From Synechococcus sp. CCY 0621 (GTDB lineage Bacteria > Cyanobacteriota > Cyanobacteriia > PCC-6307 > Cyanobiaceae), in NCBI RefSeq assembly GCF_019038465.1, contig NZ_JAFKRH010000031.1, positions 186,001 through 250,000 of the forward strand: a stretch of 64,000 nt of DNA. Direction: 5' to 3'. Below, piece after piece: positions 1 through 64,000 of the stretch; position 1 is the first letter of the stretch; each line of letters begins with the position of its first letter. The notes under the pieces are model-generated. The model was given only the letters and a program-made list of their open reading frames with translations, ran no database searches and had not been told where the DNA came from. The translations under genes and the position numbers were made by a program.

Positions 1-279
1 GCCCTGATTGCCCGCAGTCGCCAGGAGTCCTCCGCCATCCAGGAGGGGGCCAACCGCTACGCCGAGCAGGTGCTGGGGGAATTGGAGGTGCGCCTCAAGG
101 AACTCAGCCAGGTGGTCCTGGGGGGTCGGCGCGAACTGGTGCGGCTGCAGGGCCAGGAGACGGCCATTGCCAGCCGCCCCTCCGAAGCTCCGATCCCGCT
201 GGAAAACGCGACCGTCGACCGGGCCCGCCGTGCCGCCGGCCGCCTCAAGCGTGCCGCCAGCCGGGGCCTGGCCAGCTAG
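1..279 (+). CDS. Partial coiled-coil hypothetical protein (C-terminal 92 residues)
   Basis: The reading frame is open from the first base of the window and stops at 277-279, so the start lies upstream. The visible part is strongly helical and charged (a run around AIQEGANRYAEQVLGELEV, then LKELSQVVLGGRREL), followed by a basic Arg/Ala-rich tail ending SRGLAS. The helix resembles the C-terminal segment of cyanobacterial DivIVA-like/Cdv3-type coiled-coil proteins, but this rests on remembered family character. It converges on dacB, with 34 bp between the two stop codons. Function not assigned. Confidence 0.6.
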   Translation, partial: ALIARSRQESSAIQEGANRYAEQVLGELEVRLKELSQVVLGGRRELVRLQGQETAIASRPSEAPIPLENATVDRARRAAGRLKRAASRGLAS

Positions 280-313
280 CTGAGCGCAGGTTCAGGCCCG
301 GGAAACAGGGGGC

Positions 314-1642
314 TCAGAACGCCGGTTGGCAGGCCCCCACCGTCTGAACCTGGCGCAGAACGCGGCCGATGGTGGTGTTCGGCGCTCCCGCCCCGGCGGA
401 CACCGCACTGACGTAGCGGGGGCCATCCGTGGTCTGGAGGACGCCGCTGATCGAGCGCACACCCGTGAGGGTGCCGGTCTTGGCGAAGAACTGACCATCC
501 AGGCTGGTGCCCTTGTAGAGGTTGCGCAGCGTGCCCCGCCGACCGGCGATGGCCATGGAACTGAGGTAATCCCTGGAATAGGGATGGTGATCCATGCGCA
601 GCAGCAGGGCCACGAGGAAACGGCTGGTGAGCCGGTTGGCCCGGTCCAGGCCGCTGCCGTCGGCGATCCTGACCCCCTCCATCGGCAAGCCCTGGTCGTT
701 CAGCCAGAGAAACGTGCGACGACTGGCTTCGGCCAGGTCCCAGGTGCCGGCGGCCTGACGCAGCAACACTTCGGCGGTGAAGTTGTGGCTTTCGGTGTTA
801 GCCAGGCTGAGCAGGCCGTGCATGGAGGTGGAGGGCTCCTCATGCATCAGCACGGCATCGCTGGGCAGGGGCTGGCGGGCTGACACCAGGGCCAGCTGCA
901 CCTGCGGACCGCCGTTCTGGGCCATCGAGCGGCGCAGCAGGGTCTGCAGGCGGGAGGCGGGATTGCTCACCGCATCGTCGATGGCGTTGCTGGTGATGGC
1001 CAGCCGGGTGATCGGTGCGCCGTAGGCATAGGCGCGGTCTCCCATGTGCCAGCCACTGGGCCACCAGTTCTGGGGCGCTTCCTCCGCCAGTTCCAGCCGC
1101 ACGGGGGTTCCGGCCGCCATGGCCAGCTGGGCAAAGCGTTGCAGCTGGGGGAGGGCCAGGTCGGGATCGCCCTGGCCGACCATGCGCAGGGTGCCATCCT
1201 GCAGGCGCCACAGCTGGGTGGTGAGCCGGTAGTCGGGGCCGAGTCGGTCGAGGGCGAAGGCGGTGCTGATCAGCTTCTGGTTGGAGGCCGGCACCCTCGG
1301 CTGCCGGCCGTTGACATCGGCCAGCAGCCGGCCAGTGCCATCGGCAACGCTGACGCTCCAACGGGACTGTTCACCCCCCAGGACCTGGGCGACCTGGCGT
1401 TGGAGCAGCGGGCAGCTGACCTCCCCGGCCAGACGCGGCATGCCCACCGGTGGCGGCGCCACCGGCAGGGCGGCCATCGGCAGGGAGCGCAGGGCCCGGG
1501 GGGAGGGCAGTGCCGGTGCGTTCTGGGCCCAGGCCGCCGTGCCCACTGGGCTGGTGCTCGCGGCCACCAGCAGCACCGCCACCGCCCGCAGCGGGCCGCG
1601 GGGGCGATGCAACCCGGGCAGAAGGCGGAGGGGCGAGGTCAT
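314..1642 (-). CDS. dacB: D-alanyl-D-alanine carboxypeptidase/endopeptidase, PBP4 (S13) family
   Basis: A 442-residue exported penicillin-binding protein that trims or cuts peptidoglycan cross-links in the periplasm. It starts with a signal peptide (basic MTSPLRLLPGLHRPRG then a hydrophobic AVAVLLVAAS core). The three class motifs are present: SxxK at S120-K123 in RVPASNQKL, SxN in TESHNFTAE, and KTG at residue 388 in FAKTGTLTG. Length fits the S13 family (about 400-480). It is the last gene of a minus-strand run: the upstream DUF4330 stop codon lies 1 bp from this ATG, so translation is probably coupled. The same run begins with dapF, which makes meso-diaminopimelate for the same polymer. 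Confidence 0.93.
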   Translation of the reverse strand: MTSPLRLLPGLHRPRGPLRAVAVLLVAASTSPVGTAAWAQNAPALPSPRALRSLPMAALPVAPPPVGMPRLAGEVSCPLLQRQVAQVLGGEQSRWSVSVADGTGRLLADVNGRQPRVPASNQKLISTAFALDRLGPDYRLTTQLWRLQDGTLRMVGQGDPDLALPQLQRFAQLAMAAGTPVRLELAEEAPQNWWPSGWHMGDRAYAYGAPITRLAITSNAIDDAVSNPASRLQTLLRRSMAQNGGPQVQLALVSARQPLPSDAVLMHEEPSTSMHGLLSLANTESHNFTAEVLLRQAAGTWDLAEASRRTFLWLNDQGLPMEGVRIADGSGLDRANRLTSRFLVALLLRMDHHPYSRDYLSSMAIAGRRGTLRNLYKGTSLDGQFFAKTGTLTGVRSISGVLQTTDGPRYVSAVSAGAGAPNTTIGRVLRQVQTVGACQPAF

Positions 1643-1643
1643 C

Positions 1644-2168
1644 TCAGGAAGCTCCGAGTTTCAGGTCGGTGACGGTGCCGTTGAACCGGTAGTTGGTTCC
1701 CTCCAGTTCCACCGGAGCACCGATCTTGATCGTCTGGTTGCCGAAGACAACCCCCCCGGCGGTGCGGCGCCCCTGGCCTTCGAGAACGAAACGCCCATCA
1801 AAGGTGCTGAAGGTCTTCTGGTTGGGATCGGGGGCGCTCACCACTTTCCCGTCGGGGGTGAGGGTGGAGATGATCCGATCGAACGGAAGGATCTGCTTCA
1901 CAGCCACGCTGCCGTGGGGCTGGTTGCGGATCACGATCGCCACCTTGCCCTCGGCGCGGGCCTGTTGCAGCAGCTCCAGCGGGGCCGCCGCGGGGGCACC
2001 ACGCACGTCCACCATCACGGTGACGGGCTCGAGGGCGCCGGTGGCCTGGGCCACCGCACCGCTGAGGCGGGGACTCCAGATCACGCCCCCGATCGCCAAC
2101 AGCGCCGCAGCGGCAGCGCCGAGGTCGACGAGGCTCCAGGAACGGGGTCGAGGCGAATCGCTGGGCAT
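1644..2168 (-). CDS. DUF4330 family membrane-anchored protein
   Basis: A protein of 174 residues of the cyanobacterial DUF4330 family; molecular role unknown. One hydrophobic segment near the N-terminus (LVDLGAAAAALLAIGGVIW) probably anchors it in the membrane. The rest is a soluble beta-rich region with the family-like pieces VTVMVDVRGAP and GTNYRFNGTVTDLKL. A GTG at 2174 in the same frame is possible, but the ATG at 2168 sits behind an AGGTG stretch and is preferred. It lies between the DUF1995 gene and dacB in a tight minus-strand run. Confidence 0.75.
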   Translation of the reverse strand: MPSDSPRPRSWSLVDLGAAAAALLAIGGVIWSPRLSGAVAQATGALEPVTVMVDVRGAPAAAPLELLQQARAEGKVAIVIRNQPHGSVAVKQILPFDRIISTLTPDGKVVSAPDPNQKTFSTFDGRFVLEGQGRRTAGGVVFGNQTIKIGAPVELEGTNYRFNGTVTDLKLGAS

Positions 2169-2233
2169 GGGCACCTGAAAGCCAGCGCGAAGTGTACGCA
2201 GCCTTTCCGGGATGCACCAGTCGGGCCGCCCAG

Positions 2234-2923
2234 TCAGTTCTGCAGGTCTTCGATCATCTGGCCGAGGGCCCGCAGGTTGCTCCCCAGGCCCGCCTGCTCG
2301 CGACCACTGAGGGCCAGGTCCTGTTGCTCGGCATCGGGTTTCTGCTCGAAGCGACCAGCCAGCCGGTAGCCGTCAGGGTCGAGCCGGTAGAGCTCCCACT
2401 CGCCCGGGTAGGCGCAGCGCAGGGCGCTTTCGGCCTGGGGCAGCAGGGCGTAGGCGGCCCGCCAGCCGGCCAGAAAGCCCTTGCGGCGCTGGCGCGCGAC
2501 GCTGCCGATGCCGATGGCGGCGTCCTCCAGCGAGGGATTGAGCAGCACCACGGTGCCGGTGTGGCCGCCACACACCGCTTCCACCAGCTCGTATTCCGCC
2601 TGGCTGGCCCCCACCAGCAGCAGCACCCCCTCGGAGGGGCCCTCCTGCTGCAGCCGGCGCTGGTCGGAGAAGCTGCCGATGCGATCCGCCAGGGCCGGAG
2701 CATCACGGCGGGCCAGGGCCGTGGCACCGGCATCCGGGAACAGCAGTCGCAGCTCGGACCGTTCGGCCAGCAGCCCCTCCAGCAGGCGCAGCACCACCGG
2801 CAGCAGCCGCAGCCCTTCGAAGCGGAACTCCACGGTCCAGCGCCCGCCGGATCCGGACGCCAGGGCCGCCTGCAGGGCCTCAAGGGCTTCGGCTTCGGCG
2901 GTGCGCAGATCGGCGGGCAGCAT
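2234..2923 (-). CDS. DUF1995 family protein
   Basis: A 229-residue soluble protein of the DUF1995 family, widespread in cyanobacteria and plastids and without a settled function. Recognisable stretches are the N-terminal MLPADLRTAEAEALEALQAA, the central SEGVLLLVGASQAEYELVE with VVLLNPSLED, and the C-terminal WELYRLDPDGYRLAGRF. No signal peptide or membrane segment is seen. It begins 26 bp after the cysteine desulfurase stop and is probably co-transcribed with it. Confidence 0.8.
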   Translation of the reverse strand: MLPADLRTAEAEALEALQAALASGSGGRWTVEFRFEGLRLLPVVLRLLEGLLAERSELRLLFPDAGATALARRDAPALADRIGSFSDQRRLQQEGPSEGVLLLVGASQAEYELVEAVCGGHTGTVVLLNPSLEDAAIGIGSVARQRRKGFLAGWRAAYALLPQAESALRCAYPGEWELYRLDPDGYRLAGRFEQKPDAEQQDLALSGREQAGLGSNLRALGQMIEDLQN

Positions 2924-2949
2924 TGGCGTTTGGCAGGTCCGAGCGGACC

Positions 2950-4143
2950 CTACCCAGGCGCTGCGGCGACGCTGCGGAGCGCCTCCTCCAGGGCCGTCGG
3001 CAGGCCGGCCAGATCGGCCGGGCTGAGCCAGGGTCCCAGGCTGATGCGCAGGCCGCTGGCGGCCTCCTCGGGGCTGTAGCCCATGGCAAGCAGCACGGCA
3101 CTGGCGCCCGGAGCCCCGCGACTGGTGCAGGCCGACCCACTGCTGACGGCGTAACCCCGCCGGGCCAGTTCGCGCACCAGCCGGCGTCCAGGCAGCGGTC
3201 GGCCATCCGGTCCAGACACCAGCAGGCTGATGTGATGGGGCAAGCGTCCACAGGGATCTGCCGGTGCCGGCCCGCTGAGGCGCACCCCCTCGAGGGCCAG
3301 CAGCCTCTCCAGCAGCCGGTCCCGCAGGGACCCGATCGGGTCCTCACCGCCATGGGCCGCAAGGCGCTGCCGGGCCAGCTCCAGGGCCGCCGCGAATCCG
3401 GCCACCAGGGCCACGGGCTCGGTGCCGCCACGACGCCCCCCCTCCTGCGCGCCGCCGATCAGGGGCTCCAGTTCGAGCCCGTGACGCACCAGCAGGGCGC
3501 CGACGCCGCGGGGACCCTGCAGCTTGTGGGCCGCGCAGCTGAGCAGGTCGACCGGCAGCTGGCGGAAGTCAACGGGTTGGTGGCCCACCACCTGCACCGC
3601 GTCCACATGCAGCAGCACGCCGGCCTGGCGGCAGAGCTGACCGATGCTGGTGATCGGTTGGAGCGTGCCCACCTCGCTCTGTCCCCAGAGGATCGACACC
3701 AGGCGGGTCGGCGGCACCAGCAGCTCCTGGAGGGCCTCCAGGTCGACCAGACCACGGCCATCCACCGGCAGCAGCTGCCGCTGCCAACCCCGCCTCTCCA
3801 TGGCGGCGGCGGCCGCGTAGCTGGCGGGATGCTCCACGGCCGAGAGCAGCACCCGCCCGGGCTCCAGGCAGCCGGCGCAGCCAATCAGGGCCGTGTGGAT
3901 GGCTTCGCTCCCTCCCGACAGAAGCACCAGTTCGTCCCGGTCGCAGCCCAGCTGCTCCGCGATCGCCAGGCGGTCGCGCTCCAGCCGGTCCGCTGCCGCC
4001 AGCCCGAAGCCATGCAGGCTGGAGGGATTGGCCCAGGCCTGCCGATGGGCCTGGGCCATGGCCTCGAGCACCTCAGGCGCCGGGGGGCTGGTGGCGCAGG
4101 CATCGAGGTAGACCCCAGGGGCTTCAGGGGGTAGGGGAGGCAT
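2950..4143 (-). CDS. Cysteine desulfurase, NifS/IscS family
   Basis: A PLP-dependent enzyme of 397 residues that takes sulfur from cysteine for Fe-S cluster or thiocofactor synthesis. The N-terminus VYLDACATSPPAPEVLEAM matches the family opening. The PLP lysine lies in SCAAHKLQGPRGVGAL and the persulfide-forming cysteine in SSGSACTSRGAP. The frame is open further upstream, but the ATG at 4143 gives the correct N-terminus and reduces the overlap with dapF to 20 bp. The 20-bp overlap suggests coupled translation with dapF, whose product carries an unusual four-cysteine tail. Confidence 0.92.
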   Translation of the reverse strand: MPPLPPEAPGVYLDACATSPPAPEVLEAMAQAHRQAWANPSSLHGFGLAAADRLERDRLAIAEQLGCDRDELVLLSGGSEAIHTALIGCAGCLEPGRVLLSAVEHPASYAAAAAMERRGWQRQLLPVDGRGLVDLEALQELLVPPTRLVSILWGQSEVGTLQPITSIGQLCRQAGVLLHVDAVQVVGHQPVDFRQLPVDLLSCAAHKLQGPRGVGALLVRHGLELEPLIGGAQEGGRRGGTEPVALVAGFAAALELARQRLAAHGGEDPIGSLRDRLLERLLALEGVRLSGPAPADPCGRLPHHISLLVSGPDGRPLPGRRLVRELARRGYAVSSGSACTSRGAPGASAVLLAMGYSPEEAASGLRISLGPWLSPADLAGLPTALEEALRSVAAAPG

Positions 4144-5233
4144 CGCGGGAGAGGCGTCCCAGGGTGCGGGATTCCAGGGACTCTCCGGCCAGGGCCACCA
4201 GATCATCAAGGGAGCGACCCTCCAGCAGGGCCGTGACCCGGGCCCGGGCGTCGGCACTGGCACAGGCCTCGGGGCGGAGGCAACCGTTGACGCACGCCGT
4301 GGCGCAATCAATGCTGGCCGCCGCCGGAGCCGTCTCGACAAGGGCCGGTGGGGCGTCTGCCATTCCGAACAGGGAGGGGGCCACCACCCCGTCGAACACC
4401 GCCTCGGCAGGACCGGTCATGAACACGTGCCCGCTGGCCTCATCCCAGTCGATCTCCAGGGGTCCGCCGGGCAGATCGAGCCGGGCCTGGCGGTCGGCCA
4501 GACCCAGCAGGTGGCAGGCCACCAGGGTGGCGCAGGCGCCGGTGCCACAGGCCAGGGTGGGCCCGGCCCCCCGCTCCCACACCCGCATCACCAGGTGGTC
4601 GGGAGCGATCACCTCAACGAAATGGACATTGGTGCGGGCTGGAAAGGCCTCGTGCACCTCCAGGGCGGCACCCAGGGTGTCCAGATCGATGGCTGCCACG
4701 TCGTCGACCGGGACCACGGCATGGGGATTGCCCATGCCGGCGGCCGCCACGGCCAGGGGCTGGCCCAGCACCTCCAGCACACCCACCGGCAGCCCCTCCA
4801 CCCCGACGTCAAGGGCGGTGGGAATGGTCTCCGGCGTCAGAAAGGGTGCGCCCATGTCGACGCGGATGCGCCCGTCTTCGGCCAGGGCCGGCACGATGCG
4901 ACCGGCCAGGGTCTCGACCTCCCAGCGACGGGGGGCGACGTCACCGTCGCTGTCGGCCAGGAACCGGGCCAGACAACGGATGCCGTTGCCGCACATCTCG
5001 GGCTCGGTGCCATCGGCATTGAAGATGCGCATGCGCAGCTCGCCTCCCTCCCGGGGCGGCAGGGCCAGGATCACGCCATCGCCACCGACCCCGAAACGAC
5101 GGTCGCAGAGCCGCTGCACCCGCTCGGGCGTCAATCCGAAGGTGTCCTCAGAATCCCCTAAGCTGCGGCCGTCCAGCAGCAAGAAGTCATTCCCAAGACC
5201 CTGGTATTTGCTGAATTGGAGCACCTTGAGCAC
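4124..5233 (-). CDS. dapF: Diaminopimelate epimerase with C-terminal cysteine-motif extension
   Basis: Converts LL- to meso-diaminopimelate for lysine and peptidoglycan synthesis. The N-terminus FSKYQGLGNDFLLLDGR and both catalytic cysteine motifs are present: EMCGNGIRCLARF (Cys near 81) and LACGTGACATL (Cys near 229). The start chosen is GTG at 5233; it follows an AGGA and avoids overlap with hfq. The ATG at 5311 would overlap hfq. The protein is about 369 residues, roughly 80 longer than ordinary DapF. After the normal end (VFDGVVAPSLFG) comes an in-frame tail with C-x3-C-x3-C-x5-C (CATACVNGCLRPEAC) and a helix containing RSLDDLVALAGESL. This looks like a fused small domain; an internal ATG at 4363 could also produce it separately. 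Confidence 0.9.
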   Translation of the reverse strand: MLKVLQFSKYQGLGNDFLLLDGRSLGDSEDTFGLTPERVQRLCDRRFGVGGDGVILALPPREGGELRMRIFNADGTEPEMCGNGIRCLARFLADSDGDVAPRRWEVETLAGRIVPALAEDGRIRVDMGAPFLTPETIPTALDVGVEGLPVGVLEVLGQPLAVAAAGMGNPHAVVPVDDVAAIDLDTLGAALEVHEAFPARTNVHFVEVIAPDHLVMRVWERGAGPTLACGTGACATLVACHLLGLADRQARLDLPGGPLEIDWDEASGHVFMTGPAEAVFDGVVAPSLFGMADAPPALVETAPAAASIDCATACVNGCLRPEACASADARARVTALLEGRSLDDLVALAGESLESRTLGRLSRDASPTP

Positions 5234-5267
5234 CGTTCCGTAAATCCTTGAGGTTGGGCTCGATCCT

Positions 5268-5507
5268 ATGCAGAGTTTCTTTGAACGACGGGGGCCCAGG
5301 CTCGACACCACACTGCCGAGTGTGCGCCATGTTCAGGAGCTGATCCGCATCCGCACACCCGTGAACGTCGTGCTGCTCTCCGGACAGGAGTGTGACGGTG
5401 TGATCCGCTGGCAGGACAGCCATTTTCTGGCCATGAGCACTGAACCAGGCACCCCTCTGCTGTTGATCAGCCTGGCGGCGATCGCCTCGCTGCGCGCCCT
5501 CAGCTGA
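5268..5507 (+). CDS. hfq: Hfq-like Sm-fold protein, cyanobacterial type
   Basis: A 79-residue protein matching cyanobacterial Hfq. The Sm1-like part runs LPSVRHVQELIRIRTPVNVVLL and GVIRWQDSHFLAM; the Sm2-like part is LLLISLAAIASLRAL. Cyanobacterial Hfq differs from enterobacterial Hfq at RNA-contacting residues and is tied to motility and pilus function in Synechocystis (family knowledge). It is divergent from dapF with a very short shared upstream region (34 bp to the chosen GTG) and lies 45 bp upstream of leuS. Confidence 0.85.
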   Translation: MQSFFERRGPRLDTTLPSVRHVQELIRIRTPVNVVLLSGQECDGVIRWQDSHFLAMSTEPGTPLLLISLAAIASLRALS

Positions 5508-5552
5508 GCCACCCATGGGTTGTGACACGATCACATCCACCCCATAGGCCCC

Positions 5553-8177
5553 GTGACAGACCCCTCCCGCTACCGTCCCGAGACGATTGAGCAGCGCTGG
5601 CAACGGCAGTGGGAGCAACTGGGACTCCACGCCACGCCTGACCTCAGCGGTGACAGCAGCGACGCCTACTACGCCCTGTCGATGTTCCCCTATCCCTCGG
5701 GGAGCCTGCACATGGGCCATGTGCGGAATTACGTGATCACCGACGTCATCGCCCGGGCGGCCCGCTTGCGGGGCCGGCAGGTGCTTCACCCCATGGGCTG
5801 GGACGCCTTCGGTCTGCCGGCGGAGAACGCCGCCATAGAGCGGGGAGTCGACCCCGGCGACTGGACCGACCGCAACATCGCCCAGATGCGCGAGCAGCTC
5901 AAGCGCCTGGGCCTGTCGATCGACTGGGACCGGGAAGTGGCCACCTGCCACGCCGATTACTACCGCTGGACCCAGTGGCTGTTCCTGCAGTTCCTGGATG
6001 CCGGCCTGGCCTACCGCAAGGAGGCGACGGTCAACTGGGACCCGATTGACCAGACGGTGCTCGCCAACGAACAGGTGGATGCCGAGGGGCGCTCCTGGCG
6101 CTCCGGCGCCCAGGTGGAGAAGCGCCGGCTGCGCCAGTGGTTCCTCAAGATCACCGCCTATGCCGATGCCCTGCTCGACGATCTCCCCTCCCTGGAGGGC
6201 TGGCCGGAGCGGGTGCGCACGATGCAGGCCAACTGGATCGGCCGCTCCCTCGGGGCCGAGCTGACCTTCACGGCCGAATCAGGGGAGACCATCACCGTGT
6301 TCACCACCCGGCCCGACACGATCTACGGGGCCACCTATGTGGTGCTGGCGCCGGAGCATCCCCTGGTGGCGGAGCTCACCACGGACGACTGCCGCCTTTC
6401 GGTGGCCGCCTTCTGCGATCTGGTCGGCCGCCAGAGTGAGCAGGAGCGAACAGCCGAGGACCGGCCCAAGCGCGGCGTACCCATCGGCGCCTGGGTGCAC
6501 AACCCCGCCAGCGGCGAGAGGATTCCCGTCTGGATCGCCGACTACGTGCTGGCCGACTACGGCACCGGTGCCGTGATGGGGGTGCCGGCCCACGACCATC
6601 GCGACTTCAGCTTTGCCCGCCAGTACGAACTGCCGGTGCTACGGGTGGTGATCCCCGAGGGTTCCGACCCGCACGCCTACGAGGGCCAGGCCTGGACCGA
6701 AGCCGGCGTGCTGATCGGCTCCGGTCCCTTCGACGGCCTGACCACCGCCGAGGCCAAAACCAGCATCGTTGCCAGCGCCGAAGCCCAGGGCTGGGGCCAG
6801 GGACGGGTGCAATACCGATTGCGCGACTGGCTGATCTCCCGCCAGCGCTACTGGGGCTGCCCCATCCCCGTGATCCACTGCGACAGCTGCGGTGTGGTGC
6901 CGGTCCCCGACGACCAGCTGCCGGTGGAACTGCCCCGGAACATCCCCCTGAGTGGCAAGGGGGGCACCCCCCTGGCCAAGTTGGCGTCGTGGGTGAACGT
7001 GGCCTGCCCCTGTTGCGGCGCCCCCGCCCAGCGGGAGACGGACACCATGGACACCTTCATGTGCTCGTCCTGGTACTACCTGCGCTACAGCGACCCCCAC
7101 AACGACCAGAGACCGTTCGGCCGCGAGGCCGTCGACCGCTGGTTGCCCGTGGATCAGTACGTGGGCGGCATCGAGCACGCCATCCTGCACCTGCTCTATT
7201 CCCGCTTCTTCACCAAGGTGCTGCGGGACCGGGGCCTGCTGGGCTTTTCCGAACCCTTCGCCCGCCTGCTCACCCAGGGCATGGTGCAGGGCATCACCTA
7301 CCGCAACGCCCACACCGGCCAGTACGTGGCGCCGGCCCAGGTGGCCGACCCCAGCGACCCCCGCGACCCGATCAACGGCGAGGTGCTGGAGGTGTTCTAC
7401 GAAAAGATGTCCAAGTCGAAGCACAACGGCGTCGATCCGGCGGTGGTCATCGACCGCTACGGCGCCGACACGGCCCGCATGTTCATCCTGTTCAAGGCGC
7501 CGCCCGAGAAGGATCTGGAGTGGGACGACGCCGACGTGGAAGGCCAGTACCGCTTCCTGCAGCGCCTCTGGCGCCTGGTGGACGGGGCCCACGGCCGGGG
7601 CCTGCGCCTGACTGGCTCTGGGGCGCCATCGACGCAGGAGCTCGATCCCACCTCCTTCAGCGACGCAGAGCGGCAGCTGAGGCGGGCGGTCCACACGGCC
7701 ATCGCCGCCATCAGTGAAGACCTGGAGGGGGAGCTCCAGCTGAACACCGCCGTCTCGGAGCTGATGAAGCTCAGCAACGCCCTGGCCGCCCATCTGGAAG
7801 GGTCCGGCCCGGCGGTGGGCCGCGAGGCGCTCGCCACCCTGCTGATCCTGCTGGCCCCCTTCGCGCCCCACCTGGCCGAGGAGCTGTGGCAGAAGCTCAA
7901 CGGCCACGGGGATGGGGCGAGCGTGGAGGCGGCGGCGAGTGTCCATCGCCAGCGCTGGCCCGCCGTGGACCCGACCGCGCTGGTTCGCGACACGATCCCC
8001 CTGGTGATCCAGGTGAAGGGCAAGATGCGCGGCAGCCTCGAGGTGCCCGCCGACGCCGATGCGGCCACCCTGGAACGCCTGGCCCTGGAGAGCGAGGTGG
8101 CCCAGCGCTGGCTGGAGGGTCAGCCACCCCGGCGGGTGATCGTGGTGCCCGGCAAGCTCGTCAACCTGGTGCCCTGA
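5553..8177 (+). CDS. leuS: Leucyl-tRNA synthetase
   Basis: A class I aminoacyl-tRNA synthetase of 874 residues charging tRNA-Leu. The HIGH-type signature is in [16 protein letters not shown] and the KMSKS loop in [14 protein letters not shown]. Between them is the CP1 editing domain ([31 protein letters not shown]). The C-terminal anticodon-binding and small terminal domains are complete. The start is GTG at 5553, giving [17 protein letters not shown], typical of the family. Its 3' end overlaps the convergent S-formylglutathione hydrolase gene by 17 bp. Confidence 0.98.
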
Positions 8178-9009
8178 GGGCGGCCGCGTGGTGGCGCAGG
8201 TGGTCGTCGATGAAGCTGGCGATGAAGAAGTAACTGTGGTCGTAGCCCTCCTGGTAGCGGAGCTGCAGGGGGTGACCAGCCGCTGCGGCCGCCGCCACTA
8301 GGTCGGTGGGGCGCAGCTGGCTGTCAAGGAACGGGTCGGCGCTGCCCTGATCCACCAGCAGGGGCAGCCGCTGCGCCGCTGAGGCGAGCAGGAGCGTGGC
8401 GTCCCAGGCAGCCCAGGCACGTGGATCCGCCCCCAGGTAGGCCGCGAAGGCCTTCTGGCCCCACGGACAGGCCGAGGGGTGGCAGATGGGCGCGAAGGCG
8501 GACACCGAGCGGTAGCGGCCCGGGTGCCGCAGGGCTGCGACCAGGGCACCGTGGCCCCCCATCGAATGGCCACTGATGCTGCGCGCCTGGCTCAGCGGCA
8601 ACTGGGCCTCCAGCAGCGCAGGCAGCTCCTCCACCACGTAGCTGTGCATGCGGTAGTGCCGGTCCCAGGGGGAAGCGGTGGCATCCACGTAGAACCCCGC
8701 CCCATGGCCCAGGTCCCAGCCGCCCTGCGGATCCGTGGGCACTTCGGGGCCCCTGGGGCTCGTGTCCGGCGCCACCAGGGCCAGCCCGAGGCTGGCGGCG
8801 AGGCGGTGGGCCCCGCCCTTCTGCATCACGTTCTCGTCGGTGCAGGTGAGGCCGGACAGCCAGTAGAGGGCCGGCACCGGCTCCCCGGCGAGGGCCTGGG
8901 GGGGCAGGTACACCGCCAGGGTGGCCGTCCCGTTGAGCTGGGTGGATGGGTGCCGGTAACGGCGGTGCAGACCGCCGAAGCTGCGGTTCTCGCTGAGCAG
9001 CTCGAGCAT
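8161..9009 (-). CDS. fghA: S-formylglutathione hydrolase
   Basis: A 282-residue alpha/beta-hydrolase (esterase D family) that splits S-formylglutathione to formate and glutathione, the last step of glutathione-dependent formaldehyde detoxification. The nucleophile elbow [10 protein letters not shown] is present with the N-terminal YLPPQALAG and [19 protein letters not shown] segments. The C-terminal histidine lies in [17 protein letters not shown]. It follows the class III alcohol dehydrogenase gene by 31 bp on the same strand, so the two pathway steps are probably one transcript. Confidence 0.94.
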
Positions 9010-9040
9010 GGTGACGCCGACCTCGGGGGTCGCAGGGGGG

Positions 9041-11774
<2,734 letters not shown>

Positions 11775-11922
11775 GGCTCCTGGGACGCCGTGACGGGCCC
11801 CCGAACCGTATCCATCAGCCTCCACGTTCGGCAAGCGGATCGGCGGATGCGGGTCATCCGCCACAGGGTCCAGCGGTGAGAGCGCCCCAGACAGGCGGCC
11901 ATTCTGGAAGTCTTCGTTACAA

Positions 11923-12810
11923 TTGGTCTACAGAGCACTGTTTTGCTTGCTGTCGCGCCCCGCAGGAACTAGCTCCGTCCGCTCGCAGTGGCGGCTTCGT
12001 CCTGTCCTGCAGGGCGCCTCTTTGCTGGGGGCTGTCGCCCTGTGTCTGGTGCCCCTGCTGCGTGAACCCCAGCTTCAGGGTCCCCGACCCGTGCTGCTCA
12101 CCGATGGCAAGCGTGGCGTTGACGCCTTCCCCCTGATCAGCCCCTCCACCAGTGAAGGTCTGCGGCCCGACCCGATCGATTTCAGCCCCGAGGAACTGCG
12201 GGAACTCAATCGCCGTTTCGGTGTCCACGGGCCCCAGCCCCGGCTGGCGCAGCTCTTCACCGAAGGCATCGACCAGCTCCAACCACTGCGGACCCACACC
12301 CTCGGGCGCCTCGAGGAGCTCAGGCCGGTGATCCTCAGCGAAAGCCGCCGGCACCAGATCAACCCGATGCTGGTGACCGCCGTTCTGTTCGATGAACTGC
12401 AGCACGCCAAGCCCGGCGAGGACCATCCCCTGGCGGCCCGCAGCGGCCTGTTCAGCACCCATGGACCTGCCCAGCTCAGCCTCGGTGAACTGGTGAAGCA
12501 GGGCCTGTTGCCGGCCAATGCCACCCAGGAGCAGATCGAAGAAGCGCGCATGGAGCTGCTCGATCCCGATCGCAACGTGCGGCTGCTGGTGGGCAAGTTC
12601 GTTCGCCTCAAGCAGGCCCTGGGTCTGGCCGACCGGGCCCTGTTGATGGCCAGCACCTCGCCCGCCGATGCCAAGGCGATGGCCACGCTGGCCTACCTGC
12701 ACAACGGCAAGCTCGATTACCCCGCCCGGGTGCTCCGCTACATGCAGGACCCCGAACTGCACGCCCTCCTCTACGGCAGCCGCAAGCCGATCACCAGCCC
12801 GCTGATCTGA
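11923..12810 (+). CDS. Exported lytic-transglycosylase-like protein (DUF1402-like)
   Basis: Up to 295 residues, start uncertain. The frame opens at a TTG at 11923, directly after a possible -10 hexamer (TACAAT, 11917-11922), so translation may begin later, for example at the TTG near 12022. The hydrophobic stretch LLGAVALCLVPLL is a signal or anchor. The body has a lysozyme-like pattern: SESRRHQINPMLVTAVLFDEL (candidate acidic residue), STHGPAQLSLGEL, then DPDRNVRLLVGKFVRL and AMATLAYLHNGKLDYPARV. This resembles DUF1402 proteins. It converges on an amidase gene, so a cell-wall role is plausible but inferred. Confidence 0.7.
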   Translation: MVYRALFCLLSRPAGTSSVRSQWRLRPVLQGASLLGAVALCLVPLLREPQLQGPRPVLLTDGKRGVDAFPLISPSTSEGLRPDPIDFSPEELRELNRRFGVHGPQPRLAQLFTEGIDQLQPLRTHTLGRLEELRPVILSESRRHQINPMLVTAVLFDELQHAKPGEDHPLAARSGLFSTHGPAQLSLGELVKQGLLPANATQEQIEEARMELLDPDRNVRLLVGKFVRLKQALGLADRALLMASTSPADAKAMATLAYLHNGKLDYPARVLRYMQDPELHALLYGSRKPITSPLI

Positions 12811-12820
12811 GCCGGCCCCA

Positions 12821-13699
12821 TCAGCACAGAACACCGATCGAAGCCAGGCGCACCTGCAGCTCGCGCCAGTCGAAACTGCGCGGATCCATGCGCTCCCCAC
12901 CCAGATCCACATGGCGGTGGGTGGTGATGTTGTTGGCCGGAATGCTGAAGCGACGCATCCAGCGGCCCAGAACGATCGCCAGGGCGTCGTACTGGGCGGC
13001 GGTATAGCCGCTGTGGGCCGCCTCCTGGTCCTCCCCGTCGATGGGGGTCTCCAGGCTCAGGTGCAGGGAGAAGTTGTTGATCGACCCCCCCACTTCCGGA
13101 TTGGTGACCACCCAGCGGCCGTTGAAGGCGGAATTGCCGGACCCGAAGGCCCGCTTGGAGGGGTCGAGCACCTCCACCACCCGTCCGTCCAGACCGATGA
13201 GGGTGTGGTAGCTCACCTGGTCCTCGTCGCGGGGATGGGGCGTCATGAACGTGTTGATCGCCGAGTTGATGCCGTACACGGTCTCGTGCAGCACGACGAC
13301 CTGGGGGGTGGGATCCAGCGGCTGGCCGAAGACATCCTGACGAAAGCGCTCGCCGTAGTTACTCGGGTCGATCCGCAGTCGGATGGTCTCGTAGCGGAGG
13401 CGTTCCGCCAGCGCGAGCAGGCGGCCGCGCAGCTGGGGATCGGCCTGGCAGGCGCCCCCCAGCGGGGCACGCCAGGCCGCATGGGGCGGTGGCAAGGCCT
13501 TGACCGGTGGGGTTTGCTGCGGCTGGCCGCCGGCGCCCGGGGACTGGCGCACCTCCTCCAGCAGGTCGAGCAGGGAGGAGCGCCCCCCGGCGTTGCCAGG
13601 GGCGCCGAACAGGTCGCGACCCAGCCAGGTGAGTCCGCCGATGCTCAGCACGCCAGCGCCTGCCACCGCCAGCACCAGGGGTCGCAGGGACGCACTCAT
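12821..13699 (-). CDS. N-acetylmuramoyl-L-alanine amidase (Amidase_2/PGRP fold), membrane-anchored
   Basis: A 292-residue envelope protein with an N-terminal hydrophobic segment (LVLAVAGAGVLSIGGLTWLG), a Pro/Gln-rich linker, and an Amidase_2 domain over the C-terminal 190 residues. Visible pieces are VVLHETVYGINSAINTF (first zinc histidine), DQVSYHTLIGLDGRVVEVL and NNITTHRHVDLGGERMDPRSF (later zinc-binding histidines). The family cleaves the lactyl-amide bond between muramic acid and the stem peptide. Its ATG overlaps the M61 peptidase stop by 4 bp, so the two are translationally coupled. Confidence 0.88.
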   Translation of the reverse strand: MSASLRPLVLAVAGAGVLSIGGLTWLGRDLFGAPGNAGGRSSLLDLLEEVRQSPGAGGQPQQTPPVKALPPPHAAWRAPLGGACQADPQLRGRLLALAERLRYETIRLRIDPSNYGERFRQDVFGQPLDPTPQVVVLHETVYGINSAINTFMTPHPRDEDQVSYHTLIGLDGRVVEVLDPSKRAFGSGNSAFNGRWVVTNPEVGGSINNFSLHLSLETPIDGEDQEAAHSGYTAAQYDALAIVLGRWMRRFSIPANNITTHRHVDLGGERMDPRSFDWRELQVRLASIGVLC

Positions 13700-15444
13700 G
13701 GCTGCAATGACAGCCAGCGCCGCCGGTTCAGGTCCGTGTGCTCGTTGGCCAGCAGCGGGTCGACCACCAGCTGCCAGCTGGCCACGGCAGGGGGTTCGGG
13801 CCGCAGCCTTGTGGTGCGCACCAGACCGTCACGGCAATAGAGCAGCTCCCGCTCTGACGGCGTCTTGACGTGGTCGATGGCCAGGCTCAGGTCGTCCGGC
13901 CGCCGCAGCCGCACACCATCGAGGGCCAGCAGCTCATCGCCGCTCTGCAGGCAGGCCCGTTCGGCCGGGCCGTCCCTGTGCACCCGCTTCAGGTGCATCG
14001 GCCTGTCCGCGGCGTCCTCCAGCAGCCAGCCGCAGAAGGACTCGCTCGCCGGCTTCGGTACCAGGGCCAGGCCCACGTCTGCCAGGTAACCGGCCAGATC
14101 GGGGTCGTCCGTGCTCTCCAACCAATGGGGCAGGAGCTCGGCCAGGTCGGCGGCCTGCTCGGCGAAGGCTTTCACCAGGTCGTCGTTCCGGTAGCCCCGG
14201 CCCCAGGCCCCATGGCTGCGCCAGAGGTCCCGCAACACCACGGCCAGGCAGGAACCCTGTCGCCGCAGATGCAGGTCGAGCATCAGGGCCACCACGGCCC
14301 CCTTGAGGTAGTAGCTGATCTGGCTGTCGGCCGAGGAGGCATCCTGCCGGTACAGCTTCACCCAGGCTTCTTCGGCGCTCTGCCGCAACCCCTGCACCCG
14401 ACGACCGGGGGTGAGCAGGTAGCGGCTGAGGTCGGCCCCCAGATCTTCAAGCAGTTCGGCTTCCGTGCCGATGCCGGCCGCCAGGGGCAGCAGCAGGTCG
14501 AGGTAGGAGGTGACACCTTCGGCGAACCAAAGACCGGGCACGATCGTGACCCGGTCGTAGTCGATCGGCGTCAGTTCGGCGGGCCTGAGGCGGCGCACAT
14601 TCCACTGGTGCAGGTACTCGTGGGCCACCAGTTGCAGCAGCTTGCGGCGACCCGCTGGGGCCGCCAGGGCCCGGCGGCCGAACTGCAGCACGCAGCTGTG
14701 GTCGTGCTCAAGGCCGCCATAGGCCTCGGCCAGAAGATGCAGCACGAACAGATAGTTGTCGCTCGCAGGCGCCGGCTCCCCCATCAGGCGGCAGCAGGCC
14801 ACGGCGACCCGTTCCACGTCGGCGAGCCAGAGGGGATCGTCGGCGGGCAGGTCGGTACCCCAGGTGACCCATCGGTGCGGCACGCCGGCGACGTTGAACC
14901 GGTGGCACGGATGGGGGCCGGCCTCGACCGGACTGTCGATCAGCTGGTCGAAGTCGGCGGCGATCCAGGCGTTGTCAGCAGCGTTGGGCAGGGGAACGAA
15001 GGCCTGCCATCCCTCGGGCAACGCCAGTTCGAGTCGATGGGGGTGCCAGCGTTCGCCGCTCACCTGCAGCACCACCCCGGCCAGGGCCAGAAAGCCGTGG
15101 TCGGCACTGAGGTGGCAGGTGCGCACGCTCAGCTCCGTGGCCTGGAGGCGGTAGCGAATCACCAGTGGCGCCAGGCTGGTGAGCTCCAGGCGCCAGCAGG
15201 CCTCCGCCGCTCGCGCGCTGGCCACGGGGATCCCCCCCTGGTGCACCTGCAGGGCCTCCAGATGGCGGACGTAGTCGCGGATCAGGTAGGAGCCCGGCGT
15301 CCAGGCCGGCAGGCGCAGTTCCGGCTGCAGGCAACGGGGCGTGACATGCAGCGTGACCCTGACCAGGTGACGGTGGGGTTCACGCAGATCAAGCTGGACG
15401 GTGGGTCCGGCGACCGGATCTCGAAGGGGTGGGTCGTCAGACAC
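13696..15444 (-). CDS. M61 family metallopeptidase with PDZ domain (glycyl aminopeptidase-like)
   Basis: A zinc peptidase of 582 residues. The HExxH zinc motif is in QLVAHEYLHQWNVRRLRP and the third ligand lies in LWFAEGVTSYLDLLLP. The C-terminal 90 residues form a PDZ-like domain (HLKRVHRDGPAERACLQSGDELLALDG is its core; split around ERACLQ). The N-terminal beta domain begins VQLDLREPHRHLVRVTLHV. The GTG at 15444 is the start; the longer frame to 15627 runs over ycf35. The start overlaps the ycf35 stop by 8 bp and the stop overlaps the amidase start by 4 bp, so ycf35, this gene and the amidase form one unit. The substrate is unknown. Confidence 0.9.
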   Translation of the reverse strand: MSDDPPLRDPVAGPTVQLDLREPHRHLVRVTLHVTPRCLQPELRLPAWTPGSYLIRDYVRHLEALQVHQGGIPVASARAAEACWRLELTSLAPLVIRYRLQATELSVRTCHLSADHGFLALAGVVLQVSGERWHPHRLELALPEGWQAFVPLPNAADNAWIAADFDQLIDSPVEAGPHPCHRFNVAGVPHRWVTWGTDLPADDPLWLADVERVAVACCRLMGEPAPASDNYLFVLHLLAEAYGGLEHDHSCVLQFGRRALAAPAGRRKLLQLVAHEYLHQWNVRRLRPAELTPIDYDRVTIVPGLWFAEGVTSYLDLLLPLAAGIGTEAELLEDLGADLSRYLLTPGRRVQGLRQSAEEAWVKLYRQDASSADSQISYYLKGAVVALMLDLHLRRQGSCLAVVLRDLWRSHGAWGRGYRNDDLVKAFAEQAADLAELLPHWLESTDDPDLAGYLADVGLALVPKPASESFCGWLLEDAADRPMHLKRVHRDGPAERACLQSGDELLALDGVRLRRPDDLSLAIDHVKTPSERELLYCRDGLVRTTRLRPEPPAVASWQLVVDPLLANEHTDLNRRRWLSLQP

Positions 15445-15781
15445 GGAGCTCGATCGACGCCGTGGGGAGGGCCAGGCTGGCGTCCTGGAGGGCCGCTCTG
15501 GCGGCATAGGCCCGGGTGATCCGGCCCAGCAGCCGCTGCAGGGCGGTGTTGCGGCTGAGGCGCTGGAGATCGCCCACCACGGCCAGCGATCCATCCGACT
15601 GCCGGGTCCATCCCAGTCCCTGGCCATCCTGGAGCTGCAGCTGCAGCGTCACCGCCTGCCGTTCGCCACCGAAGCCGACGAGTTCACCGCCGCGGCGCCA
15701 GGGGAGGTTGAGGGAGGAGAGGGTGTCCGCCAGGACATCGGCATCCCGCAGCACGGTGGGCAGGATGGAGAGATGGGACAT
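15437..15781 (-). CDS. ycf35: DUF1257 / Ycf35-like protein
   Basis: A 114-residue protein of the Ycf35 family conserved in cyanobacteria and red-algal plastids; function not established. The N-terminus MSHLSILPTVLRDADVLADT and the centre VTLQLQLQDGQGLGW fit the family. The ATG at 15781 is only 7 bp from the proposed purN start on the other strand, so the promoters of each gene must lie inside the other gene. Confidence 0.85.
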   Translation of the reverse strand: MSHLSILPTVLRDADVLADTLSSLNLPWRRGGELVGFGGERQAVTLQLQLQDGQGLGWTRQSDGSLAVVGDLQRLSRNTALQRLLGRITRAYAARAALQDASLALPTASIELRV

Positions 15782-15788
15782 GGACGCA

Positions 15789-16448
15789 ATGCCCGATTCC
15801 GCTGACCATAGCGATCCCAGCGGGACTCTCCAGTGGCCATTGCCACAGCCACTTCCGGCCGCGAAGGCACCACTGCGACTGGCGGTGATGGCCTCCGGCG
15901 AAGGAAGCAACTTCGAGGCCCTGGTGGAGGCCTGCCTGGAGGGGCGCCTGCAGGGGGACGTGGTCGTTCTGGCGGTGAACCGGGAGGGCTGCGGCGCCCA
16001 ACGCCGGGCCGAACGGCTCGGCATTCCCTGCCAGGTGATCGACCACCGCCTGCAGCCGTCCCGGCAGGCCCTGGACGAGGCCCTGATCGCCCTGTTCCGG
16101 GCGCACCGGGTCGATCTGGTGGTGATGGCGGGCTGGATGCGGATCGTCACCCCGGTGCTGATCGAAGCCTTCCCGGATCGGCTGGTGAACATCCACCCCT
16201 CCCTGTTGCCCAGCTTCCGCGGCGCCGATGGGGTGGGTGAGGCCCTGGCCGCCAGGGTCACCCTGGCGGGCTGCACGGCCCACCTGGTGAGTGCCGACGT
16301 GGATGCGGGCACGATCCTGGTGCAGGCGGCGGTGCCGGTGCTGGCTGAGGACGACCGGCAGCGGCTCCACGCCCGCATCCAGAAGCAGGAGCACCGGATC
16401 CTGCCCCTGGCCGTCACCCTGGCCGCCCAGAGGTTGGCTCAGGGGTAG
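15789..16448 (+). CDS. purN: Phosphoribosylglycinamide formyltransferase
   Basis: Transfers a formyl group from 10-formyl-THF to GAR in purine synthesis. Seen are the N-terminal RLAVMASGEGSNFEALVEA, the catalytic Asn-His segment VNIHPSLLPSFRGADG, and SADVDAGTILVQAAVPV with the conserved Asp. The ATG at 15789 gives 219 residues; an ATG at 15780 is also in frame and would abut the ycf35 start. The 3' end overlaps the convergent argC gene by 10 bp. Confidence 0.95.
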   Translation: MPDSADHSDPSGTLQWPLPQPLPAAKAPLRLAVMASGEGSNFEALVEACLEGRLQGDVVVLAVNREGCGAQRRAERLGIPCQVIDHRLQPSRQALDEALIALFRAHRVDLVVMAGWMRIVTPVLIEAFPDRLVNIHPSLLPSFRGADGVGEALAARVTLAGCTAHLVSADVDAGTILVQAAVPVLAEDDRQRLHARIQKQEHRILPLAVTLAAQRLAQG

Positions 16449-17503
16449 AAGGGCAGCAGCGGCAGTCCGGTGCCCGCCTCCAGGCCACTGAGCAGGTTGA
16501 GGCACTGCACCCCCTGGCCGGCCTGCCCCTTCACGAGGTTGTCGATGGCGCTCATGATGATCAGTTGGCCGGTCCGCGGGTCGACCTGCACCGAGAGCAG
16601 ACAGCGGTTGGTGTTGCGCACCCATTTGGTGGAGGGGTAGGTCCCCACCGGCAGCACCTGCACCATGGGGCTGTGGCGGTAGGACGCCTTCAGCAGGGTC
16701 GTGCAGTCCTCGGCCGTGAGTCCGGGGTCCCGCAGCCGGCCGTAGACCGTGGCCAGCAGGCCGCGCACCATCGGCATCAGGTGGGGCGTGAACTGCAGCT
16801 GGATCGGCTGGCCCGCCGCCTGGGCCGCCAGTTGTTCGATCTCACTGGTGTGGCGATGGCCCACCACCCCATAGGGGGCGACCGCTTCGGCGGCTTCAGC
16901 CAGCAGCAGGTTCTCCTTGGCGGCCCGGCCGCCACCGGAGGTGCCCGTCTTGGCATCGATGACGATGCCGCCCGTCTCGATCAGTCCCTGCTCAAGGAAC
17001 GGCAGCAGGGCCAGCAGGCTGGCCGTGGGAAAGCAACCGGGGGCCGCCACCAGGCGGGCCTCCCGGATGCGCGCCTCAGCCACTTCCACCAGGCCATACA
17101 CCGCCTCCTGGCAGAGCTCGCTGTCCTGGCGGGACACCTGGCGAGCTTCGGCGGCGTACACCTCCTCCCACTGGGCCAGGGAGCGGTAGCGGTAGTCGGC
17201 CGACAGATCCACCACCCTGACGCCGCGCTGCAGCAGATCGGGAACCAGGCCGGCCGCCAGGCCGTTCGGCAGGCTCAGGACGGCCAGATCGGCGGCGGCA
17301 GCAATGGCCTCCGGATCCGGTGAGCGCACCACCAGGTCGTCCTCCAGGGGAAGGAAGGGCACCAGCTCACTCCAGCGCTTGCCCGTGCTGCGCTCACCGC
17401 CCAGAAAACTCACCGAGAGATGGGGGTGGCCCTGCAGCAGCCTGAGGGTCTGCAGTCCCCCGTAGCCGCTGGCACCGATCACCGCAACGCGCTGTCCAGC
17501 CAT
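16439..17503 (-). CDS. argC: N-acetyl-gamma-glutamyl-phosphate reductase
   Basis: The NADP-dependent third step of arginine synthesis, 354 residues. The dinucleotide-binding N-terminus RVAVIGASGYGGLQTLRLL is followed by the active-site cysteine in VAAPGCFPTASLLALLPF. The conserved TGTSGGGRAAKENLLLAE and HRHTSEIEQ segments confirm the assignment. The start is ATG at 17503. It is divergent from ribBA across a 130-bp gap and overlaps purN at the 3' ends. Confidence 0.96.
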   Translation of the reverse strand: MAGQRVAVIGASGYGGLQTLRLLQGHPHLSVSFLGGERSTGKRWSELVPFLPLEDDLVVRSPDPEAIAAAADLAVLSLPNGLAAGLVPDLLQRGVRVVDLSADYRYRSLAQWEEVYAAEARQVSRQDSELCQEAVYGLVEVAEARIREARLVAAPGCFPTASLLALLPFLEQGLIETGGIVIDAKTGTSGGGRAAKENLLLAEAAEAVAPYGVVGHRHTSEIEQLAAQAAGQPIQLQFTPHLMPMVRGLLATVYGRLRDPGLTAEDCTTLLKASYRHSPMVQVLPVGTYPSTKWVRNTNRCLLSVQVDPRTGQLIIMSAIDNLVKGQAGQGVQCLNLLSGLEAGTGLPLLPFYP

Positions 17504-17540
17504 GCGGAACGCCGAAGAACGCTGGATCGTACCGGCACCC

Positions 17541-17571
17541 TATAAATAAGGTTCGATCCTTTCAGGGATCG
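17541..17571 (+). promoter_or_regulatory. Possible ribBA promoter element and 5' hairpin
   Basis: In the argC-ribBA gap, TATAAAT (17541-17547) is a good -10-like hexamer on the plus strand; no convincing -35 box is seen. A short inverted repeat CGATCC/GGATCG (17554-17559 and 17566-17571) begins about where transcription would start. It does not resemble an FMN riboswitch. Function is inferred from position only. Confidence 0.35.
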
Positions 17572-17633
17572 GCCACGTCCATCGCCACGTCCGTCGCCCA
17601 TGGGGGCGCAGGTCTTCCTTTTCTTTCCGTCCC

Positions 17634-19298
17634 TTGACCGTCCTGTCCGGCCCACGTCAGTCCACGGGCATTCACTTCGATGCCATCGCCGATGCCCTGG
17701 CGGCGATTCGCAACGGTGAATCGATCGTGGTGGTCGATGACGAGAACCGCGAAAATGAAGGTGATCTGATCTGTGCGGCCCAGTTCGCCACACCGCAGCA
17801 GATCAACTTCATGGCCACCGATGCCAGGGGACTGATCTGCCTGGCCATGGAAGGCGAACGGCTCGATGCCCTGGATCTGCCCCTGATGGTGGATCGCAAC
17901 ACCGACAGCAACCAGACCGCCTTCACAGTCAGCGTCGATGCGGGCCCGGAGCGAGGGGTGAGCACGGGCATCTCGGCCGACGACCGGGCCCGGACGATCC
18001 AGGTGGCGATCCATCCGGACTCGCGCCCCGCCGACCTGCGCCGTCCCGGCCATATCTTCCCCCTGCGGGCCCGCCAGGGCGGCGTGCTGCAACGGGCCGG
18101 CCACACCGAGGCAGCCGTCGACCTGGCCCGCCTGGCCGGGCTCTACCCCGCCGGTGTGATCTGCGAGATCCAGAACGCCGACGGCTCCATGGCCCGCCTG
18201 GCCCAGCTGGCCGACTACGCCCGCCACCACGGCCTGCGGCTGATCAGCATCGCCGATCTGATCCGCTACCGCCTCGACACCGAGCGGTTCGTGGCCCGCC
18301 AGGCGGAGGCCACCCTGCCCAGCAGCTTCGGCCAGTTCCGGGCGATCGGCTACCGCAACGAACTCGACGGCAGCGAGCACGTGGCGATCGTCAAGGGCTA
18401 CCCCGAACGGGGCAGCGGCCCGGTGCTCGTGCGCGTCCACTCCGAGTGCCTCACCGGCGATGCCTTCGGCTCGCTCCGCTGCGACTGCCGCCCCCAGCTG
18501 GAGGCGGCCCTGCGCATGATCGAGTCGGCCGGGGAGGGGGTGGTGGTCTACCTGCGCCAGGAAGGGCGCGGCATCGGCCTGATCAACAAGCTCAAGGCCT
18601 ACAGCCTCCAGGACGGCGGTCTGGACACGGTGGAAGCCAACGAGCGGCTGGGTTTCGCCGCCGATCTGCGCAATTACGGCGTCGGGGCCCAGATCCTCAG
18701 CGACCTCGGTGTGCGGCGCCTGCGGCTGATCACCAACAACCCCCGCAAGATCGCCGGACTGGGCGGCTACGGCCTGCAGGTGGTCGACCGGGTCCCCCTG
18801 GTGATGGACCCCGGCATCCACAACGCCGCCTACCTGCGCGTGAAGCGCACCAAACTGGGGCACCTGATGGATGTGGAGTCGCATGGACTCACGGCCGTGC
18901 TGGGCTGGCACGGCCCCGAGAATCCCCTTCTGGGGGCGAGTCGTCTTGAGAGCCTGCGGGAATGGGCTCGCCTCAAGGGCCTGCTGCTGGAACGGGAGGA
19001 GGATCCTCGTCTGCTGGCCCTGCTGAACCGTCCCGGCCTGGCCCTGTTGCTCGCCGCCTACCAGAACCGTCAGCTCACCGCCGCCGACCTGGCCGGTCCG
19101 CTGATGGAGATGGCCCGCTGGCAGGGCACCTCCGGGGTGAGTCTCCTGCTGGCCCCCGACGCCCGCCGAAAGGGCCACCCGAGCATCGACCTGGAGCCGG
19201 AGCGCCGCCAGCTGAACGACCTGGCTCCGGCGGCGGCCCCTAACATGACCTGCCCGCTGCTCAACCTCACCCCCGGAGCTTTCATCGTCTGGAGCTGA
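17634..19298 (+). CDS. ribBA: Bifunctional DHBP synthase / GTP cyclohydrolase II
   Basis: Catalyses the two entry reactions of riboflavin synthesis. The RibB half (about residues 10-210) has [18 protein letters not shown], and [17 protein letters not shown]. The RibA half has the zinc cluster [16 protein letters not shown] and [20 protein letters not shown] further C-terminal stretch of about 140 residues without known motif follows, as in other cyanobacterial RibBA (554 residues is normal there). The start shown is a TTG giving [18 protein letters not shown]; no better in-frame ATG is available near it, so the exact start is uncertain. Confidence 0.93.
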
Positions 19299-19427
19299 GG
19301 CGGGAGCGCCGGGCGATTGCGAAGGGTGAAGGCGGTAGCCATGATCACAGCGTCTTTGCACCACTCCATCGATCCAGGCCAGAAAAGCGGCTAGGGGTGG
19401 AAGGGAAGCTCAGCGAAAGGCAAGGTG

Positions 19428-22028
19428 ATGGTTCAGTCCGTCCGCCGTTTCGGCAAAGCGTTGAGTCTCCGGAACGATTCCGGCCGACTGTCCCTGGAGA
19501 GCGTGCTAAGCGGAACGGCCCTGTGGCTGGCCGTTCTCTACCTGATGCAGGACGTGGCCGAGGCGGCGGGCCCCGTGCAGGGGGACCAGCCCTCCCCCGA
19601 TGGGTTCGCCGGTGGCGGGGATCCCGGCAACGGGGGCGGCGCGGACTCTGCCCCCCGAGGGGGAGCGGATGACTCCCGCGGGGCGCTGGGTGCCCCGGCG
19701 CCTCCCGCCGAGACCGTCGGGGCCGACGGGATCGCCGCCGGGGAACTCCCGGCGGCGGTGAGCGGCCCGGGGCGCTGGAGGCCGCCGTCGGGGGGCGAGG
19801 GGCCGACGGCCGGCGCCCCCGCCAGCCTCTCCCAGGACCTGGCGCCCACCGCGGCCCGCTCCCTGGCTGCCGGCTCCTCCGCCCTGCCCCTGGCCGGCTC
19901 TGCGGCCCAGAGCGATGCCCCCCGCCCCACCGCATCGCCATCCGCGACCGGGAGGGGCCCGGGCGGGGAGACCGCCGCTGCCGATGGCGTTGCCACGACC
20001 ACGGTCATGGCCATGGCCGCTGAGCCCGAAATCCCCTCGCTCAGGGTTGTGCTGCGCAGTCAGGAAGGCATCGTCAGCCGCTCGGTGGAGGGCGTGGCCA
20101 GCACCAGCTTCCGGAACGAACTCGGGTCGATCAACGACGCGGTGATCGACCTGCGCAACGTCGCCACCCCCCTGGTGGAGGTGAGCTCCGACCAGCAGCT
20201 CAGCCAGCTCAGCCTTTCGGTGCTCAATGACGCCGATCTGACGATGGAGAGCCGGAACACCGGTCTGAATCAGACGCGGCTGCTGTTCGGGCCCGAGACC
20301 AACGACATCCGCCTGAAGGTCTCCGACGTCATCGACCTCGCCCTGCTGGCCGGCGGAACCGCCCGGGGACAGATCCTGGAGTCGCTCATCGGCATGCTGG
20401 ACAGCCAGCTCCAGGACACCGGCGGTGGCGGTACCCTCGAGCTCAGCAGCCTGGCCCGATTCCAGCTCAGGGCCCCGACGGCCCCGGAGAACCGTCAGCT
20501 GGGGATCGACCTGCTCGCCCAGGCGATGCAGAACAGCTCCATCCTCCTGGGGGACGGGGACGACAGGGTCACCATCTCCAGCGGATTCCAGGACCTGGAA
20601 GGCTCGGGCCCTGGCCTGATCCTTGACATCCCCTCCCCCCAGGCCGGAGAGGACGATGGCTCCCTGCAGCTGCGGGCCCGCGCCCTTGGACTGGTCGACA
20701 GCCTGCTGGATGCGGGAGGCGGCGATGATCTGGTCAGCATCAACGTCCGGCTCGAGGGCCCGGACGGACGGGACGGCGAACTCCAGCGGATCGCCCTGGT
20801 GAATTCGGACGTGTTCCTTGGGGATGGTGATGACCAGCTGAGCGTGGAGGGTGCCGTGATCGATTCCCGCATCGCCTTGGGAGGCGGCTCCAACGGGATG
20901 CTGATCAACGGCGACGTAGCGGCGTCCACCGTGGAGCTGGCGCCGGATTCCAGCAATGACATTCGCCTGGCGGACGGCGATGACGAATTGACCGTAACCC
21001 TGGCACCCGGGGAACGGGCGGCATTGACGCTCGACACGGCGGCGGGGGATGACCTGATCCTGCTTCCCGCGGAGGCCCTGTCCGGGTCCGTCGACGGGGG
21101 CGCGGGGGTCGACACGCTCAGGAATGTTTCCGGCACCGGCACCACCGAGGAACCTCGTCCGGAGGATCAGGGAAGCGACCCCCTGCAGGTCCGTGTGGAT
21201 GGCACCGGAGATGGAACCATCGGATCGCTCAGCTTCCAAGGAATGGAGAACCTCGCTCTCGGCGACGGGGATGCGGTGGTGTCGGTGGGGGCCCGCGGAG
21301 CGCTCGATGGGGTGCTGGAGGCGGGGACCGGTTTCGATGAGCTCGATTACGGCGCTTGGCAGGAGCCGGTGAGCGTCGATCTCCGCCAGGGTGAGGCCAG
21401 CGGCATCCTGGGGGGTATCAGCGGCTTCGAGGCGGCCTGGGGCGGGGCGGGAGACGACCGGCTGGTCGCCGCCGCCGACACCGTGCAGCTCGAGGGCGGG
21501 GACGGAGACGACACGTTCGAGCTGGATCTTTCCGCCCTTTCTCCGGCCGGGACAGCACCGGCCGCCGCCCTGGTGGTGGGTGGCGGCCAGGGTCGCGATC
21601 ACTTCGTCCTGGCAGGCATGGAGGCCATCCGTACCATGGCGGCCGGTAGCGACCGCGTCCTCCCTGTGCTGGCCGACCTGGAACGCAGCCCGGACCCGGC
21701 AGCCGATGGCATCGGTCTCACCGACCTGGTGTCCTGGCGACTGGGTGGCGTCCTGCCTGGGTCGGTGGGGGAAGTGATCGACCTGACGCCCGCGGGGCTC
21801 GACGGGATCGGCCAGGCCCGGCTGCTGCCGATCGCTCCCCTCGATCAGCTGGTCGCCGGCATGGACGCCCGCAGCACCTTGATCGACCAGCTGGCGATCG
21901 CCACCGGAGAGCTGGGCAGCCGGCTGGTGCTGCTGGGCTCCGACAGGAGCGTGACGGCCCTCGCCGAACTGCCGGCCCTGCGCTCAACCGGCCTCCCCGC
22001 CGATGGTGGCACGATGGCGGTGGCTTAG
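19428..22028 (+). CDS. RTX-like acidic repeat protein, putative type I secretion substrate
   Basis: An 866-residue protein starting at ATG 19428 behind AAGG. The first 20 residues are basic, then comes an unusual hydrophobic stretch (SLESVLSGTALWLAVLYLMQ), then about 150 residues rich in Gly, Ala, Pro and Asp without recognisable fold. From about residue 190 it is beta-rich with roughly eleven calcium-binding-like nonapeptides, for example LGDGDDRVTI, GGGDDLVSI, LGDGDDQLSV, GGAGDDRLV and GGDGDDTFEL. They are scattered rather than tandem. It converges on the HlyD-type gene with 3 bp between stop codons and has no other neighbour of its own, so it is likely a third client of that exporter (inference). 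Composition is much poorer in Cys and Lys than its neighbours. Confidence 0.78.
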   Translation: MVQSVRRFGKALSLRNDSGRLSLESVLSGTALWLAVLYLMQDVAEAAGPVQGDQPSPDGFAGGGDPGNGGGADSAPRGGADDSRGALGAPAPPAETVGADGIAAGELPAAVSGPGRWRPPSGGEGPTAGAPASLSQDLAPTAARSLAAGSSALPLAGSAAQSDAPRPTASPSATGRGPGGETAAADGVATTTVMAMAAEPEIPSLRVVLRSQEGIVSRSVEGVASTSFRNELGSINDAVIDLRNVATPLVEVSSDQQLSQLSLSVLNDADLTMESRNTGLNQTRLLFGPETNDIRLKVSDVIDLALLAGGTARGQILESLIGMLDSQLQDTGGGGTLELSSLARFQLRAPTAPENRQLGIDLLAQAMQNSSILLGDGDDRVTISSGFQDLEGSGPGLILDIPSPQAGEDDGSLQLRARALGLVDSLLDAGGGDDLVSINVRLEGPDGRDGELQRIALVNSDVFLGDGDDQLSVEGAVIDSRIALGGGSNGMLINGDVAASTVELAPDSSNDIRLADGDDELTVTLAPGERAALTLDTAAGDDLILLPAEALSGSVDGGAGVDTLRNVSGTGTTEEPRPEDQGSDPLQVRVDGTGDGTIGSLSFQGMENLALGDGDAVVSVGARGALDGVLEAGTGFDELDYGAWQEPVSVDLRQGEASGILGGISGFEAAWGGAGDDRLVAAADTVQLEGGDGDDTFELDLSALSPAGTAPAAALVVGGGQGRDHFVLAGMEAIRTMAAGSDRVLPVLADLERSPDPAADGIGLTDLVSWRLGGVLPGSVGEVIDLTPAGLDGIGQARLLPIAPLDQLVAGMDARSTLIDQLAIATGELGSRLVLLGSDRSVTALAELPALRSTGLPADGGTMAVA

Positions 22029-22031
22029 CGG

Positions 22032-23483
22032 TCAGCGGATGGTACGGGTGGCGTCCAGGAAGCCTCCCACCCGATCGTTGAGCAGGGCCAGCACTGGCCT
22101 CGTGCCCAGCTGCACCATTCCCGTCACCGCCATGCCGGCCTGGAGGGGATAGGACTGGTCCCTCCGACCCAGGCTGGTGCGGTCGAGGCGCACGATCGCG
22201 GGGAAGGACTCCTGCCCCGTGCGCTGGTCAGGGGGCAGTGCATCCGCCCCCACCCTCACCACGGTGCCGTGAAGGGAACCGTAATCGGTGAAAGGGAGCG
22301 AGGTCACTCGCACGTCCACCGGCATCCCCGGCCGCAGGAAGGCGATGTCCCGGTTGGAGATCGCCAGTTCGGCCTCCAGCCCCTCCTGCCCCACCAGCTT
22401 CAGCAGGGGCCGGCCGGGGGTCGGAAGTTCTCCGGCCCTGGCCTGGAGGTCGAACACCCTCCCCGGACGGGGCGCCAACACCCTTCCGAGGCGGAGACGC
22501 TCCTCCACCTGGCCCAGCCGGGTGGTGGTCTCCAGCAGACGCTGGCGGGCCTCGTCGTAGCGATCCCATAGTCGACGGGTGTTTTCGGTGCCCACCTGTT
22601 CCTGGTTGGTCAAGCTCTCGACCACCCCGCTGCCGGCGGCGGCCAGCTGCTGCTCGGTGCGGCGGATGGTGCTCAGCAGATCCATCTGGCGCTCATCCTG
22701 ACGCTCCAGCTCCAGGTGGGAGATCGCGCCCTCCCGGGCCAGCTGGGCCATGCGGGCGCGGATGTTGGCATTCAGGGCGTAGCGGGCCCGAAGAGCCTCC
22801 AGCACGTCGGCCTGTTCCCGCTCACCGGCCTGGCTGCGTCGCAGCCGCTGCAGGGCCACCCGATGCCGCAGCTGGATGTCCCTGCGCTCCAGGGCCAGCA
22901 CCTGCCGCTCCTCCCGGCTGCTCCCCGGCAGGGGAGGGAGGTTCAGCTGCCGGGCGGCCTGGTTCACCTGCCTGCGCCAGAGATCGGCCTGGGCCAGCAG
23001 GTCGCGGCGCTCGCGGCGGGCCTGCCGGCTGTCGAATTCCACCAGCACGTCGCCGGTCTTCACCGTCTGTCCGTCCCGGACCCGGACCGTCAGGACCGGT
23101 GCGGTGAACGGGGGAAGCACCGCGAGGGTGCCACCGATGGGACGCAGCTTGCCCGTGGTGCTGATCGAGGAATCGATCCGGGCCACGGAGCCGTAGATCA
23201 CACCGAACCCGGTAAGTCCGATCAGGCTCCAGACGATGGCGCGGCTCCAGCCGCGGGTGGAGCGGGGCAGATGGGTGCGGCGACGACTGCGGGAGAGGCG
23301 CACCAGGGGCAGGGTGGCCGCCTCGGGGGGGGCGAGGGTGGCCGTGCGAGTGGCCTGGCCGCCGTGAACCTGGACCGTGGCGTGACTGGGGCCGTGACCG
23401 TTGCCGTTGCCGTTGCCATGGCCATTGGCATGGCCGTTGCCATTGGTGAGGCCCGTGCCCTTGCCGTTGCTGGAGGGACTCAT
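22032..23483 (-). CDS. HlyD-family periplasmic adaptor of a type I secretion system
   Basis: A membrane fusion protein of 483 residues linking the inner-membrane ABC exporter to an outer-membrane channel. One membrane segment (AIVWSLIGLTGFGVIYGSVA) is followed by a lipoyl half-motif (VLTVRVRDGQTVKTGDVLVE), a long coiled coil (about 160-330) and a closing beta domain (LGRVLAPRPGRVFDLQARAG). The cytoplasmic N-terminus is odd: residues 14-31 are almost only Asn, Gly and His. Its ATG overlaps the ABC exporter stop by 4 bp. No TolC-like gene is in the window; cyanobacteria commonly keep it elsewhere. Confidence 0.92.
   Translation of the reverse strand: MSPSSNGKGTGLTNGNGHANGHGNGNGNGHGPSHATVQVHGGQATRTATLAPPEAATLPLVRLSRSRRRTHLPRSTRGWSRAIVWSLIGLTGFGVIYGSVARIDSSISTTGKLRPIGGTLAVLPPFTAPVLTVRVRDGQTVKTGDVLVEFDSRQARRERRDLLAQADLWRRQVNQAARQLNLPPLPGSSREERQVLALERRDIQLRHRVALQRLRRSQAGEREQADVLEALRARYALNANIRARMAQLAREGAISHLELERQDERQMDLLSTIRRTEQQLAAAGSGVVESLTNQEQVGTENTRRLWDRYDEARQRLLETTTRLGQVEERLRLGRVLAPRPGRVFDLQARAGELPTPGRPLLKLVGQEGLEAELAISNRDIAFLRPGMPVDVRVTSLPFTDYGSLHGTVVRVGADALPPDQRTGQESFPAIVRLDRTSLGRRDQSYPLQAGMAVTGMVQLGTRPVLALLNDRVGGFLDATRTIR
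23391..23444 (-). repeat. Asn-Gly-His low-complexity tract in the HlyD-like N-terminus
   Basis: The DNA here is a run of near-identical six-base units on the plus strand (gttgcc / catggc type) encoding NGNGHANGHGNGNGNGHG in the cytoplasmic tail of the adaptor. Such tracts can change length by slippage. It stays in frame because the unit is a multiple of three. Confidence 0.7.
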
Positions 23484-26400
23484 GGTTCGATCGCTCCTGG
23501 GGGGATGACCGGATGGGCTCGCCCCCCCGTGGCCACCGCCAGGGGCGGCGGGGCGGGAACGGGGGAACTGCCCGAGGAGGAGCGCCCCTGCTGGCGGAAG
23601 AGCGCGTAGTAGGGCCCGCGGGCCGCCATCATCTCGTCATGGGTGCCCACCTCGAGCACGGCACCCTGACCCATGCAGACGATTATGTCGGCCTTCACGA
23701 TCGAGGAGAGCCGGTGGGTGATGAACAGCACCGTGCAGCCCTGCAGGGCCTGCATCAGGTTTTCACTCACCACCCGTTCGGTCTGGTAGTCGAGGGCTGA
23801 GGTGGCCTCATCCATGATCAGCAGCCGGGGACGCTGCAGGATCGTGCGGGCAATGGCGATGCGTTGGCGCTGGCCGCCGGAGAGGCTGCTGCCCCGTTCG
23901 CCGACTTCGGTGGCATAGCCGGCCGGCAACTCCATGATGAAGTCGTGGGCGGCGGCGATGCGGGCGGCCTCGATCACCTCCTCGGTGCTGGCCTCCGGGT
24001 TGGTGAGGGTGATGTTCTCCTCCACCGAACCGTCGAACAGCACCGTGTCCTGGGGAACGATGCCGAGCTGCCGGCGCAGGGAATGGAGTTCCACCTTGGC
24101 GATGTCGATGCCGTCGACCAGCACCACCCCCTCCTCCGGGGCATACAGCCTCGCCAGCAGCTTGGTGAGGGTGCTCTTGCCCGATCCGCTGGTGCCCACG
24201 ATGGCCACAAAGGTGCCCCGGGGGATCTCCAGGTTCAGGCCCTTGAGCAGCAGGGGAGAGGAGGACTTGTAACGGAAGGAGATGGACCGGAAGCTGATCT
24301 CCCCCTGGATCGGGGGCATGATCAGCCGGGTGGCATTGTCGGCGGGAGCCTCCTGGGGATGGTCGATCACATCGCTGAGGCGCTCCAGTGACAGGGCCGT
24401 CTCCTGCACGGACTGCCAGATGGAGGTCATGCGCAGCAGGGGGCCGGTGACATAGCCCGCGATGATGCGGAAGGCGATCAGTTCCCCCAGGCTCAGGGAT
24501 CCGGACAGCACCATGCCGGCACCGGCCCAGATGACGATCAGACCGGAGAGTTTGTTGAGAAATCCGCTGATCGAGCTGGCCGTGGTTCCCACCAGCGTGT
24601 TGTCGAATCCATCCGCTACGTAATCGGTGTACAGGTCCTGCCACTTCCAGCGACTGCGCAGTTCGATGTTCTGCGCCTTCACCGTCATCATGCTGCTGAG
24701 CACCTCCACCAGGTGGCTCTGGGTGCGGGCATTGGCCACGGCCCGGTTCTGAAGCTGGAGACGCACGATCGGGGACACCACCAGCACCAGCAGCACCAGG
24801 AAGGGCACCACCGCCAGGGTCAGGAGGGTCAGCTGCCAGCTGTAGATCAGCATCACCCCGATGTACAGAACGGAGAAGATGGCATCGAGGATGGTGGTCA
24901 GGGCGGTACCGGTGAGGAAGCCGCGCACCTTCTCCAGTTCAGCGATGCGGCTGCTCACTTCCCCCACCGGCCGCCGGTCGAAGTAGCTCAGGGGGAGACG
25001 AAGCAGATGATCGATGATCTGGGTTCCCAGGCTCAGGTCGATGCGGTTCGTGGTGTCCACGAACAGGAAGGTACGCAGGCACAGGAGCAGACCCTCGAAC
25101 AGGGCGAAGACCACCAGCAGCACTCCCAGGACCCCGAGGGCACTGGGGCTGTTGTTGATGATCACCTTGTCGATCACCTGCTGGATGAGTAGCGGATTGA
25201 CCAGACCGAAGAGCTGCACAAAGAAGCTGGCCAGCAGCACCTCCATCAGCACCGCGCGGTGCTGGCGCAGGGCCGGCAGGAACCAGCGGAAGCCGAAGCG
25301 GCGCTGCGGCGTCAGATCGTTCACCCGCAGCGTCAGCACATCCCCCGACTCCCCCCACTGCTCGCGGAAGTCGGCCAGCGAGAGCTCCTGGTTGCCGACG
25401 GCCGGAATCCCCAGCACCAGCGACTTGGCACTGCAGCGGTAGACCACCGCCAGACCATCACCCCAGCGGATCATGAGGGGGGGTGTCAGCCGGGGCAGGG
25501 CCTCCGCCTGGATCGACAGCATCTGGGTCTGCAGGCCCATCGATTCGGCCACGGCACCGGCCAGTGGCAGGGACGATTCGCCGTGCCGCTGCACCTGATC
25601 GCCGAACACGCGGCGCGTCATGTCGCGGCGGAAGGGCAGGTTGAGATGCTGGCTCAGCATCAGGAAGGCGGCGATCGGCGACTCCAGCGGCCCGATGCCC
25701 CTCACCCATGGGAAGGCGTCGGGCCCCAGCCGGTCAGCGTCGGCCGCCTCGATCGCCACGCTGACGTCGATGGGCTCCGCCGCGGTGATCGCGGCGGGCT
25801 CCAGGGTCCGGCGCTGCTGCTCCCAGCGGGCGAGCAGCCTGGCGTGCCAGCCGTTGCCGGCCCCGCCGGTCTCCTCGGAGGCCGGTGGCTCCAGGATGGC
25901 GGCCAGTCGCTGACGGTCGAGGCCCAGCAGCCGAAGGGGGGCCCCGGCCTCGATGGGCTCCTCGCTGGTGAACGACTGGCCGAGGGGCAGCGCCCCCCCC
26001 GCCACCAGCCACAGCCGTTCTCCCTGCAGAGGGGGGAGGGCTGGGTCTGCGGCCGTCCAGGTCAGGGCGACGCTGTCGTCCGCCAGCTGGGTCGCCGCTT
26101 CCACCACCTCCTGGGAGAGGGCCCGGGGATAGTCCTGCAGGTGGGCGTCGAGGACCCCGAACAGCTCCGACGCACTGACGCTGCTCCGGACGCGCTGGGC
26201 CAGGGCCGGGTGGCGCGCCATCTCCCGCTGCAGGGCCTCATGGGGAAGGGCCACCACCACCAGATCGGTGGAGGCGATCAGGGTCTCCCAGCAGCGTCCG
26301 CAGCTGACCAGGGTCCAGCCCATCACAGTGCCCGGCTGCAGCCGCTGCAGCGTGGCCACACCCCGGGACAGTCGGCTGGAGAAGACCACGGCCCGGGCCG

Positions 26401-26578
26401 TCCCCTCCAGCAGGAAATAGAGCCGGGTCGGCGGCTGGTCGACCCGGCAGATGGGCTGACCCTGCTGAAAACGCTGCAGCTGGGCCTGGGCGGCGAGGCG
26501 CTCCAGCCCCTCCTCCGGTTGGTCGGCCAGAAAAGGGAAGCAGCGCAGCAATTCCTCGATGCGGGTGGTGGTGGCCAT
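23480..26578 (-). CDS. Type I secretion ABC exporter with cNMP-like and C39-like N-terminal domains
   Basis: A 1032-residue exporter. Order: cyclic-nucleotide-binding-like domain (about 10-130), linker to 290, C39-peptidase-like domain (about 293-420), six-helix membrane domain (about 440-730) and ATPase domain (about 755-990). The ATPase is intact: Walker A GTSGSGKST at 795-803, LSGGQ at 899-903, Walker B RLLIMDEAT at 918-926 and H955. The C39-like domain reads GIGPLESPIAAFLML where the catalytic cysteine is expected, so it should bind rather than cut substrates. The cNMP domain has MGWTLVSCGRCWETLIAS where an FGE and RxA phosphate cassette is expected, so ligand binding is doubtful. It starts 3 bp after the parvulin gene. 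Confidence 0.92.
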   Translation of the reverse strand: MATTTRIEELLRCFPFLADQPEEGLERLAAQAQLQRFQQGQPICRVDQPPTRLYFLLEGTARAVVFSSRLSRGVATLQRLQPGTVMGWTLVSCGRCWETLIASTDLVVVALPHEALQREMARHPALAQRVRSSVSASELFGVLDAHLQDYPRALSQEVVEAATQLADDSVALTWTAADPALPPLQGERLWLVAGGALPLGQSFTSEEPIEAGAPLRLLGLDRQRLAAILEPPASEETGGAGNGWHARLLARWEQQRRTLEPAAITAAEPIDVSVAIEAADADRLGPDAFPWVRGIGPLESPIAAFLMLSQHLNLPFRRDMTRRVFGDQVQRHGESSLPLAGAVAESMGLQTQMLSIQAEALPRLTPPLMIRWGDGLAVVYRCSAKSLVLGIPAVGNQELSLADFREQWGESGDVLTLRVNDLTPQRRFGFRWFLPALRQHRAVLMEVLLASFFVQLFGLVNPLLIQQVIDKVIINNSPSALGVLGVLLVVFALFEGLLLCLRTFLFVDTTNRIDLSLGTQIIDHLLRLPLSYFDRRPVGEVSSRIAELEKVRGFLTGTALTTILDAIFSVLYIGVMLIYSWQLTLLTLAVVPFLVLLVLVVSPIVRLQLQNRAVANARTQSHLVEVLSSMMTVKAQNIELRSRWKWQDLYTDYVADGFDNTLVGTTASSISGFLNKLSGLIVIWAGAGMVLSGSLSLGELIAFRIIAGYVTGPLLRMTSIWQSVQETALSLERLSDVIDHPQEAPADNATRLIMPPIQGEISFRSISFRYKSSSPLLLKGLNLEIPRGTFVAIVGTSGSGKSTLTKLLARLYAPEEGVVLVDGIDIAKVELHSLRRQLGIVPQDTVLFDGSVEENITLTNPEASTEEVIEAARIAAAHDFIMELPAGYATEVGERGSSLSGGQRQRIAIARTILQRPRLLIMDEATSALDYQTERVVSENLMQALQGCTVLFITHRLSSIVKADIIVCMGQGAVLEVGTHDEMMAARGPYYALFRQQGRSSSGSSPVPAPPPLAVATGGRAHPVIPPGAIEP

Positions 26579-26581
26579 GGC

Positions 26582-27397
26582 TCAGCCTCCCGCCACGGCC
26601 AGGGCCGGAGCCGGCACCGGAGCCAGCGGGCCCTGCTCCGCCGCGAGGGAGCGGCGCAGCTCCGCCAGGGCCGCTTCGATGCAGGACTGCAGGTCCGGCT
26701 GCAGCAGTTCCTCGAGCAGCCGGTGGCGCAGGTCCTCGGTCAGGCTGGCGGGTCGGCGATGTTCGAGCCGCACCAGCAGCACCGCCTGGTCCAGCAGGAA
26801 GGGGGGATGGATGTCCCCCACCGCCAGGGTGCCCAGGACCCCACGCAGGGTGGGGTGAAGCTGGGAGCGTTCGATCGGGCCGACGATCCCGCGGGTGACG
26901 CTCTCGTCCCCGAGGGAATAGCGGCTGGCCAGGTCGCCGAAGCCAGCGCCGTCATCGACCAGCCGGAGATAGAGCTCCTCGGCCAGTCCCTGCTGGGGCA
27001 GGCGCAGGAGGCGGAACACCACCTGCTCCAGGTCTGCACGGCGTTCGAGGAAGTGGGCCTCCACCCGGTCGCCGTAGCGATCTGCCAAGGCCTTCTGGTG
27101 GCGGAGGTGATTCCACCGCTGCCGCACCGTGTCCCGCAGGTTCTCGGGCAGGGTGGCGATCCAGTCGCCCTCCAGGCTGGAGGGCGGGGTGCAGGGCAAC
27201 CCTGCACAGACCCGTGCCAGCACCGCCTGCCGTTCCTCCTCCGTGAAGCGTGCCTCCTCGCGCAGGCTCTTCAGGGCCAGGTCCCGGGCCAGCGTCTGGA
27301 GCAGGCCGTGCTGCTCGAGCAGCTCGAGCAGCGGCTGCCGAGCCATGGCCTCGAAGGAGCTGCGGAGGTCGAGGTGGAGGCGGGAATGAGGAAGCAT
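26582..27397 (-). CDS. Parvulin-type (PpiC/SurA-like) peptidyl-prolyl isomerase
   Basis: A 271-residue protein with a helical N-terminal chaperone-like half and a parvulin-like domain at about 120-230 (VVFRLLRLPQQGLAEELYLR, FGDLASRYSLGDESVTRGIVG, AVGDIHPPFLLDQAVLLVRLE). No signal peptide is seen (start MLPHSRLHLDLRSSFEA), so it should act in the cytoplasm, unlike SurA. It ends in an Ala/Pro-rich tail. It lies between the two putative substrate genes and the exporter and is spaced 3 bp from the exporter, which points to a dedicated role in handling the exported proteins. Similar parvulin-exporter pairs are known in cyanobacteria; catalytic activity is not shown. Confidence 0.8.
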   Translation of the reverse strand: MLPHSRLHLDLRSSFEAMARQPLLELLEQHGLLQTLARDLALKSLREEARFTEEERQAVLARVCAGLPCTPPSSLEGDWIATLPENLRDTVRQRWNHLRHQKALADRYGDRVEAHFLERRADLEQVVFRLLRLPQQGLAEELYLRLVDDGAGFGDLASRYSLGDESVTRGIVGPIERSQLHPTLRGVLGTLAVGDIHPPFLLDQAVLLVRLEHRRPASLTEDLRHRLLEELLQPDLQSCIEAALAELRRSLAAEQGPLAPVPAPALAVAGG

Positions 27398-27446
27398 GGG
27401 GCAAAGCCGCGGGGAACGATCGGAACCGGGAGGGGCACCCCCCCCC

Positions 27447-29510
27447 TCAGCTGCCGCTGCCGAAGTGGATGTTGGCCTTGGTGAGGGCGCCCGGATCGGC
27501 CATGTTCACGGTGCCGAGGCTCTGGCTTCCCTTCGACCAGTCGCCGTCGGCATCGAACATCAGCTGGCGGGTGTCGGTGGCATAGGCCAGCGAGGGGGAG
27601 CCGATGCCGAGCGAGCGGATGTCCGCCAGGGTTCCCACCACCACCCCCAGCTGGCTGTTCGCCGGACCGTCGCGCACCACCAGCTGGGCGCCCTGCACAC
27701 CGAACAGTGCGCCCTGGGTCTCCCAGAGATTCTGGGTGAGGGAGCCCAGGGAACTGCTCAGCTCCAGGATGTCGCCGCGGCTGGCATCAAAATTGTTCAT
27801 CGTGTCGGCACGGAGCACCTGGCTGCCCTGGAGCAGCTCACCGCTCTGCCAGAGGCCCTGTTTCTGCTGGGTCCCCAGTCCCGCCCAGAAGGCGGGATCG
27901 GCGAGCCGCTCCGCGAAGGACGCCCCGGGAGCGGCGCTGCGGCTGGCAGCATCCAGGGCCGCCCCGGCATTGGACTGCAGAAAGGTGTTCTGGCCGTTGC
28001 CGCCCACCACCAGGTCCTGGCCGAAACCGCCGTCCAGCAGGTTGCCGTCGCCTGCGGCCACATCCACTTTGTCGTTGCCGAAACCGCCGTTGAGCCGGTT
28101 GCCCAAGGCCAGCTGACTCACCTGGACGCTGTCATTGCCGAAGCCCCCATCAAGAAAGGAGCTGCGGGCCCTCTGCAGAAGGATGGCGTCATTGTCGCTG
28201 CCGGTGTCGATCCGGCTGCCACTGGCGGAGCCAGACACCCCATCGCTGCCGGAACCGGTGTGGATGAGGCTGTTGCGAATGCCGTCGAAGCCCCCCGGTC
28301 CTCCGATCAGAGCGGAGGCATCGAGGAAGGTGGTGGGTGAGAGCGTGCCATCCCCATTGGCATCCACCCCGGAATCCTGCTCAGTGAGGATCCGGCCGAT
28401 CACCACATCGTTGCCGGAGCCGGTGAGCACCGTGGAACGGTCGATGCCCGCCGCATCCATCGAGGGAAGCAGGCCTACGGCCGGCGGCGCGGCGAAGCCG
28501 CCCATGGCCACCACGGTGGCATCGCCGCCGTTGCTCTGGATGTCGCTGCCCAGGATGCCGATGCCGCGCAAGCTGCCCAGCGTCACCGCCTCCGGTGCCG
28601 CAGGGATGGCGGCCGGGGCAGCCTCCAGCAGGGCCAGACCGGATCCCGTGAACAGCACGGCACCGCTGCCGGGGCCCCGCAGGGCGGCATGGTCGATGCC
28701 GATGGCCGTGGCCGAAAGGTCGGCCGGCAGGGCAGCGGTCGGTGGTGCGCCGGCCAGGCCCAGGGTGGCGGCGGCCAAACCACCGACCAGGGCGGGGGAT
28801 CCCGGGCCCGGAGACAGGGCCATGACCCGATACCCCTCAATGCCCCGGGCATCGGCCACGGCCCGGGCACTCGTGGCGACGGGACCCGGGTCCAGGTCGA
28901 GATCGGCGCTGGCGAGCACCGAGGCTACGGGCTGGCCGTAGAAGGTGGGGAGGGAGCCGTTCGCAAGGGGGTCGGCGCCGGGAGTTCCCTCCAGTCCCCG
29001 CACCGTGGCGAGGGCGCTCAACTGGGCGGCCAGCGGTGGGTTGGCCTGGGGCGCCAGCAGCGAGCGGGTGGCCGCCGCCGCCGCCGCCCGCAGGGGATCG
29101 GCAGGGTTGCCGATCCGCAGGACGCCGCCACCGCGGGAGACGAGATTGATGTTGGCGAGGCCGACGTTGACCGCCGTAGCCTCGGCGCTGTTCTGATTGC
29201 GGCCCGTGGTGCTGGCCGAGGCGTCGGCAGCGCCGGTGAGCGATCCACCTCCGGTGACCACCGAAAGGCCGGGACTGTTGAAGAAGGCCGCATCGTCGGG
29301 GGCGGTGAAGAACCGACTGGAGCCGAGGCCCAGGCCCAGGGCGGAGGCGATCGCGCCGATGGGCTGGGAGGTTGGCTGCACCACCCGGTTGCTGGCCTGG
29401 GCGCTGGGGGAAATGGTGAGCTGGAGGCCACCCCCGAGGAAGGTGGTGCCGGGATCGAGGCGCAGGGCCAGGGCCCGCGACAGGGCGGTGGTGATGGGTT
29501 GGAACGCCAT
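27447..29510 (-). CDS. RTX-like repeat protein, putative type I secretion substrate
   Basis: A 687-residue protein without a classical signal peptide. Residues 1-360 are Ala/Gly/Leu-rich and contain one unit (about 95-135, ADASASTTGRNQNSAEATAV then VGLANINLVSRGGGVLRIG) like the repeats of the neighbouring giant protein. An EF-hand-like loop DANGDGTLS lies at 383-391. RTX-like units follow at about 430-510 (SFLDGGFGNDSVQV, NRLNGGFGNDKVDV, NLLDGGFGQDLVV). The C-terminal 115 residues (MNNFDASRGDILELSSSL onward) have the GD-containing, Lys-poor character of type I secretion tails. It is followed after 49 bp by the parvulin gene in the same direction. Confidence 0.8.
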   Translation of the reverse strand: MAFQPITTALSRALALRLDPGTTFLGGGLQLTISPSAQASNRVVQPTSQPIGAIASALGLGLGSSRFFTAPDDAAFFNSPGLSVVTGGGSLTGAADASASTTGRNQNSAEATAVNVGLANINLVSRGGGVLRIGNPADPLRAAAAAATRSLLAPQANPPLAAQLSALATVRGLEGTPGADPLANGSLPTFYGQPVASVLASADLDLDPGPVATSARAVADARGIEGYRVMALSPGPGSPALVGGLAAATLGLAGAPPTAALPADLSATAIGIDHAALRGPGSGAVLFTGSGLALLEAAPAAIPAAPEAVTLGSLRGIGILGSDIQSNGGDATVVAMGGFAAPPAVGLLPSMDAAGIDRSTVLTGSGNDVVIGRILTEQDSGVDANGDGTLSPTTFLDASALIGGPGGFDGIRNSLIHTGSGSDGVSGSASGSRIDTGSDNDAILLQRARSSFLDGGFGNDSVQVSQLALGNRLNGGFGNDKVDVAAGDGNLLDGGFGQDLVVGGNGQNTFLQSNAGAALDAASRSAAPGASFAERLADPAFWAGLGTQQKQGLWQSGELLQGSQVLRADTMNNFDASRGDILELSSSLGSLTQNLWETQGALFGVQGAQLVVRDGPANSQLGVVVGTLADIRSLGIGSPSLAYATDTRQLMFDADGDWSKGSQSLGTVNMADPGALTKANIHFGSGS

Positions 29511-29552
29511 GGGGAGCGACAGGCGCAGGGACCGAGAAGGAGGCGGAGAGGA

Positions 29553-29574
29553 GGCCGGATCAGGGGATCCGGCC
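29553..29574. promoter_or_regulatory. Perfect 9-bp inverted repeat between the two substrate genes
   Basis: GGCCGGATC and GATCCGGCC are separated by four bases in the 91-bp gap between the giant repeat gene and the RTX-like gene. The hairpin would be very stable in RNA. There is no T-run after it on either strand, so it is not a standard Rho-independent terminator. It could act as an mRNA-stabilising, processing or attenuating hairpin that separates expression of the first gene from the export genes (inference). Confidence 0.55.
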
Positions 29575-29601
29575 CCCGGGAGAGACCTCTCAGGCGAGGG
29601 G

Positions 29602-32295
29602 TCAGACCGTCACGGTGGACGCCATGGCGATCGTGTCGCTCACGGCCGAGGCGGTGATGTTGCCGCTCTGAGCGATGTTGACGTGGTAACCGCTCAGGCC
29701 CACCGCGTTGCTGTTGGCGGTGGCGGTGGCTGCACCGGTGGTGGTGGAAGCCATCACGATGTTGCTGAGCACCGCAGTGGCCGTCAGATCACCGCTGAGG
29801 CTTGCGGTGTTCCCGCGCCCCAGCAGGCCCGCCACCGTCACGTAGGCAGTGGCGTCCGCATCCCCGTTGACGTTGGTGGCGTCGGTCCGGTAGGTGCCGG
29901 TGCCCTGGGCCGTCACGTTGTCGGCGGAGAGATTGACCTTCTTGATGCCCACCACGAGGGCATCGGTCATGCCGGTGGCCAGCCCGGTGATCGTGTTGGC
30001 GGCGCCGACGGCGCTGCCGGTGCCCGTGCCGGTGATGTTGCCGGAGAGGCCGGGTCCGATCGAGCTGCCGCGGCTGCCCTTGATACCGATGGCGGTGGAT
30101 TCCACATCGGTGGAGGCGTCCCCGGTGGTCGTGGTGGCCAACACGTTGGGAGCCGTGGCGGAAGCGGTGCCGGTGATGTTGCCGGTGGTCCCGATCGAGA
30201 TCGGGGTGCCGCTGCCCAGATGGATGCCGATCGCCTTGAGTTCGGATTCGCCGGTGGCGTCGCCGGTGACGGCGGCGGCCGTGGTGCCCTGGTCGGCGGC
30301 CGAGGCCGTGCCGGTCACGTTGCCGGCCTGACCGATGGAGATCCTCACATCGTTGTTGATGCCCTTGGCGGTCAGGGAGGTTTCGGCGTCGGCATCACCG
30401 GTGGTGGTGCTGGCCGAGGCCGTGCCGGTGAGGCCGGCGCTGCCGCTCACGTTGCCGTTGGTGCCGACCGTGATCTCGCTGTCCCTGATGCCATAACCCT
30501 TCATGGCGGCATCGGAGGTGGCATCCCCCGTGACCGAGCTCGCCGTGGCCGCCACGCTGCCGGTGGCCGCCGCCGCCACGCTGCCGGCCTTTCCGATCGA
30601 GACCGGAGCCCGGTTAAGACCGATCACCTTGGCGGTGCCGTCCCCCCCTGCCTGGGCGGTGGAATCTCCGGTGACCGCAGACGCGGCCGCGGTGAGGCCG
30701 GAGGACGCGGTGGCATTGAAGACACCACTTCCGACGATGCTCTCCCCGATGGAGAGGCTGCCCTTGTTGAAGCCCACCACCTTGGAGTCGACGCCGGCCG
30801 AAGCGTTGCTGCCGGAGGTGGTGGTGACGCCAGTGGCCGTGGCGCTGGCCAGGAGGCCGGCGTCGGCCACGGGATCGGTGGCATCCTTGCCCACCGTCAC
30901 CTTGGTGTCATGAACACCGGCGACGAAGTCGCCATTGGCCGCACTGGCCGCCGGATCACCGCCGGAGGTGGTGCTCTGGGCCGTGGCCGCCTGCTGGCTG
31001 AAGGCCTGGGCGAACAGACGGGTCGCGTTTTCCCCGATGGCCAGCTTGTCGATGGCGATGCCCACCACGTTGGAGTGGTTGGTGGTCGCCGTGACGTCCT
31101 GCATCTCGGGGGCCGTCACCGACGTGGCCGTGGCGATGCTGGTGCCGACACCGGCCGCCTGGACATCACCGTTCTTGCCGATGGTGAGGGTGCTGGGGGC
31201 TTCGGAAGGACCGGCACCGGGAAGGTTGTTGACATCGACGATGCCGCCGATGGTCTTGATGCCGACGGTCGCGTTGGCGGGGCCGGTGGTCGTGGCGGCC
31301 ACGGCATTGGCATCCGAGGTGCCCTGGGCCGCCACCACGCCGTTCTCGCCGAAGCTGATGGCGAGCCCGCCCGTCGACTTCATCAGCGACTCGGCCTGGA
31401 CGTCTTCGCCTCCAGAGCCGTTGGTGGTCTTGGTCTCGCCGATGGCGATGCCGGCCACCAGCTTGGCCAGGCTCTCGGCATTGGCCGCCCCGGTGACGCT
31501 GTTGGCGGTGGCGTTGAACACACCGTCACCGAACGCCGTGGCGACTCCGCTGTTGCCGAAGGCGATCTTCATGGGACCAGAAAGGCCGCCGTAATCGCCG
31601 TTCTGGGACGAGACGGCCGCCTCGGGGGCGGGTGCCTCCCCATCCGACGGGGGAGGGGGAGTGGTGGAGCCGAGCTTCCCGCCACTGGCATAGATGCCCA
31701 CCACCTTGGCGGAGTAATCACCGGCGGTGGCGGTGGCATTGCCTGTCCCGGGGGGCAGCCCCACCGACTGGGCCGCCGCGGTGTTGGTGGCGGTGGCGCT
31801 GGCATCCAGGCTGGTCCCGTTGCCGGCGTTGAGGCCGACGTTCTTGATGCCGAAGACCTTGCCGGTGTTGGCCGTGGCGGTGGTGGCGCCATCCACAGCG
31901 GTGGCCGCGGCGGCCGCGTCGTTGGTGGCCGTCGCCGTCACCACCGCATCGGTACCGATCAGGATCTGATTGGGACGGTGTCTGCTGTTGATGATCCCGC
32001 CGGTGGGTCCGTCGTTGCTGGCGCTGGCGGTGGCATCGCCGGTGGTGGTGGTGGCGGCGGCGCCCACCGATCCGTTTTCGGTGGCATTGAGGGTGCCGGC
32101 GGTGCCGATCCTGATCTTGCTGTTCAGGATCGCGGCCTGGGCCGTGGTCCTCGCCGTGGCACTGGCGTCACCGGAGACGACGTTGTCGATGGCGGGGGTG
32201 GTGGACGTTGCCGAAGCCGTCAGGACCGTGCTGGTGCCGACCTCGATCTTGGACTTCTCAATCCCGACGGTGCGGGTGGTGTTGGTGGCGGTCAT
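29602..32295 (-). CDS. Giant beta-strand-repeat protein of about 18 units, putative exported substrate
   Basis: 897 residues built almost wholly of about 18 imperfect units of 40-80 residues (mean about 50). The unit reads roughly [VA]xGI-x5-ISIG-x2-GNVTGTASA-x6-TTTGDAxA; clear copies are GINNDVRISIGQAGNVTGTA and GIHLGSGTPISIGTTGNITG. The first unit starts at residue 1 and the last is cut off at the C-terminus (SGNITASAVSDTIAMASTVTV minus its first S). Composition is Thr, Ala, Gly, Ser, Val; I see no Cys or Trp. A beta-solenoid is expected. No signal peptide and no RTX tail are seen; placement at the head of the exporter operon suggests type I export. No function is recognised. Confidence 0.78.
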   Translation of the reverse strand: MTATNTTRTVGIEKSKIEVGTSTVLTASATSTTPAIDNVVSGDASATARTTAQAAILNSKIRIGTAGTLNATENGSVGAAATTTTGDATASASNDGPTGGIINSRHRPNQILIGTDAVVTATATNDAAAAATAVDGATTATANTGKVFGIKNVGLNAGNGTSLDASATATNTAAAQSVGLPPGTGNATATAGDYSAKVVGIYASGGKLGSTTPPPPSDGEAPAPEAAVSSQNGDYGGLSGPMKIAFGNSGVATAFGDGVFNATANSVTGAANAESLAKLVAGIAIGETKTTNGSGGEDVQAESLMKSTGGLAISFGENGVVAAQGTSDANAVAATTTGPANATVGIKTIGGIVDVNNLPGAGPSEAPSTLTIGKNGDVQAAGVGTSIATATSVTAPEMQDVTATTNHSNVVGIAIDKLAIGENATRLFAQAFSQQAATAQSTTSGGDPAASAANGDFVAGVHDTKVTVGKDATDPVADAGLLASATATGVTTTSGSNASAGVDSKVVGFNKGSLSIGESIVGSGVFNATASSGLTAAASAVTGDSTAQAGGDGTAKVIGLNRAPVSIGKAGSVAAAATGSVAATASSVTGDATSDAAMKGYGIRDSEITVGTNGNVSGSAGLTGTASASTTTGDADAETSLTAKGINNDVRISIGQAGNVTGTASAADQGTTAAAVTGDATGESELKAIGIHLGSGTPISIGTTGNITGTASATAPNVLATTTTGDASTDVESTAIGIKGSRGSSIGPGLSGNITGTGTGSAVGAANTITGLATGMTDALVVGIKKVNLSADNVTAQGTGTYRTDATNVNGDADATAYVTVAGLLGRGNTASLSGDLTATAVLSNIVMASTTTGAATATANSNAVGLSGYHVNIAQSGNITASAVSDTIAMASTVTV

Positions 32296-33004
32296 GATTG
32301 CGAAGGATGAAGGTACTTTTAGTCCTGTAATCCCAGAAGGGCAAGGCAGAAGTTGTCAGCCGGGCCGCCCTCCACTCCTATCACCATTGCCACAAGTCGA
32401 TCCACTGGAGAAATGTGCTTATTTGCTCCAATTCAGCACATCTGCAGCAGATCGACAGGAACATTTTGAGACGTGTCTTTTCATAAAGTCGTGTTCATGA
32501 ACCACGCGATTGTCAGACGCCGCAGATTTCTTTGATCCTGTCTTCCATTCATTGATGAAAAACGTGCAGAGAATGAACGGCTGAAAGCCTCATCGAAGCC
32601 ATGCGGAAGGGCATGGACTGCTGGGGTCTCCGGCCACAGGAAAGCGGCCCAGACCCGTTGGTCTGTCTCGGTTGCTACGGATCAGCCCCTACGCTGTCCA
32701 TGGTCTTCCATGGCTCCGGCTTCGCTGTCCATCAGATGGATGATGGCGGCCACTCCTGCGGCCATGGGGTGCGGAGGCTGCTGCCTCTCGGTCCCGCTCC
32801 GGCTGGATCAGACTCCGTTGAACGCTCTGCCGGCGGCCAGGCCGTTCGATCGGAGCCTTTGCTGCATCATCGCATCGATCAGAAACGGTAATCGTCCATA
32901 CAGCCCACAGATTGCCTGCGCGTATGTAACAGACGCGGGGTTATCCCGGCAAGACTTCTCCATCAGGGGGGCCGCCGACCAGCAGCGACCCGGCCGAAAG
33001 CCCC
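32296..33004. other. 709-bp intergenic region with an AT-richer half and palindromes
   Basis: The longest non-coding stretch of the window, between the secretion operon and the cyclophilin gene. The part at about 32310-32600 is clearly AT-richer than its surroundings. It holds ATCTGCAGCAGAT (32440-32452), TTCATGAA (32494-32501) and TTCATTGATGAA (32548-32559), so TTCAT/ATGAA recurs. It probably carries the promoter of the secretion operon. The half from 32600 to 33004 returns to high GC; short frames there have no coding character and I recognise no RNA gene. Confidence 0.5.
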
Positions 33005-33445
33005 TTACTCCTCGATCGTCACCGTGCGGATCCTGCTGCCGTTCTTGAGTGCCAGAACCACATCCATGTTGTCGGTGTGGCCGAACACGGTGTGCTGACC
33101 ATCCAGGTGGGGCTGGGGGCCGTGGCACAGAAAGAACTGACTGCCACCGGTGTTGCGGCCTGCATGGGCCATCGACAGGCTGCCGGCCTTGTGCTTCTGG
33201 GCATTGATCTCGCAGGGGATCGTGTAGCCGGGGCCGCCGGTGCCGGCCGTGCCGCGGGCGCCTTCACGGCTGTTGGGACAGCCCCCCTGGGCCATGAAGC
33301 CTTGGATCACCCGGTGAAAGGCGAGGCCGTCGTAGAAGCCGTCCTTGGAGAGCTTGACGAAATTCGCGACGGTGCCGGGGGCCTCGGTGTCGAACAGATC
33401 AATGGTGATCAGCCCGGCGTCGGTGTCCATCAGGGCCTTGGTCAC
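33005..33445 (-). CDS. Cyclophilin-type peptidyl-prolyl isomerase
   Basis: A small cytoplasmic cyclophilin (146 residues) that speeds proline isomerisation. Motifs are [16 protein letters not shown] (active-site Arg and Gln), [13 protein letters not shown], and [20 protein letters not shown]. The GTG at 33445 gives [19 protein letters not shown], the usual cyanobacterial opening; the longer frame to 33514 is not needed. It is divergent from mtnP with only 49 bp between starts. Confidence 0.92.
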
Positions 33446-33494
33446 GGTCGAGGAGGCAAACTTCGACTGTATCCGTCCAGGGCACCCCGCTTCC

Positions 33495-34469
33495 ATGGCC
33501 ACCCTTGAGCCCACTTCCCCCTCCCCCCAGACCGGCGGTCTGGCGAGTGCCGACCTTGCCCGCGCCCGCCTGGGGGTGCTCGGCGGCAGCGGCCTCTATG
33601 CCATGGAGGGGCTGGAGGACGTCCGCGAACTGACCGTCGAGACCCCCTACGGTGCTCCCTCCGACAGCCTGCGGATCGGGCGCATCGGCGACCTGGAAGT
33701 GGTGTTCCTGGCCCGGCACGGCCGGCACCACAGCTTCACCCCCAGTGAGGTGCCCTACCGGGCCAACCTCTGGGCCCTGCGATCCCTCGGCGTGCGCTGG
33801 ATCCTGTCGGTATCGGCCGTGGGCTCGCTCCAGGAGAACGTGCGTCCCCTGGACATGCTGGTGCCCGATCAGTTCATTGATCGCACCATGCAGCGGCCGC
33901 TCACCTTTTTCGGTGAGGGGCTGGTGGCCCACGTGGGCAACGCCGATCCCTACTGCGCGGTGCTCTCCCGGGTGCTCGGCGACGTGGGCGACAGCCTGAT
34001 GCCGGAGGGTCGCCAGCTGCACCGCGGCGGCACCTACCTCTGCATGGAGGGGCCAGCCTTCTCCACCCGGGCCGAGTCCGAGCTCTACCGCTCCTGGGGC
34101 TGCACGGTGATCGGCATGACCAACCACACCGAAGCACGGCTGGCCCGGGAGGCGGAGATGGCCTACGCCACCCTGGCGATGGTCACTGACTACGACTGCT
34201 GGCACGCGATGCACGACGCGGTGACCGTCGAGCTGGTGATCGACAATCTGCGCGCCAATGCGGCCCTGGCCCAGCAGATCGTGCGCCTGGCCGCCGAGCG
34301 GGTGCAGGCCCTGCGGCCCCCCAGCCCTGCCCACCAGGCGCTGAAGGATGCGCTGATGACACCGGCCGCCCAGGTGCCCCCGGCCACCCGCCGCCGCACC
34401 GAGCTGTTCACCGCCCCCTACTGGGGACCGTTCACGGCACCGGAGGCGACGACGACGGCACCAGGCTGA
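33495..34469 (+). CDS. mtnP: S-methyl-5'-thioadenosine phosphorylase
   Basis: Cleaves methylthioadenosine from polyamine or related metabolism to adenine and methylthioribose 1-phosphate. Seen are [18 protein letters not shown], the phosphate-site [20 protein letters not shown] and the base-site [18 protein letters not shown] followed by VTDYDCWH. The frame is open to 33345, but the ATG at 33495 avoids most of the overlap with the cyclophilin gene and gives 324 residues. The 3' end overlaps murQ by 38 bp in convergent orientation. Confidence 0.93.
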
Positions 34470-35382
34470 CCCCGAGGCCATCGAGGCACTGACGCAGGCC
34501 GGGGCCGTGGCGGTCCAGGGCCGCCCGCGCCGCCTCGACCTCCAGCCCTGAAGCCGCCATCAGCAACGCCAGCCGCACCGATCCCCCGGTCTGCTGGAGC
34601 AAGCGCAGGCCCGCGTCCCTGGGAACCCCGGCCAGGTCCCGCAGGATGCGCAGGGCACGGTCCTCCAGCTTGCTGTTGGTGACCGCCACATCCACCATGC
34701 GGTTGCCGAAGACCTTGCCCAGGCGCACCATCACGCCGGTGGACAAGATGTTGAGCGCCATCTTGGTGGCCGTGCCTGCCTTGAGCCGGGTGGAGCCGGT
34801 CAGCAGCTCGGGGCCGGTCAACAGCCGGATGTCGATGTCGCAGGGCATCGGCACCTGATCGGAGGGCACACAGGCCATGGCCACGGTGAGGGCCCCGATG
34901 GCGCGGCCATGGGCGAGCCCTCCCAGAACATAGGGGGTGGTTCCGCCAGCGGCGATGCCCACCAGGGCATCCGCCGGGCCGAAGCCCCGCTGGCTGAGGT
35001 CATCACGACCGGCGTCCGGCAGGTCCTCCAGGCCTTCGGAGCTACGCAGCAGGGCCGCCGCACCACCCGCCAGCACCCCCTGCACCAGCTCAGGGGGGCT
35101 ACAGAACGTTGGCGGACACTCCGCCGCATCCAGCACCCCGAGCCGGCCGGAGGTGCCGGCCCCCAGATAAAACAGGCGGCCGCCGTTGGCGAGCCGAGAG
35201 GCGATCGCATCGATGGCCGCCGTCAGGGCAGGCGCGGCGGCCGCCACCGCCTGCTGGGGCAACAGATCGTTGGCACAGAACAAGGCCACCAGGGACGCCG
35301 TCGGCAGCCTGTCGAGGTCTTCGCTGGCCGGGTTGGGCCGCTCGGTGAGCAGGTGGCCCCTGTCGCCGCCGAACGCGCTCAC
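34432..35382 (-). CDS. murQ: N-acetylmuramic acid 6-phosphate etherase
   Basis: Removes the lactyl ether from MurNAc 6-phosphate in cell-wall recycling. The SIS-domain signature LGAGTSGRLGVLDAAECPPT is present, as are the N-terminal LLTERPNPASEDLDRLPT and the LKAGTATKMALNILSTG segment. 316 residues, start GTG at 35382 overlapping the DUF3110 stop by 4 bp. Together with dacB and the amidase it indicates active peptidoglycan turnover in this organism. Confidence 0.94.
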   Translation of the reverse strand: MSAFGGDRGHLLTERPNPASEDLDRLPTASLVALFCANDLLPQQAVAAAAPALTAAIDAIASRLANGGRLFYLGAGTSGRLGVLDAAECPPTFCSPPELVQGVLAGGAAALLRSSEGLEDLPDAGRDDLSQRGFGPADALVGIAAGGTTPYVLGGLAHGRAIGALTVAMACVPSDQVPMPCDIDIRLLTGPELLTGSTRLKAGTATKMALNILSTGVMVRLGKVFGNRMVDVAVTNSKLEDRALRILRDLAGVPRDAGLRLLQQTGGSVRLALLMAASGLEVEAARAALDRHGPGLRQCLDGLGVSLVPSSSPPVP

Positions 35383-35819
35383 AGCAACCCTTCAAGGCGG
35401 CGACGGAAGGCCTCCAGCTCCGGATCACTGCCGGGGCCGCCGGAATCCTCAGCGCCGGATTGTTGCGCCGCTGCCTGCTCTTCTTTCCAGGTGGTGACGT
35501 CCATGTTGCGTTCGGGCGGCGCGATCAACAGCCGCTCCTCTTCACTGTTGGGCAGGAAACCGGCCGGAACGAAGCGGGCTTCGTAACCAGCTTCGGCACA
35601 GAAGTTCTCGAGTTCCTCCCGATCCAGGGCCTCAACGCAGGGCACCGGAAAATCCTGAGCTTCCAGAAGGCCGGCATAGCGCTCGGCATCGTCAGGGTCC
35701 TCGAACAGCAGAACCACCGTGCGGCCCCCGAGTTCGAGGGAATGGATGCCCTCCTGGTCACTGCCCGGATCGAACAGCAGGACATGCACCGGCTTGTGGG
35801 GGGAACCGCTGGCAGTCAC
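35379..35819 (-). CDS. DUF3110 family protein
   Basis: A 146-residue protein of a cyanobacterial/plastid family of unknown function. The conserved core is VHVLLFDPGSDQEGIHSLEL, VVLLFEDPDDAERYAGLLEA and FCAEAGYEARFVPAGFL, followed by a variable acidic tail. The start appears to be GTG at 35819. It overlaps murQ by 4 bp, so it is probably co-translated with it. Confidence 0.82.
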   Translation of the reverse strand: MTASGSPHKPVHVLLFDPGSDQEGIHSLELGGRTVVLLFEDPDDAERYAGLLEAQDFPVPCVEALDREELENFCAEAGYEARFVPAGFLPNSEEERLLIAPPERNMDVTTWKEEQAAAQQSGAEDSGGPGSDPELEAFRRRLEGLL

Positions 35820-35875
35820 ATCGTCATGGATGGGGCGCAGGCCAGTGTCTCATCCGTTGGCTGCCGGTGTAACGA

Positions 35876-36817
35876 TCAGGCCTCGTTGGCGCTGTTCTGC
35901 TCCAGGTCGAGCTCCCGCAGGCGCCGGAACAGGGCCTCCTCCGCTTCCGTGGGCTTGGCAGGAACAACGATCCTCACCTCCACCAGCTGGTCGCCCCGCT
36001 GATCCCCCTGGCTCTGGCCCCGCTGCCTCAGGCGCAGCTGCCGGCCGCTGGAGGAACCGGGGGGCACCCGCAGCCGCACGGGACCCTCGAGGGTGGGCAC
36101 CACCGCCTGGCAGCCCAGGGCCGCGTCGGCCGGGTGGAGATCGAGCTGGTAGAGCACCCGCAGGCCATCGATGCGCAGTCCCTCTTCGGTTCGCACCCGC
36201 AGCTGCAGGAAGTGATCGGCGCCGCCGGCCGCCACGCCGGCCAGCCGTAGGCGCCAGCCATCCCCCGCCAGGGGGGGCGTCCAGACCTCCACCACGGTGC
36301 CGTCCCGCAACTCCAGTTCCAGCCGCTGGCCGCTGAGCGCCTGCTCCGGGGTGAGGCTCACCAGGGTTTCCTCGTCCGTGGCGGCCATCACCGGTGGCGG
36401 CGATGCCGGTGCGGTGGTGACGCTGCGCGCCTCAGGCGGATCGTCCGGCTCGGGCTCATCCTCCCAGCGCCGCGAGCCGCGGGGCTCCTGACCGAAGAGC
36501 TGCGCCAGGTAGTCCTCGAACTGGGGAAAGCCACTGGCAAAGGGATCGTTGTCGAGGCCGGCGCTCTCCTGCCCCTCACCGGCCTCCCAGGCGCGGCGCC
36601 GGATCGGATCGGAGAGCACCGCATAGGCCTCGTTGACCCGCTTGAAGCGGGCTTCGGCCACCGGATCGTTGCCATTGAGGTCGGGATGCCAGAGGCGGGC
36701 CTGCTGGCGGAAGGCCCGTTTGATGCTCGCCGCGTCGGCACCTGCAGCCAGACCGAGCACCTCCCAGTGGTCGCGGGCGGCCGTCGCCGCCGAATCGGAG
36801 CGGGTGGATGGGCTCAC
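35876..36817 (-). CDS. dnaJ: DnaJ-type co-chaperone
   Basis: A 313-residue J-protein. The J domain at about 15-85 has DHWEVLGLAAGADAASIKRA and the HPD motif in ARLWHPDLNGND. There is no Gly/Phe-rich zinc-finger region with CxxCxGxG; a linker of acidic and Pro-rich sequence leads into a CbpA-like C-terminal substrate domain (LRLRQRGQSQGDQRGDQLVEV). It starts (GTG) 5 bp after dnaK1, so the two are one operon. Confidence 0.9.
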   Translation of the reverse strand: MSPSTRSDSAATAARDHWEVLGLAAGADAASIKRAFRQQARLWHPDLNGNDPVAEARFKRVNEAYAVLSDPIRRRAWEAGEGQESAGLDNDPFASGFPQFEDYLAQLFGQEPRGSRRWEDEPEPDDPPEARSVTTAPASPPPVMAATDEETLVSLTPEQALSGQRLELELRDGTVVEVWTPPLAGDGWRLRLAGVAAGGADHFLQLRVRTEEGLRIDGLRVLYQLDLHPADAALGCQAVVPTLEGPVRLRVPPGSSSGRQLRLRQRGQSQGDQRGDQLVEVRIVVPAKPTEAEEALFRRLRELDLEQNSANEA

Positions 36818-36822
36818 GACGC

Positions 36823-38970
36823 TCAGCCGTCGGCCCAGGGATCATCCTGATCGGCCCGACCGCCGCGACGCGGCCGGTGACGATCGGCGCCCAGATCGCG
36901 ATCGACGGACTCCTGCCGATCCCAGGAGCGGCCATTCTCCCAGCGGCGGGACGGAAGGTCGTCGTCGTAGCCACCCTCCCGCTCGGCGAAGCGTCCGAGC
37001 GGGTAGGGATCCCGCTGGGGCAGCCTCGGCGGGCTGGACCAGGGATCGGAGCGGCCCGATCCGCCCCAGTCGTCCCAGTCGTCGTCGGAGAAGAGTTCGT
37101 CCTTGAGGGAGCCCAGGGTGTTCTTGAGGCCCTTGAGCGGGCCGCTCTCCGAGCGCCGTTCCCCCAGCAGGCGCCGGTTGAGCCCGAACAGCGCCTCCTG
37201 AAGCTGGCTCACGGTCAGGTCGAGGTCGGCAGGGTCGTCCTGGGCCAGCACGTCCTGCACATCGCGCAGGGCCAGCTCCACGGCGCGCTGCTGGCGTTCG
37301 GCCCCGGCGGGGCCCAGCTCCAGGGCAGCATCCCTCAGGCGCCGTTCGGCCTGGGCCACCAGGGTCTGGGCACGGTTGCGGCGGTCGATGACGGCCCGCT
37401 TGCGGCGATCCTCCACCGACTTGCGCTCCGCCTCCTCCAGCAACCGGTTGATCTCCTCTTCGCTGAGGTTCGATCCCCCCTGGATCGAGACGCTCTGCTG
37501 GCGTCCGGTTGTGCGGTCGGTGGCGGACACCTGCAACAGACCGTTGGCATCGATGTCGAAGGACACCTGCACCTGGGGAACTCCGCGTGGGGCCGGTGGA
37601 ATGCCGGAGAGCCGGAAGCGACCGAGGGACTTGTTGTCGGCGGCCATCTGGCGCTCGCCCTGCAGCACATGGATCTCCACCGACGACTGGTTGGCCTCCG
37701 AGGTGCTGAACAGATCCGACTTGCGCACCGGAATCGAGGTGTTGCGCGGGATCAGCACCTTCATCACCCCACCGATCGTCTCCAGGCCGAGGGAGAGCGG
37801 GGTGACGTCGTTGAGCATCAGGTCGCGCAGCTCGCCGGTGAGGATGCCGGCCTGCACGGCCGCCCCGATGGCGACCACTTCGTCGGGATTGACCGACTGG
37901 CAGGGCTCGCGGGGAATCAGGGTGCGCACCATCTCCTGCACCATCGGCATGCGGGTGGAGCCCCCCACCAGCACCAGGTCATCGATGGCATCGGCCGTCA
38001 GGCCCGAATCGCGCAAAGCGCGCTGGACGGGGCGCAGCAGCCGGTCGAGCAGATCGGGGCAGAGGCCTTCGAAGGTGCCCCGTTCCAGGGTCGTTTCGAT
38101 GTGCAGGGGGCCGTCGGGCCCCGTGGCGATGAAGGGCAGTGACAGGGGGGTGCTCTGGACACCGGAGAGCTCCTCCTTGGCCTTCTCGGCGGCCTCGGTC
38201 AGTCGCTGCAGGGCCTGGCGGTCGCGGCGCAGGTCGAGGCCGTTCTGCTGCAGGAAGGCTTCGGCCACCCAGTCGACGATGCGGCGGTCCCAGTCGTTGC
38301 CCCCCAGCTGGGTGTCGCCGCTGGTGGCCATCACGTCAAAGACGCCATTGGCGATGCGCAGCACCGAAACGTCGAAGGTGCCGCCGCCGAGGTCGAACAC
38401 CAGCACACGCTTGACCGTGCTGCGATCGAAGCCGTAGGCCAGAGCGGCCGCGGTGGGCTCGTTGAGGATCCGCTCCACGGCGATCCCCGCCAGCCGGCCG
38501 GCATCGCGCGTGGCCTGGCGCTGGGCGTCGTTGAAATAGGCCGGCACCGTGATCACGGCCGCCTCGACCTCCTCGCCGAGATAAGTCGTTGCGTCGTCGA
38601 CCAGCTTGCGCAGGATGGAGGCCACCAATTCCTCCGGGGCGTACTCCCGTTCGGTGGCTGGGGAGATGACGCGCACGTTGCCCTGGTCGTTGGCGCGCAC
38701 GCTGTAGGGCACGCCCAGGCTGCCCTCGTCGAGCTCGTCCCAGCTGCGGCCGACGAAGCGCTTCAGGTTGGCGAAGGTGTTGCGGGGGTTGAGCACCAGT
38801 TGGCGCCGGGCCAGCTGCCCCACCAGCAGCTCCTGATCCCGGCTGAATCCCACCACCGAAGGGGTGGTGCGGCCCCCCTCGGCATTGGCAATGACCTGGG
38901 GCCTGCCGCCTTCGAGCACGGCCACCACCGAGTTGGTGGTGCCCAGATCGATGCCGACAATGCGCCCCAT
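36823..38970 (-). CDS. dnaK: Hsp70 chaperone, DnaK1-like, with charged C-terminal extension
   Basis: 715 residues. The ATPase domain opens GRIVGIDLGTTNSVVAVLEG and contains VFDLGGGTFDVSVL and VLVGGSTRMPMVQEMV; the substrate domain has NDVTPLSLGLETIGGVM. The C-terminal 130 residues do not look like the usual helical lid end with EEVD or DDE. They include FSDDDWDDWGGSGRSDPW and Arg/Asp/Pro-rich sequence, as in cyanobacterial DnaK1-type paralogues. It pairs with dnaJ and is divergent from pstC. No CIRCE element is seen upstream. Confidence 0.94.
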   Translation of the reverse strand: MGRIVGIDLGTTNSVVAVLEGGRPQVIANAEGGRTTPSVVGFSRDQELLVGQLARRQLVLNPRNTFANLKRFVGRSWDELDEGSLGVPYSVRANDQGNVRVISPATEREYAPEELVASILRKLVDDATTYLGEEVEAAVITVPAYFNDAQRQATRDAGRLAGIAVERILNEPTAAALAYGFDRSTVKRVLVFDLGGGTFDVSVLRIANGVFDVMATSGDTQLGGNDWDRRIVDWVAEAFLQQNGLDLRRDRQALQRLTEAAEKAKEELSGVQSTPLSLPFIATGPDGPLHIETTLERGTFEGLCPDLLDRLLRPVQRALRDSGLTADAIDDLVLVGGSTRMPMVQEMVRTLIPREPCQSVNPDEVVAIGAAVQAGILTGELRDLMLNDVTPLSLGLETIGGVMKVLIPRNTSIPVRKSDLFSTSEANQSSVEIHVLQGERQMAADNKSLGRFRLSGIPPAPRGVPQVQVSFDIDANGLLQVSATDRTTGRQQSVSIQGGSNLSEEEINRLLEEAERKSVEDRRKRAVIDRRNRAQTLVAQAERRLRDAALELGPAGAERQQRAVELALRDVQDVLAQDDPADLDLTVSQLQEALFGLNRRLLGERRSESGPLKGLKNTLGSLKDELFSDDDWDDWGGSGRSDPWSSPPRLPQRDPYPLGRFAEREGGYDDDLPSRRWENGRSWDRQESVDRDLGADRHRPRRGGRADQDDPWADG

Positions 38971-39013
38971 GGAAGTCTTGATGGCGGCCCAACGCTACCG
39001 GAGCCTGACGGCC

Positions 39014-39032
39014 GTTAAACCCAGCTTAAACG
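39014..39032 (+). promoter_or_regulatory. Pho-box-like direct repeat upstream of pstC
   Basis: GTTAAACC (39014-39021) and CTTAAACG (39025-39032) are two eight-base direct repeats with a three-base spacer, the arrangement described for cyanobacterial SphR/PhoB boxes (PyTTAAPyPy repeats). It lies 62 bp before the pstC start in the dnaK-pstC gap. Regulation by phosphate starvation is inferred. Confidence 0.65.
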
Positions 39033-39094
39033 CGGGGGCTGAAACTCATGCTCAGATCAGGTGGAACGTCCATGCCGACTGGCACCATCCCTGC

Positions 39095-40048
39095 ATGAGG
39101 AGCGCCCCACCCATCGATGCGTTCACCCTGAGGCGACGGCCCCCCCAGGAAAAACTGGTCGACATCGGTTTCCGCCAGCTGACACTGGTCTTGGCAGCTT
39201 CGGTGGGGATCGTGCTGCTGGCGATCTTCCTGACCGTGTTCAGCGGCGCCAGGGAGGCCATGGCCACCTTCGGCCTCAAGTTTCTGACCACCTCCGCCTG
39301 GGATCCGGTCAACGAGGAGTACGGCGCCCTGATCGCCATCTACGGCACCCTCGTCACCGCGATCCTGTCGCTGCTGATTGCCGTGCCCATCGGGTTGGGG
39401 ACCGCCATCTTCATCACCGAGGATCTGCTGCCCCGGCGCCTGCGGGACCTCATCGGCCTGCTGGTGGAACTGCTGGCCGCCATTCCTTCGGTTGTGCTGG
39501 GCCTCTGGGCGATCTTCGTGATGGAGCCGGCGATCCGCCCCTTCCTGTCGCTGCTTCACACCACCCTGGGCTGGACTCCCTTCTTCGCCACCGAACCCCA
39601 GGGACCGGGCACGGCTCCAGCGATCCTGATCCTGGTGGTGATGGTGCTGCCGATCATCACCGCCATCTCCCGGGATGCCCTCAACCAGGTGCCGATCGAG
39701 TTGCGCCAGGGGGCCTATGGCGTGGGCACCACCCGCTGGGGCGCCATCTTCAACGTGATCCTGCCGGCGGCGGTGTCATCGATCATGGGGGGCGTGATGC
39801 TCTCCCTGGGCCGGGCGATGGGCGAAACCATGGCCGTCACCATGATCATCGGCAACTCGCTCAACTTCAGCGTGTCCCTGCTGGCCCCGGGCAACACCAT
39901 CTCCTCGATGCTCGCCAACCAGTTCGGTGAAGCCGATGGCATCCAGGTGTCAGCGCTGATGTATGCCGCCGTCGTGCTGATGATCCTCACATTCGTCGTC
40001 AACGTGCTGGCCCAATGGACCGTGCGGCGTCTCAGCCTGCGCTACTGA
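39095..40048 (+). CDS. pstC: Phosphate ABC transporter permease PstC
   Basis: A 317-residue inner-membrane permease of the high-affinity phosphate importer. Six or so hydrophobic helices are visible (first: LTLVLAASVGIVLLAIFLTV), with the permease loop segment ELRQGAYGVGTTRWGAIFNV. The ATG at 39095 is used; the longer frame runs into dnaK. It is first of pstC-pstA-pstB. No pstS lies next to it, so the binding protein must be elsewhere. Confidence 0.94.
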   Translation: MRSAPPIDAFTLRRRPPQEKLVDIGFRQLTLVLAASVGIVLLAIFLTVFSGAREAMATFGLKFLTTSAWDPVNEEYGALIAIYGTLVTAILSLLIAVPIGLGTAIFITEDLLPRRLRDLIGLLVELLAAIPSVVLGLWAIFVMEPAIRPFLSLLHTTLGWTPFFATEPQGPGTAPAILILVVMVLPIITAISRDALNQVPIELRQGAYGVGTTRWGAIFNVILPAAVSSIMGGVMLSLGRAMGETMAVTMIIGNSLNFSVSLLAPGNTISSMLANQFGEADGIQVSALMYAAVVLMILTFVVNVLAQWTVRRLSLRY

Positions 40049-40097
40049 AGCCGATCACATTCCCCCCTCCGCTCACCGCCCACGCCGATCCCTGGCC

Positions 40098-41006
40098 ATG
40101 TCCTACTTGACACCACCAACGACCAGTCAATTCACGCAGCGGCTCACCCTTCACTACGACCCGGCCCTGAAGCGCAACCGCTTCAACCAGATCGCCAACG
40201 CCATTGCCGCCTTTTTCGCGGCCCTGGCGGTGGTGCCCCTGTTTCTGGTGCTGATCTACGTGCTCATCCAGGGGGGCCGGCTGCTCAGCCTGCGGCTGCT
40301 CACCGAACTGCCCCCTGCTCCCGGCCTTGAAGGCGGCGGTATCGGTAACGCGATCCTTGGCACCATCGTCGTGACCCTGATCGCCTCCCTGATCGCGATC
40401 CCGGTGGGGGTGGGAGGTGGTGTCTACCTTTCGGAATACGCCCAGGACGGCTGGTTTTCGAAGTTCGTGCGCTTCGGCAACGATGTGCTTGCTGGGGTGC
40501 CCTCGATCATCTGCGGGGTCTTCATCTATTCCCTGATCGTCACCACGCGGATCTTCTTCGACCAGAGTTTCAGCGCCATGGCCGGCGGCATCGCCCTCTC
40601 GGTGCTGATGCTTCCCACCGTCATCAAGACCACCTATGAGGGCTTGCTGCTGGTGCCCCAGGAGATGCGCATGGGGGCCTACGGCGTCGGGGCTTCCCGG
40701 TTCGTCACCATCACCCAGATCACCCTGCCCGCGGCGTTCACACCGATCGCCACGGGCGTGGTGCTGGGGATCGCCAGGGCCGCCGGCGAAACGGCCCCAC
40801 TGATCTTCACGGCCCTGTTCTCCCCCTTCTGGCCGGAAGGACTGTTCAATCCGATCGCCACCATGTCGGTGCTGATCTTCAACTTCGCGATCATGCCCTA
40901 TGAAGCGCAGAACGAGCTGGCCTGGGCCGCCTCCTTCGTGCTCGTGATCATGATTCTCGGAGCCAACCTGCTGGCCCGCTGGATCAGCAACGCCTCCCGG
41001 TCCTGA
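40098..41006 (+). CDS. pstA: Phosphate ABC transporter permease PstA
   Basis: A 302-residue partner permease of PstC. Hydrophobic helices alternate with conserved loops: [20 protein letters not shown] and [19 protein letters not shown] (the EAA-type contact loop to PstB) and [19 protein letters not shown]. It begins 49 bp after pstC. Confidence 0.94.
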
Positions 41007-41055
41007 ACCTGTTCCCAGTCCATTCCCTCCGGCTTCGATTCACCTCCTCCCTGAC

Positions 41056-41865
41056 ATGACTGCTTCCTCCCCCTCCACCGTGGCCAGCGACGTCTGCATG
41101 TCCCTGCAGGACGTGACGATCTCCTACGGCAGCTTCGAAGCGGTCAAGAACGTCTACATGGATCTGCCCAAGGGCAAGGTGACCGCCTTCATCGGCCCCT
41201 CGGGCTGTGGCAAGAGCACGGTGCTTCGGGCCCTCAACCGCATGAACGATCTGATCCCGGGCTGCACCCTCAAGGGCCGGGTGATCTTCGATCAGCACGA
41301 CCTCTACGACAAACGGGTCGATCCGGTGGAGGTGAGGCGCCGCATCGGCATGGTGTTTCAGAAGCCCAACCCCTTCCCGAAATCGATCTACGAGAACATC
41401 GCCTTCGGTGCCCGGATCAACGGCTACAAGGGCGACATGGACGAGCTGGTGGAGCGCTCCCTGCGTAAGGCGGCCGTGTGGGACGAGTGCAAGGACAAGC
41501 TCAAGGAGAGCGGCTTCTCCCTCTCCGGCGGCCAGCAGCAACGGCTCTGCATCGCCCGGGCCATCGCCACCGAACCGGAGGTGATCCTGATGGACGAGCC
41601 CTGCTCGGCGCTCGATCCGATCTCGACACTCAAGATTGAGGAGACCATGCACGAACTCAAGCGCAGCTACACGATCATGATCGTGACTCACAACATGCAG
41701 CAGGCCGTGCGCGTGGCCGACATGACCGCGTTCTTCAACGCCGAGGCCGTCGAAGGGGGCACGGGCAAGGTGGGCTATCTGGTGGAGTTCAACGAAACTG
41801 AAAACATCTTCAATTCCCCCAGTCAGCAGTCAACGCTCGACTACGTCAGCGGACGCTTCGGCTGA
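41056..41865 (+). CDS. pstB: Phosphate ABC transporter ATPase PstB
   Basis: A 269-residue ATPase driving phosphate import. Walker [10 protein letters not shown], the signature [15 protein letters not shown], Walker [13 protein letters not shown] and the switch His in [14 protein letters not shown] are all present. The C-terminus ([22 protein letters not shown]) is typical of PstB. It ends the pst operon. Confidence 0.97.
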
Positions 41866-41907
41866 TCCCTGGCCCTGGGGTCGTCATCAGCAAAGCTGCC
41901 AGTGGAA

Positions 41908-41938
41908 CCCTTTCAGACCCTGAGCTGAAGGGGCTTTC
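41908..41938 (+). terminator. Probable terminator of the pst operon
   Basis: An inverted repeat CCCTTTCAG / CTGAAGGGG with a bulged T and an eight-base loop is followed by CTTTC. It is only a weak T-tract, so termination strength is uncertain. It lies 42 bp after the pstB stop. Confidence 0.45.
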
Positions 41939-41954
41939 GGCGTAGCGGCGAACG

Positions 41955-41981
41955 AAAAAAAAGCCGGCCCGGTGGGCCGAC
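41955..41981 (-). terminator. Rho-independent terminator of tRNA-Ser
   Basis: On the minus strand a GC-rich stem (TCGGCCC, loop ACC, GGGCCGG) is followed by eight T residues. It starts 8 bp after the tRNA 3' end. This is the clearest intrinsic terminator in the window. Confidence 0.85.
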
Positions 41982-41989
41982 TCAGATAA

Positions 41990-42076
41990 CGGAGAGGGAG
42001 GGATTCGAACCCTCGATAGAGTTGCCCCTATACAGCATTTCCAGTGCTGCGCCTTCGACCACTCGGCCACCTCTCC
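41990..42076 (-). tRNA. tRNA-Ser (anticodon GGA)
   Basis: An 87-base class II tRNA. The acceptor stem GGAGAGG pairs with CCTCTCC and is followed by discriminator G. The anticodon loop CTGGAAA gives GGA (reads UCC and UCU). There is a long variable arm (TATAGGGGCAACTCTA region) and a T arm with GGTTCGAATCC. The CCA end is not encoded. Confidence 0.95.
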
Positions 42077-42164
42077 AGGGGCGAAATGGGGCAGATGGCA
42101 ATGTAGCAGGGGCAGCACCTCGCCTCCCCGCCCCACCGGCACCTTCCCCTCCGCCCACGTCCCC

Positions 42165-42533
42165 ATGCCCCGCAGTTACCCGATCACGGTCCACTGGCGA
42201 CAGACCAACCGCGTCATCCGCCTCGATGTGCCGGAGGGGGAGTACATCCTGCGCAGCTTCGAAGCCCAGGGCGAGCCGCTGCCCTTCAGCTGCCGCAACG
42301 GCTGTTGCACCGCCTGCGCCGTGCGGGTGCTGCAGGGAAGCATCGATCAGCGTGAGGCCCTCGGCCTCTCCAAGGAGCTGCGCCAGCAGGGCTACGGCTT
42401 GCTCTGCGTCGCCCGGGCCACCGGTCCGCTGGAGGTGGAGACCCAGGATGAGGATGAGGTCTACGACCGCCAGTTCGGCCGCTTCTTCGGCCGCGGACTG
42501 GTGCGTCCCGGTCTGCCCCTGGACGACGAATGA
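42165..42533 (+). CDS. Plant-type [2Fe-2S] ferredoxin
   Basis: A 122-residue electron carrier. The iron ligands are in SCRNGCCTACAVRVLQG (C-x4-C-x2-C) and the last cysteine is in YGLLCVARATGPLEVE, 29-30 residues on. The C-terminal 25 residues (EDEVYDRQFGRFFGRGLVRP) extend beyond photosynthetic ferredoxin PetF, so this is a secondary ferredoxin. It overlaps the next gene by 4 bp (ATGA), which points to a functional or at least expression link with the phosphatase. Confidence 0.9.
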   Translation: MPRSYPITVHWRQTNRVIRLDVPEGEYILRSFEAQGEPLPFSCRNGCCTACAVRVLQGSIDQREALGLSKELRQQGYGLLCVARATGPLEVETQDEDEVYDRQFGRFFGRGLVRPGLPLDDE

Positions 42534-43414
42534 CCTCCCTCTGTCAACGGGCCCTGGTGGGCTCAGGCCTGGATGCCGCCGAACTGGAGCGGTTGCTGCT
42601 GGTGGCCCGCGAAGCCGCCGAGGCCGGGGGCCGCGAGCTTCGGCGCCACTTCGGCCGGCTGGAGCAGGTGAAGGAGAAGGGCATGGCGGGCAACCTGGTC
42701 ACCGAAGCCGACCTGGCGGCCGAAGCAGCCGTGCTGGCGGTCCTGGCGGCCGGCAGCCCCACCGTGGCCGTGCTGGCCGAGGAAAGTGGCCAACTCGCTG
42801 GCCAGGGCGACCTGCTGTGGTGCGTCGACCCCCTCGATGGCACCACCAACTACGCCCACGGCTATCCGTTCTTCGGCACCTCCGTGGGGCTCAGCTGGCA
42901 GGGGCTGCCGTTGCTCGGTGCCCTGGAGGTGCCGGTGCTCGAAGAGCATTACTGGGCCGCCCCGGGCCGGGGCGCCTGGTGCAACGAACGCCGGCTGAAG
43001 GTGAGCGACTGCGGTGCCCTGGCGGATGCCCTGCTCGTCACCGGTTTCTCCTACGACAGGGTGCACCGCCTCGACAACAACTACGCCGAGTTCGCCTGGT
43101 TCACCCACCGCAGCCATGGGGTGCGACGGGCCGGGGCTGCCGCCGTGGATCTGGCCTTCGTCGCCGCCGGCCGGGTCGATGGTTACTGGGAACGGGGTCT
43201 GTCCCCCTGGGACCTGGTGGCTGGCGTGGTGCTGGTGGAGGAGGCCGGCGGACAGGTCTGCGCCTACGACGGTGGCCGCCTCGACCTGGGCGACGGCCGG
43301 GTGATCGCCTGCACCCCCGCTTTGCGCCAGCCCCTGATCGAAGGGCTGGCCCATTGCCGGCCGCTCAGTGGTGCCAGCTTCGGGGCCCCCGAACTGGACG
43401 CCACCACTCCATAG
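42530..43414 (+). CDS. Inositol monophosphatase family protein
   Basis: A 294-residue Mg-dependent phosphatase of the SuhB/IMPase family. The metal motifs are present: VTEADLAAEAAVLAVL, LAEES, WCVDPLDGTTNYAHGYPFF and SPWDLVAGVVLVEEAGG. Substrate could be inositol phosphate, histidinol phosphate, fructose bisphosphate or PAP; the position before hisZ is suggestive but does not prove a histidinol-phosphatase role. Confidence 0.9.
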   Translation: MTSLCQRALVGSGLDAAELERLLLVAREAAEAGGRELRRHFGRLEQVKEKGMAGNLVTEADLAAEAAVLAVLAAGSPTVAVLAEESGQLAGQGDLLWCVDPLDGTTNYAHGYPFFGTSVGLSWQGLPLLGALEVPVLEEHYWAAPGRGAWCNERRLKVSDCGALADALLVTGFSYDRVHRLDNNYAEFAWFTHRSHGVRRAGAAAVDLAFVAAGRVDGYWERGLSPWDLVAGVVLVEEAGGQVCAYDGGRLDLGDGRVIACTPALRQPLIEGLAHCRPLSGASFGAPELDATTP

Positions 43415-43451
43415 GATCCGACCCCCCACCCCCGCCCGACCCCCGTCCTCC

Positions 43452-44642
43452 ATGGCCCTCCAACCTGCCGCCGGCGCGCGGGACCTGAACCCGGGTCAGG
43501 TGGACAGCAACCGGCGCCTGTGCGACCTGCTGGCCAACGTGTACCGCCTCTGGGGCTACCAGGAGGTGGCGCCCCCCACCATCGAGCGGCTCGACACCCT
43601 GGAGGCCGGTGGCGCCATCGCCGAACGGGAACTGGTGCGGCTGGTGGCCGATGAGCCCCTGGGGCTGCGGCCGGAACTCACCGCTCCGATCGCCCGCGCC
43701 GCCAGCACCCGGATGCTGGGCCGGCCGCGGCCCCTGCGGCTCTGGGCCAGTGGCACCACCTTCCGCAGCTTCACCGGTGATGGCGGCGGCCAGCGCATCA
43801 GCGAGCAGTTGCAGAGTGGCGTGGAGCTGCTGGGGGAGCCCTCCCCCGCCGCCGACGCCGAGCTGCTGCACCTGCTGCTGGCTGCCGTGGCCAGCCTGGG
43901 GCTGCCGCCCCGGCACCAGCCCACCCTGCTGGTGGGGCACCACGGACTGCTCAGCGCCCTGTTGAGCCAGGTGCCGGAAGAGCAGCGCTCGCTGGCGCGC
44001 CATGCCCTCACCGATTTCGACCCCCTGGCCCTCGCCGCCCTCTCCCTGCCGGACAGCCAGCGCCAGCGGCTGATGGCCCTGATCGGGTTGCGGGGCGAGC
44101 CGGTGCGGGTGCTCTATCAACTGGAGCAATGGCTCGGCCCGGTGCCACTGCTGGAGTCCCTCGCCGCCACCCTGGCCAGTGTCACGACCCCGGCCGCCGC
44201 CCTTGGTGTACGGGTGCAGCTCGACCCGACCTTCCAGCCCCACTTCGATCTTTACGACGGCCTGGTGTTCAAGCTCGTCTGCCAGGGGGCCGATGCTCCG
44301 GTGGCCATCGCCAGCGGCGGTCGCTACGACGCCCTGGTGGGTCGCTTCTGCTCCGGCAGCTCAGAGGCGGCCGGCACCGGCTTCGGTTTCGACGTGGAGG
44401 CCATCCGCGACTTGCTCGAATCGGAGGCTGCTCCTGCGGCGGCTGATGGCCAGGCCCCGGGTCCCTGGCTGGTGGCCAGCGCCACCGCCGCCGGGCTCGG
44501 GGCGGCCCTGCGCCGCATGGCGGAACTGCACGGCGGCGGCGAGGCCGCCGAGCTCTGCACCCAGCCCTGCGCCGACCAGGCGGCGGCGGACCAGCTGGCG
44601 GCGGAACGGGGCTGCCGCGGTGCCAAGTGGCTGGCTGCCTAG
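43452..44642 (+). CDS. hisZ: ATP phosphoribosyltransferase regulatory subunit HisZ
   Basis: A 396-residue HisRS-like protein that regulates a short-form HisG in histidine synthesis. The class II core motifs are recognisable (GARDLNPGQVDSNRRLCDLL, GLRPELTAPIARAASTRML, ASGGRYDALVGRFCSGSSEA) but the C-terminal anticodon-binding domain of a true HisRS is absent. ATG at 43452 is the start; the longer frame overlaps the phosphatase gene. Confidence 0.9.
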   Translation: MALQPAAGARDLNPGQVDSNRRLCDLLANVYRLWGYQEVAPPTIERLDTLEAGGAIAERELVRLVADEPLGLRPELTAPIARAASTRMLGRPRPLRLWASGTTFRSFTGDGGGQRISEQLQSGVELLGEPSPAADAELLHLLLAAVASLGLPPRHQPTLLVGHHGLLSALLSQVPEEQRSLARHALTDFDPLALAALSLPDSQRQRLMALIGLRGEPVRVLYQLEQWLGPVPLLESLAATLASVTTPAAALGVRVQLDPTFQPHFDLYDGLVFKLVCQGADAPVAIASGGRYDALVGRFCSGSSEAAGTGFGFDVEAIRDLLESEAAPAAADGQAPGPWLVASATAAGLGAALRRMAELHGGGEAAELCTQPCADQAAADQLAAERGCRGAKWLAA

Positions 44643-44668
44643 GATCCGGCCGCTGCGTCTCCCCATCG

Positions 44669-44896
44669 ATGGCCCACTCGATCGTCACCAACGTCTGCGA
44701 GGGCGTGGCCGACTGTGTCGATGCCTGTCCGGTGGCCTGCATCCACCCCGGAGCGGGGGCGAACAGCAAGGGAACCGCCTTCTACTGGATCGATTTCGAC
44801 ACCTGCATCGACTGCGGCATCTGCCTGCAGGTGTGTCCGGTGGCGGGGGCGATCCTGCCCGAGGAGCGGCCCGACCTGCAGAAGCCCGGCGTCTGA
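44669..44896 (+). CDS. Bacterial-type ferredoxin with two Fe-S cluster motifs
   Basis: A 75-residue ferredoxin. The first motif is CEGVADCVDACPVAC (C-x6-C-x3-C-x3-C pattern) and the second CIDCGICLQVCPVAGAI (C-x2-C-x2-C-x3-C). The spacing of the first site suits a 3Fe/4Fe (7Fe-type) protein. The start is ATG at 44669, 26 bp after hisZ. Partner enzyme unknown. Confidence 0.9.
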   Translation: MAHSIVTNVCEGVADCVDACPVACIHPGAGANSKGTAFYWIDFDTCIDCGICLQVCPVAGAILPEERPDLQKPGV

Positions 44897-44984
44897 GGCC
44901 CGCGGGTTCGGGGACCCCACCCTCGCTGGGCTTGAGCCACCACGCACGCCCCACTTAGGTTCAGGGCGATTCTTCTCATTCGTC

Positions 44985-46907
44985 ATGACGGTGCTGGAAC
45001 AGGGCCAGATTCAGATCCACACCGAGAACATCTTCCCGATCATCAAGAAGGCCGTTTACTCCGGCCATGAGGTGTTCCTGCGGGAGCTGGTGAGCAACGG
45101 GGTGGATGCGATCAGCAAGCGCCGCATGGCCGCCATGGCCGGCGATTGCAGCGAAGGCACTGAAGGGACCATCGCCATCCGCATCGACCGGGAAGCCAAA
45201 ACACTCACCATCAGTGACAACGGCATCGGCATGACCGCCGATGAGGTGAAGCGCTACATCAACCAGGTGGCCTTCTCCAGCGCTGAGGACTTCCTCGAGA
45301 AGTACAAGAGCGAGAGCGACGCCATCATCGGCCACTTCGGCCTCGGTTTCTATTCCAGCTTCATGGTGGCGTCACGGGTGGAGCTGGTCAGCCTGAGCGC
45401 CAGGCAGGATGCCGAGGCGGTGCGCTGGAGCTGCGACGGCTCGCCCAACTTCAGTCTCGAGGCTACCGAGCGCTCCGAACCCGGCACCGATGTGATCCTG
45501 CACCTGATGGAGGAGGAGCTGGAGTACATCGAGCCCTCCAGGATTCGCACCCTGATCACCACCTACTGCGACTTCCTGCCGGTGGCGGTACAGCTCGATG
45601 GCGAAACGGTCAACAAGCGGGAAGCTCCCTGGCGCAAGAGCCCCCGCGACCTCAGCGACGACGATTACATCAACCTTTACCGCTATCTGTACCCCTTCCA
45701 GGGCGATCCCCTGCTCTGGGTGCACCTCAACACCGACTATCCCTACAACCTGCAGGGGATTCTCTATTTCCCCAGGATCACCGGGAGGGCCGACTGGGAG
45801 AAGGGCGAGATCCGCCTCTACTGCAACCAGGTGTTCGTCAGTGATTCCATCAAGGAGGTGGTGCCCCGTTATCTGTTGCCCCTGCGGGGCGTGATCGATT
45901 CCCCCGACATCCCGCTGAATGTCAGCCGCAGCGCCCTGCAGACCGATCGGCGGGTGCGCTCCATCGGCGGCTTCGTGGCCAAGAAGGTGGGCGACCGGCT
46001 CAAGGAGCTGTACCGCGACGAACCGGCCCGCTACGCGGAGATCTGGGATTCGCTGGCCCCCTTCATCAAGATCGGCGCCATGGAGGACGAGAAATTCGCT
46101 GAGCAGGTGGCGGATCTGATCCTCTACGGCACGACCGCGGCAGCGGCCGAACCGTCAGAAAACGGCGAGCAGGCCACCGGCCTCGACCCGGTCGCCACCG
46201 ATGGCCGCACCTACACCACCCTGGCCGGTTACCGGGGCCGCCTGGCCGGCGACAACGCCGATCGGATCCTCTACTGCACCGATGAGGCCGGCCAGGCCGG
46301 CGCCCTGGCCCTGTGGAAGGGACAAGGCGCTGAGGTGCTGCTGGCCGACACCCTGATCGATTCCCAGTTCATCCCCTGGCTGGAGGCCCGCCACGGCGAC
46401 CTGCGCTTCCAGCGGGTCGACGCCGAGCTCGACGCCAGCCTGCACGAGCCCGAGAGCGAGCTGGCCGATGCCGAGGGCAAGGACAGTGGTGAGAAGCTGC
46501 GCGACCTGTTCAAGGCCGCCCTCGCTGACAACAGGATCACCATCCAGGTGCAGTCACTGAAGGGGGAGGGCTCACCGGCTGCCCTGATCCTGCTGCCGGA
46601 GCAGATGCGCCGGCTCAACGACATGGGAGCCCTGATGGAGCAGCGGCTGCCGGGTCTGCCCGACCACCACGTGCTGCTGGTCAACCGCCGCCATCCCCTG
46701 GTGGAGGGTCTGCTCAAGCTCTCGGCCGGCGCCGTCATCACCGGGGCCGACACCACCTCCCCCAGCCGCCAGCTGGCGGAGGATCTCAGCCGCCATATCT
46801 ATGAGGTGGCCCGCCTGGCCGTGGGGGGGCTGGAGCCGAACCAACTGGCCGGCTTCCAGCAACGCAGCTCCGACCTGATGGGCCAGCTGATGCAGCGGGG
46901 CCTCTGA
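44985..46907 (+). CDS. htpG: Hsp90 chaperone HtpG
   Basis: A 640-residue cytoplasmic chaperone. The GHKL ATPase domain has FLRELVSNGVDAISKRR, LTISDNGIGMTADEVKRYIN and IIGHFGLGFYSSFMVA. The middle domain (LPLRGVIDSPDIPLNVSRSA) and dimerisation domain follow. The ATG at 44985 is the start (MTVLEQGQIQIHTEN). The NG of SNGVDA replaces the common SNA(S/C)DA form, as in cyanobacterial HtpG. Confidence 0.97.
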   Translation: MTVLEQGQIQIHTENIFPIIKKAVYSGHEVFLRELVSNGVDAISKRRMAAMAGDCSEGTEGTIAIRIDREAKTLTISDNGIGMTADEVKRYINQVAFSSAEDFLEKYKSESDAIIGHFGLGFYSSFMVASRVELVSLSARQDAEAVRWSCDGSPNFSLEATERSEPGTDVILHLMEEELEYIEPSRIRTLITTYCDFLPVAVQLDGETVNKREAPWRKSPRDLSDDDYINLYRYLYPFQGDPLLWVHLNTDYPYNLQGILYFPRITGRADWEKGEIRLYCNQVFVSDSIKEVVPRYLLPLRGVIDSPDIPLNVSRSALQTDRRVRSIGGFVAKKVGDRLKELYRDEPARYAEIWDSLAPFIKIGAMEDEKFAEQVADLILYGTTAAAAEPSENGEQATGLDPVATDGRTYTTLAGYRGRLAGDNADRILYCTDEAGQAGALALWKGQGAEVLLADTLIDSQFIPWLEARHGDLRFQRVDAELDASLHEPESELADAEGKDSGEKLRDLFKAALADNRITIQVQSLKGEGSPAALILLPEQMRRLNDMGALMEQRLPGLPDHHVLLVNRRHPLVEGLLKLSAGAVITGADTTSPSRQLAEDLSRHIYEVARLAVGGLEPNQLAGFQQRSSDLMGQLMQRGL

Positions 46908-46929
46908 ACGGGCCGCGTAACGTTGGCCC

Positions 46930-48255
46930 ATGGCGGCCCGCCCCCCTTTCTCCAGCCTGCGGCGGCAGCCCGCCGTTGTGGGTCTGCTGGCGGTCCTTCT
47001 GCTGGTGCTGTTCTCCGCCAGCGGCCAGAGGGCGGTGCAGGCGGTCGCGGCAGAGCCGGTGCCGATCCGGGTGCTGATGCCCGCCCCCCTGGCCGATGCG
47101 GTGGCGGGCCCGGTGGCGCGCTTCAACAGCAGCGGCTCCGGGGTGGCGGTGGAGGTGATTCGCGGCCCCCTGGACACCGAGACCATCTCCGATCTGGCCA
47201 TCAGCAGCCTGCTGCTGGGGGAGGCCCCGTTCGATCTGCTGCTGGTGGATGTCAGCTGGCTGCCGAAGTACGTGGCCGCCGGCTGGTTCGTGCCGTTGGA
47301 GCGCTGGTTCGGCCCGGAGCTGCTGGCGGCCATGGAGCCCGGCGCCCGCCTGGGCAATGGCCTGGGCGAGCACCTCTGGCGCATGCCCCTCACCGGCGAC
47401 ACTGGCCTGCTTTACTGGCGCACCGATCTGATGCCACGCCCGCCCCGGGACACGGCGGAGTTGGTTGCCATCTCCCGCGACCTGCAGCGCCGCGGCAGGG
47501 TGCGCTGGGGCTACCTCTGGCAGGGGCGCCAGTACGAGGGGCTGAGCTGCGTGATGGTGGAGATGCTGCAGGGCTTCGGCGCCCGCTGGTGGGATGACGC
47601 CACAGCACGCACGGAGCTGGACACTCCCCAGGCCGTGGCGGCCGCCGCCTGGCTGGATGGCCTGCTGCGCGATGGGGTGAGCCCCAGGGCAGTGGCCAAT
47701 TACGCCGAGAACGATGCCCTGCAGTCCTTTGCCGCCGGTGAGGCCGCCTTTCTGCGCAACTGGCCCTACGCCTGGCGGGAGATCGAGAAGGGCGAGGGGC
47801 CGGTGAAAGGCAAGGTGGGCGTCACCGCGATGGTGGGCGCCCCGGGGGAGCAGGGAGGGGGCACCCTGGGCACCTGGGGGCTGTCCCTGATCAAGGGCAG
47901 CCCCCATCCTGAGGAGGCGGTGGCCGTGATCCGCTGGCTCACCAGCCCGGAGGTGCAGCGCCAGCTGGCCCTTGAGCAGGGCTACGCCCCCACCTGGAGC
48001 CGGCTCTATGACGACCCGGACCTGCAGCGCCGCGCTCCGCTGCTGGCGGTGCAGCGCCAGGCCCTGCAGCATCCCCAGCTGCGGCCGCCCACGCCGGCCT
48101 ATGCACAGCTCAGCGACCTGCTGGCCCGTCAGGTGAACGGCATGCTCACCGGCCAGGCGGGGCCCGACCAGACCATGGCCACCGCCCAGCGCCAGAGCCT
48201 GCAGGTGCTGCGCTCCCTGGCCGGTCCCCCGGGGAATGGATCGGCAAACCCATGA
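46930..48255 (+). CDS. Sugar-type ABC transporter substrate-binding protein
   Basis: A 441-residue periplasmic solute-binding protein (family 1). An N-terminal signal (VVGLLAVLLLVLFSASGQRA) is followed by IRVLMPAPLADAVAGPVARF, FDLLLVDVSWLPKYVAAGWF and ALQSFAAGEAAFLRNWPYAW, which fit maltose/trehalose-type binding proteins. No lipobox cysteine is seen. It overlaps the first permease gene by 4 bp. The order binding protein, permease, permease, ATPase matches cyanobacterial glucosylglycerol/sucrose/trehalose (Ggt) importers, a plausible but unproved assignment. Confidence 0.85.
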   Translation: MAARPPFSSLRRQPAVVGLLAVLLLVLFSASGQRAVQAVAAEPVPIRVLMPAPLADAVAGPVARFNSSGSGVAVEVIRGPLDTETISDLAISSLLLGEAPFDLLLVDVSWLPKYVAAGWFVPLERWFGPELLAAMEPGARLGNGLGEHLWRMPLTGDTGLLYWRTDLMPRPPRDTAELVAISRDLQRRGRVRWGYLWQGRQYEGLSCVMVEMLQGFGARWWDDATARTELDTPQAVAAAAWLDGLLRDGVSPRAVANYAENDALQSFAAGEAAFLRNWPYAWREIEKGEGPVKGKVGVTAMVGAPGEQGGGTLGTWGLSLIKGSPHPEEAVAVIRWLTSPEVQRQLALEQGYAPTWSRLYDDPDLQRRAPLLAVQRQALQHPQLRPPTPAYAQLSDLLARQVNGMLTGQAGPDQTMATAQRQSLQVLRSLAGPPGNGSANP

Positions 48256-49139
48256 AATCCCGCACGGTCACCCTGCTGTTGATGCTGCCGGCCTTGCTGC
48301 TGCTGGCGGCGGTGTTCCTCTACCCCATGCTGCGCTACGGCTGGCTGAGCCTGCAGGCCAGCTCGGTGCTCACCGGCCTCGTGCCCGTTCCGAATGGTGG
48401 CGCCAACTGGGGGCGGCTGCTCGATGACGCCCGGTTCTGGACGGATGCGGGCCAGACCCTGCGCTTCGCCCTCTGCTCGGTGATCCTGGAACTGCTGGGG
48501 GGCCTCGCCCTCGCCCTGCTGCTGCACCGCCCCCTGCGGGGTCGGGGAGCTCTGCGGGCCCTGACCCTGCTGCCCTGGGCCCTGCCCACCACGGTGATGG
48601 CCCTGGGCTGGCGCTGGATCCTCAACGATCCCCACGGTCCGCTCAACGCCGCCATCCACTCCCTGGGCGGCAGCAGCTACGGCTTCCTCTCCACCCCGGC
48701 CACCACCTGGTTCTTCGTGGTGCTGGCGGATGTCTGGAAGACCATGCCGTTCGTGGCCCTGCTGCTGCTGGCAGGACTGCAGACCATTCCGGCGGATCTG
48801 GAGGAAGCCCTGCGCCTGGAGGGGGCCAGCCGCTTCCAGATCCTGCGCCGCCTCACCCTGCCCCTGCTGGTGCCCTACCTCACCCTGGCGCTGTTGTTCC
48901 GGCTCGCCCAGGCCCTGGGCGTGTTTGACCTGATCCAGGTGCTCACGGGCGGCGGGCCGGCCGGCAGCACCGAGAGCCTGGCCCTCTACGCCTATCTCAA
49001 TGCGATGCGGTTCCTCGACTTCGGCTACGCCAGCACCGTCATGCTCGCCACCTTCCTGCTGTTGCTGGTGTCCCTGGGTGGCGGCTGGCTGCTGCTGCGG
49101 CGCCACGGCCTGGAGCGCACCACGGAGCGGGCGGCATGA
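48252..49139 (+). CDS. Sugar ABC transporter permease, MalF type
   Basis: A 295-residue permease with about six membrane helices (first LLLMLPALLLLAAVFLYPML). The EAA loop lies in DLEEALRLEGASRFQILRRL. It overlaps its neighbours on both sides by 4 bp (ATGA), so the four importer genes are tightly coupled. Confidence 0.92.
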   Translation: MKSRTVTLLLMLPALLLLAAVFLYPMLRYGWLSLQASSVLTGLVPVPNGGANWGRLLDDARFWTDAGQTLRFALCSVILELLGGLALALLLHRPLRGRGALRALTLLPWALPTTVMALGWRWILNDPHGPLNAAIHSLGGSSYGFLSTPATTWFFVVLADVWKTMPFVALLLLAGLQTIPADLEEALRLEGASRFQILRRLTLPLLVPYLTLALLFRLAQALGVFDLIQVLTGGGPAGSTESLALYAYLNAMRFLDFGYASTVMLATFLLLLVSLGGGWLLLRRHGLERTTERAA

Positions 49140-49930
49140 GGCTGCTCGTTCTGCTCTGGAGCCTGGGTCCCCTGCTCTGGCAGCTGCGCACCTCCCTGCT
49201 GCGCCCGGAGGCCCTGGTGGCGCCGCTGCTCGAAGGCAACCCCTGGACGCTGGCCAACTACCAGCTGGTGCTCTCCGGAGACCCCCCTTTCTGGCGGTAC
49301 CTGGCCAACAGCACCCTGGTGGGGCTGGCCACCACCCTGCTCACCCTGCTGCTGGCGGTGCCCTGCGCCTACGGCTTGCACAAAGAACGCGGCCCCTTGC
49401 GCTGGGGGGTGGGCCTGGCTCTGGTGGCGGCGGCCATGTTCCCCACCGTGCTGCTGTTTCTGGCGCTGCTGGAGATCGCCCGCAGCTTCGGCCTGGCCAA
49501 CAACCTGCTCACCCTCAGCCTGCCGTACACAGCCCTGTCGCTGCCCCTGGCGGTTCTGCTGCTGCGGGCCGCCTTCGCCGACCTTCCCGGGGAACTGGAG
49601 GATGCGGCGCGACTCGAGGGGCTGGGGCTGGGGCAACGGCTCCGCTTCGTGCTGCTGCCCCTGCTGGGGCCGGCCCTGGCCAGTACCGCCGTCCTGGTGT
49701 TCCTGGCCAGCTGGAACGAGTACGCCATTGCCCTCACCTGGATCAGCCGCAGTGATCTGCTCACCCTGCCGATCGCCATTGCCCGGATCGGGGGGGGCTC
49801 GGTGTTCACCATCCCCTACGGAGCCTTCGCCGCTGCCACCGTTCTGGGCAGCCTGCCCCTGCTGCTGCTGGTGCTGCTGGCCCAGAGGTCGATCGTCTCG
49901 GGACTCACCCGCGGGGCGGTGAAGGGATGA
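49136..49930 (+). CDS. Sugar ABC transporter permease, MalG type
   Basis: A 264-residue partner permease. The EAA loop is ELEDAARLEGLGLGQRLRFV and the typical C-terminal LASWNEYAIALTWISRSDLL segment is present. The N-terminus is short: the ATG at 49136 leaves only RLLVLLWSLGPLLWQL as first helix. It overlaps the ATPase gene by 4 bp. Confidence 0.9.
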   Translation: MRLLVLLWSLGPLLWQLRTSLLRPEALVAPLLEGNPWTLANYQLVLSGDPPFWRYLANSTLVGLATTLLTLLLAVPCAYGLHKERGPLRWGVGLALVAAAMFPTVLLFLALLEIARSFGLANNLLTLSLPYTALSLPLAVLLLRAAFADLPGELEDAARLEGLGLGQRLRFVLLPLLGPALASTAVLVFLASWNEYAIALTWISRSDLLTLPIAIARIGGGSVFTIPYGAFAAATVLGSLPLLLLVLLAQRSIVSGLTRGAVKG

Positions 49931-50922
49931 GCTCCCGCTCCGGCGCCGGTCTGGAACTGCGGCAGCTGGGCCGGGAGGTGGGCGGTCGGTGCCTGCTGGA
50001 TCGCCTCGACCTGCAGGTCGCCCCCGGCGAATGCGTCGCCCTGCTCGGACCCAGTGGCTGCGGCAAATCCACCACCCTGCGCCTGGTGGCGGGGCTGGAT
50101 CCGGCCAGCGGCGGACAGGTGCTGCTGGACGGGGTGGATCTCAGCGGCCGAAGCCCGGGTGAACGGCAGGTGGCGATGGTGTTCCAGAGCTATGCCCTCT
50201 ACCCCCACCTGAGTGTCGAGGGCAACCTCGACCTGGGCCTGAAGGTGCGCGGCATGGCCCGCCGGGAGCGCCAGCGGCGCATCGATGCCACCCTTGAACT
50301 GCTCCAGCTGGGCGAACTGCGCCAGCGGCGGCCCGCCCAGCTCTCCGGCGGCCAGCGCCAGCGGGTGGCCCTGGCCCGGGCGTTGCTGCGCCAACCACGG
50401 ATCGTGCTGCTCGATGAGCCGATGAGCAACCTCGATGCCCAGCTGCGGGAGGACCTGCGGCCGGAACTGCGCCGGCTGCTGTGCGGCCGCGAGCAGCCGG
50501 TGATCTACGTCACCCACGACCAGCAGGAGGCCGTGGGCATGGCCGACCGCATCGCCCTGCTCGACGCCGGTCGGCTGCAGCAGGTGGGCAGCCCCAGGGA
50601 GCTCTACACCAACCCCGCCAACCGATTCGTCGCCGCCTTCCTGGGGAGGCCGGCGATCAACCTGCTGACGATCGAACCCGGGCGTCAGCTCGGCCTGCGG
50701 CCCGAGCACCTGCGCCTGGGCGACGACGGGGCCCTCGCGGCCAGGCTGTTACGCCGGGAGTGGTGGGGCCACCAGCAACTCCTCTGGTTCGACAGCCAGT
50801 GGGGCACCCTGCGGGTGCTCACCGCGCCGGAGGCGCCGATGCCCCAAGAACCGCGCCTGGGCTGGCAGCGGCAGCATGAGCTCTGGTTCGATACCGAAAG
50901 CGGCGCCAGGCTCGCTGCCTGA
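49927..50922 (+). CDS. Sugar ABC transporter ATPase, MalK/UgpC/GgtA type
   Basis: A 331-residue ATPase. Walker [10 protein letters not shown], signature LSGGQRQRVALARALL, Walker B IVLLDEPMSNLD and switch His in VTHDQQEAVGMAD are present. The C-terminal regulatory (TOBE) part is shorter than in typical 360-390-residue MalK proteins but still shows GLRPEHLRLG. It closes the importer operon. Confidence 0.92.
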   Translation: MSSRSGAGLELRQLGREVGGRCLLDRLDLQVAPGECVALLGPSGCGKSTTLRLVAGLDPASGGQVLLDGVDLSGRSPGERQVAMVFQSYALYPHLSVEGNLDLGLKVRGMARRERQRRIDATLELLQLGELRQRRPAQLSGGQRQRVALARALLRQPRIVLLDEPMSNLDAQLREDLRPELRRLLCGREQPVIYVTHDQQEAVGMADRIALLDAGRLQQVGSPRELYTNPANRFVAAFLGRPAINLLTIEPGRQLGLRPEHLRLGDDGALAARLLRREWWGHQQLLWFDSQWGTLRVLTAPEAPMPQEPRLGWQRQHELWFDTESGARLAA

Positions 50923-51005
50923 TCGGCCCGCAGGTGTGGTTGGGCACCATTTGTTAAGCTCTCTAGCTGGCTCAGGCCTGCATCGTCCACCGTCGTCACA
51001 ACGTC

Positions 51006-51242
51006 ATGTCCCGGGTCTGTCAGCTCACCGGCAAGCGCGCCAACAACGGCATGGCCGTCAGCCATTCCCACGTGCGCACCAAGAAGCTGCAGCAGGTGAA
51101 CCTGCAGGAACGGCGGCTGTGGTGGGCCGAGGGCAAGCGTTTCATCAAGCTGCGGGTGTCCACCAAGGCCCTGAAAACCATCCAGAAAAAGGGCCTTGGT
51201 GCCTACGCCAAGGAACTGGGTGTCAATCTGGCCAAGATCTGA
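51006..51242 (+). CDS. rpmB: 50S ribosomal protein L28
   Basis: A 78-residue ribosomal protein with the family start [20 protein letters not shown] and core [13 protein letters not shown]. Full length for the family. It stands 83 bp after the importer operon and so probably has its own promoter; no clear -35/-10 pair was found. Confidence 0.97.
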
Positions 51243-51298
51243 GTCGCCGGGCTGCACAGCCAGCATCGCTAGGGTCCAGTCTCGATGCAGGCAAGCTC

Positions 51299-51868
51299 GT
51301 GGAGCGACGCGCGTTTTTAGGCGGAACGTTTCTTGCGGCCATCGGCCTGCTGATCCGTCCGCAGCAAGCCACTGCCATGGGTGGCACCTTGCCGGACATC
51401 GGCAAGCCAGCTCCGGCCGTTGATCTGGACGGTGTGGCTCCTGGCACTGACGGGGCCGTGCGAACGACCCACCTGTCCACGGCTGATTTTCGCGGTCGCT
51501 GGCTGGTCCTTTATTTCTACCCCAAGGATTTCACCAGCGGCTGCACGCTTGAGGCCCGCGGCTTCCAGCGCGACCTGGCCAGCTTCCGCGCGAGGAATGC
51601 TGAAGTGGTGGGAGTCAGTGCCGATGACGCCGAGGCCCATCTTTCGTTCTGTGGCAGCGAAGGCCTGGCCTATCCGCTGCTCTCCGATCCCGGCGGTGGC
51701 GTCAGTCGTCGCTACGGCTCCTGGCAGGCCCCCTTCTCAGCACGCCACACCTTCCTGATCGACCCGGACGGCGTGCTGCGGGCCAACTGGGTGGCGGTCA
51801 GGCCCTCCGGCCACAGCCATGAGGTGCTGGCGGAGCTGTCCCGGCTTCAGGGGGGAACGGGCCAGTGA
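51299..51868 (+). CDS. Tat-signal peroxiredoxin, PrxQ/BCP family, one-cysteine form
   Basis: A thioredoxin-fold peroxidase of 189 residues starting at GTG 51299. The N-terminus MERRAFLGGTFLAAIGLLI has a twin-arginine (RRAFL) signal followed by a cleavage-like QATA, so it should be exported to the lumen or periplasm. The peroxidatic cysteine is in FTSGCTLEARGFQRD. The resolving cysteine normally five residues later is Arg here; another Cys occurs in LSFCGSEGLAYPLL. It overlaps the following metallophosphoesterase gene by 4 bp (GTGA). Confidence 0.88.
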   Translation: MERRAFLGGTFLAAIGLLIRPQQATAMGGTLPDIGKPAPAVDLDGVAPGTDGAVRTTHLSTADFRGRWLVLYFYPKDFTSGCTLEARGFQRDLASFRARNAEVVGVSADDAEAHLSFCGSEGLAYPLLSDPGGGVSRRYGSWQAPFSARHTFLIDPDGVLRANWVAVRPSGHSHEVLAELSRLQGGTGQ

Positions 51869-52722
51869 TCCAGCGCCGACAGCTTCTGGGCCTGTTCGCA
51901 GCCGCCGCCATCGGGCTGCCGCTGCTGGCCGCGCCGGGCCATGGCAACCCCTCCGCGGAACGCCTGCACGTCCTGGCCACCGGCGACAGCGGCAGCGGTA
52001 ATGCCCACCAGCGGGCCGTGGGCCAGCGCATGGGCGACGTCCATCGGCGCACGCCGGTGGATCTGGTGCTCCTGGCAGGCGACAACATCTACCCCTCCGG
52101 CGACCTGGCGCTGGTGGAGACCACCTTCCGGCGGCCATACAGCGCCCTGCTGCAGGCCGGAGTGCCCTTCCACGCGGTGCTCGGCAACCACGACATCCGC
52201 ACCGCCAACGGCGACCAGCAGATCGCCTACAAGCCCTTCGGCATGAAGGGCCGCTGGTACACCCTGCGGCGCGGCCCGGTGCAGTTCTTTCTGCTGGACA
52301 CCAACGTCAACGCCCCCTGGCAACATCAGCGACCCTGGCTGCAGCAGGCCCTGGCCGTCAGCACGGCCCCCTGGAAGGTGGTGGTGGGGCACCACCCGAT
52401 GCGCTCGGCCGGCTTTTATGGCGATGATCCGGCCGCCATCGCCAGGCTCGCGCCCCTGTTCCGCCGCTACGGCGTGCAGCTCTACATCAATGGCCACGAC
52501 CACCACTACGAGCGCACCCGCCCGATCGATGGCACCACCTACCTCACGGTGGGCAACGGCGGCGCCCAGCTGCGGGCCGTGCTGCCCAACGCCAACACCG
52601 CCCGGGCCCTGAGCACCTACGGCTTCGCCGAACTGAGCGCCACCGGCGACCGGTTGCGCATCGACGCCTGGGACAGCCAGGGGCGGCGCATCGACCAGGC
52701 TGAGCTGCTGCGGTCCGACTGA
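51865..52722 (+). CDS. Exported metallophosphoesterase (acid-phosphatase-like)
   Basis: A 285-residue calcineurin-like phosphoesterase, start GTG at 51865. The N-terminus has a twin-arginine-like QRRQLLGLF followed by a hydrophobic segment. Metal motifs are ATGDSGSGN, LLAGDNIYPSGD, LGNHD, VVGHHPMRS and NGHDHHYER, with Tyr in DNIYP as in purple acid phosphatases. Substrate unknown; the coupling with a Tat peroxiredoxin is positional. Confidence 0.88.
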   Translation: MIQRRQLLGLFAAAAIGLPLLAAPGHGNPSAERLHVLATGDSGSGNAHQRAVGQRMGDVHRRTPVDLVLLAGDNIYPSGDLALVETTFRRPYSALLQAGVPFHAVLGNHDIRTANGDQQIAYKPFGMKGRWYTLRRGPVQFFLLDTNVNAPWQHQRPWLQQALAVSTAPWKVVVGHHPMRSAGFYGDDPAAIARLAPLFRRYGVQLYINGHDHHYERTRPIDGTTYLTVGNGGAQLRAVLPNANTARALSTYGFAELSATGDRLRIDAWDSQGRRIDQAELLRSD

Positions 52723-52743
52723 ATCGCCCCAGCCGGGCGGGAC

Positions 52744-53775
52744 TCAGGCCTGCAGGGCCGCCAGCACCTCCCGGTGCACCTGGCTGCTGCGTTGCAGGGC
52801 CGCGATGCCAGCGGCCTGAGGCGGCGTGTCGAGCACGGCGGCCCAGGTGGCCTGGAGATGGCCATCGGTGGGGGCTTCGAGCTCCTGGCAGGGACAACCG
52901 ATCCCCGCCGCCGCAGCGGCCACTTTGGGGTCGTAGCTGAGGGCGGCGCAGGGGCTGCCGGCCAGGGCGGCCAGGATCAAGCCATGCAGGCGCATGGCCA
53001 GCACCAGGCCCGCCTGACGGAAGGCGTCCATGGCGTCTTCGGGCGTCTGCACCGCCAGTTCCCGGCTGCGGCTGGCGAGAGCCGCGCCCAGCAGATCCTG
53101 CTGGATCAGACGCGCCAGCAGACCCCGGTCCTGATCCTGATGGAAGGGCAGCCAGAGCACCTCCCGATCGGCCGCCACCGCCAGCCGCTCGAGGGCCTGC
53201 AGGTAGGGGATCCAGGCTGCACCGCTCAGCTGCTGCACCGGCCGGAAGCAGAGCACGATCGGGCCACCGCGGCCACTCCAGGGCTGGGCCGGCAGTGCCC
53301 AGACCGGATCACTGCCGACGGACGCCTCCACCCCCCAGGCCCTTGCCTGGGCGGCAGACGCGGCGTCCCGCCAGCTGATCGCCGTCGCCAGGGGCAGCAA
53401 GCGCCGCACCAGGGCACGGCTGCGGCGGCGGCGCAGGGGACCCAGTCCCTGGCCCCACAGGATCACGGGTTGGCCCCGGAGCCGGGCCGCGAGCATCAGG
53501 GCGCCGTAGTAAAGGAGGCTCTGAAAGCTGGTGGTGTCCTGCAGCAGGCTGCCGCCGCCGAGCACCAGGGCCTGACACCGGCCGAGAGCCGCGATCACCC
53601 CAGCCAGCCGGCGGCGGTCGGTGGTCTCCACCCCGAAACGGTCGCGCACCAGATCCTGGTCGTGGGCCGTGACCAGCGGAACGCAACCGGCCGGCAACTG
53701 GCCCAGCAACACCTGCAGCAGGGCGTCATCGCCAAGGTTGTGCTCCCCGTAGTAGCCGCAGATCAGAGCACGCAT
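52744..53775 (-). CDS. csaB: Polysaccharide pyruvyl transferase CsaB
   Basis: A 343-residue enzyme of the CsaB family, which adds ketal pyruvate to a wall-linked polysaccharide and in other bacteria lets SLH-domain proteins bind. The N-terminus ALICGYYGEHNLGDDALLQV, VLGGGSLLQDTTSFQSLLYY and SPCAALSYDPKVAAAAAG fit the family. It is convergent with the phosphoesterase gene and divergent from the DUF2499 gene. In cyanobacteria SLH-domain porins are the likely beneficiaries (inference). Confidence 0.9.
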   Translation of the reverse strand: MRALICGYYGEHNLGDDALLQVLLGQLPAGCVPLVTAHDQDLVRDRFGVETTDRRRLAGVIAALGRCQALVLGGGSLLQDTTSFQSLLYYGALMLAARLRGQPVILWGQGLGPLRRRRSRALVRRLLPLATAISWRDAASAAQARAWGVEASVGSDPVWALPAQPWSGRGGPIVLCFRPVQQLSGAAWIPYLQALERLAVAADREVLWLPFHQDQDRGLLARLIQQDLLGAALASRSRELAVQTPEDAMDAFRQAGLVLAMRLHGLILAALAGSPCAALSYDPKVAAAAAGIGCPCQELEAPTDGHLQATWAAVLDTPPQAAGIAALQRSSQVHREVLAALQA

Positions 53776-53798
53776 CCGACACAGCGGTGATTCCGGCT

Positions 53799-53811
53799 CC
53801 GTACATTACGG
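53799..53811. promoter_or_regulatory. Palindrome in the csaB/DUF2499 divergent gap
   Basis: CCGTA-CAT-TACGG is a perfect inverted repeat in the 55-bp gap, flanked by GTGAT (53787-53791) and ATCAC (53812-53816). Candidate operator shared by the two divergent genes; no known regulator consensus is recognised. Confidence 0.35.
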
Positions 53812-53830
53812 ATCACACCAGGCCTTGCCC

Positions 53831-54148
53831 ATGCACGCGCTGTCGCTGCCCACCTGGTGGATCCACATCACGTCGGTGCTCGAGTGGGGGCTGGCGATCC
53901 TGGCCGTGCAGGCCTACGGTCGCCTGCGGCGGGAAGGGGGCTGGCGCTGGCTGGCCCTGGCCATGGTGCCGGCCCTCGTGAGTGCCATGGCGGCCTGCAC
54001 ATGGCATCTGTTCGACAACAGCGAGGCCCTCAAGGGGTTGGTGGTGTTGCAGGCCGGTCTCACCGCCCTGGGTAACGGGGCCCTGGCCCTGGCCGCCTGG
54101 AACCTGCTGCGTCTGCAGCGGCTGGCTTCAGAGGAAGGCCGCCCGTGA
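53831..54148 (+). CDS. DUF2499 family membrane protein
   Basis: A protein of 105 residues with three hydrophobic segments, of a cyanobacteria/plastid family without assigned function. Recognisable are LSLPTWWIHITSVLEWGLAI and AACTWHLFDNSEALKGLVVL. The ATG at 53831 is preferred over the TTG at 53825. It overlaps the DUF3593 gene by 4 bp; these two families commonly occur together. Confidence 0.82.
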   Translation: MHALSLPTWWIHITSVLEWGLAILAVQAYGRLRREGGWRWLALAMVPALVSAMAACTWHLFDNSEALKGLVVLQAGLTALGNGALALAAWNLLRLQRLASEEGRP

Positions 54149-54543
54149 GCCTGCCCCTGGCCGACTGGTTTGAGCGCCTCGGCGGTGTGGATCCGGCACC
54201 GTTCTTCGTGCTCTCGCTCCTGCCCTACCTGGCCTTTCTGTGGTGGGCGCAGAAGGTGCGGGCGTTTCCGCGCCTGGCCTTACGCGGCTTCCAGCTGACG
54301 CTGCTGTTCGTGGCGGTCACGATCGTCGCTGCCGTGGTGGCCCAGCAGGCCTTCGGCCGTCAGCTGGCGGACGTGGATCCCCTCCACGGTGGCGCCGAAG
54401 CCTTCCTGACCCTCAGCAACCTGGTGGTGCTGCTGGGATTTCGTCCCCGGCAGGAGCCACCACTCGCAGGTGAACAAGTCTTAAGGGGGCGGGGCGCAGC
54501 TCCCGCTGACCCGGAAGATGGGGCGTCAGCAAGTGCATCATGA
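54145..54543 (+). CDS. DUF3593 family membrane protein
   Basis: A 132-residue membrane protein, start GTG at 54145. Family-typical segments are PFFVLSLLPYLAFLWWAQK and VDPLHGGAEAFLTLSNLVVL. The hydrophilic C-terminal 35 residues are variable. It is coupled by 4-bp overlaps to DUF2499 before and psaK after, which hints at a role near the photosynthetic membrane, though none is established. Confidence 0.82.
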   Translation: MSLPLADWFERLGGVDPAPFFVLSLLPYLAFLWWAQKVRAFPRLALRGFQLTLLFVAVTIVAAVVAQQAFGRQLADVDPLHGGAEAFLTLSNLVVLLGFRPRQEPPLAGEQVLRGRGAAPADPEDGASASAS

Positions 54544-54797
54544 TCGCTCCCCTCCTGGCCATGGCTCCCGCGTCGATCAGCTGGTCTCCCAAGGTGGCCC
54601 TGGTCATGATCGTGTGCAACGTCATCGCCATCGCCATCGGCAAGGCCACCATCCAGCAGCAGAACGTGGGTCTGCAGCTTCCCAACAATTCCTTCTTCGG
54701 CGGTTTCAGCCACGGCGCCATGCTCGGCACCACCAGCCTGGGACACATCCTCGGCATGGGCGCGATCTTGGGTCTGGCCTCCCGCGGCGTCCTCTGA
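54540..54797 (+). CDS. psaK: Photosystem I subunit PsaK
   Basis: An 85-residue thylakoid protein with two membrane helices (VALVMIVCNVIAIAIG and GHILGMGAILGLASRGVL) joined by the conserved GKATIQQQNVGLQLPNNSFF loop. PsaK sits at the edge of PSI and takes part in energy transfer from antennas. Length is normal. Its ATG overlaps the DUF3593 stop by 4 bp. Confidence 0.95.
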   Translation: MIAPLLAMAPASISWSPKVALVMIVCNVIAIAIGKATIQQQNVGLQLPNNSFFGGFSHGAMLGTTSLGHILGMGAILGLASRGVL

Positions 54798-54818
54798 GGT
54801 TCCGGCGCCGGCTGGACT

Positions 54819-56048
54819 TCAGCGCCAGCCGAGCAGGTACGGCATGGCCCTGAGGCCGTAGCGCTCGAAGCGATAGCCGAACAGCAGGGCCGAGAGATCC
54901 TCCGCCCTGCAACCGTCCAGCCCCCGCAGCACCTGGTCGAGACGGCCATCGGCCTTCGCTTCGTGCAGGCCCAGCCAGGTGCGTCGCGCCAGCCGGCCGC
55001 TGAGTGACCAGCGCCAGCCCAGGGCTCGCCTCAGTTGGGGCGCATAGTCCTGCAGCGCCTGCTGTGCCGAGGTTGAAGCACCTGAGGCCGCCAGGGCCTC
55101 TTGCAGCAAGGGAGCCAACACGGCGCTGCTGGTGAGGGCGTGACGGATGCCTTCACCGCCCAGCAGGTTGGCGGTGCTGACCGCATCGCCCAGGCCCACC
55201 AACCGGCCCCGTTGATGGGGTTCGCGGCGGCGGATGGTGCTGCGCACCAGACCGCCATGGCGGTCCAGGACCTTGAAGACCTCGCCAGGCAACAGCCGCC
55301 GGCCCAGCTCCGTGATCAGCCGCCCCAGGGGAGGCTGCTGGCGCTGGGGATCCACCAGCCGGCACACCCCGAGCTTCAGCACGCCCGGCTGCATCGGAAA
55401 GATCCAGCCATAGCCCTGTGGCACCCAGTCGCTGCCGAGGCAGAAACTGAGCCGATCAGCCCAGCGTTCCCAGCAGGTAAGGGAAACCTGCAACAGCCAT
55501 TCCAGGCCGGCGGCCCGCACCAGCCCATCCCGCGGGCGCTGGGCCGGTGGCGGATCCCCCAGCAGGGCCCGGGCCTGGCCGCTGGCATCCACGGTCCAGT
55601 CGCTGCTGACGCGCAGCAGGGTGCCATCGGCGCGGCGCAGCAGGGTCACCATCCGCTCGCCCTCCTGGTGGCTGCAGCAGGCCTGGAGTCCCAGAGCAAC
55701 CCGACCGCCCCAGCGCAGGCACTGGTCGGCCTGCCAGCGGCGTAGAGCGCCGAAATCGAGCACCACTCCGAGGGGCTGGGGGGAGGCCCAGGAGCGGGTG
55801 GCGCTGCCAGGACCGATCAGCTGCCACTGCCGCCAGCGGCTGCCCACCACCTCCGCCGGCAGGCCGAAGACCTGCATGGACGCGATCGGCAGGGCGGCGC
55901 TGCTGAAGGCGGAGCGGTTCAGGTCGGTGAGGCGGTCGACCAGGATGACATCGACGCCCTGAAAGGCAAGACGCCGGGCCAGATCTCCGCCGGCCGGACC
56001 GGCCCCCACCACCAGCACCTGGCAGTGGAGGGAGGACTCAGACGGCAA
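54819..56048 (-). CDS. FAD-dependent oxidoreductase, geranylgeranyl-reductase/lycopene-cyclase-like
   Basis: About 400 residues. The FAD-binding start [20 protein letters not shown] and the later [20 protein letters not shown] motif place it in the flavoprotein group of geranylgeranyl reductases and lycopene cyclases. The start is uncertain: TTG at 56048 or a GTG at 56018 just before the FAD motif. It overlaps dxs by 11 bp, and dxs makes isoprenoid precursors, so an isoprenoid, pigment or quinone substrate is plausible. It is not the canonical ChlP sequence as far as I can tell. Confidence 0.8.
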
Positions 56049-57957
56049 GGGCGGTGGGGACGGTGGCGCGGAACACAGGGCCGAAACGCTCGTAGATGCG
56101 ATCGGCCATCTGGGCAGGGGTCAGGCCCAGGCTTTCCTTGCTCTGGTCAGGGCTGGCGTGGTCCACCAGGACGTCAGGGATGCCGATGCGCAGCACCGGC
56201 ACGGGCAGGTCGTGGTCGTTGAGGGATTCCACCACCGCCGCCCCGAAGCCACCGGGCAGGGCGCCTTCCTCCATCGTCACGACCCGGCCGATGCGCCGCG
56301 CCAGGGGCAGGATCAGGGCCTCGTCAAGGGGCCGCAGGAAACGGGCGTTCACGACGGCGGCCCGGAGGCCCTTCTCCTGGAGCAGACCGGCGGTGGCCAT
56401 GGCAGGGGCCACCATGGCGCCGTAAGCCACGATCAACACATCGTCGCCGTCGGTGAGCAGCTCACCGCGGCCGATCTCCAGGGGCTGCCAGCCCTCGTCC
56501 ATCAGCGGCACCCCTTCGCCTTCGCCCCGGGGGATGCGGATGGCGCAGGGGCCGTCATGGGCGATCGAGGTGACCAGCATGCGTTGCAGTTCGGCCTCGT
56601 CCTTCGGAGCCATCACCGTGAAGTTGGGGACGGCCCGCAGATAGCTGATGTCGTACTGGCCCTGGTGGGTGGGACCATCAGCGCCGACGATGCCGGCCCG
56701 ATCGAGAACGAAGGTGACAGGCAGCTTCTGGATGCCGACGTCATGGATGAGCTGGTCGTAGGCCCGCTGCAGGAAGGTGCTGTAGATCGCCACCACCGGC
56801 CGCAGACCTTCGCAGGCCATGCCCGCCGCCATCGTGACGGCGTGCTGCTCGGCGATGCCCACATCGAAATACTGCCCGGGGAGCGCTTTCTCCAGCAGAT
56901 CCAGCCCGGTGCCGGTGGCCATGGCGGCGGTGATGCCGACCACCCTGGGATCCTGTTCGCAGATCTTGATGAGGGTCTGGCCGAAGACCTTGCTCCAGCT
57001 GGGCGGTTTGGGCTTGCTGGACGGGTAGGCCTTACCGGTGGCCAGATCGAAGGCGGACTGGGCGTGGTACCCCACCTGATCGGCTTCGGCGTAGGGGTAG
57101 CCCTTGCCTTTGGTGGTGGCCACATGCACCAGCACCGGACCATCGCAGCGGTGCGCCGCCTGGAAGGTGCGCACCATCTCGGGGATGTCGTGGCCGTCGA
57201 TCGGTCCGACGTAGGTGAAGCCCAGCTCTTCGAACACGGCCCCCACCTTGGGAACCGCGAGCCGTTTCATGCTCTCTTTGAGTGTCTTGAGCTCGGTGGG
57301 CAGTTCCCCGTGCAGGAAGGGGAGGTGCTTCACCGCCTCCTCGGCGCTGCCGGAGAGAAACTGCACCGGCTTGCTGAGCCGCATGCGGTTGAGGTGGGTG
57401 GAGAGGGCCCCAACCGGCGCTGAGATCGACATGTCGTTGTCGTTCAGCACCACCAGCAGCTTGGTGTGCGGCAGGTGGCCCGCATGGTTGATGGCCTCCA
57501 GGGCCATGCCGCCGGTGAGGGCACCATCGCCGATCACGGCGACACATTTGAAATCTTCACCGCGGCTGTCACGGGCCAGGGCCATGCCCAGGGCGGCCGA
57601 GATGCTGGTGGAGGCGTGGCCGGCACCGAAGTGGTCGAAGCGGCTCTCGCTGCGCTTCAGATAGCCCGCCACGCCGCCCTTCTGGCGCAGGGTATGGAAA
57701 TCCTTGTAGCGGCCCGTGACCAGCTTGTGGGGATAGGCCTGGTGGCCCACGTCCCACACCACCCGGTCGTGGTCGAGGTCGAGGGTCTGGTACAGGGCGA
57801 GGGTGAGTTCGACGACCCCGAGCCCCGGACCCAGGTGCCCACCACTGGTGGCCACCACCTCCAGGTGCTTCTCGCGGATCTGGCGGGCCATGGCCTCGAG
57901 TTCTGCCGTGCTCAGGCCGTGCAGCTGATTCGGATGGCTCAGCTCGCTCAGATGCAT
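56038..57957 (-). CDS. dxs: 1-Deoxy-D-xylulose-5-phosphate synthase
   Basis: The first enzyme of the MEP isoprenoid pathway, 639 residues. The thiamine diphosphate site is in [19 protein letters not shown] and [15 protein letters not shown]; the transketolase pyrimidine domain has [20 protein letters not shown], and [19 protein letters not shown] follows. The start is ATG at 57957 ([16 protein letters not shown]). Confidence 0.97.
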
Positions 57958-58053
57958 GCCCTTCCTTGCTTCCAGGTGGCCAATCTACGGGGTTCGCTCC
58001 AACCCACGGCGGCGAACGCCACCGTTCCAGGGTCGGGTTGCGACACTGGGGCC

Positions 58054-59667
58054 ATGACTTTGGCCGCCCACGACGACGCCTTTCCCGAGGCAACCGCTTA
58101 CCTGCAGCGGATCCTGCGGGCCCGGGTGTACGACGTGGCGATCGAATCCCCCCTCGATCCCGCCCCCAACCTCTCCCGCCGGCTTCTCAACCAGGTGCTG
58201 CTGAAAAGGGAGGATCTCCAGCCCGTGTTCAGCTTCAAGCTGCGCGGCGCCTACAACAAGATGGTCGGCCTGGAGCGGGCCGAGCTCGACCGGGGGGTGA
58301 TCGCCGCCAGTGCCGGCAACCACGCCCAGGGGGTGGCCCTGGCGGCCCAGCGGCTGGGCTGCACCGCGGTGATCGTGATGCCCGTCACCACTCCGGAGAT
58401 GAAGGTGCGTTCGGTGGCGGCCCGCGGCGCCGAAGTCGTGCTGCATGGCGACACCTACGACGAGGCCTGCGAGGAAGCCCACCGCCTGCAGCGGCTGCGC
58501 GGACTCACCTTCATCCATCCCTTCGATGACCCGGATGTGATCGCCGGCCAGGGCACGATCGGTCTGGAGATCCTGCGCCAGTGCTCCGATCCCCCCGATG
58601 CCATCTACGTGGCGGTGGGCGGTGGCGGGCTGATCGCCGGCATCGGCGCCTACGTCAAGAGCCTCTGGCCCCAGGTGGAGGTGGTGGGCGTCGAGCCGAG
58701 CGATGCCGATGCCATGACCCGTTCGTTGGCAGCGGGGCGGCGGGTCCGGCTCGACCAGGTGGGCCTGTTCGCCGACGGCGTGGCCGTGCGACAGGTGGGT
58801 GAGCACACCTTTGCCCTGGCCCAGCGCTGCGTCGATCGCATGGTCACAGTGGACACCGATGAGATCTGCGCCGCCATCAAGGACGTCTTCGAGGACACCC
58901 GCTCGATCCTGGAGCCGGCGGGCGCCCTCTCGGTGGCTGGCATGAAGAAGGACGTGGCCCAGCGTCAGCTGCGGGACCGGACCCTGGTGGCGGTGGCCTG
59001 CGGCGCCAACATGAACTTCGACCGTCTGGCCTTCGTGGCGGAACGGGCCGAGCTGGGCGAGGAGCGCGAAGCCCTGCTGGCGGTGGAGATCCCGGAGCAA
59101 CCCGGCAGCCTGGCGCGCTTCTGCGCTGTCCTCGGCCAGCGCAGCCTCACCGAGTTCAGCTACCGCCTGGCCGACCCCCAGCTGGCCCACATCTTCGTGG
59201 GGGTCCAGATCAGCGGCCACCAGGACACCCGCCAGCTGATGGAGGCCCTGGAGGCCCACGGGTTTCCTTGCCTCGACCTGAGCGGCGACGAGCTGGCCAA
59301 GCTGCACCTCTGCCACATGGTGGGGGGACGGCTGCCGGCCAGCGCCGGGGCGGCCCTGAACCAGGGAGAAGAGCGGCTCTACCGCTTCGTGTTCCCGGAA
59401 CGGCCCGGGGCCCTGATGGCGTTCGTGAACGCCCTGCACCCCAACTGGAACATCAGCATCTTTCACTACCGCAACCACGGCGCCGACGTCGGGCGCATCG
59501 TGGTGGGGGTGCAGGTGCCGCCCTCGGAGCTGGAGGACTGGCAGGCCTTCCTCGCCGATCTCCCGTACCAGCACTGGGAGGAGACCCACAACCCGGCCTA
59601 CCGGCTGTTCCTGGGGGAAGTGGGCTACAGCCTTCTGCCACGCCCTGCCGCCCTTCCCCATGGCTGA
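58054..59667 (+). CDS. ilvA: Threonine ammonia-lyase, biosynthetic
   Basis: Makes 2-oxobutanoate for isoleucine synthesis. The PLP lysine is in FSFKLRGAYNKMVGLE, with SAGNHAQGVALAAQ and VAVGGGGLIAGIGAYVK. Two ACT-like regulatory domains fill the C-terminal 200 residues (IPEQPGSLARFCAVLGQ; FPERPGALMAFVNALHP), as in isoleucine-inhibited enzymes. 537 residues from ATG 58054; the frame remains open upstream into dxs but that part is antisense. Overlaps scpB by 8 bp. Confidence 0.96.
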   Translation: MTLAAHDDAFPEATAYLQRILRARVYDVAIESPLDPAPNLSRRLLNQVLLKREDLQPVFSFKLRGAYNKMVGLERAELDRGVIAASAGNHAQGVALAAQRLGCTAVIVMPVTTPEMKVRSVAARGAEVVLHGDTYDEACEEAHRLQRLRGLTFIHPFDDPDVIAGQGTIGLEILRQCSDPPDAIYVAVGGGGLIAGIGAYVKSLWPQVEVVGVEPSDADAMTRSLAAGRRVRLDQVGLFADGVAVRQVGEHTFALAQRCVDRMVTVDTDEICAAIKDVFEDTRSILEPAGALSVAGMKKDVAQRQLRDRTLVAVACGANMNFDRLAFVAERAELGEEREALLAVEIPEQPGSLARFCAVLGQRSLTEFSYRLADPQLAHIFVGVQISGHQDTRQLMEALEAHGFPCLDLSGDELAKLHLCHMVGGRLPASAGAALNQGEERLYRFVFPERPGALMAFVNALHPNWNISIFHYRNHGADVGRIVVGVQVPPSELEDWQAFLADLPYQHWEETHNPAYRLFLGEVGYSLLPRPAALPHG

Positions 59668-60226
59668 TCCCGAACCCTTCTGCGGCCTGTCCCTGCCAGC
59701 CCGGCTGGAGGCCATCCTTTATCTCAAGGGGCGGCCGCTGGAGCTGGGGGAACTGGCCACCATCGCCGGCATCGAGCGGGACGCGGCCGAGCTGGCCCTG
59801 ATCACCCTGATGGCCGACTACGCCCACCGGGACACGGCCCTGGAGATTCATCAGGAGGGACAGCGCTACGCGCTGCAGCTGCGGGCGGGCCTGGGGGATC
59901 TGGTGCAGAACCTGCTGCCGGTGGATCTCTCCATCGCCGCCCTGCGCACCCTGGCCACCATCGCCCTCAAAAAGCGTCTGCTGCAGTCGGAGCTGGTGGA
60001 GCTGCGCGGCTCCGGGGCCTACGAGCACATCAAGGAACTGCTGGCCCAGGACTTCATCGAGCGCCGACGCCAGAGCGACGGCCGCTCCTACTGGCTCAGC
60101 CTGAGTGAGAAGTTCCATCGCACCTTCTCCCTGAAGGCCGACGACCTGGCGGCCCTGGGGTCGCGCCTGGCGGCCGCCGAGACAGACGCGAGCCCGCCGA
60201 CGCCCGAGGATGAACTGGATCCATAG
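59660..60226 (+). CDS. scpB: Segregation and condensation protein B
   Basis: A 188-residue winged-helix partner of the SMC-ScpA condensin. Family pieces are LEAILYLKGRPLELGELATI, DLSIAALRTLATIALKKRL and LRGSGAYEHIKELLAQDFI. The C-terminal 20 residues are acidic. It overlaps ilvA by 8 bp. scpA is not in the window. Confidence 0.92.
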   Translation: MADPEPFCGLSLPARLEAILYLKGRPLELGELATIAGIERDAAELALITLMADYAHRDTALEIHQEGQRYALQLRAGLGDLVQNLLPVDLSIAALRTLATIALKKRLLQSELVELRGSGAYEHIKELLAQDFIERRRQSDGRSYWLSLSEKFHRTFSLKADDLAALGSRLAAAETDASPPTPEDELDP

Positions 60227-60265
60227 AGTTGGCTGGCGGTTGCAGCCCACCCCTCGACCCTTTCC

Positions 60266-60556
60266 ATGAACATCTTCGTCTTTCTGCTCCAGGTGCTGGC
60301 CCAGACCCTCAGCATCTACCTCCTGGTGCTGCTGGTCCGGGTGCTGCTGAGCTGGTTCCCCAACCTCGACTGGAGCAACCCCGTGCTCTCCAGCGTCAGC
60401 GCCATCACCGACCCCTACCTGAACGCCTTCCGCGGCCTGATTCCACCGCTTGGCGGCATCGACCTGTCGGCGCTGGTGGCCTTCATCGCCCTGCAGCTGG
60501 CCCAGAGCCTGTTGGGGGCCTCGATCGCCACCCTCTCGGGCGGCCTCCCCTACTGA
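60266..60556 (+). CDS. YGGT (YlmG/Ycf19-like) membrane protein
   Basis: A 96-residue protein with two hydrophobic segments and the YGGT-family centre VRVLLSWFPNLDWSNPVL and ITDPYLNAFRGLIPPLGGID. Cyanobacterial and plastid relatives affect nucleoid distribution or thylakoid protein assembly. It starts 39 bp after scpB and overlaps the next, convergent gene by 7 bp. Confidence 0.88.
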   Translation: MNIFVFLLQVLAQTLSIYLLVLLVRVLLSWFPNLDWSNPVLSSVSAITDPYLNAFRGLIPPLGGIDLSALVAFIALQLAQSLLGASIATLSGGLPY

Positions 60557-61068
60557 GCGGACGGGTCTTCGGAGGCGCCCAGGGCCTCTTCCAGCGGCAG
60601 GAGTTCATCGTCCGCCCCGGCCCGGGTGCGCACCGGCGCGCTGAAGCCCCTCGCCTTGACGCTGCGGGTGCCGAGGGGGCCGGGCGTGCCAGCAGGCACG
60701 GCCAGGCGCAGGGCAAAGCTCGAGCTGCCGGGCGGCACGTCGCCGATCGAACCCACCCGGGTGCGGTTCGGCAGCACCGGTTCACCGCTGGCATCGAGGA
60801 TCAGGCCGAACACATCGGTGTCCATCACGGGCTTGGCTCCGGGGTTCACCACCACACCCCGCAGGGCCCAGCAGCTGGCCCCACTGGGGCGGGCCAGCTC
60901 CGGCTGAGTGCCCAGGTCGTCGGCGGGACAGGGCTCTACCACCACCTCTGACACCTTCAGATCGGTGGCGGCCGCCAGGGCGGGGGCGCCCAGCAGCATC
61001 AGCAGTCCCAGGAGCAGACCTGCCAGCCGTCGGGCCAGGGTGGTCCGGGCGAATCCTCGCTGCTTCAC
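60550..61068 (-). CDS. Exported hypothetical protein
   Basis: A 172-residue protein starting at GTG 61068 with a good signal peptide (RRLAGLLLGLLMLLGAPALA then AATDLK). The mature part is a beta-rich domain with two cysteines (EPCPADDL and ASCWALRGVVVNPGAKPV) that could form a disulfide, resembling FxLYD-like immunoglobulin-type domains in pattern only. I do not recognise the family. It is coupled to the MazG-like gene by a 4-bp overlap. Confidence 0.7.
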   Translation of the reverse strand: MKQRGFARTTLARRLAGLLLGLLMLLGAPALAAATDLKVSEVVVEPCPADDLGTQPELARPSGASCWALRGVVVNPGAKPVMDTDVFGLILDASGEPVLPNRTRVGSIGDVPPGSSSFALRLAVPAGTPGPLGTRSVKARGFSAPVRTRAGADDELLPLEEALGASEDPSAQ

Positions 61069-61394
61069 CGCCGATCGCCGCTGCCTCCGATCACGTTACG
61101 GTCCGCGCGGCTGGCCAGCTTGGCCAGGTTGGCGCCGGCCACCTCGTCGAGATCCAGCCCCAGTTCCGTGGCCAGCTGGGCCACGTACCAGAGCACGTCG
61201 CCCAGCTCCAGCCGCAGGTCGTCGCGGACCTCGGGGCCGAAGTCGCCGCCCCGATCCCGCAGCACCTTCTTGACCTTGTCGGCCACTTCGCCGGCCTCGC
61301 CGCACAATCCCAGCGTGGGGTAAAGAATGTTGGCGCCCACATCCGGGTAGCGCGCCGTCTCACGGGAGCGTCGCTGGTAGTCCTGAAAGTCCAT
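61065..61394 (-). CDS. MazG-like nucleotide pyrophosphohydrolase
   Basis: A 109-residue all-alpha NTP pyrophosphohydrolase. The metal-binding pattern GLCGEAGEVADKVKKVLRDR with RLELGDVLWYVAQLATELG (ExxE ... ExxD) is clear. The likely job is cleaning non-canonical nucleotides. ATG at 61394 is used; the longer frame to 61454 would reach the pyk start codon. It is divergent from pyk with 59 bp between. Confidence 0.88.
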   Translation of the reverse strand: MDFQDYQRRSRETARYPDVGANILYPTLGLCGEAGEVADKVKKVLRDRGGDFGPEVRDDLRLELGDVLWYVAQLATELGLDLDEVAGANLAKLASRADRNVIGGSGDRR

Positions 61395-61453
61395 TTCAAG
61401 CTCGCTCCGGGCAAGTCCGGATGGTAGTTTCCGCCCTTGTACAAGGTCGTCCA

Positions 61454-63238
61454 ATGGCCCCTCACGATCTCATGCGTCGCACAAAGATCGTGGCCACGAT
61501 CGGTCCGGCCACCGAGTCGCCCGAGGTGCTGCGGCAGCTGATCGCCGCCGGGGCCACCACCTTCCGTCTCAACTTCTCCCACGGCGATCACAGCGACCAC
61601 GCCGATCGGATCGCCACCATCCGCCAGGTGGCCCACGAACTGGGCGTGCACATCGGCATCCTTCAGGATCTCCAGGGCCCCAAGATCCGTCTGGGACGCT
61701 TCCAGGCCGGTCCGATCACCCTGGCCAAGGGGGACCCCTTCGCGCTCACCTCCCGCGCCGTCAACTGCGACAACACGATCGCCACGGTGACCTACGAGCG
61801 CCTGGCGGATGAGGTGACCAACGGCAGCCGGATCCTGCTCGATGACGGCCGGGTGGAGATGGTGGTGGTGGAGGTCGACGGCCCCGAACAGACCCTGAAG
61901 TGCAGGGTCACCGTGGGTGGCGTGCTCTCCAACAACAAGGGGGTCAACTTCCCCGACGTGCAGCTGTCGATCCGGGCCCTGACCCCCAAGGACCGCCGCG
62001 ACCTCAGCTTCGGGCTGCAGCAGGGGGTCGACTGGGTGGCCCTCAGCTTCGTGCGCAACCCCTCCGACATGCTGGAGATCCGCGAGCTGATCCGCAGCCA
62101 GGGCCACAACACCCCGGTGGTGGCCAAGATCGAGAAGTTCGAGGCCATCGATGCCATCGACGCCATCCTGCCCCTCTGCGACGGGGTGATGGTGGCCCGC
62201 GGGGACCTCGGGGTGGAGATGCCCGCCGAGGAGGTGCCGCTGCTGCAGAAGGAGCTGATCCGCAAGGCCAACAGCCTCGGCATTCCGATCATCACGGCCA
62301 CCCAGATGCTGGATTCGATGGCCTCCTGCCCGCGGCCCACCCGGGCCGAGGTGAGCGATGTGGCCAACGCCATCCTCGACGGCACCGATGCGGTGATGCT
62401 CTCCAACGAGACCGCCGTGGGCGACTATCCCGTGGAGGCCGTGGCCACCATGGATCAGATCGCCCGCCGTATCGAGCGCGACTACCCCCAGCGGGTGCTG
62501 GACAGCCACATGGCCACCACCATCCCCAACGCCATCTGTCAGGCGGTCAGCAGCATCGCCCGCCAGCTCAACGCCGCCGCGATCCTGCCCCTCACCAAGA
62601 CCGGCTCCACGGCCCGCAGCGTCAGCAAGTTTCGCCCCAGCACGCCCATCCTGGCGATCACCTCCGACGTCACCGTGGCCCGCCAGCTGCAGCTGGTGTG
62701 GGGGGTCAACCCGCTGCTGATCCACGATGAGCCGAGCAGCAGCCGCACCTTCAGCGTGGCCATGGCCGCTGCCAAGGAGCTGGGTCTGCTGAGCGCCGGC
62801 GATCTGGTGGTTCAGACCGCCGGCACCCTGGAGGGGGTGAGCGGCTCCACCGATCTGGTCAAGGTGGGCATCGTCTCGGCCGTGATGGGCCGCGGAGTCG
62901 GCATCGGCAGCGGCACGATCAGCGGCAAGGTGCGCCTGGCCAGCACTCCTGAGGAGGCGGCCCGTCTTGAGCCCGGTGAGATCCTGGTGGTGCGCGAAAC
63001 GAGCGCCGCCTATCTGGAGGCGATTCGCAAGGCCCGGGGGGTGATCGCCGAGGAGGAGGGTCGCCAGAGCCATGCGGCCGTGATCGGCGAGCGGCTGGGC
63101 GTGCCCGTGATCGTGGGCGTGGCCAATGCCACCCTCGAACTGCGCATGGGGGAGGTGGTCACCCTGGACGTTCAGGATGGGGTGGTGCACCGGGGTGCCC
63201 AGAGCACCCACCCCTCCGCGGTGCCGTCGTTCCTCTAG
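61454..63238 (+). CDS. pyk: Pyruvate kinase with C-terminal PEP-utilizer-like domain
   Basis: The last step of glycolysis, 594 residues. The catalytic domain opens RRTKIVATIGPATESPEVLR and has DGVMVARGDLGVEMPAEEV with AKIEKFEAIDAIDAILPLC. After the ordinary end at about 475, an extra domain of about 110 residues follows (SGKVRLASTPEEAARLEPGE, EEEGRQSHAAVIGERLGVPV), similar to the phosphohistidine domain of PEP synthase with its TSH-like centre changed to QSH. This extended form is usual in cyanobacteria and bacilli. Start ATG 61454; an in-frame ATG at 61472 is also possible. Confidence 0.95.
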   Translation: MAPHDLMRRTKIVATIGPATESPEVLRQLIAAGATTFRLNFSHGDHSDHADRIATIRQVAHELGVHIGILQDLQGPKIRLGRFQAGPITLAKGDPFALTSRAVNCDNTIATVTYERLADEVTNGSRILLDDGRVEMVVVEVDGPEQTLKCRVTVGGVLSNNKGVNFPDVQLSIRALTPKDRRDLSFGLQQGVDWVALSFVRNPSDMLEIRELIRSQGHNTPVVAKIEKFEAIDAIDAILPLCDGVMVARGDLGVEMPAEEVPLLQKELIRKANSLGIPIITATQMLDSMASCPRPTRAEVSDVANAILDGTDAVMLSNETAVGDYPVEAVATMDQIARRIERDYPQRVLDSHMATTIPNAICQAVSSIARQLNAAAILPLTKTGSTARSVSKFRPSTPILAITSDVTVARQLQLVWGVNPLLIHDEPSSSRTFSVAMAAAKELGLLSAGDLVVQTAGTLEGVSGSTDLVKVGIVSAVMGRGVGIGSGTISGKVRLASTPEEAARLEPGEILVVRETSAAYLEAIRKARGVIAEEEGRQSHAAVIGERLGVPVIVGVANATLELRMGEVVTLDVQDGVVHRGAQSTHPSAVPSFL

Positions 63239-63265
63239 AACCGAAGCCCCTCCGGCTGCTCCGCC

Positions 63266-64000
63266 ATGGCCTCCAAGCTGCCCCTGAGCGAAACGGTGGC
63301 CATGGCGTTGCTGACGCTGCGTTCGAATCGCCTGCGCAGCCTGCTCACCATGCTGGGCATCGTCATCGGCAACGCCTCGGTGATCACCCTGGTGGGCGTC
63401 GGCCGGGGCGCCCAGAACCTGGCCGAGAGCCAGCTCAGCACCCTGGGCGCCAACGTGCTGTTTGTGGTGCCCGGCAACAATGACACGCGGCGCCAGGGGA
63501 TCGAGATGCCCCGCACCCTGGTGCTGGAGGACGCCAAGGCCATCGCCGAGCAGGTGCCAAGTGTGCGCCGGGTCGCCCCCCAGATCACCCTCAATGAGGT
63601 GGCCCAGGCCGGTGGTTTCAGCTCCTCGGTATCGGTGTCGGGCGTGACGCCCGAGTTCCTGCCGGTGCGCAGCTTTGAGGTGGCCAGGGGCCGCTTCATC
63701 GACCAGCGTGACGTGCAGGGGGCCCGCAACGTGGTGGTGATCGGCCCTGACCTGCAGGAAAAGCTGATGCCCACCGGCGAAGCCCTGGGGCGCCAGCTGC
63801 GCATCCGCGACAAGTCGTTCGAAGTGATCGGCGTACTGGCACCGAAGGGCGCCGTGTTCGGATCCAACCAGGACGAGAACGCCTACATCCCGCTCACCAC
63901 CATGGTGAGCCAGCTGAGTGGGCGTGATCCCACCTTCGGCATCAGCCTCACGTTCATCAGCGTGGAAGCCCGCGACGAAGCCAGCACCGGAGCTGCAGCC
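63266..64000 (+). CDS. MacB/FtsX-type ABC transporter permease (N-terminal part)
   Basis: 245 residues are visible and the frame runs off the window. The N-terminus ALLTLRSNRLRSLLTMLGIV and IGNASVITLVGVGRGAQNLA followed by a periplasmic MacB_PCD-like domain (LGANVLFVVPGNNDTRRQG, RSFEVARGRFIDQRDVQGAR) is typical of MacB-like permeases in lipoprotein or efflux transporters. The start is ATG at 63266, 27 bp after pyk. Confidence 0.88.
   Translation, partial: MASKLPLSETVAMALLTLRSNRLRSLLTMLGIVIGNASVITLVGVGRGAQNLAESQLSTLGANVLFVVPGNNDTRRQGIEMPRTLVLEDAKAIAEQVPSVRRVAPQITLNEVAQAGGFSSSVSVSGVTPEFLPVRSFEVARGRFIDQRDVQGARNVVVIGPDLQEKLMPTGEALGRQLRIRDKSFEVIGVLAPKGAVFGSNQDENAYIPLTTMVSQLSGRDPTFGISLTFISVEARDEASTGAAA

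Follow-up and report, generated by a model that had tools for sequence, protein, structure and literature searches.

Small proteins with four conserved cysteines have been described from bacteria, among them the cyanobacterial NsiR6, later named NblD. Diaminopimelate epimerase (DapF) has two cysteines that are catalytic. The accessible part of PMC5296763 describes this catalytic role and reports that the DapF of Corynebacterium glutamicum loses activity when its two catalytic cysteines form a disulfide; a DapF that responds to redox state is therefore plausible. GapB is an enzyme in which a CP12-derived C-terminal extension confers redox control (PMC3906501, accessible part), and given this precedent, a redox tail formed from a fused small cysteine protein is possible.

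In this report, we analyze a dapF gene whose frame runs on into a four-cysteine tail. It lies in what we call the window, the whole 64,000-nucleotide stretch of DNA that was analyzed. The features of the locus are as follows.

4382..5233, minus strand: DapF core (diaminopimelate epimerase), matched by TIGR00652 and PF01678
4307..4381, minus strand: end of DapF and variable linker (dN/dS 0.485, variable length)
4262..4306, minus strand: four-cysteine cassette C-x3-C-x3-C-x5-C, CATACVNGCLRPEAC (alignments, dN/dS 0.061, all-or-none pattern)
4142..4255, minus strand: predicted helical hairpin, SLDDLVALAGESL... (AlphaFold2, dN/dS 0.133)
4124..4126, minus strand: stop codon of the fused gene (ORF list)
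2950..4143, minus strand: cysteine-desulfurase-like (class V aminotransferase) gene (PF00266, 198.3 bits)
5268..5507, plus strand: divergent cyanobacterial Hfq-related gene (PF21979 Hfq_1, 63.7 bits)
5553..8177, plus strand: putative leuS, next in the block leuS-hfq-dapF-nifS (ORF; order as in family loci and in genome G046)

The fused gene is an open frame of 369 codons (5233-4127); the GTG at 5233 is the start chosen in an earlier, sequence-only reading of the locus, and the same frame extends to 5311. Residues 6-284 match TIGR00652 in an NCBIfam search with 278.7 bits, above the cut-off of 114.65, and PF01678 is also matched by the core in a Pfam search. The catalytic-cysteine motifs MCGNG and ACGTGA are both present in the core. 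All 71 family rows in the set used for the DapF tree, the window's included, have both cysteines, but the rows had been picked through an ACGTGA-type motif and the MCGNG count alone is independent. Beyond the TIGR00652 match, 85 residues remain. They include C310, C314, C318 and C324 in CATACVNGCLRPEAC, spaced C-x3-C-x3-C-x5-C, and a predicted helical hairpin (AlphaFold2). The in-frame tail, its cysteine spacing and helix, and a 20-bp overlap with a NifS-type gene, whose ATG is at 4143 against the fused gene's end at 4124, had all been noticed in the sequence-only reading and were borne out. On the other side of dapF, the frame at 5553..8177 presumably encodes LeuS. The Hfq-related gene also stands beside dapF in 14 of 20 DapF loci from outside the family (L157-L176) at E<=1e-4, which suggests an old gene pair.

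As in GapB, a small cysteine protein has been acquired at the C-terminus of an enzyme (PMC3906501, accessible part), but CP12 has two separate cysteine pairs, whereas the window's tail has four cysteines within 15 residues, and these are lost as a set. No sequence relation of the tail to CP12 is visible by eye. By the same kind of comparison, neither the N- and C-terminal cysteine pairs nor the AWD_VEE motif given for CP12 in the accessible description (PMC3906501) is found in the tail. NsiR6 is likewise a small cyanobacterial protein with four conserved cysteines, but its first pair forms CPVC (PMC5126843, accessible part), a motif that the tail lacks. CysX of Corynebacterium, a small four-cysteine protein proposed to be an Fe-S carrier, has the motif CPYC-x14-19-WxCxxC (PMC1266029, accessible part), unlike the spacing in the window. 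The C. glutamicum DapF shares the two catalytic cysteines and is redox-sensitive, but the accessible part of PMC5296763 mentions no four-cysteine tail. An unnamed stand-alone four-cysteine protein has the same C-x3-C-x3-C-x5-C spacing, the same glycine before the third cysteine and the same SLDxM helix thereafter. It differs from the window's copy in not being fused and in having, mostly, a W-V/I-x-P end that the window's copy lacks.

Our preferred reading, which we hold tentatively, is that the tail is a formerly separate protein consisting of a metal or Fe-S cassette and a docking hairpin, and that it tunes DapF to redox or metal status. The evidence on this reading and on its alternatives is presented below.

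A search with the tail alone, which the sequence-only reading had proposed, returned matches at E<=0.01 in 53 of 60 genomes, the window's own included, and in 203 of 400 genomes of the window's family. From its genome sizes and content, this family is presumably the one that includes Synechococcus, Cyanobium and Prochlorococcus. The profile A1, built from 21 sequences, was then run against 386 genomes of the phylum and matched 139 at E<=0.001. Within the window's family (31 of the 139), the match lies in frames of at least 380 aa; in other families (108 of the 139), all 108 matches are stand-alone, in frames of 67-139 aa. Judged by sequence, the window's tail is clearly a homologue of a small stand-alone cyanobacterial four-cysteine protein, and the resemblance suspected earlier is thereby upheld. 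A scan of a genome collection found 410 relatives, the best 80 of which are all in genera that we take to be cyanobacterial. No family model of Pfam, PHROGs or PADLOC matches the tail or the stand-alone proteins; in NCBIfam, the stand-alone proteins match no model, and the whole fused protein matches none for the tail. Phage and plasmid records contain no match to the stand-alone protein L050, and viral contigs contain none to the set A2.

When searches are combined, the gene is present in 18 of the 23 other-family genomes of the 60-genome set, the copy in G045 being fused. Four of the others (G040, G041, G043 and G052) have no match at E<=1, and G056 has a chance-level match (E 0.75) that is interrupted by a stop. 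Because 5 of these 23 genomes are without it, the small gene is not universal; that it is missing from some complete genomes counts against our preferred reading.

The stand-alone proteins and the window's tail share an SLDxM-type helical hairpin downstream of the cysteines, according to alignments and to models of modest confidence. Every sequence aligned in sets A1 and A3 has all four cysteines and the glycine before the third; this glycine is missing from many g28/g57 fused tails that retain the four cysteines. All 97 loci counted for the motif have C-x3-C-x3-C-x5-C, but the motif was the selection criterion. A variant in G048 (L130, around 1500; a single-contig genome of 4.7 Mb) has a longer loop between the third and fourth cysteines, C-x3-C-x3-C-x10-C. 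In G577 (L237, frame from 2835, plus strand), a stand-alone protein without any cysteine keeps the hairpin and a PPKWVMPED end. The W-V/I-x-P end is found in 89 of 96 stand-alone proteins and in the fused G045, and it is not defining, because 7 of the 96 are without the pattern. In 85 of 89 family tails, no tryptophan occurs in the last 30 residues, and the other 4 have a DPWQ end instead.

For the extent of the fusion, 110 DapF C-termini were read (30 from the window's genus, 75 from other genera of the family and 5 from outside), a sample picked for spread and not random; its counts omit L192 (G074) and L155 (G012, with DapF cut at a contig end). The four-cysteine tail is present in 72 of the 110, namely 71 in the family and G045, the helix without the cysteine set in 18, and no tail element in 20. 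Among the last, 16 are in the family, of which G080 is at a contig end, and 14 of these 16 come from genomes of 1.3-1.9 Mb, several of them incomplete. The earlier question of whether relatives have the tail fused, separate or absent thus has a divided answer: it is fused in the family, stand-alone outside it apart from G045, and absent in some members of both.

The sequence-only reading had allowed that a sequencing error might hide a stop codon between the two parts. The window's own assembly, G000, consists of 101 contigs. All 30 loci from the window's genus have the fused frame, and many further genera of the family share it; it is also present in genomes assembled as a single contig, for example G020 and G023. 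Because the same frame recurs across assemblies, single-contig ones included, neither an overlooked stop nor a frameshift can account for it. A chance open frame is also at odds with the tail's dN/dS of 0.06-0.13, so an artefact of either kind can practically be dismissed. The fusion is real and widespread. Titles and the beginnings of abstracts in the open-licence literature yielded no description of the fusion or of the small family; small hypothetical proteins are listed in PMC2823733 (accessible part).

Two genomes from outside the family bear on how the fusion arose. G045 (L034) is fused. In G046 (L040), dapF ends with a TAG at 5998-6000, and the ATG of the small gene lies at 6013, in frame and 12 nt past the stop; a NifS-like gene follows the small gene, and leuS and hfq are also at the locus. 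From the state in G046, a fusion could arise by loss of the stop alone, or a fused gene could revert to it. The DapF tree places G045 and G046 among other families. In the NifS tree, they likewise fall outside the family, and a single clade of dapF-linked copies is rejected (p-AU 0.02), which weighs against our preferred reading. Two fusions, or one fusion and one split, are both compatible with the trees. The NifS tree gives no support to the idea that the gene block originated once.

Elsewhere, the stand-alone gene keeps away from dapF: it lies on another contig or more than 200 kb away in 32 of the 32 outside genomes in which both were matched, a count to which G045 and G046 do not belong. 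This separation speaks against the tuning of DapF and makes it nearly as likely that the domain is a passenger that does an old job unrelated to DapF and was fused through adjacency and stop loss. A passenger would also fit a loose linker of 23-90 residues and the lack of a DapF cysteine that covaries with the tail. However, a large part of the family has retained the fusion, the hairpin is under strong selection, and there is little sign of another copy to do an old job. No genome of the phylum-wide A1 search (386 genomes) has a second copy at E<=0.001, and two tail matches at E<=0.01 occur in 10 of the 203 matching family genomes. These ten are G010, G076, G141, G148, G158, G224, G295, G299, G313 and G350; the second match is strong in G299, where it lies in a 378-aa frame, and weak in G010.

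The commonest neighbor of the stand-alone gene is mnmE, which functions in tRNA U34 modification. It was found in 46 of 97 loci (L033-L129; the first is L055 and the last L129) and not seen in the remaining loci of the 97, with one member assigned by Pfam and the rest by clustering. It is located upstream on the opposite strand, adjoining in 42 loci, and mostly in Nostocales. A nadA gene (quinolinate synthase) lies one or two genes downstream on the same strand in L063 (by Pfam) and in L101, L107 and L110 (by clustering). A QueG-like gene follows in the same direction in L053 (by Pfam) and in L054 and L091 (by clustering).

The gene that overlaps the fused dapF belongs to the class V aminotransferases by PF00266 (198.3 bits). 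Its best NCBIfam match is TIGR03402 (NifS) with 287.8 bits, below the cut-off of 530.75, and its scores against all 25 NCBIfam models listed for it stay below the respective cut-offs. From the overlap, the sequence-only reading had taken a hint that the tail might receive sulfur or an Fe-S cluster from this enzyme. Such an acceptor role might seem attractive, since in 93 of 96 family loci the gene immediately after dapF is NifS-like and either overlaps it or starts no more than 200 bp away; about 10 further family loci, with a DapF end that the search pattern missed, are outside this count. Of the other 3, L025 and L224 end too early, and L231 is without a NifS-like gene. Outside the family, G046 has a NifS-like gene behind the small gene, and the fused G045 has one about 1.5 kb downstream. 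However, the adjacency persists in family members that are without the tail or without its cysteines. Near the stand-alone gene, apart from G046, a NifS-like gene was found in 1 of 95 loci (L084), as a weak match three genes off, and in 20 loci from outside the family none lies within about 4 kb of dapF. Because the adjacency occurs without the tail or cysteines and is rare near stand-alone genes, the overlap cannot be taken as a sign that the tail receives sulfur. The earlier hint falls away, and we regard an acceptor role as highly improbable.

Selection distinguishes the parts of the fused protein. Pooled over 11 pairs from the window's genus, dN/dS comes to 0.061 in the cysteine part and 0.133 in the helix, compared with 0.090 in the DapF core and 0.485 in the linker. 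The tail is therefore held about as strictly as the enzyme, and the linker is loose; in 71 family tails, 23-90 residues (median 48) separate the MTGPA motif from the first cysteine. An AlphaFold2 model of the window's tail has a mean pLDDT of 64.6, and its helices span residues 34-46 and 49-71 of the tail. The corresponding model of the stand-alone L050 has a mean of 75.2, helices at 23-35 and 38-54, and 18 residues at 90 or above. Confidence in the cysteine region is low in both models, which is a point against our preferred reading. With the L050 model, Foldseek returned no PDB match at E<=10, and sequence searches of the PDB gave chance-level matches. Thus, against our preferred reading, no family, PDB-sequence or fold match indicates a metal or a function.

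Among 90 helix-bearing fused tails (G161 being counted as one with four cysteines), 72 have the four-cysteine set, 18 have zero or one cysteine, and 0 have two or three. Cysteine conservation, which the sequence-only reading had singled out as a check, therefore held for 72 of the 90 tails and failed for 18. The 72 comprise 70 that are exactly C-x3-C-x3-C-x5-C and 2 that carry one extra cysteine. Of the 18, 10 have no cysteine and 8 have one; the lone cysteine is at the fourth position in 6 of these 8, namely the six that were aligned. On the tree of DapF cores, the cysteine set changes 9 times, 7 of them forced by well-supported branches. This tree consists of 71 family cores with the window's genus thinned to 8 rows and one row without a state, and it omits 12 tail-less genomes (mostly long-branched) and L023 (short). 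The count of changes is blind to gain versus loss, and we read the changes as repeated loss because the stand-alone proteins possess the set. The hairpin is still under selection after the cysteines are gone: dN/dS in six cysteine-less pairs is 0.056 for the helix, 0.065 for the core and 0.384 for the linker, and in eight four-cysteine pairs from the same genera it is 0.046, 0.071 and 0.294.

The simplest reading of these patterns is that the domain consists of one four-ligand site and a hairpin with a job of its own. Binding of an Fe-S cluster is compatible with the all-or-none pattern. Against a single site, set loss could also result from single deletions or from fast decay after disuse, and 8 of the 18 tails have retained one cysteine. 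A further possibility is a disulfide switch in the manner of CP12 on GapB, in which cysteine pairs would open and close DapF without a metal. Disulfide inactivation of the C. glutamicum enzyme (PMC5296763, accessible part) and the CP12-derived extension of GapB (PMC3906501, accessible part) lend this some appeal. However, two independent pairs should leave intermediates with two cysteines, none of the 90 tails has two or three, and the CP12 motifs are absent by eye, so we judge such a switch unlikely. Within the core, no convincing covariation of DapF cysteines with the tail cysteines was found in the 71-row tree set, which tells against our preferred reading. An extra core cysteine at reference position 241 occurs in 15 of 49 four-cysteine rows and in none of the others, and looks lineage-bound.

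To return to our preferred reading, the following sequence of events would account for the locus. A formerly separate small protein would have come to lie behind dapF and then been fused to it; the neighboring and the fused states are both seen, and the direction between them is presumed. The N-terminal four-cysteine cassette would act as a unit, most likely as a single metal or Fe-S site, and the helical hairpin would work independently, most likely as a docking surface. The tail, loosely tethered, would most likely sit on or near DapF and tune it to redox or metal status; of all the steps, this one is the least secure. A lineage with no further need of the sensing part would drop the cysteines as a set and keep the hairpin. 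Repeated loss of the set beside a retained hairpin suggests a module for metal binding or redox that can be switched, and we infer both that it binds a metal and that it acts on DapF.

A broader version of this proposal, which we consider rather doubtful, is that the small protein is a widespread metal- or Fe-S-sensing adaptor through which DapF, and with it the supply of diaminopimelate (for lysine and peptidoglycan), is coupled to redox or iron status. In picocyanobacteria it would have become hard-wired, its sensing half pruned many times and its docking half kept.

This work reveals a conserved cyanobacterial protein family that has no model in the libraries searched. It also reveals a natural experiment on the function of this family, as in several lineages the cysteine set is gone while selection has maintained the hairpin. 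Should DapF prove to be controlled by the tail, redox or metal status would be linked to the supply of cell wall and lysine, probably in picocyanobacteria of oceans and lakes.
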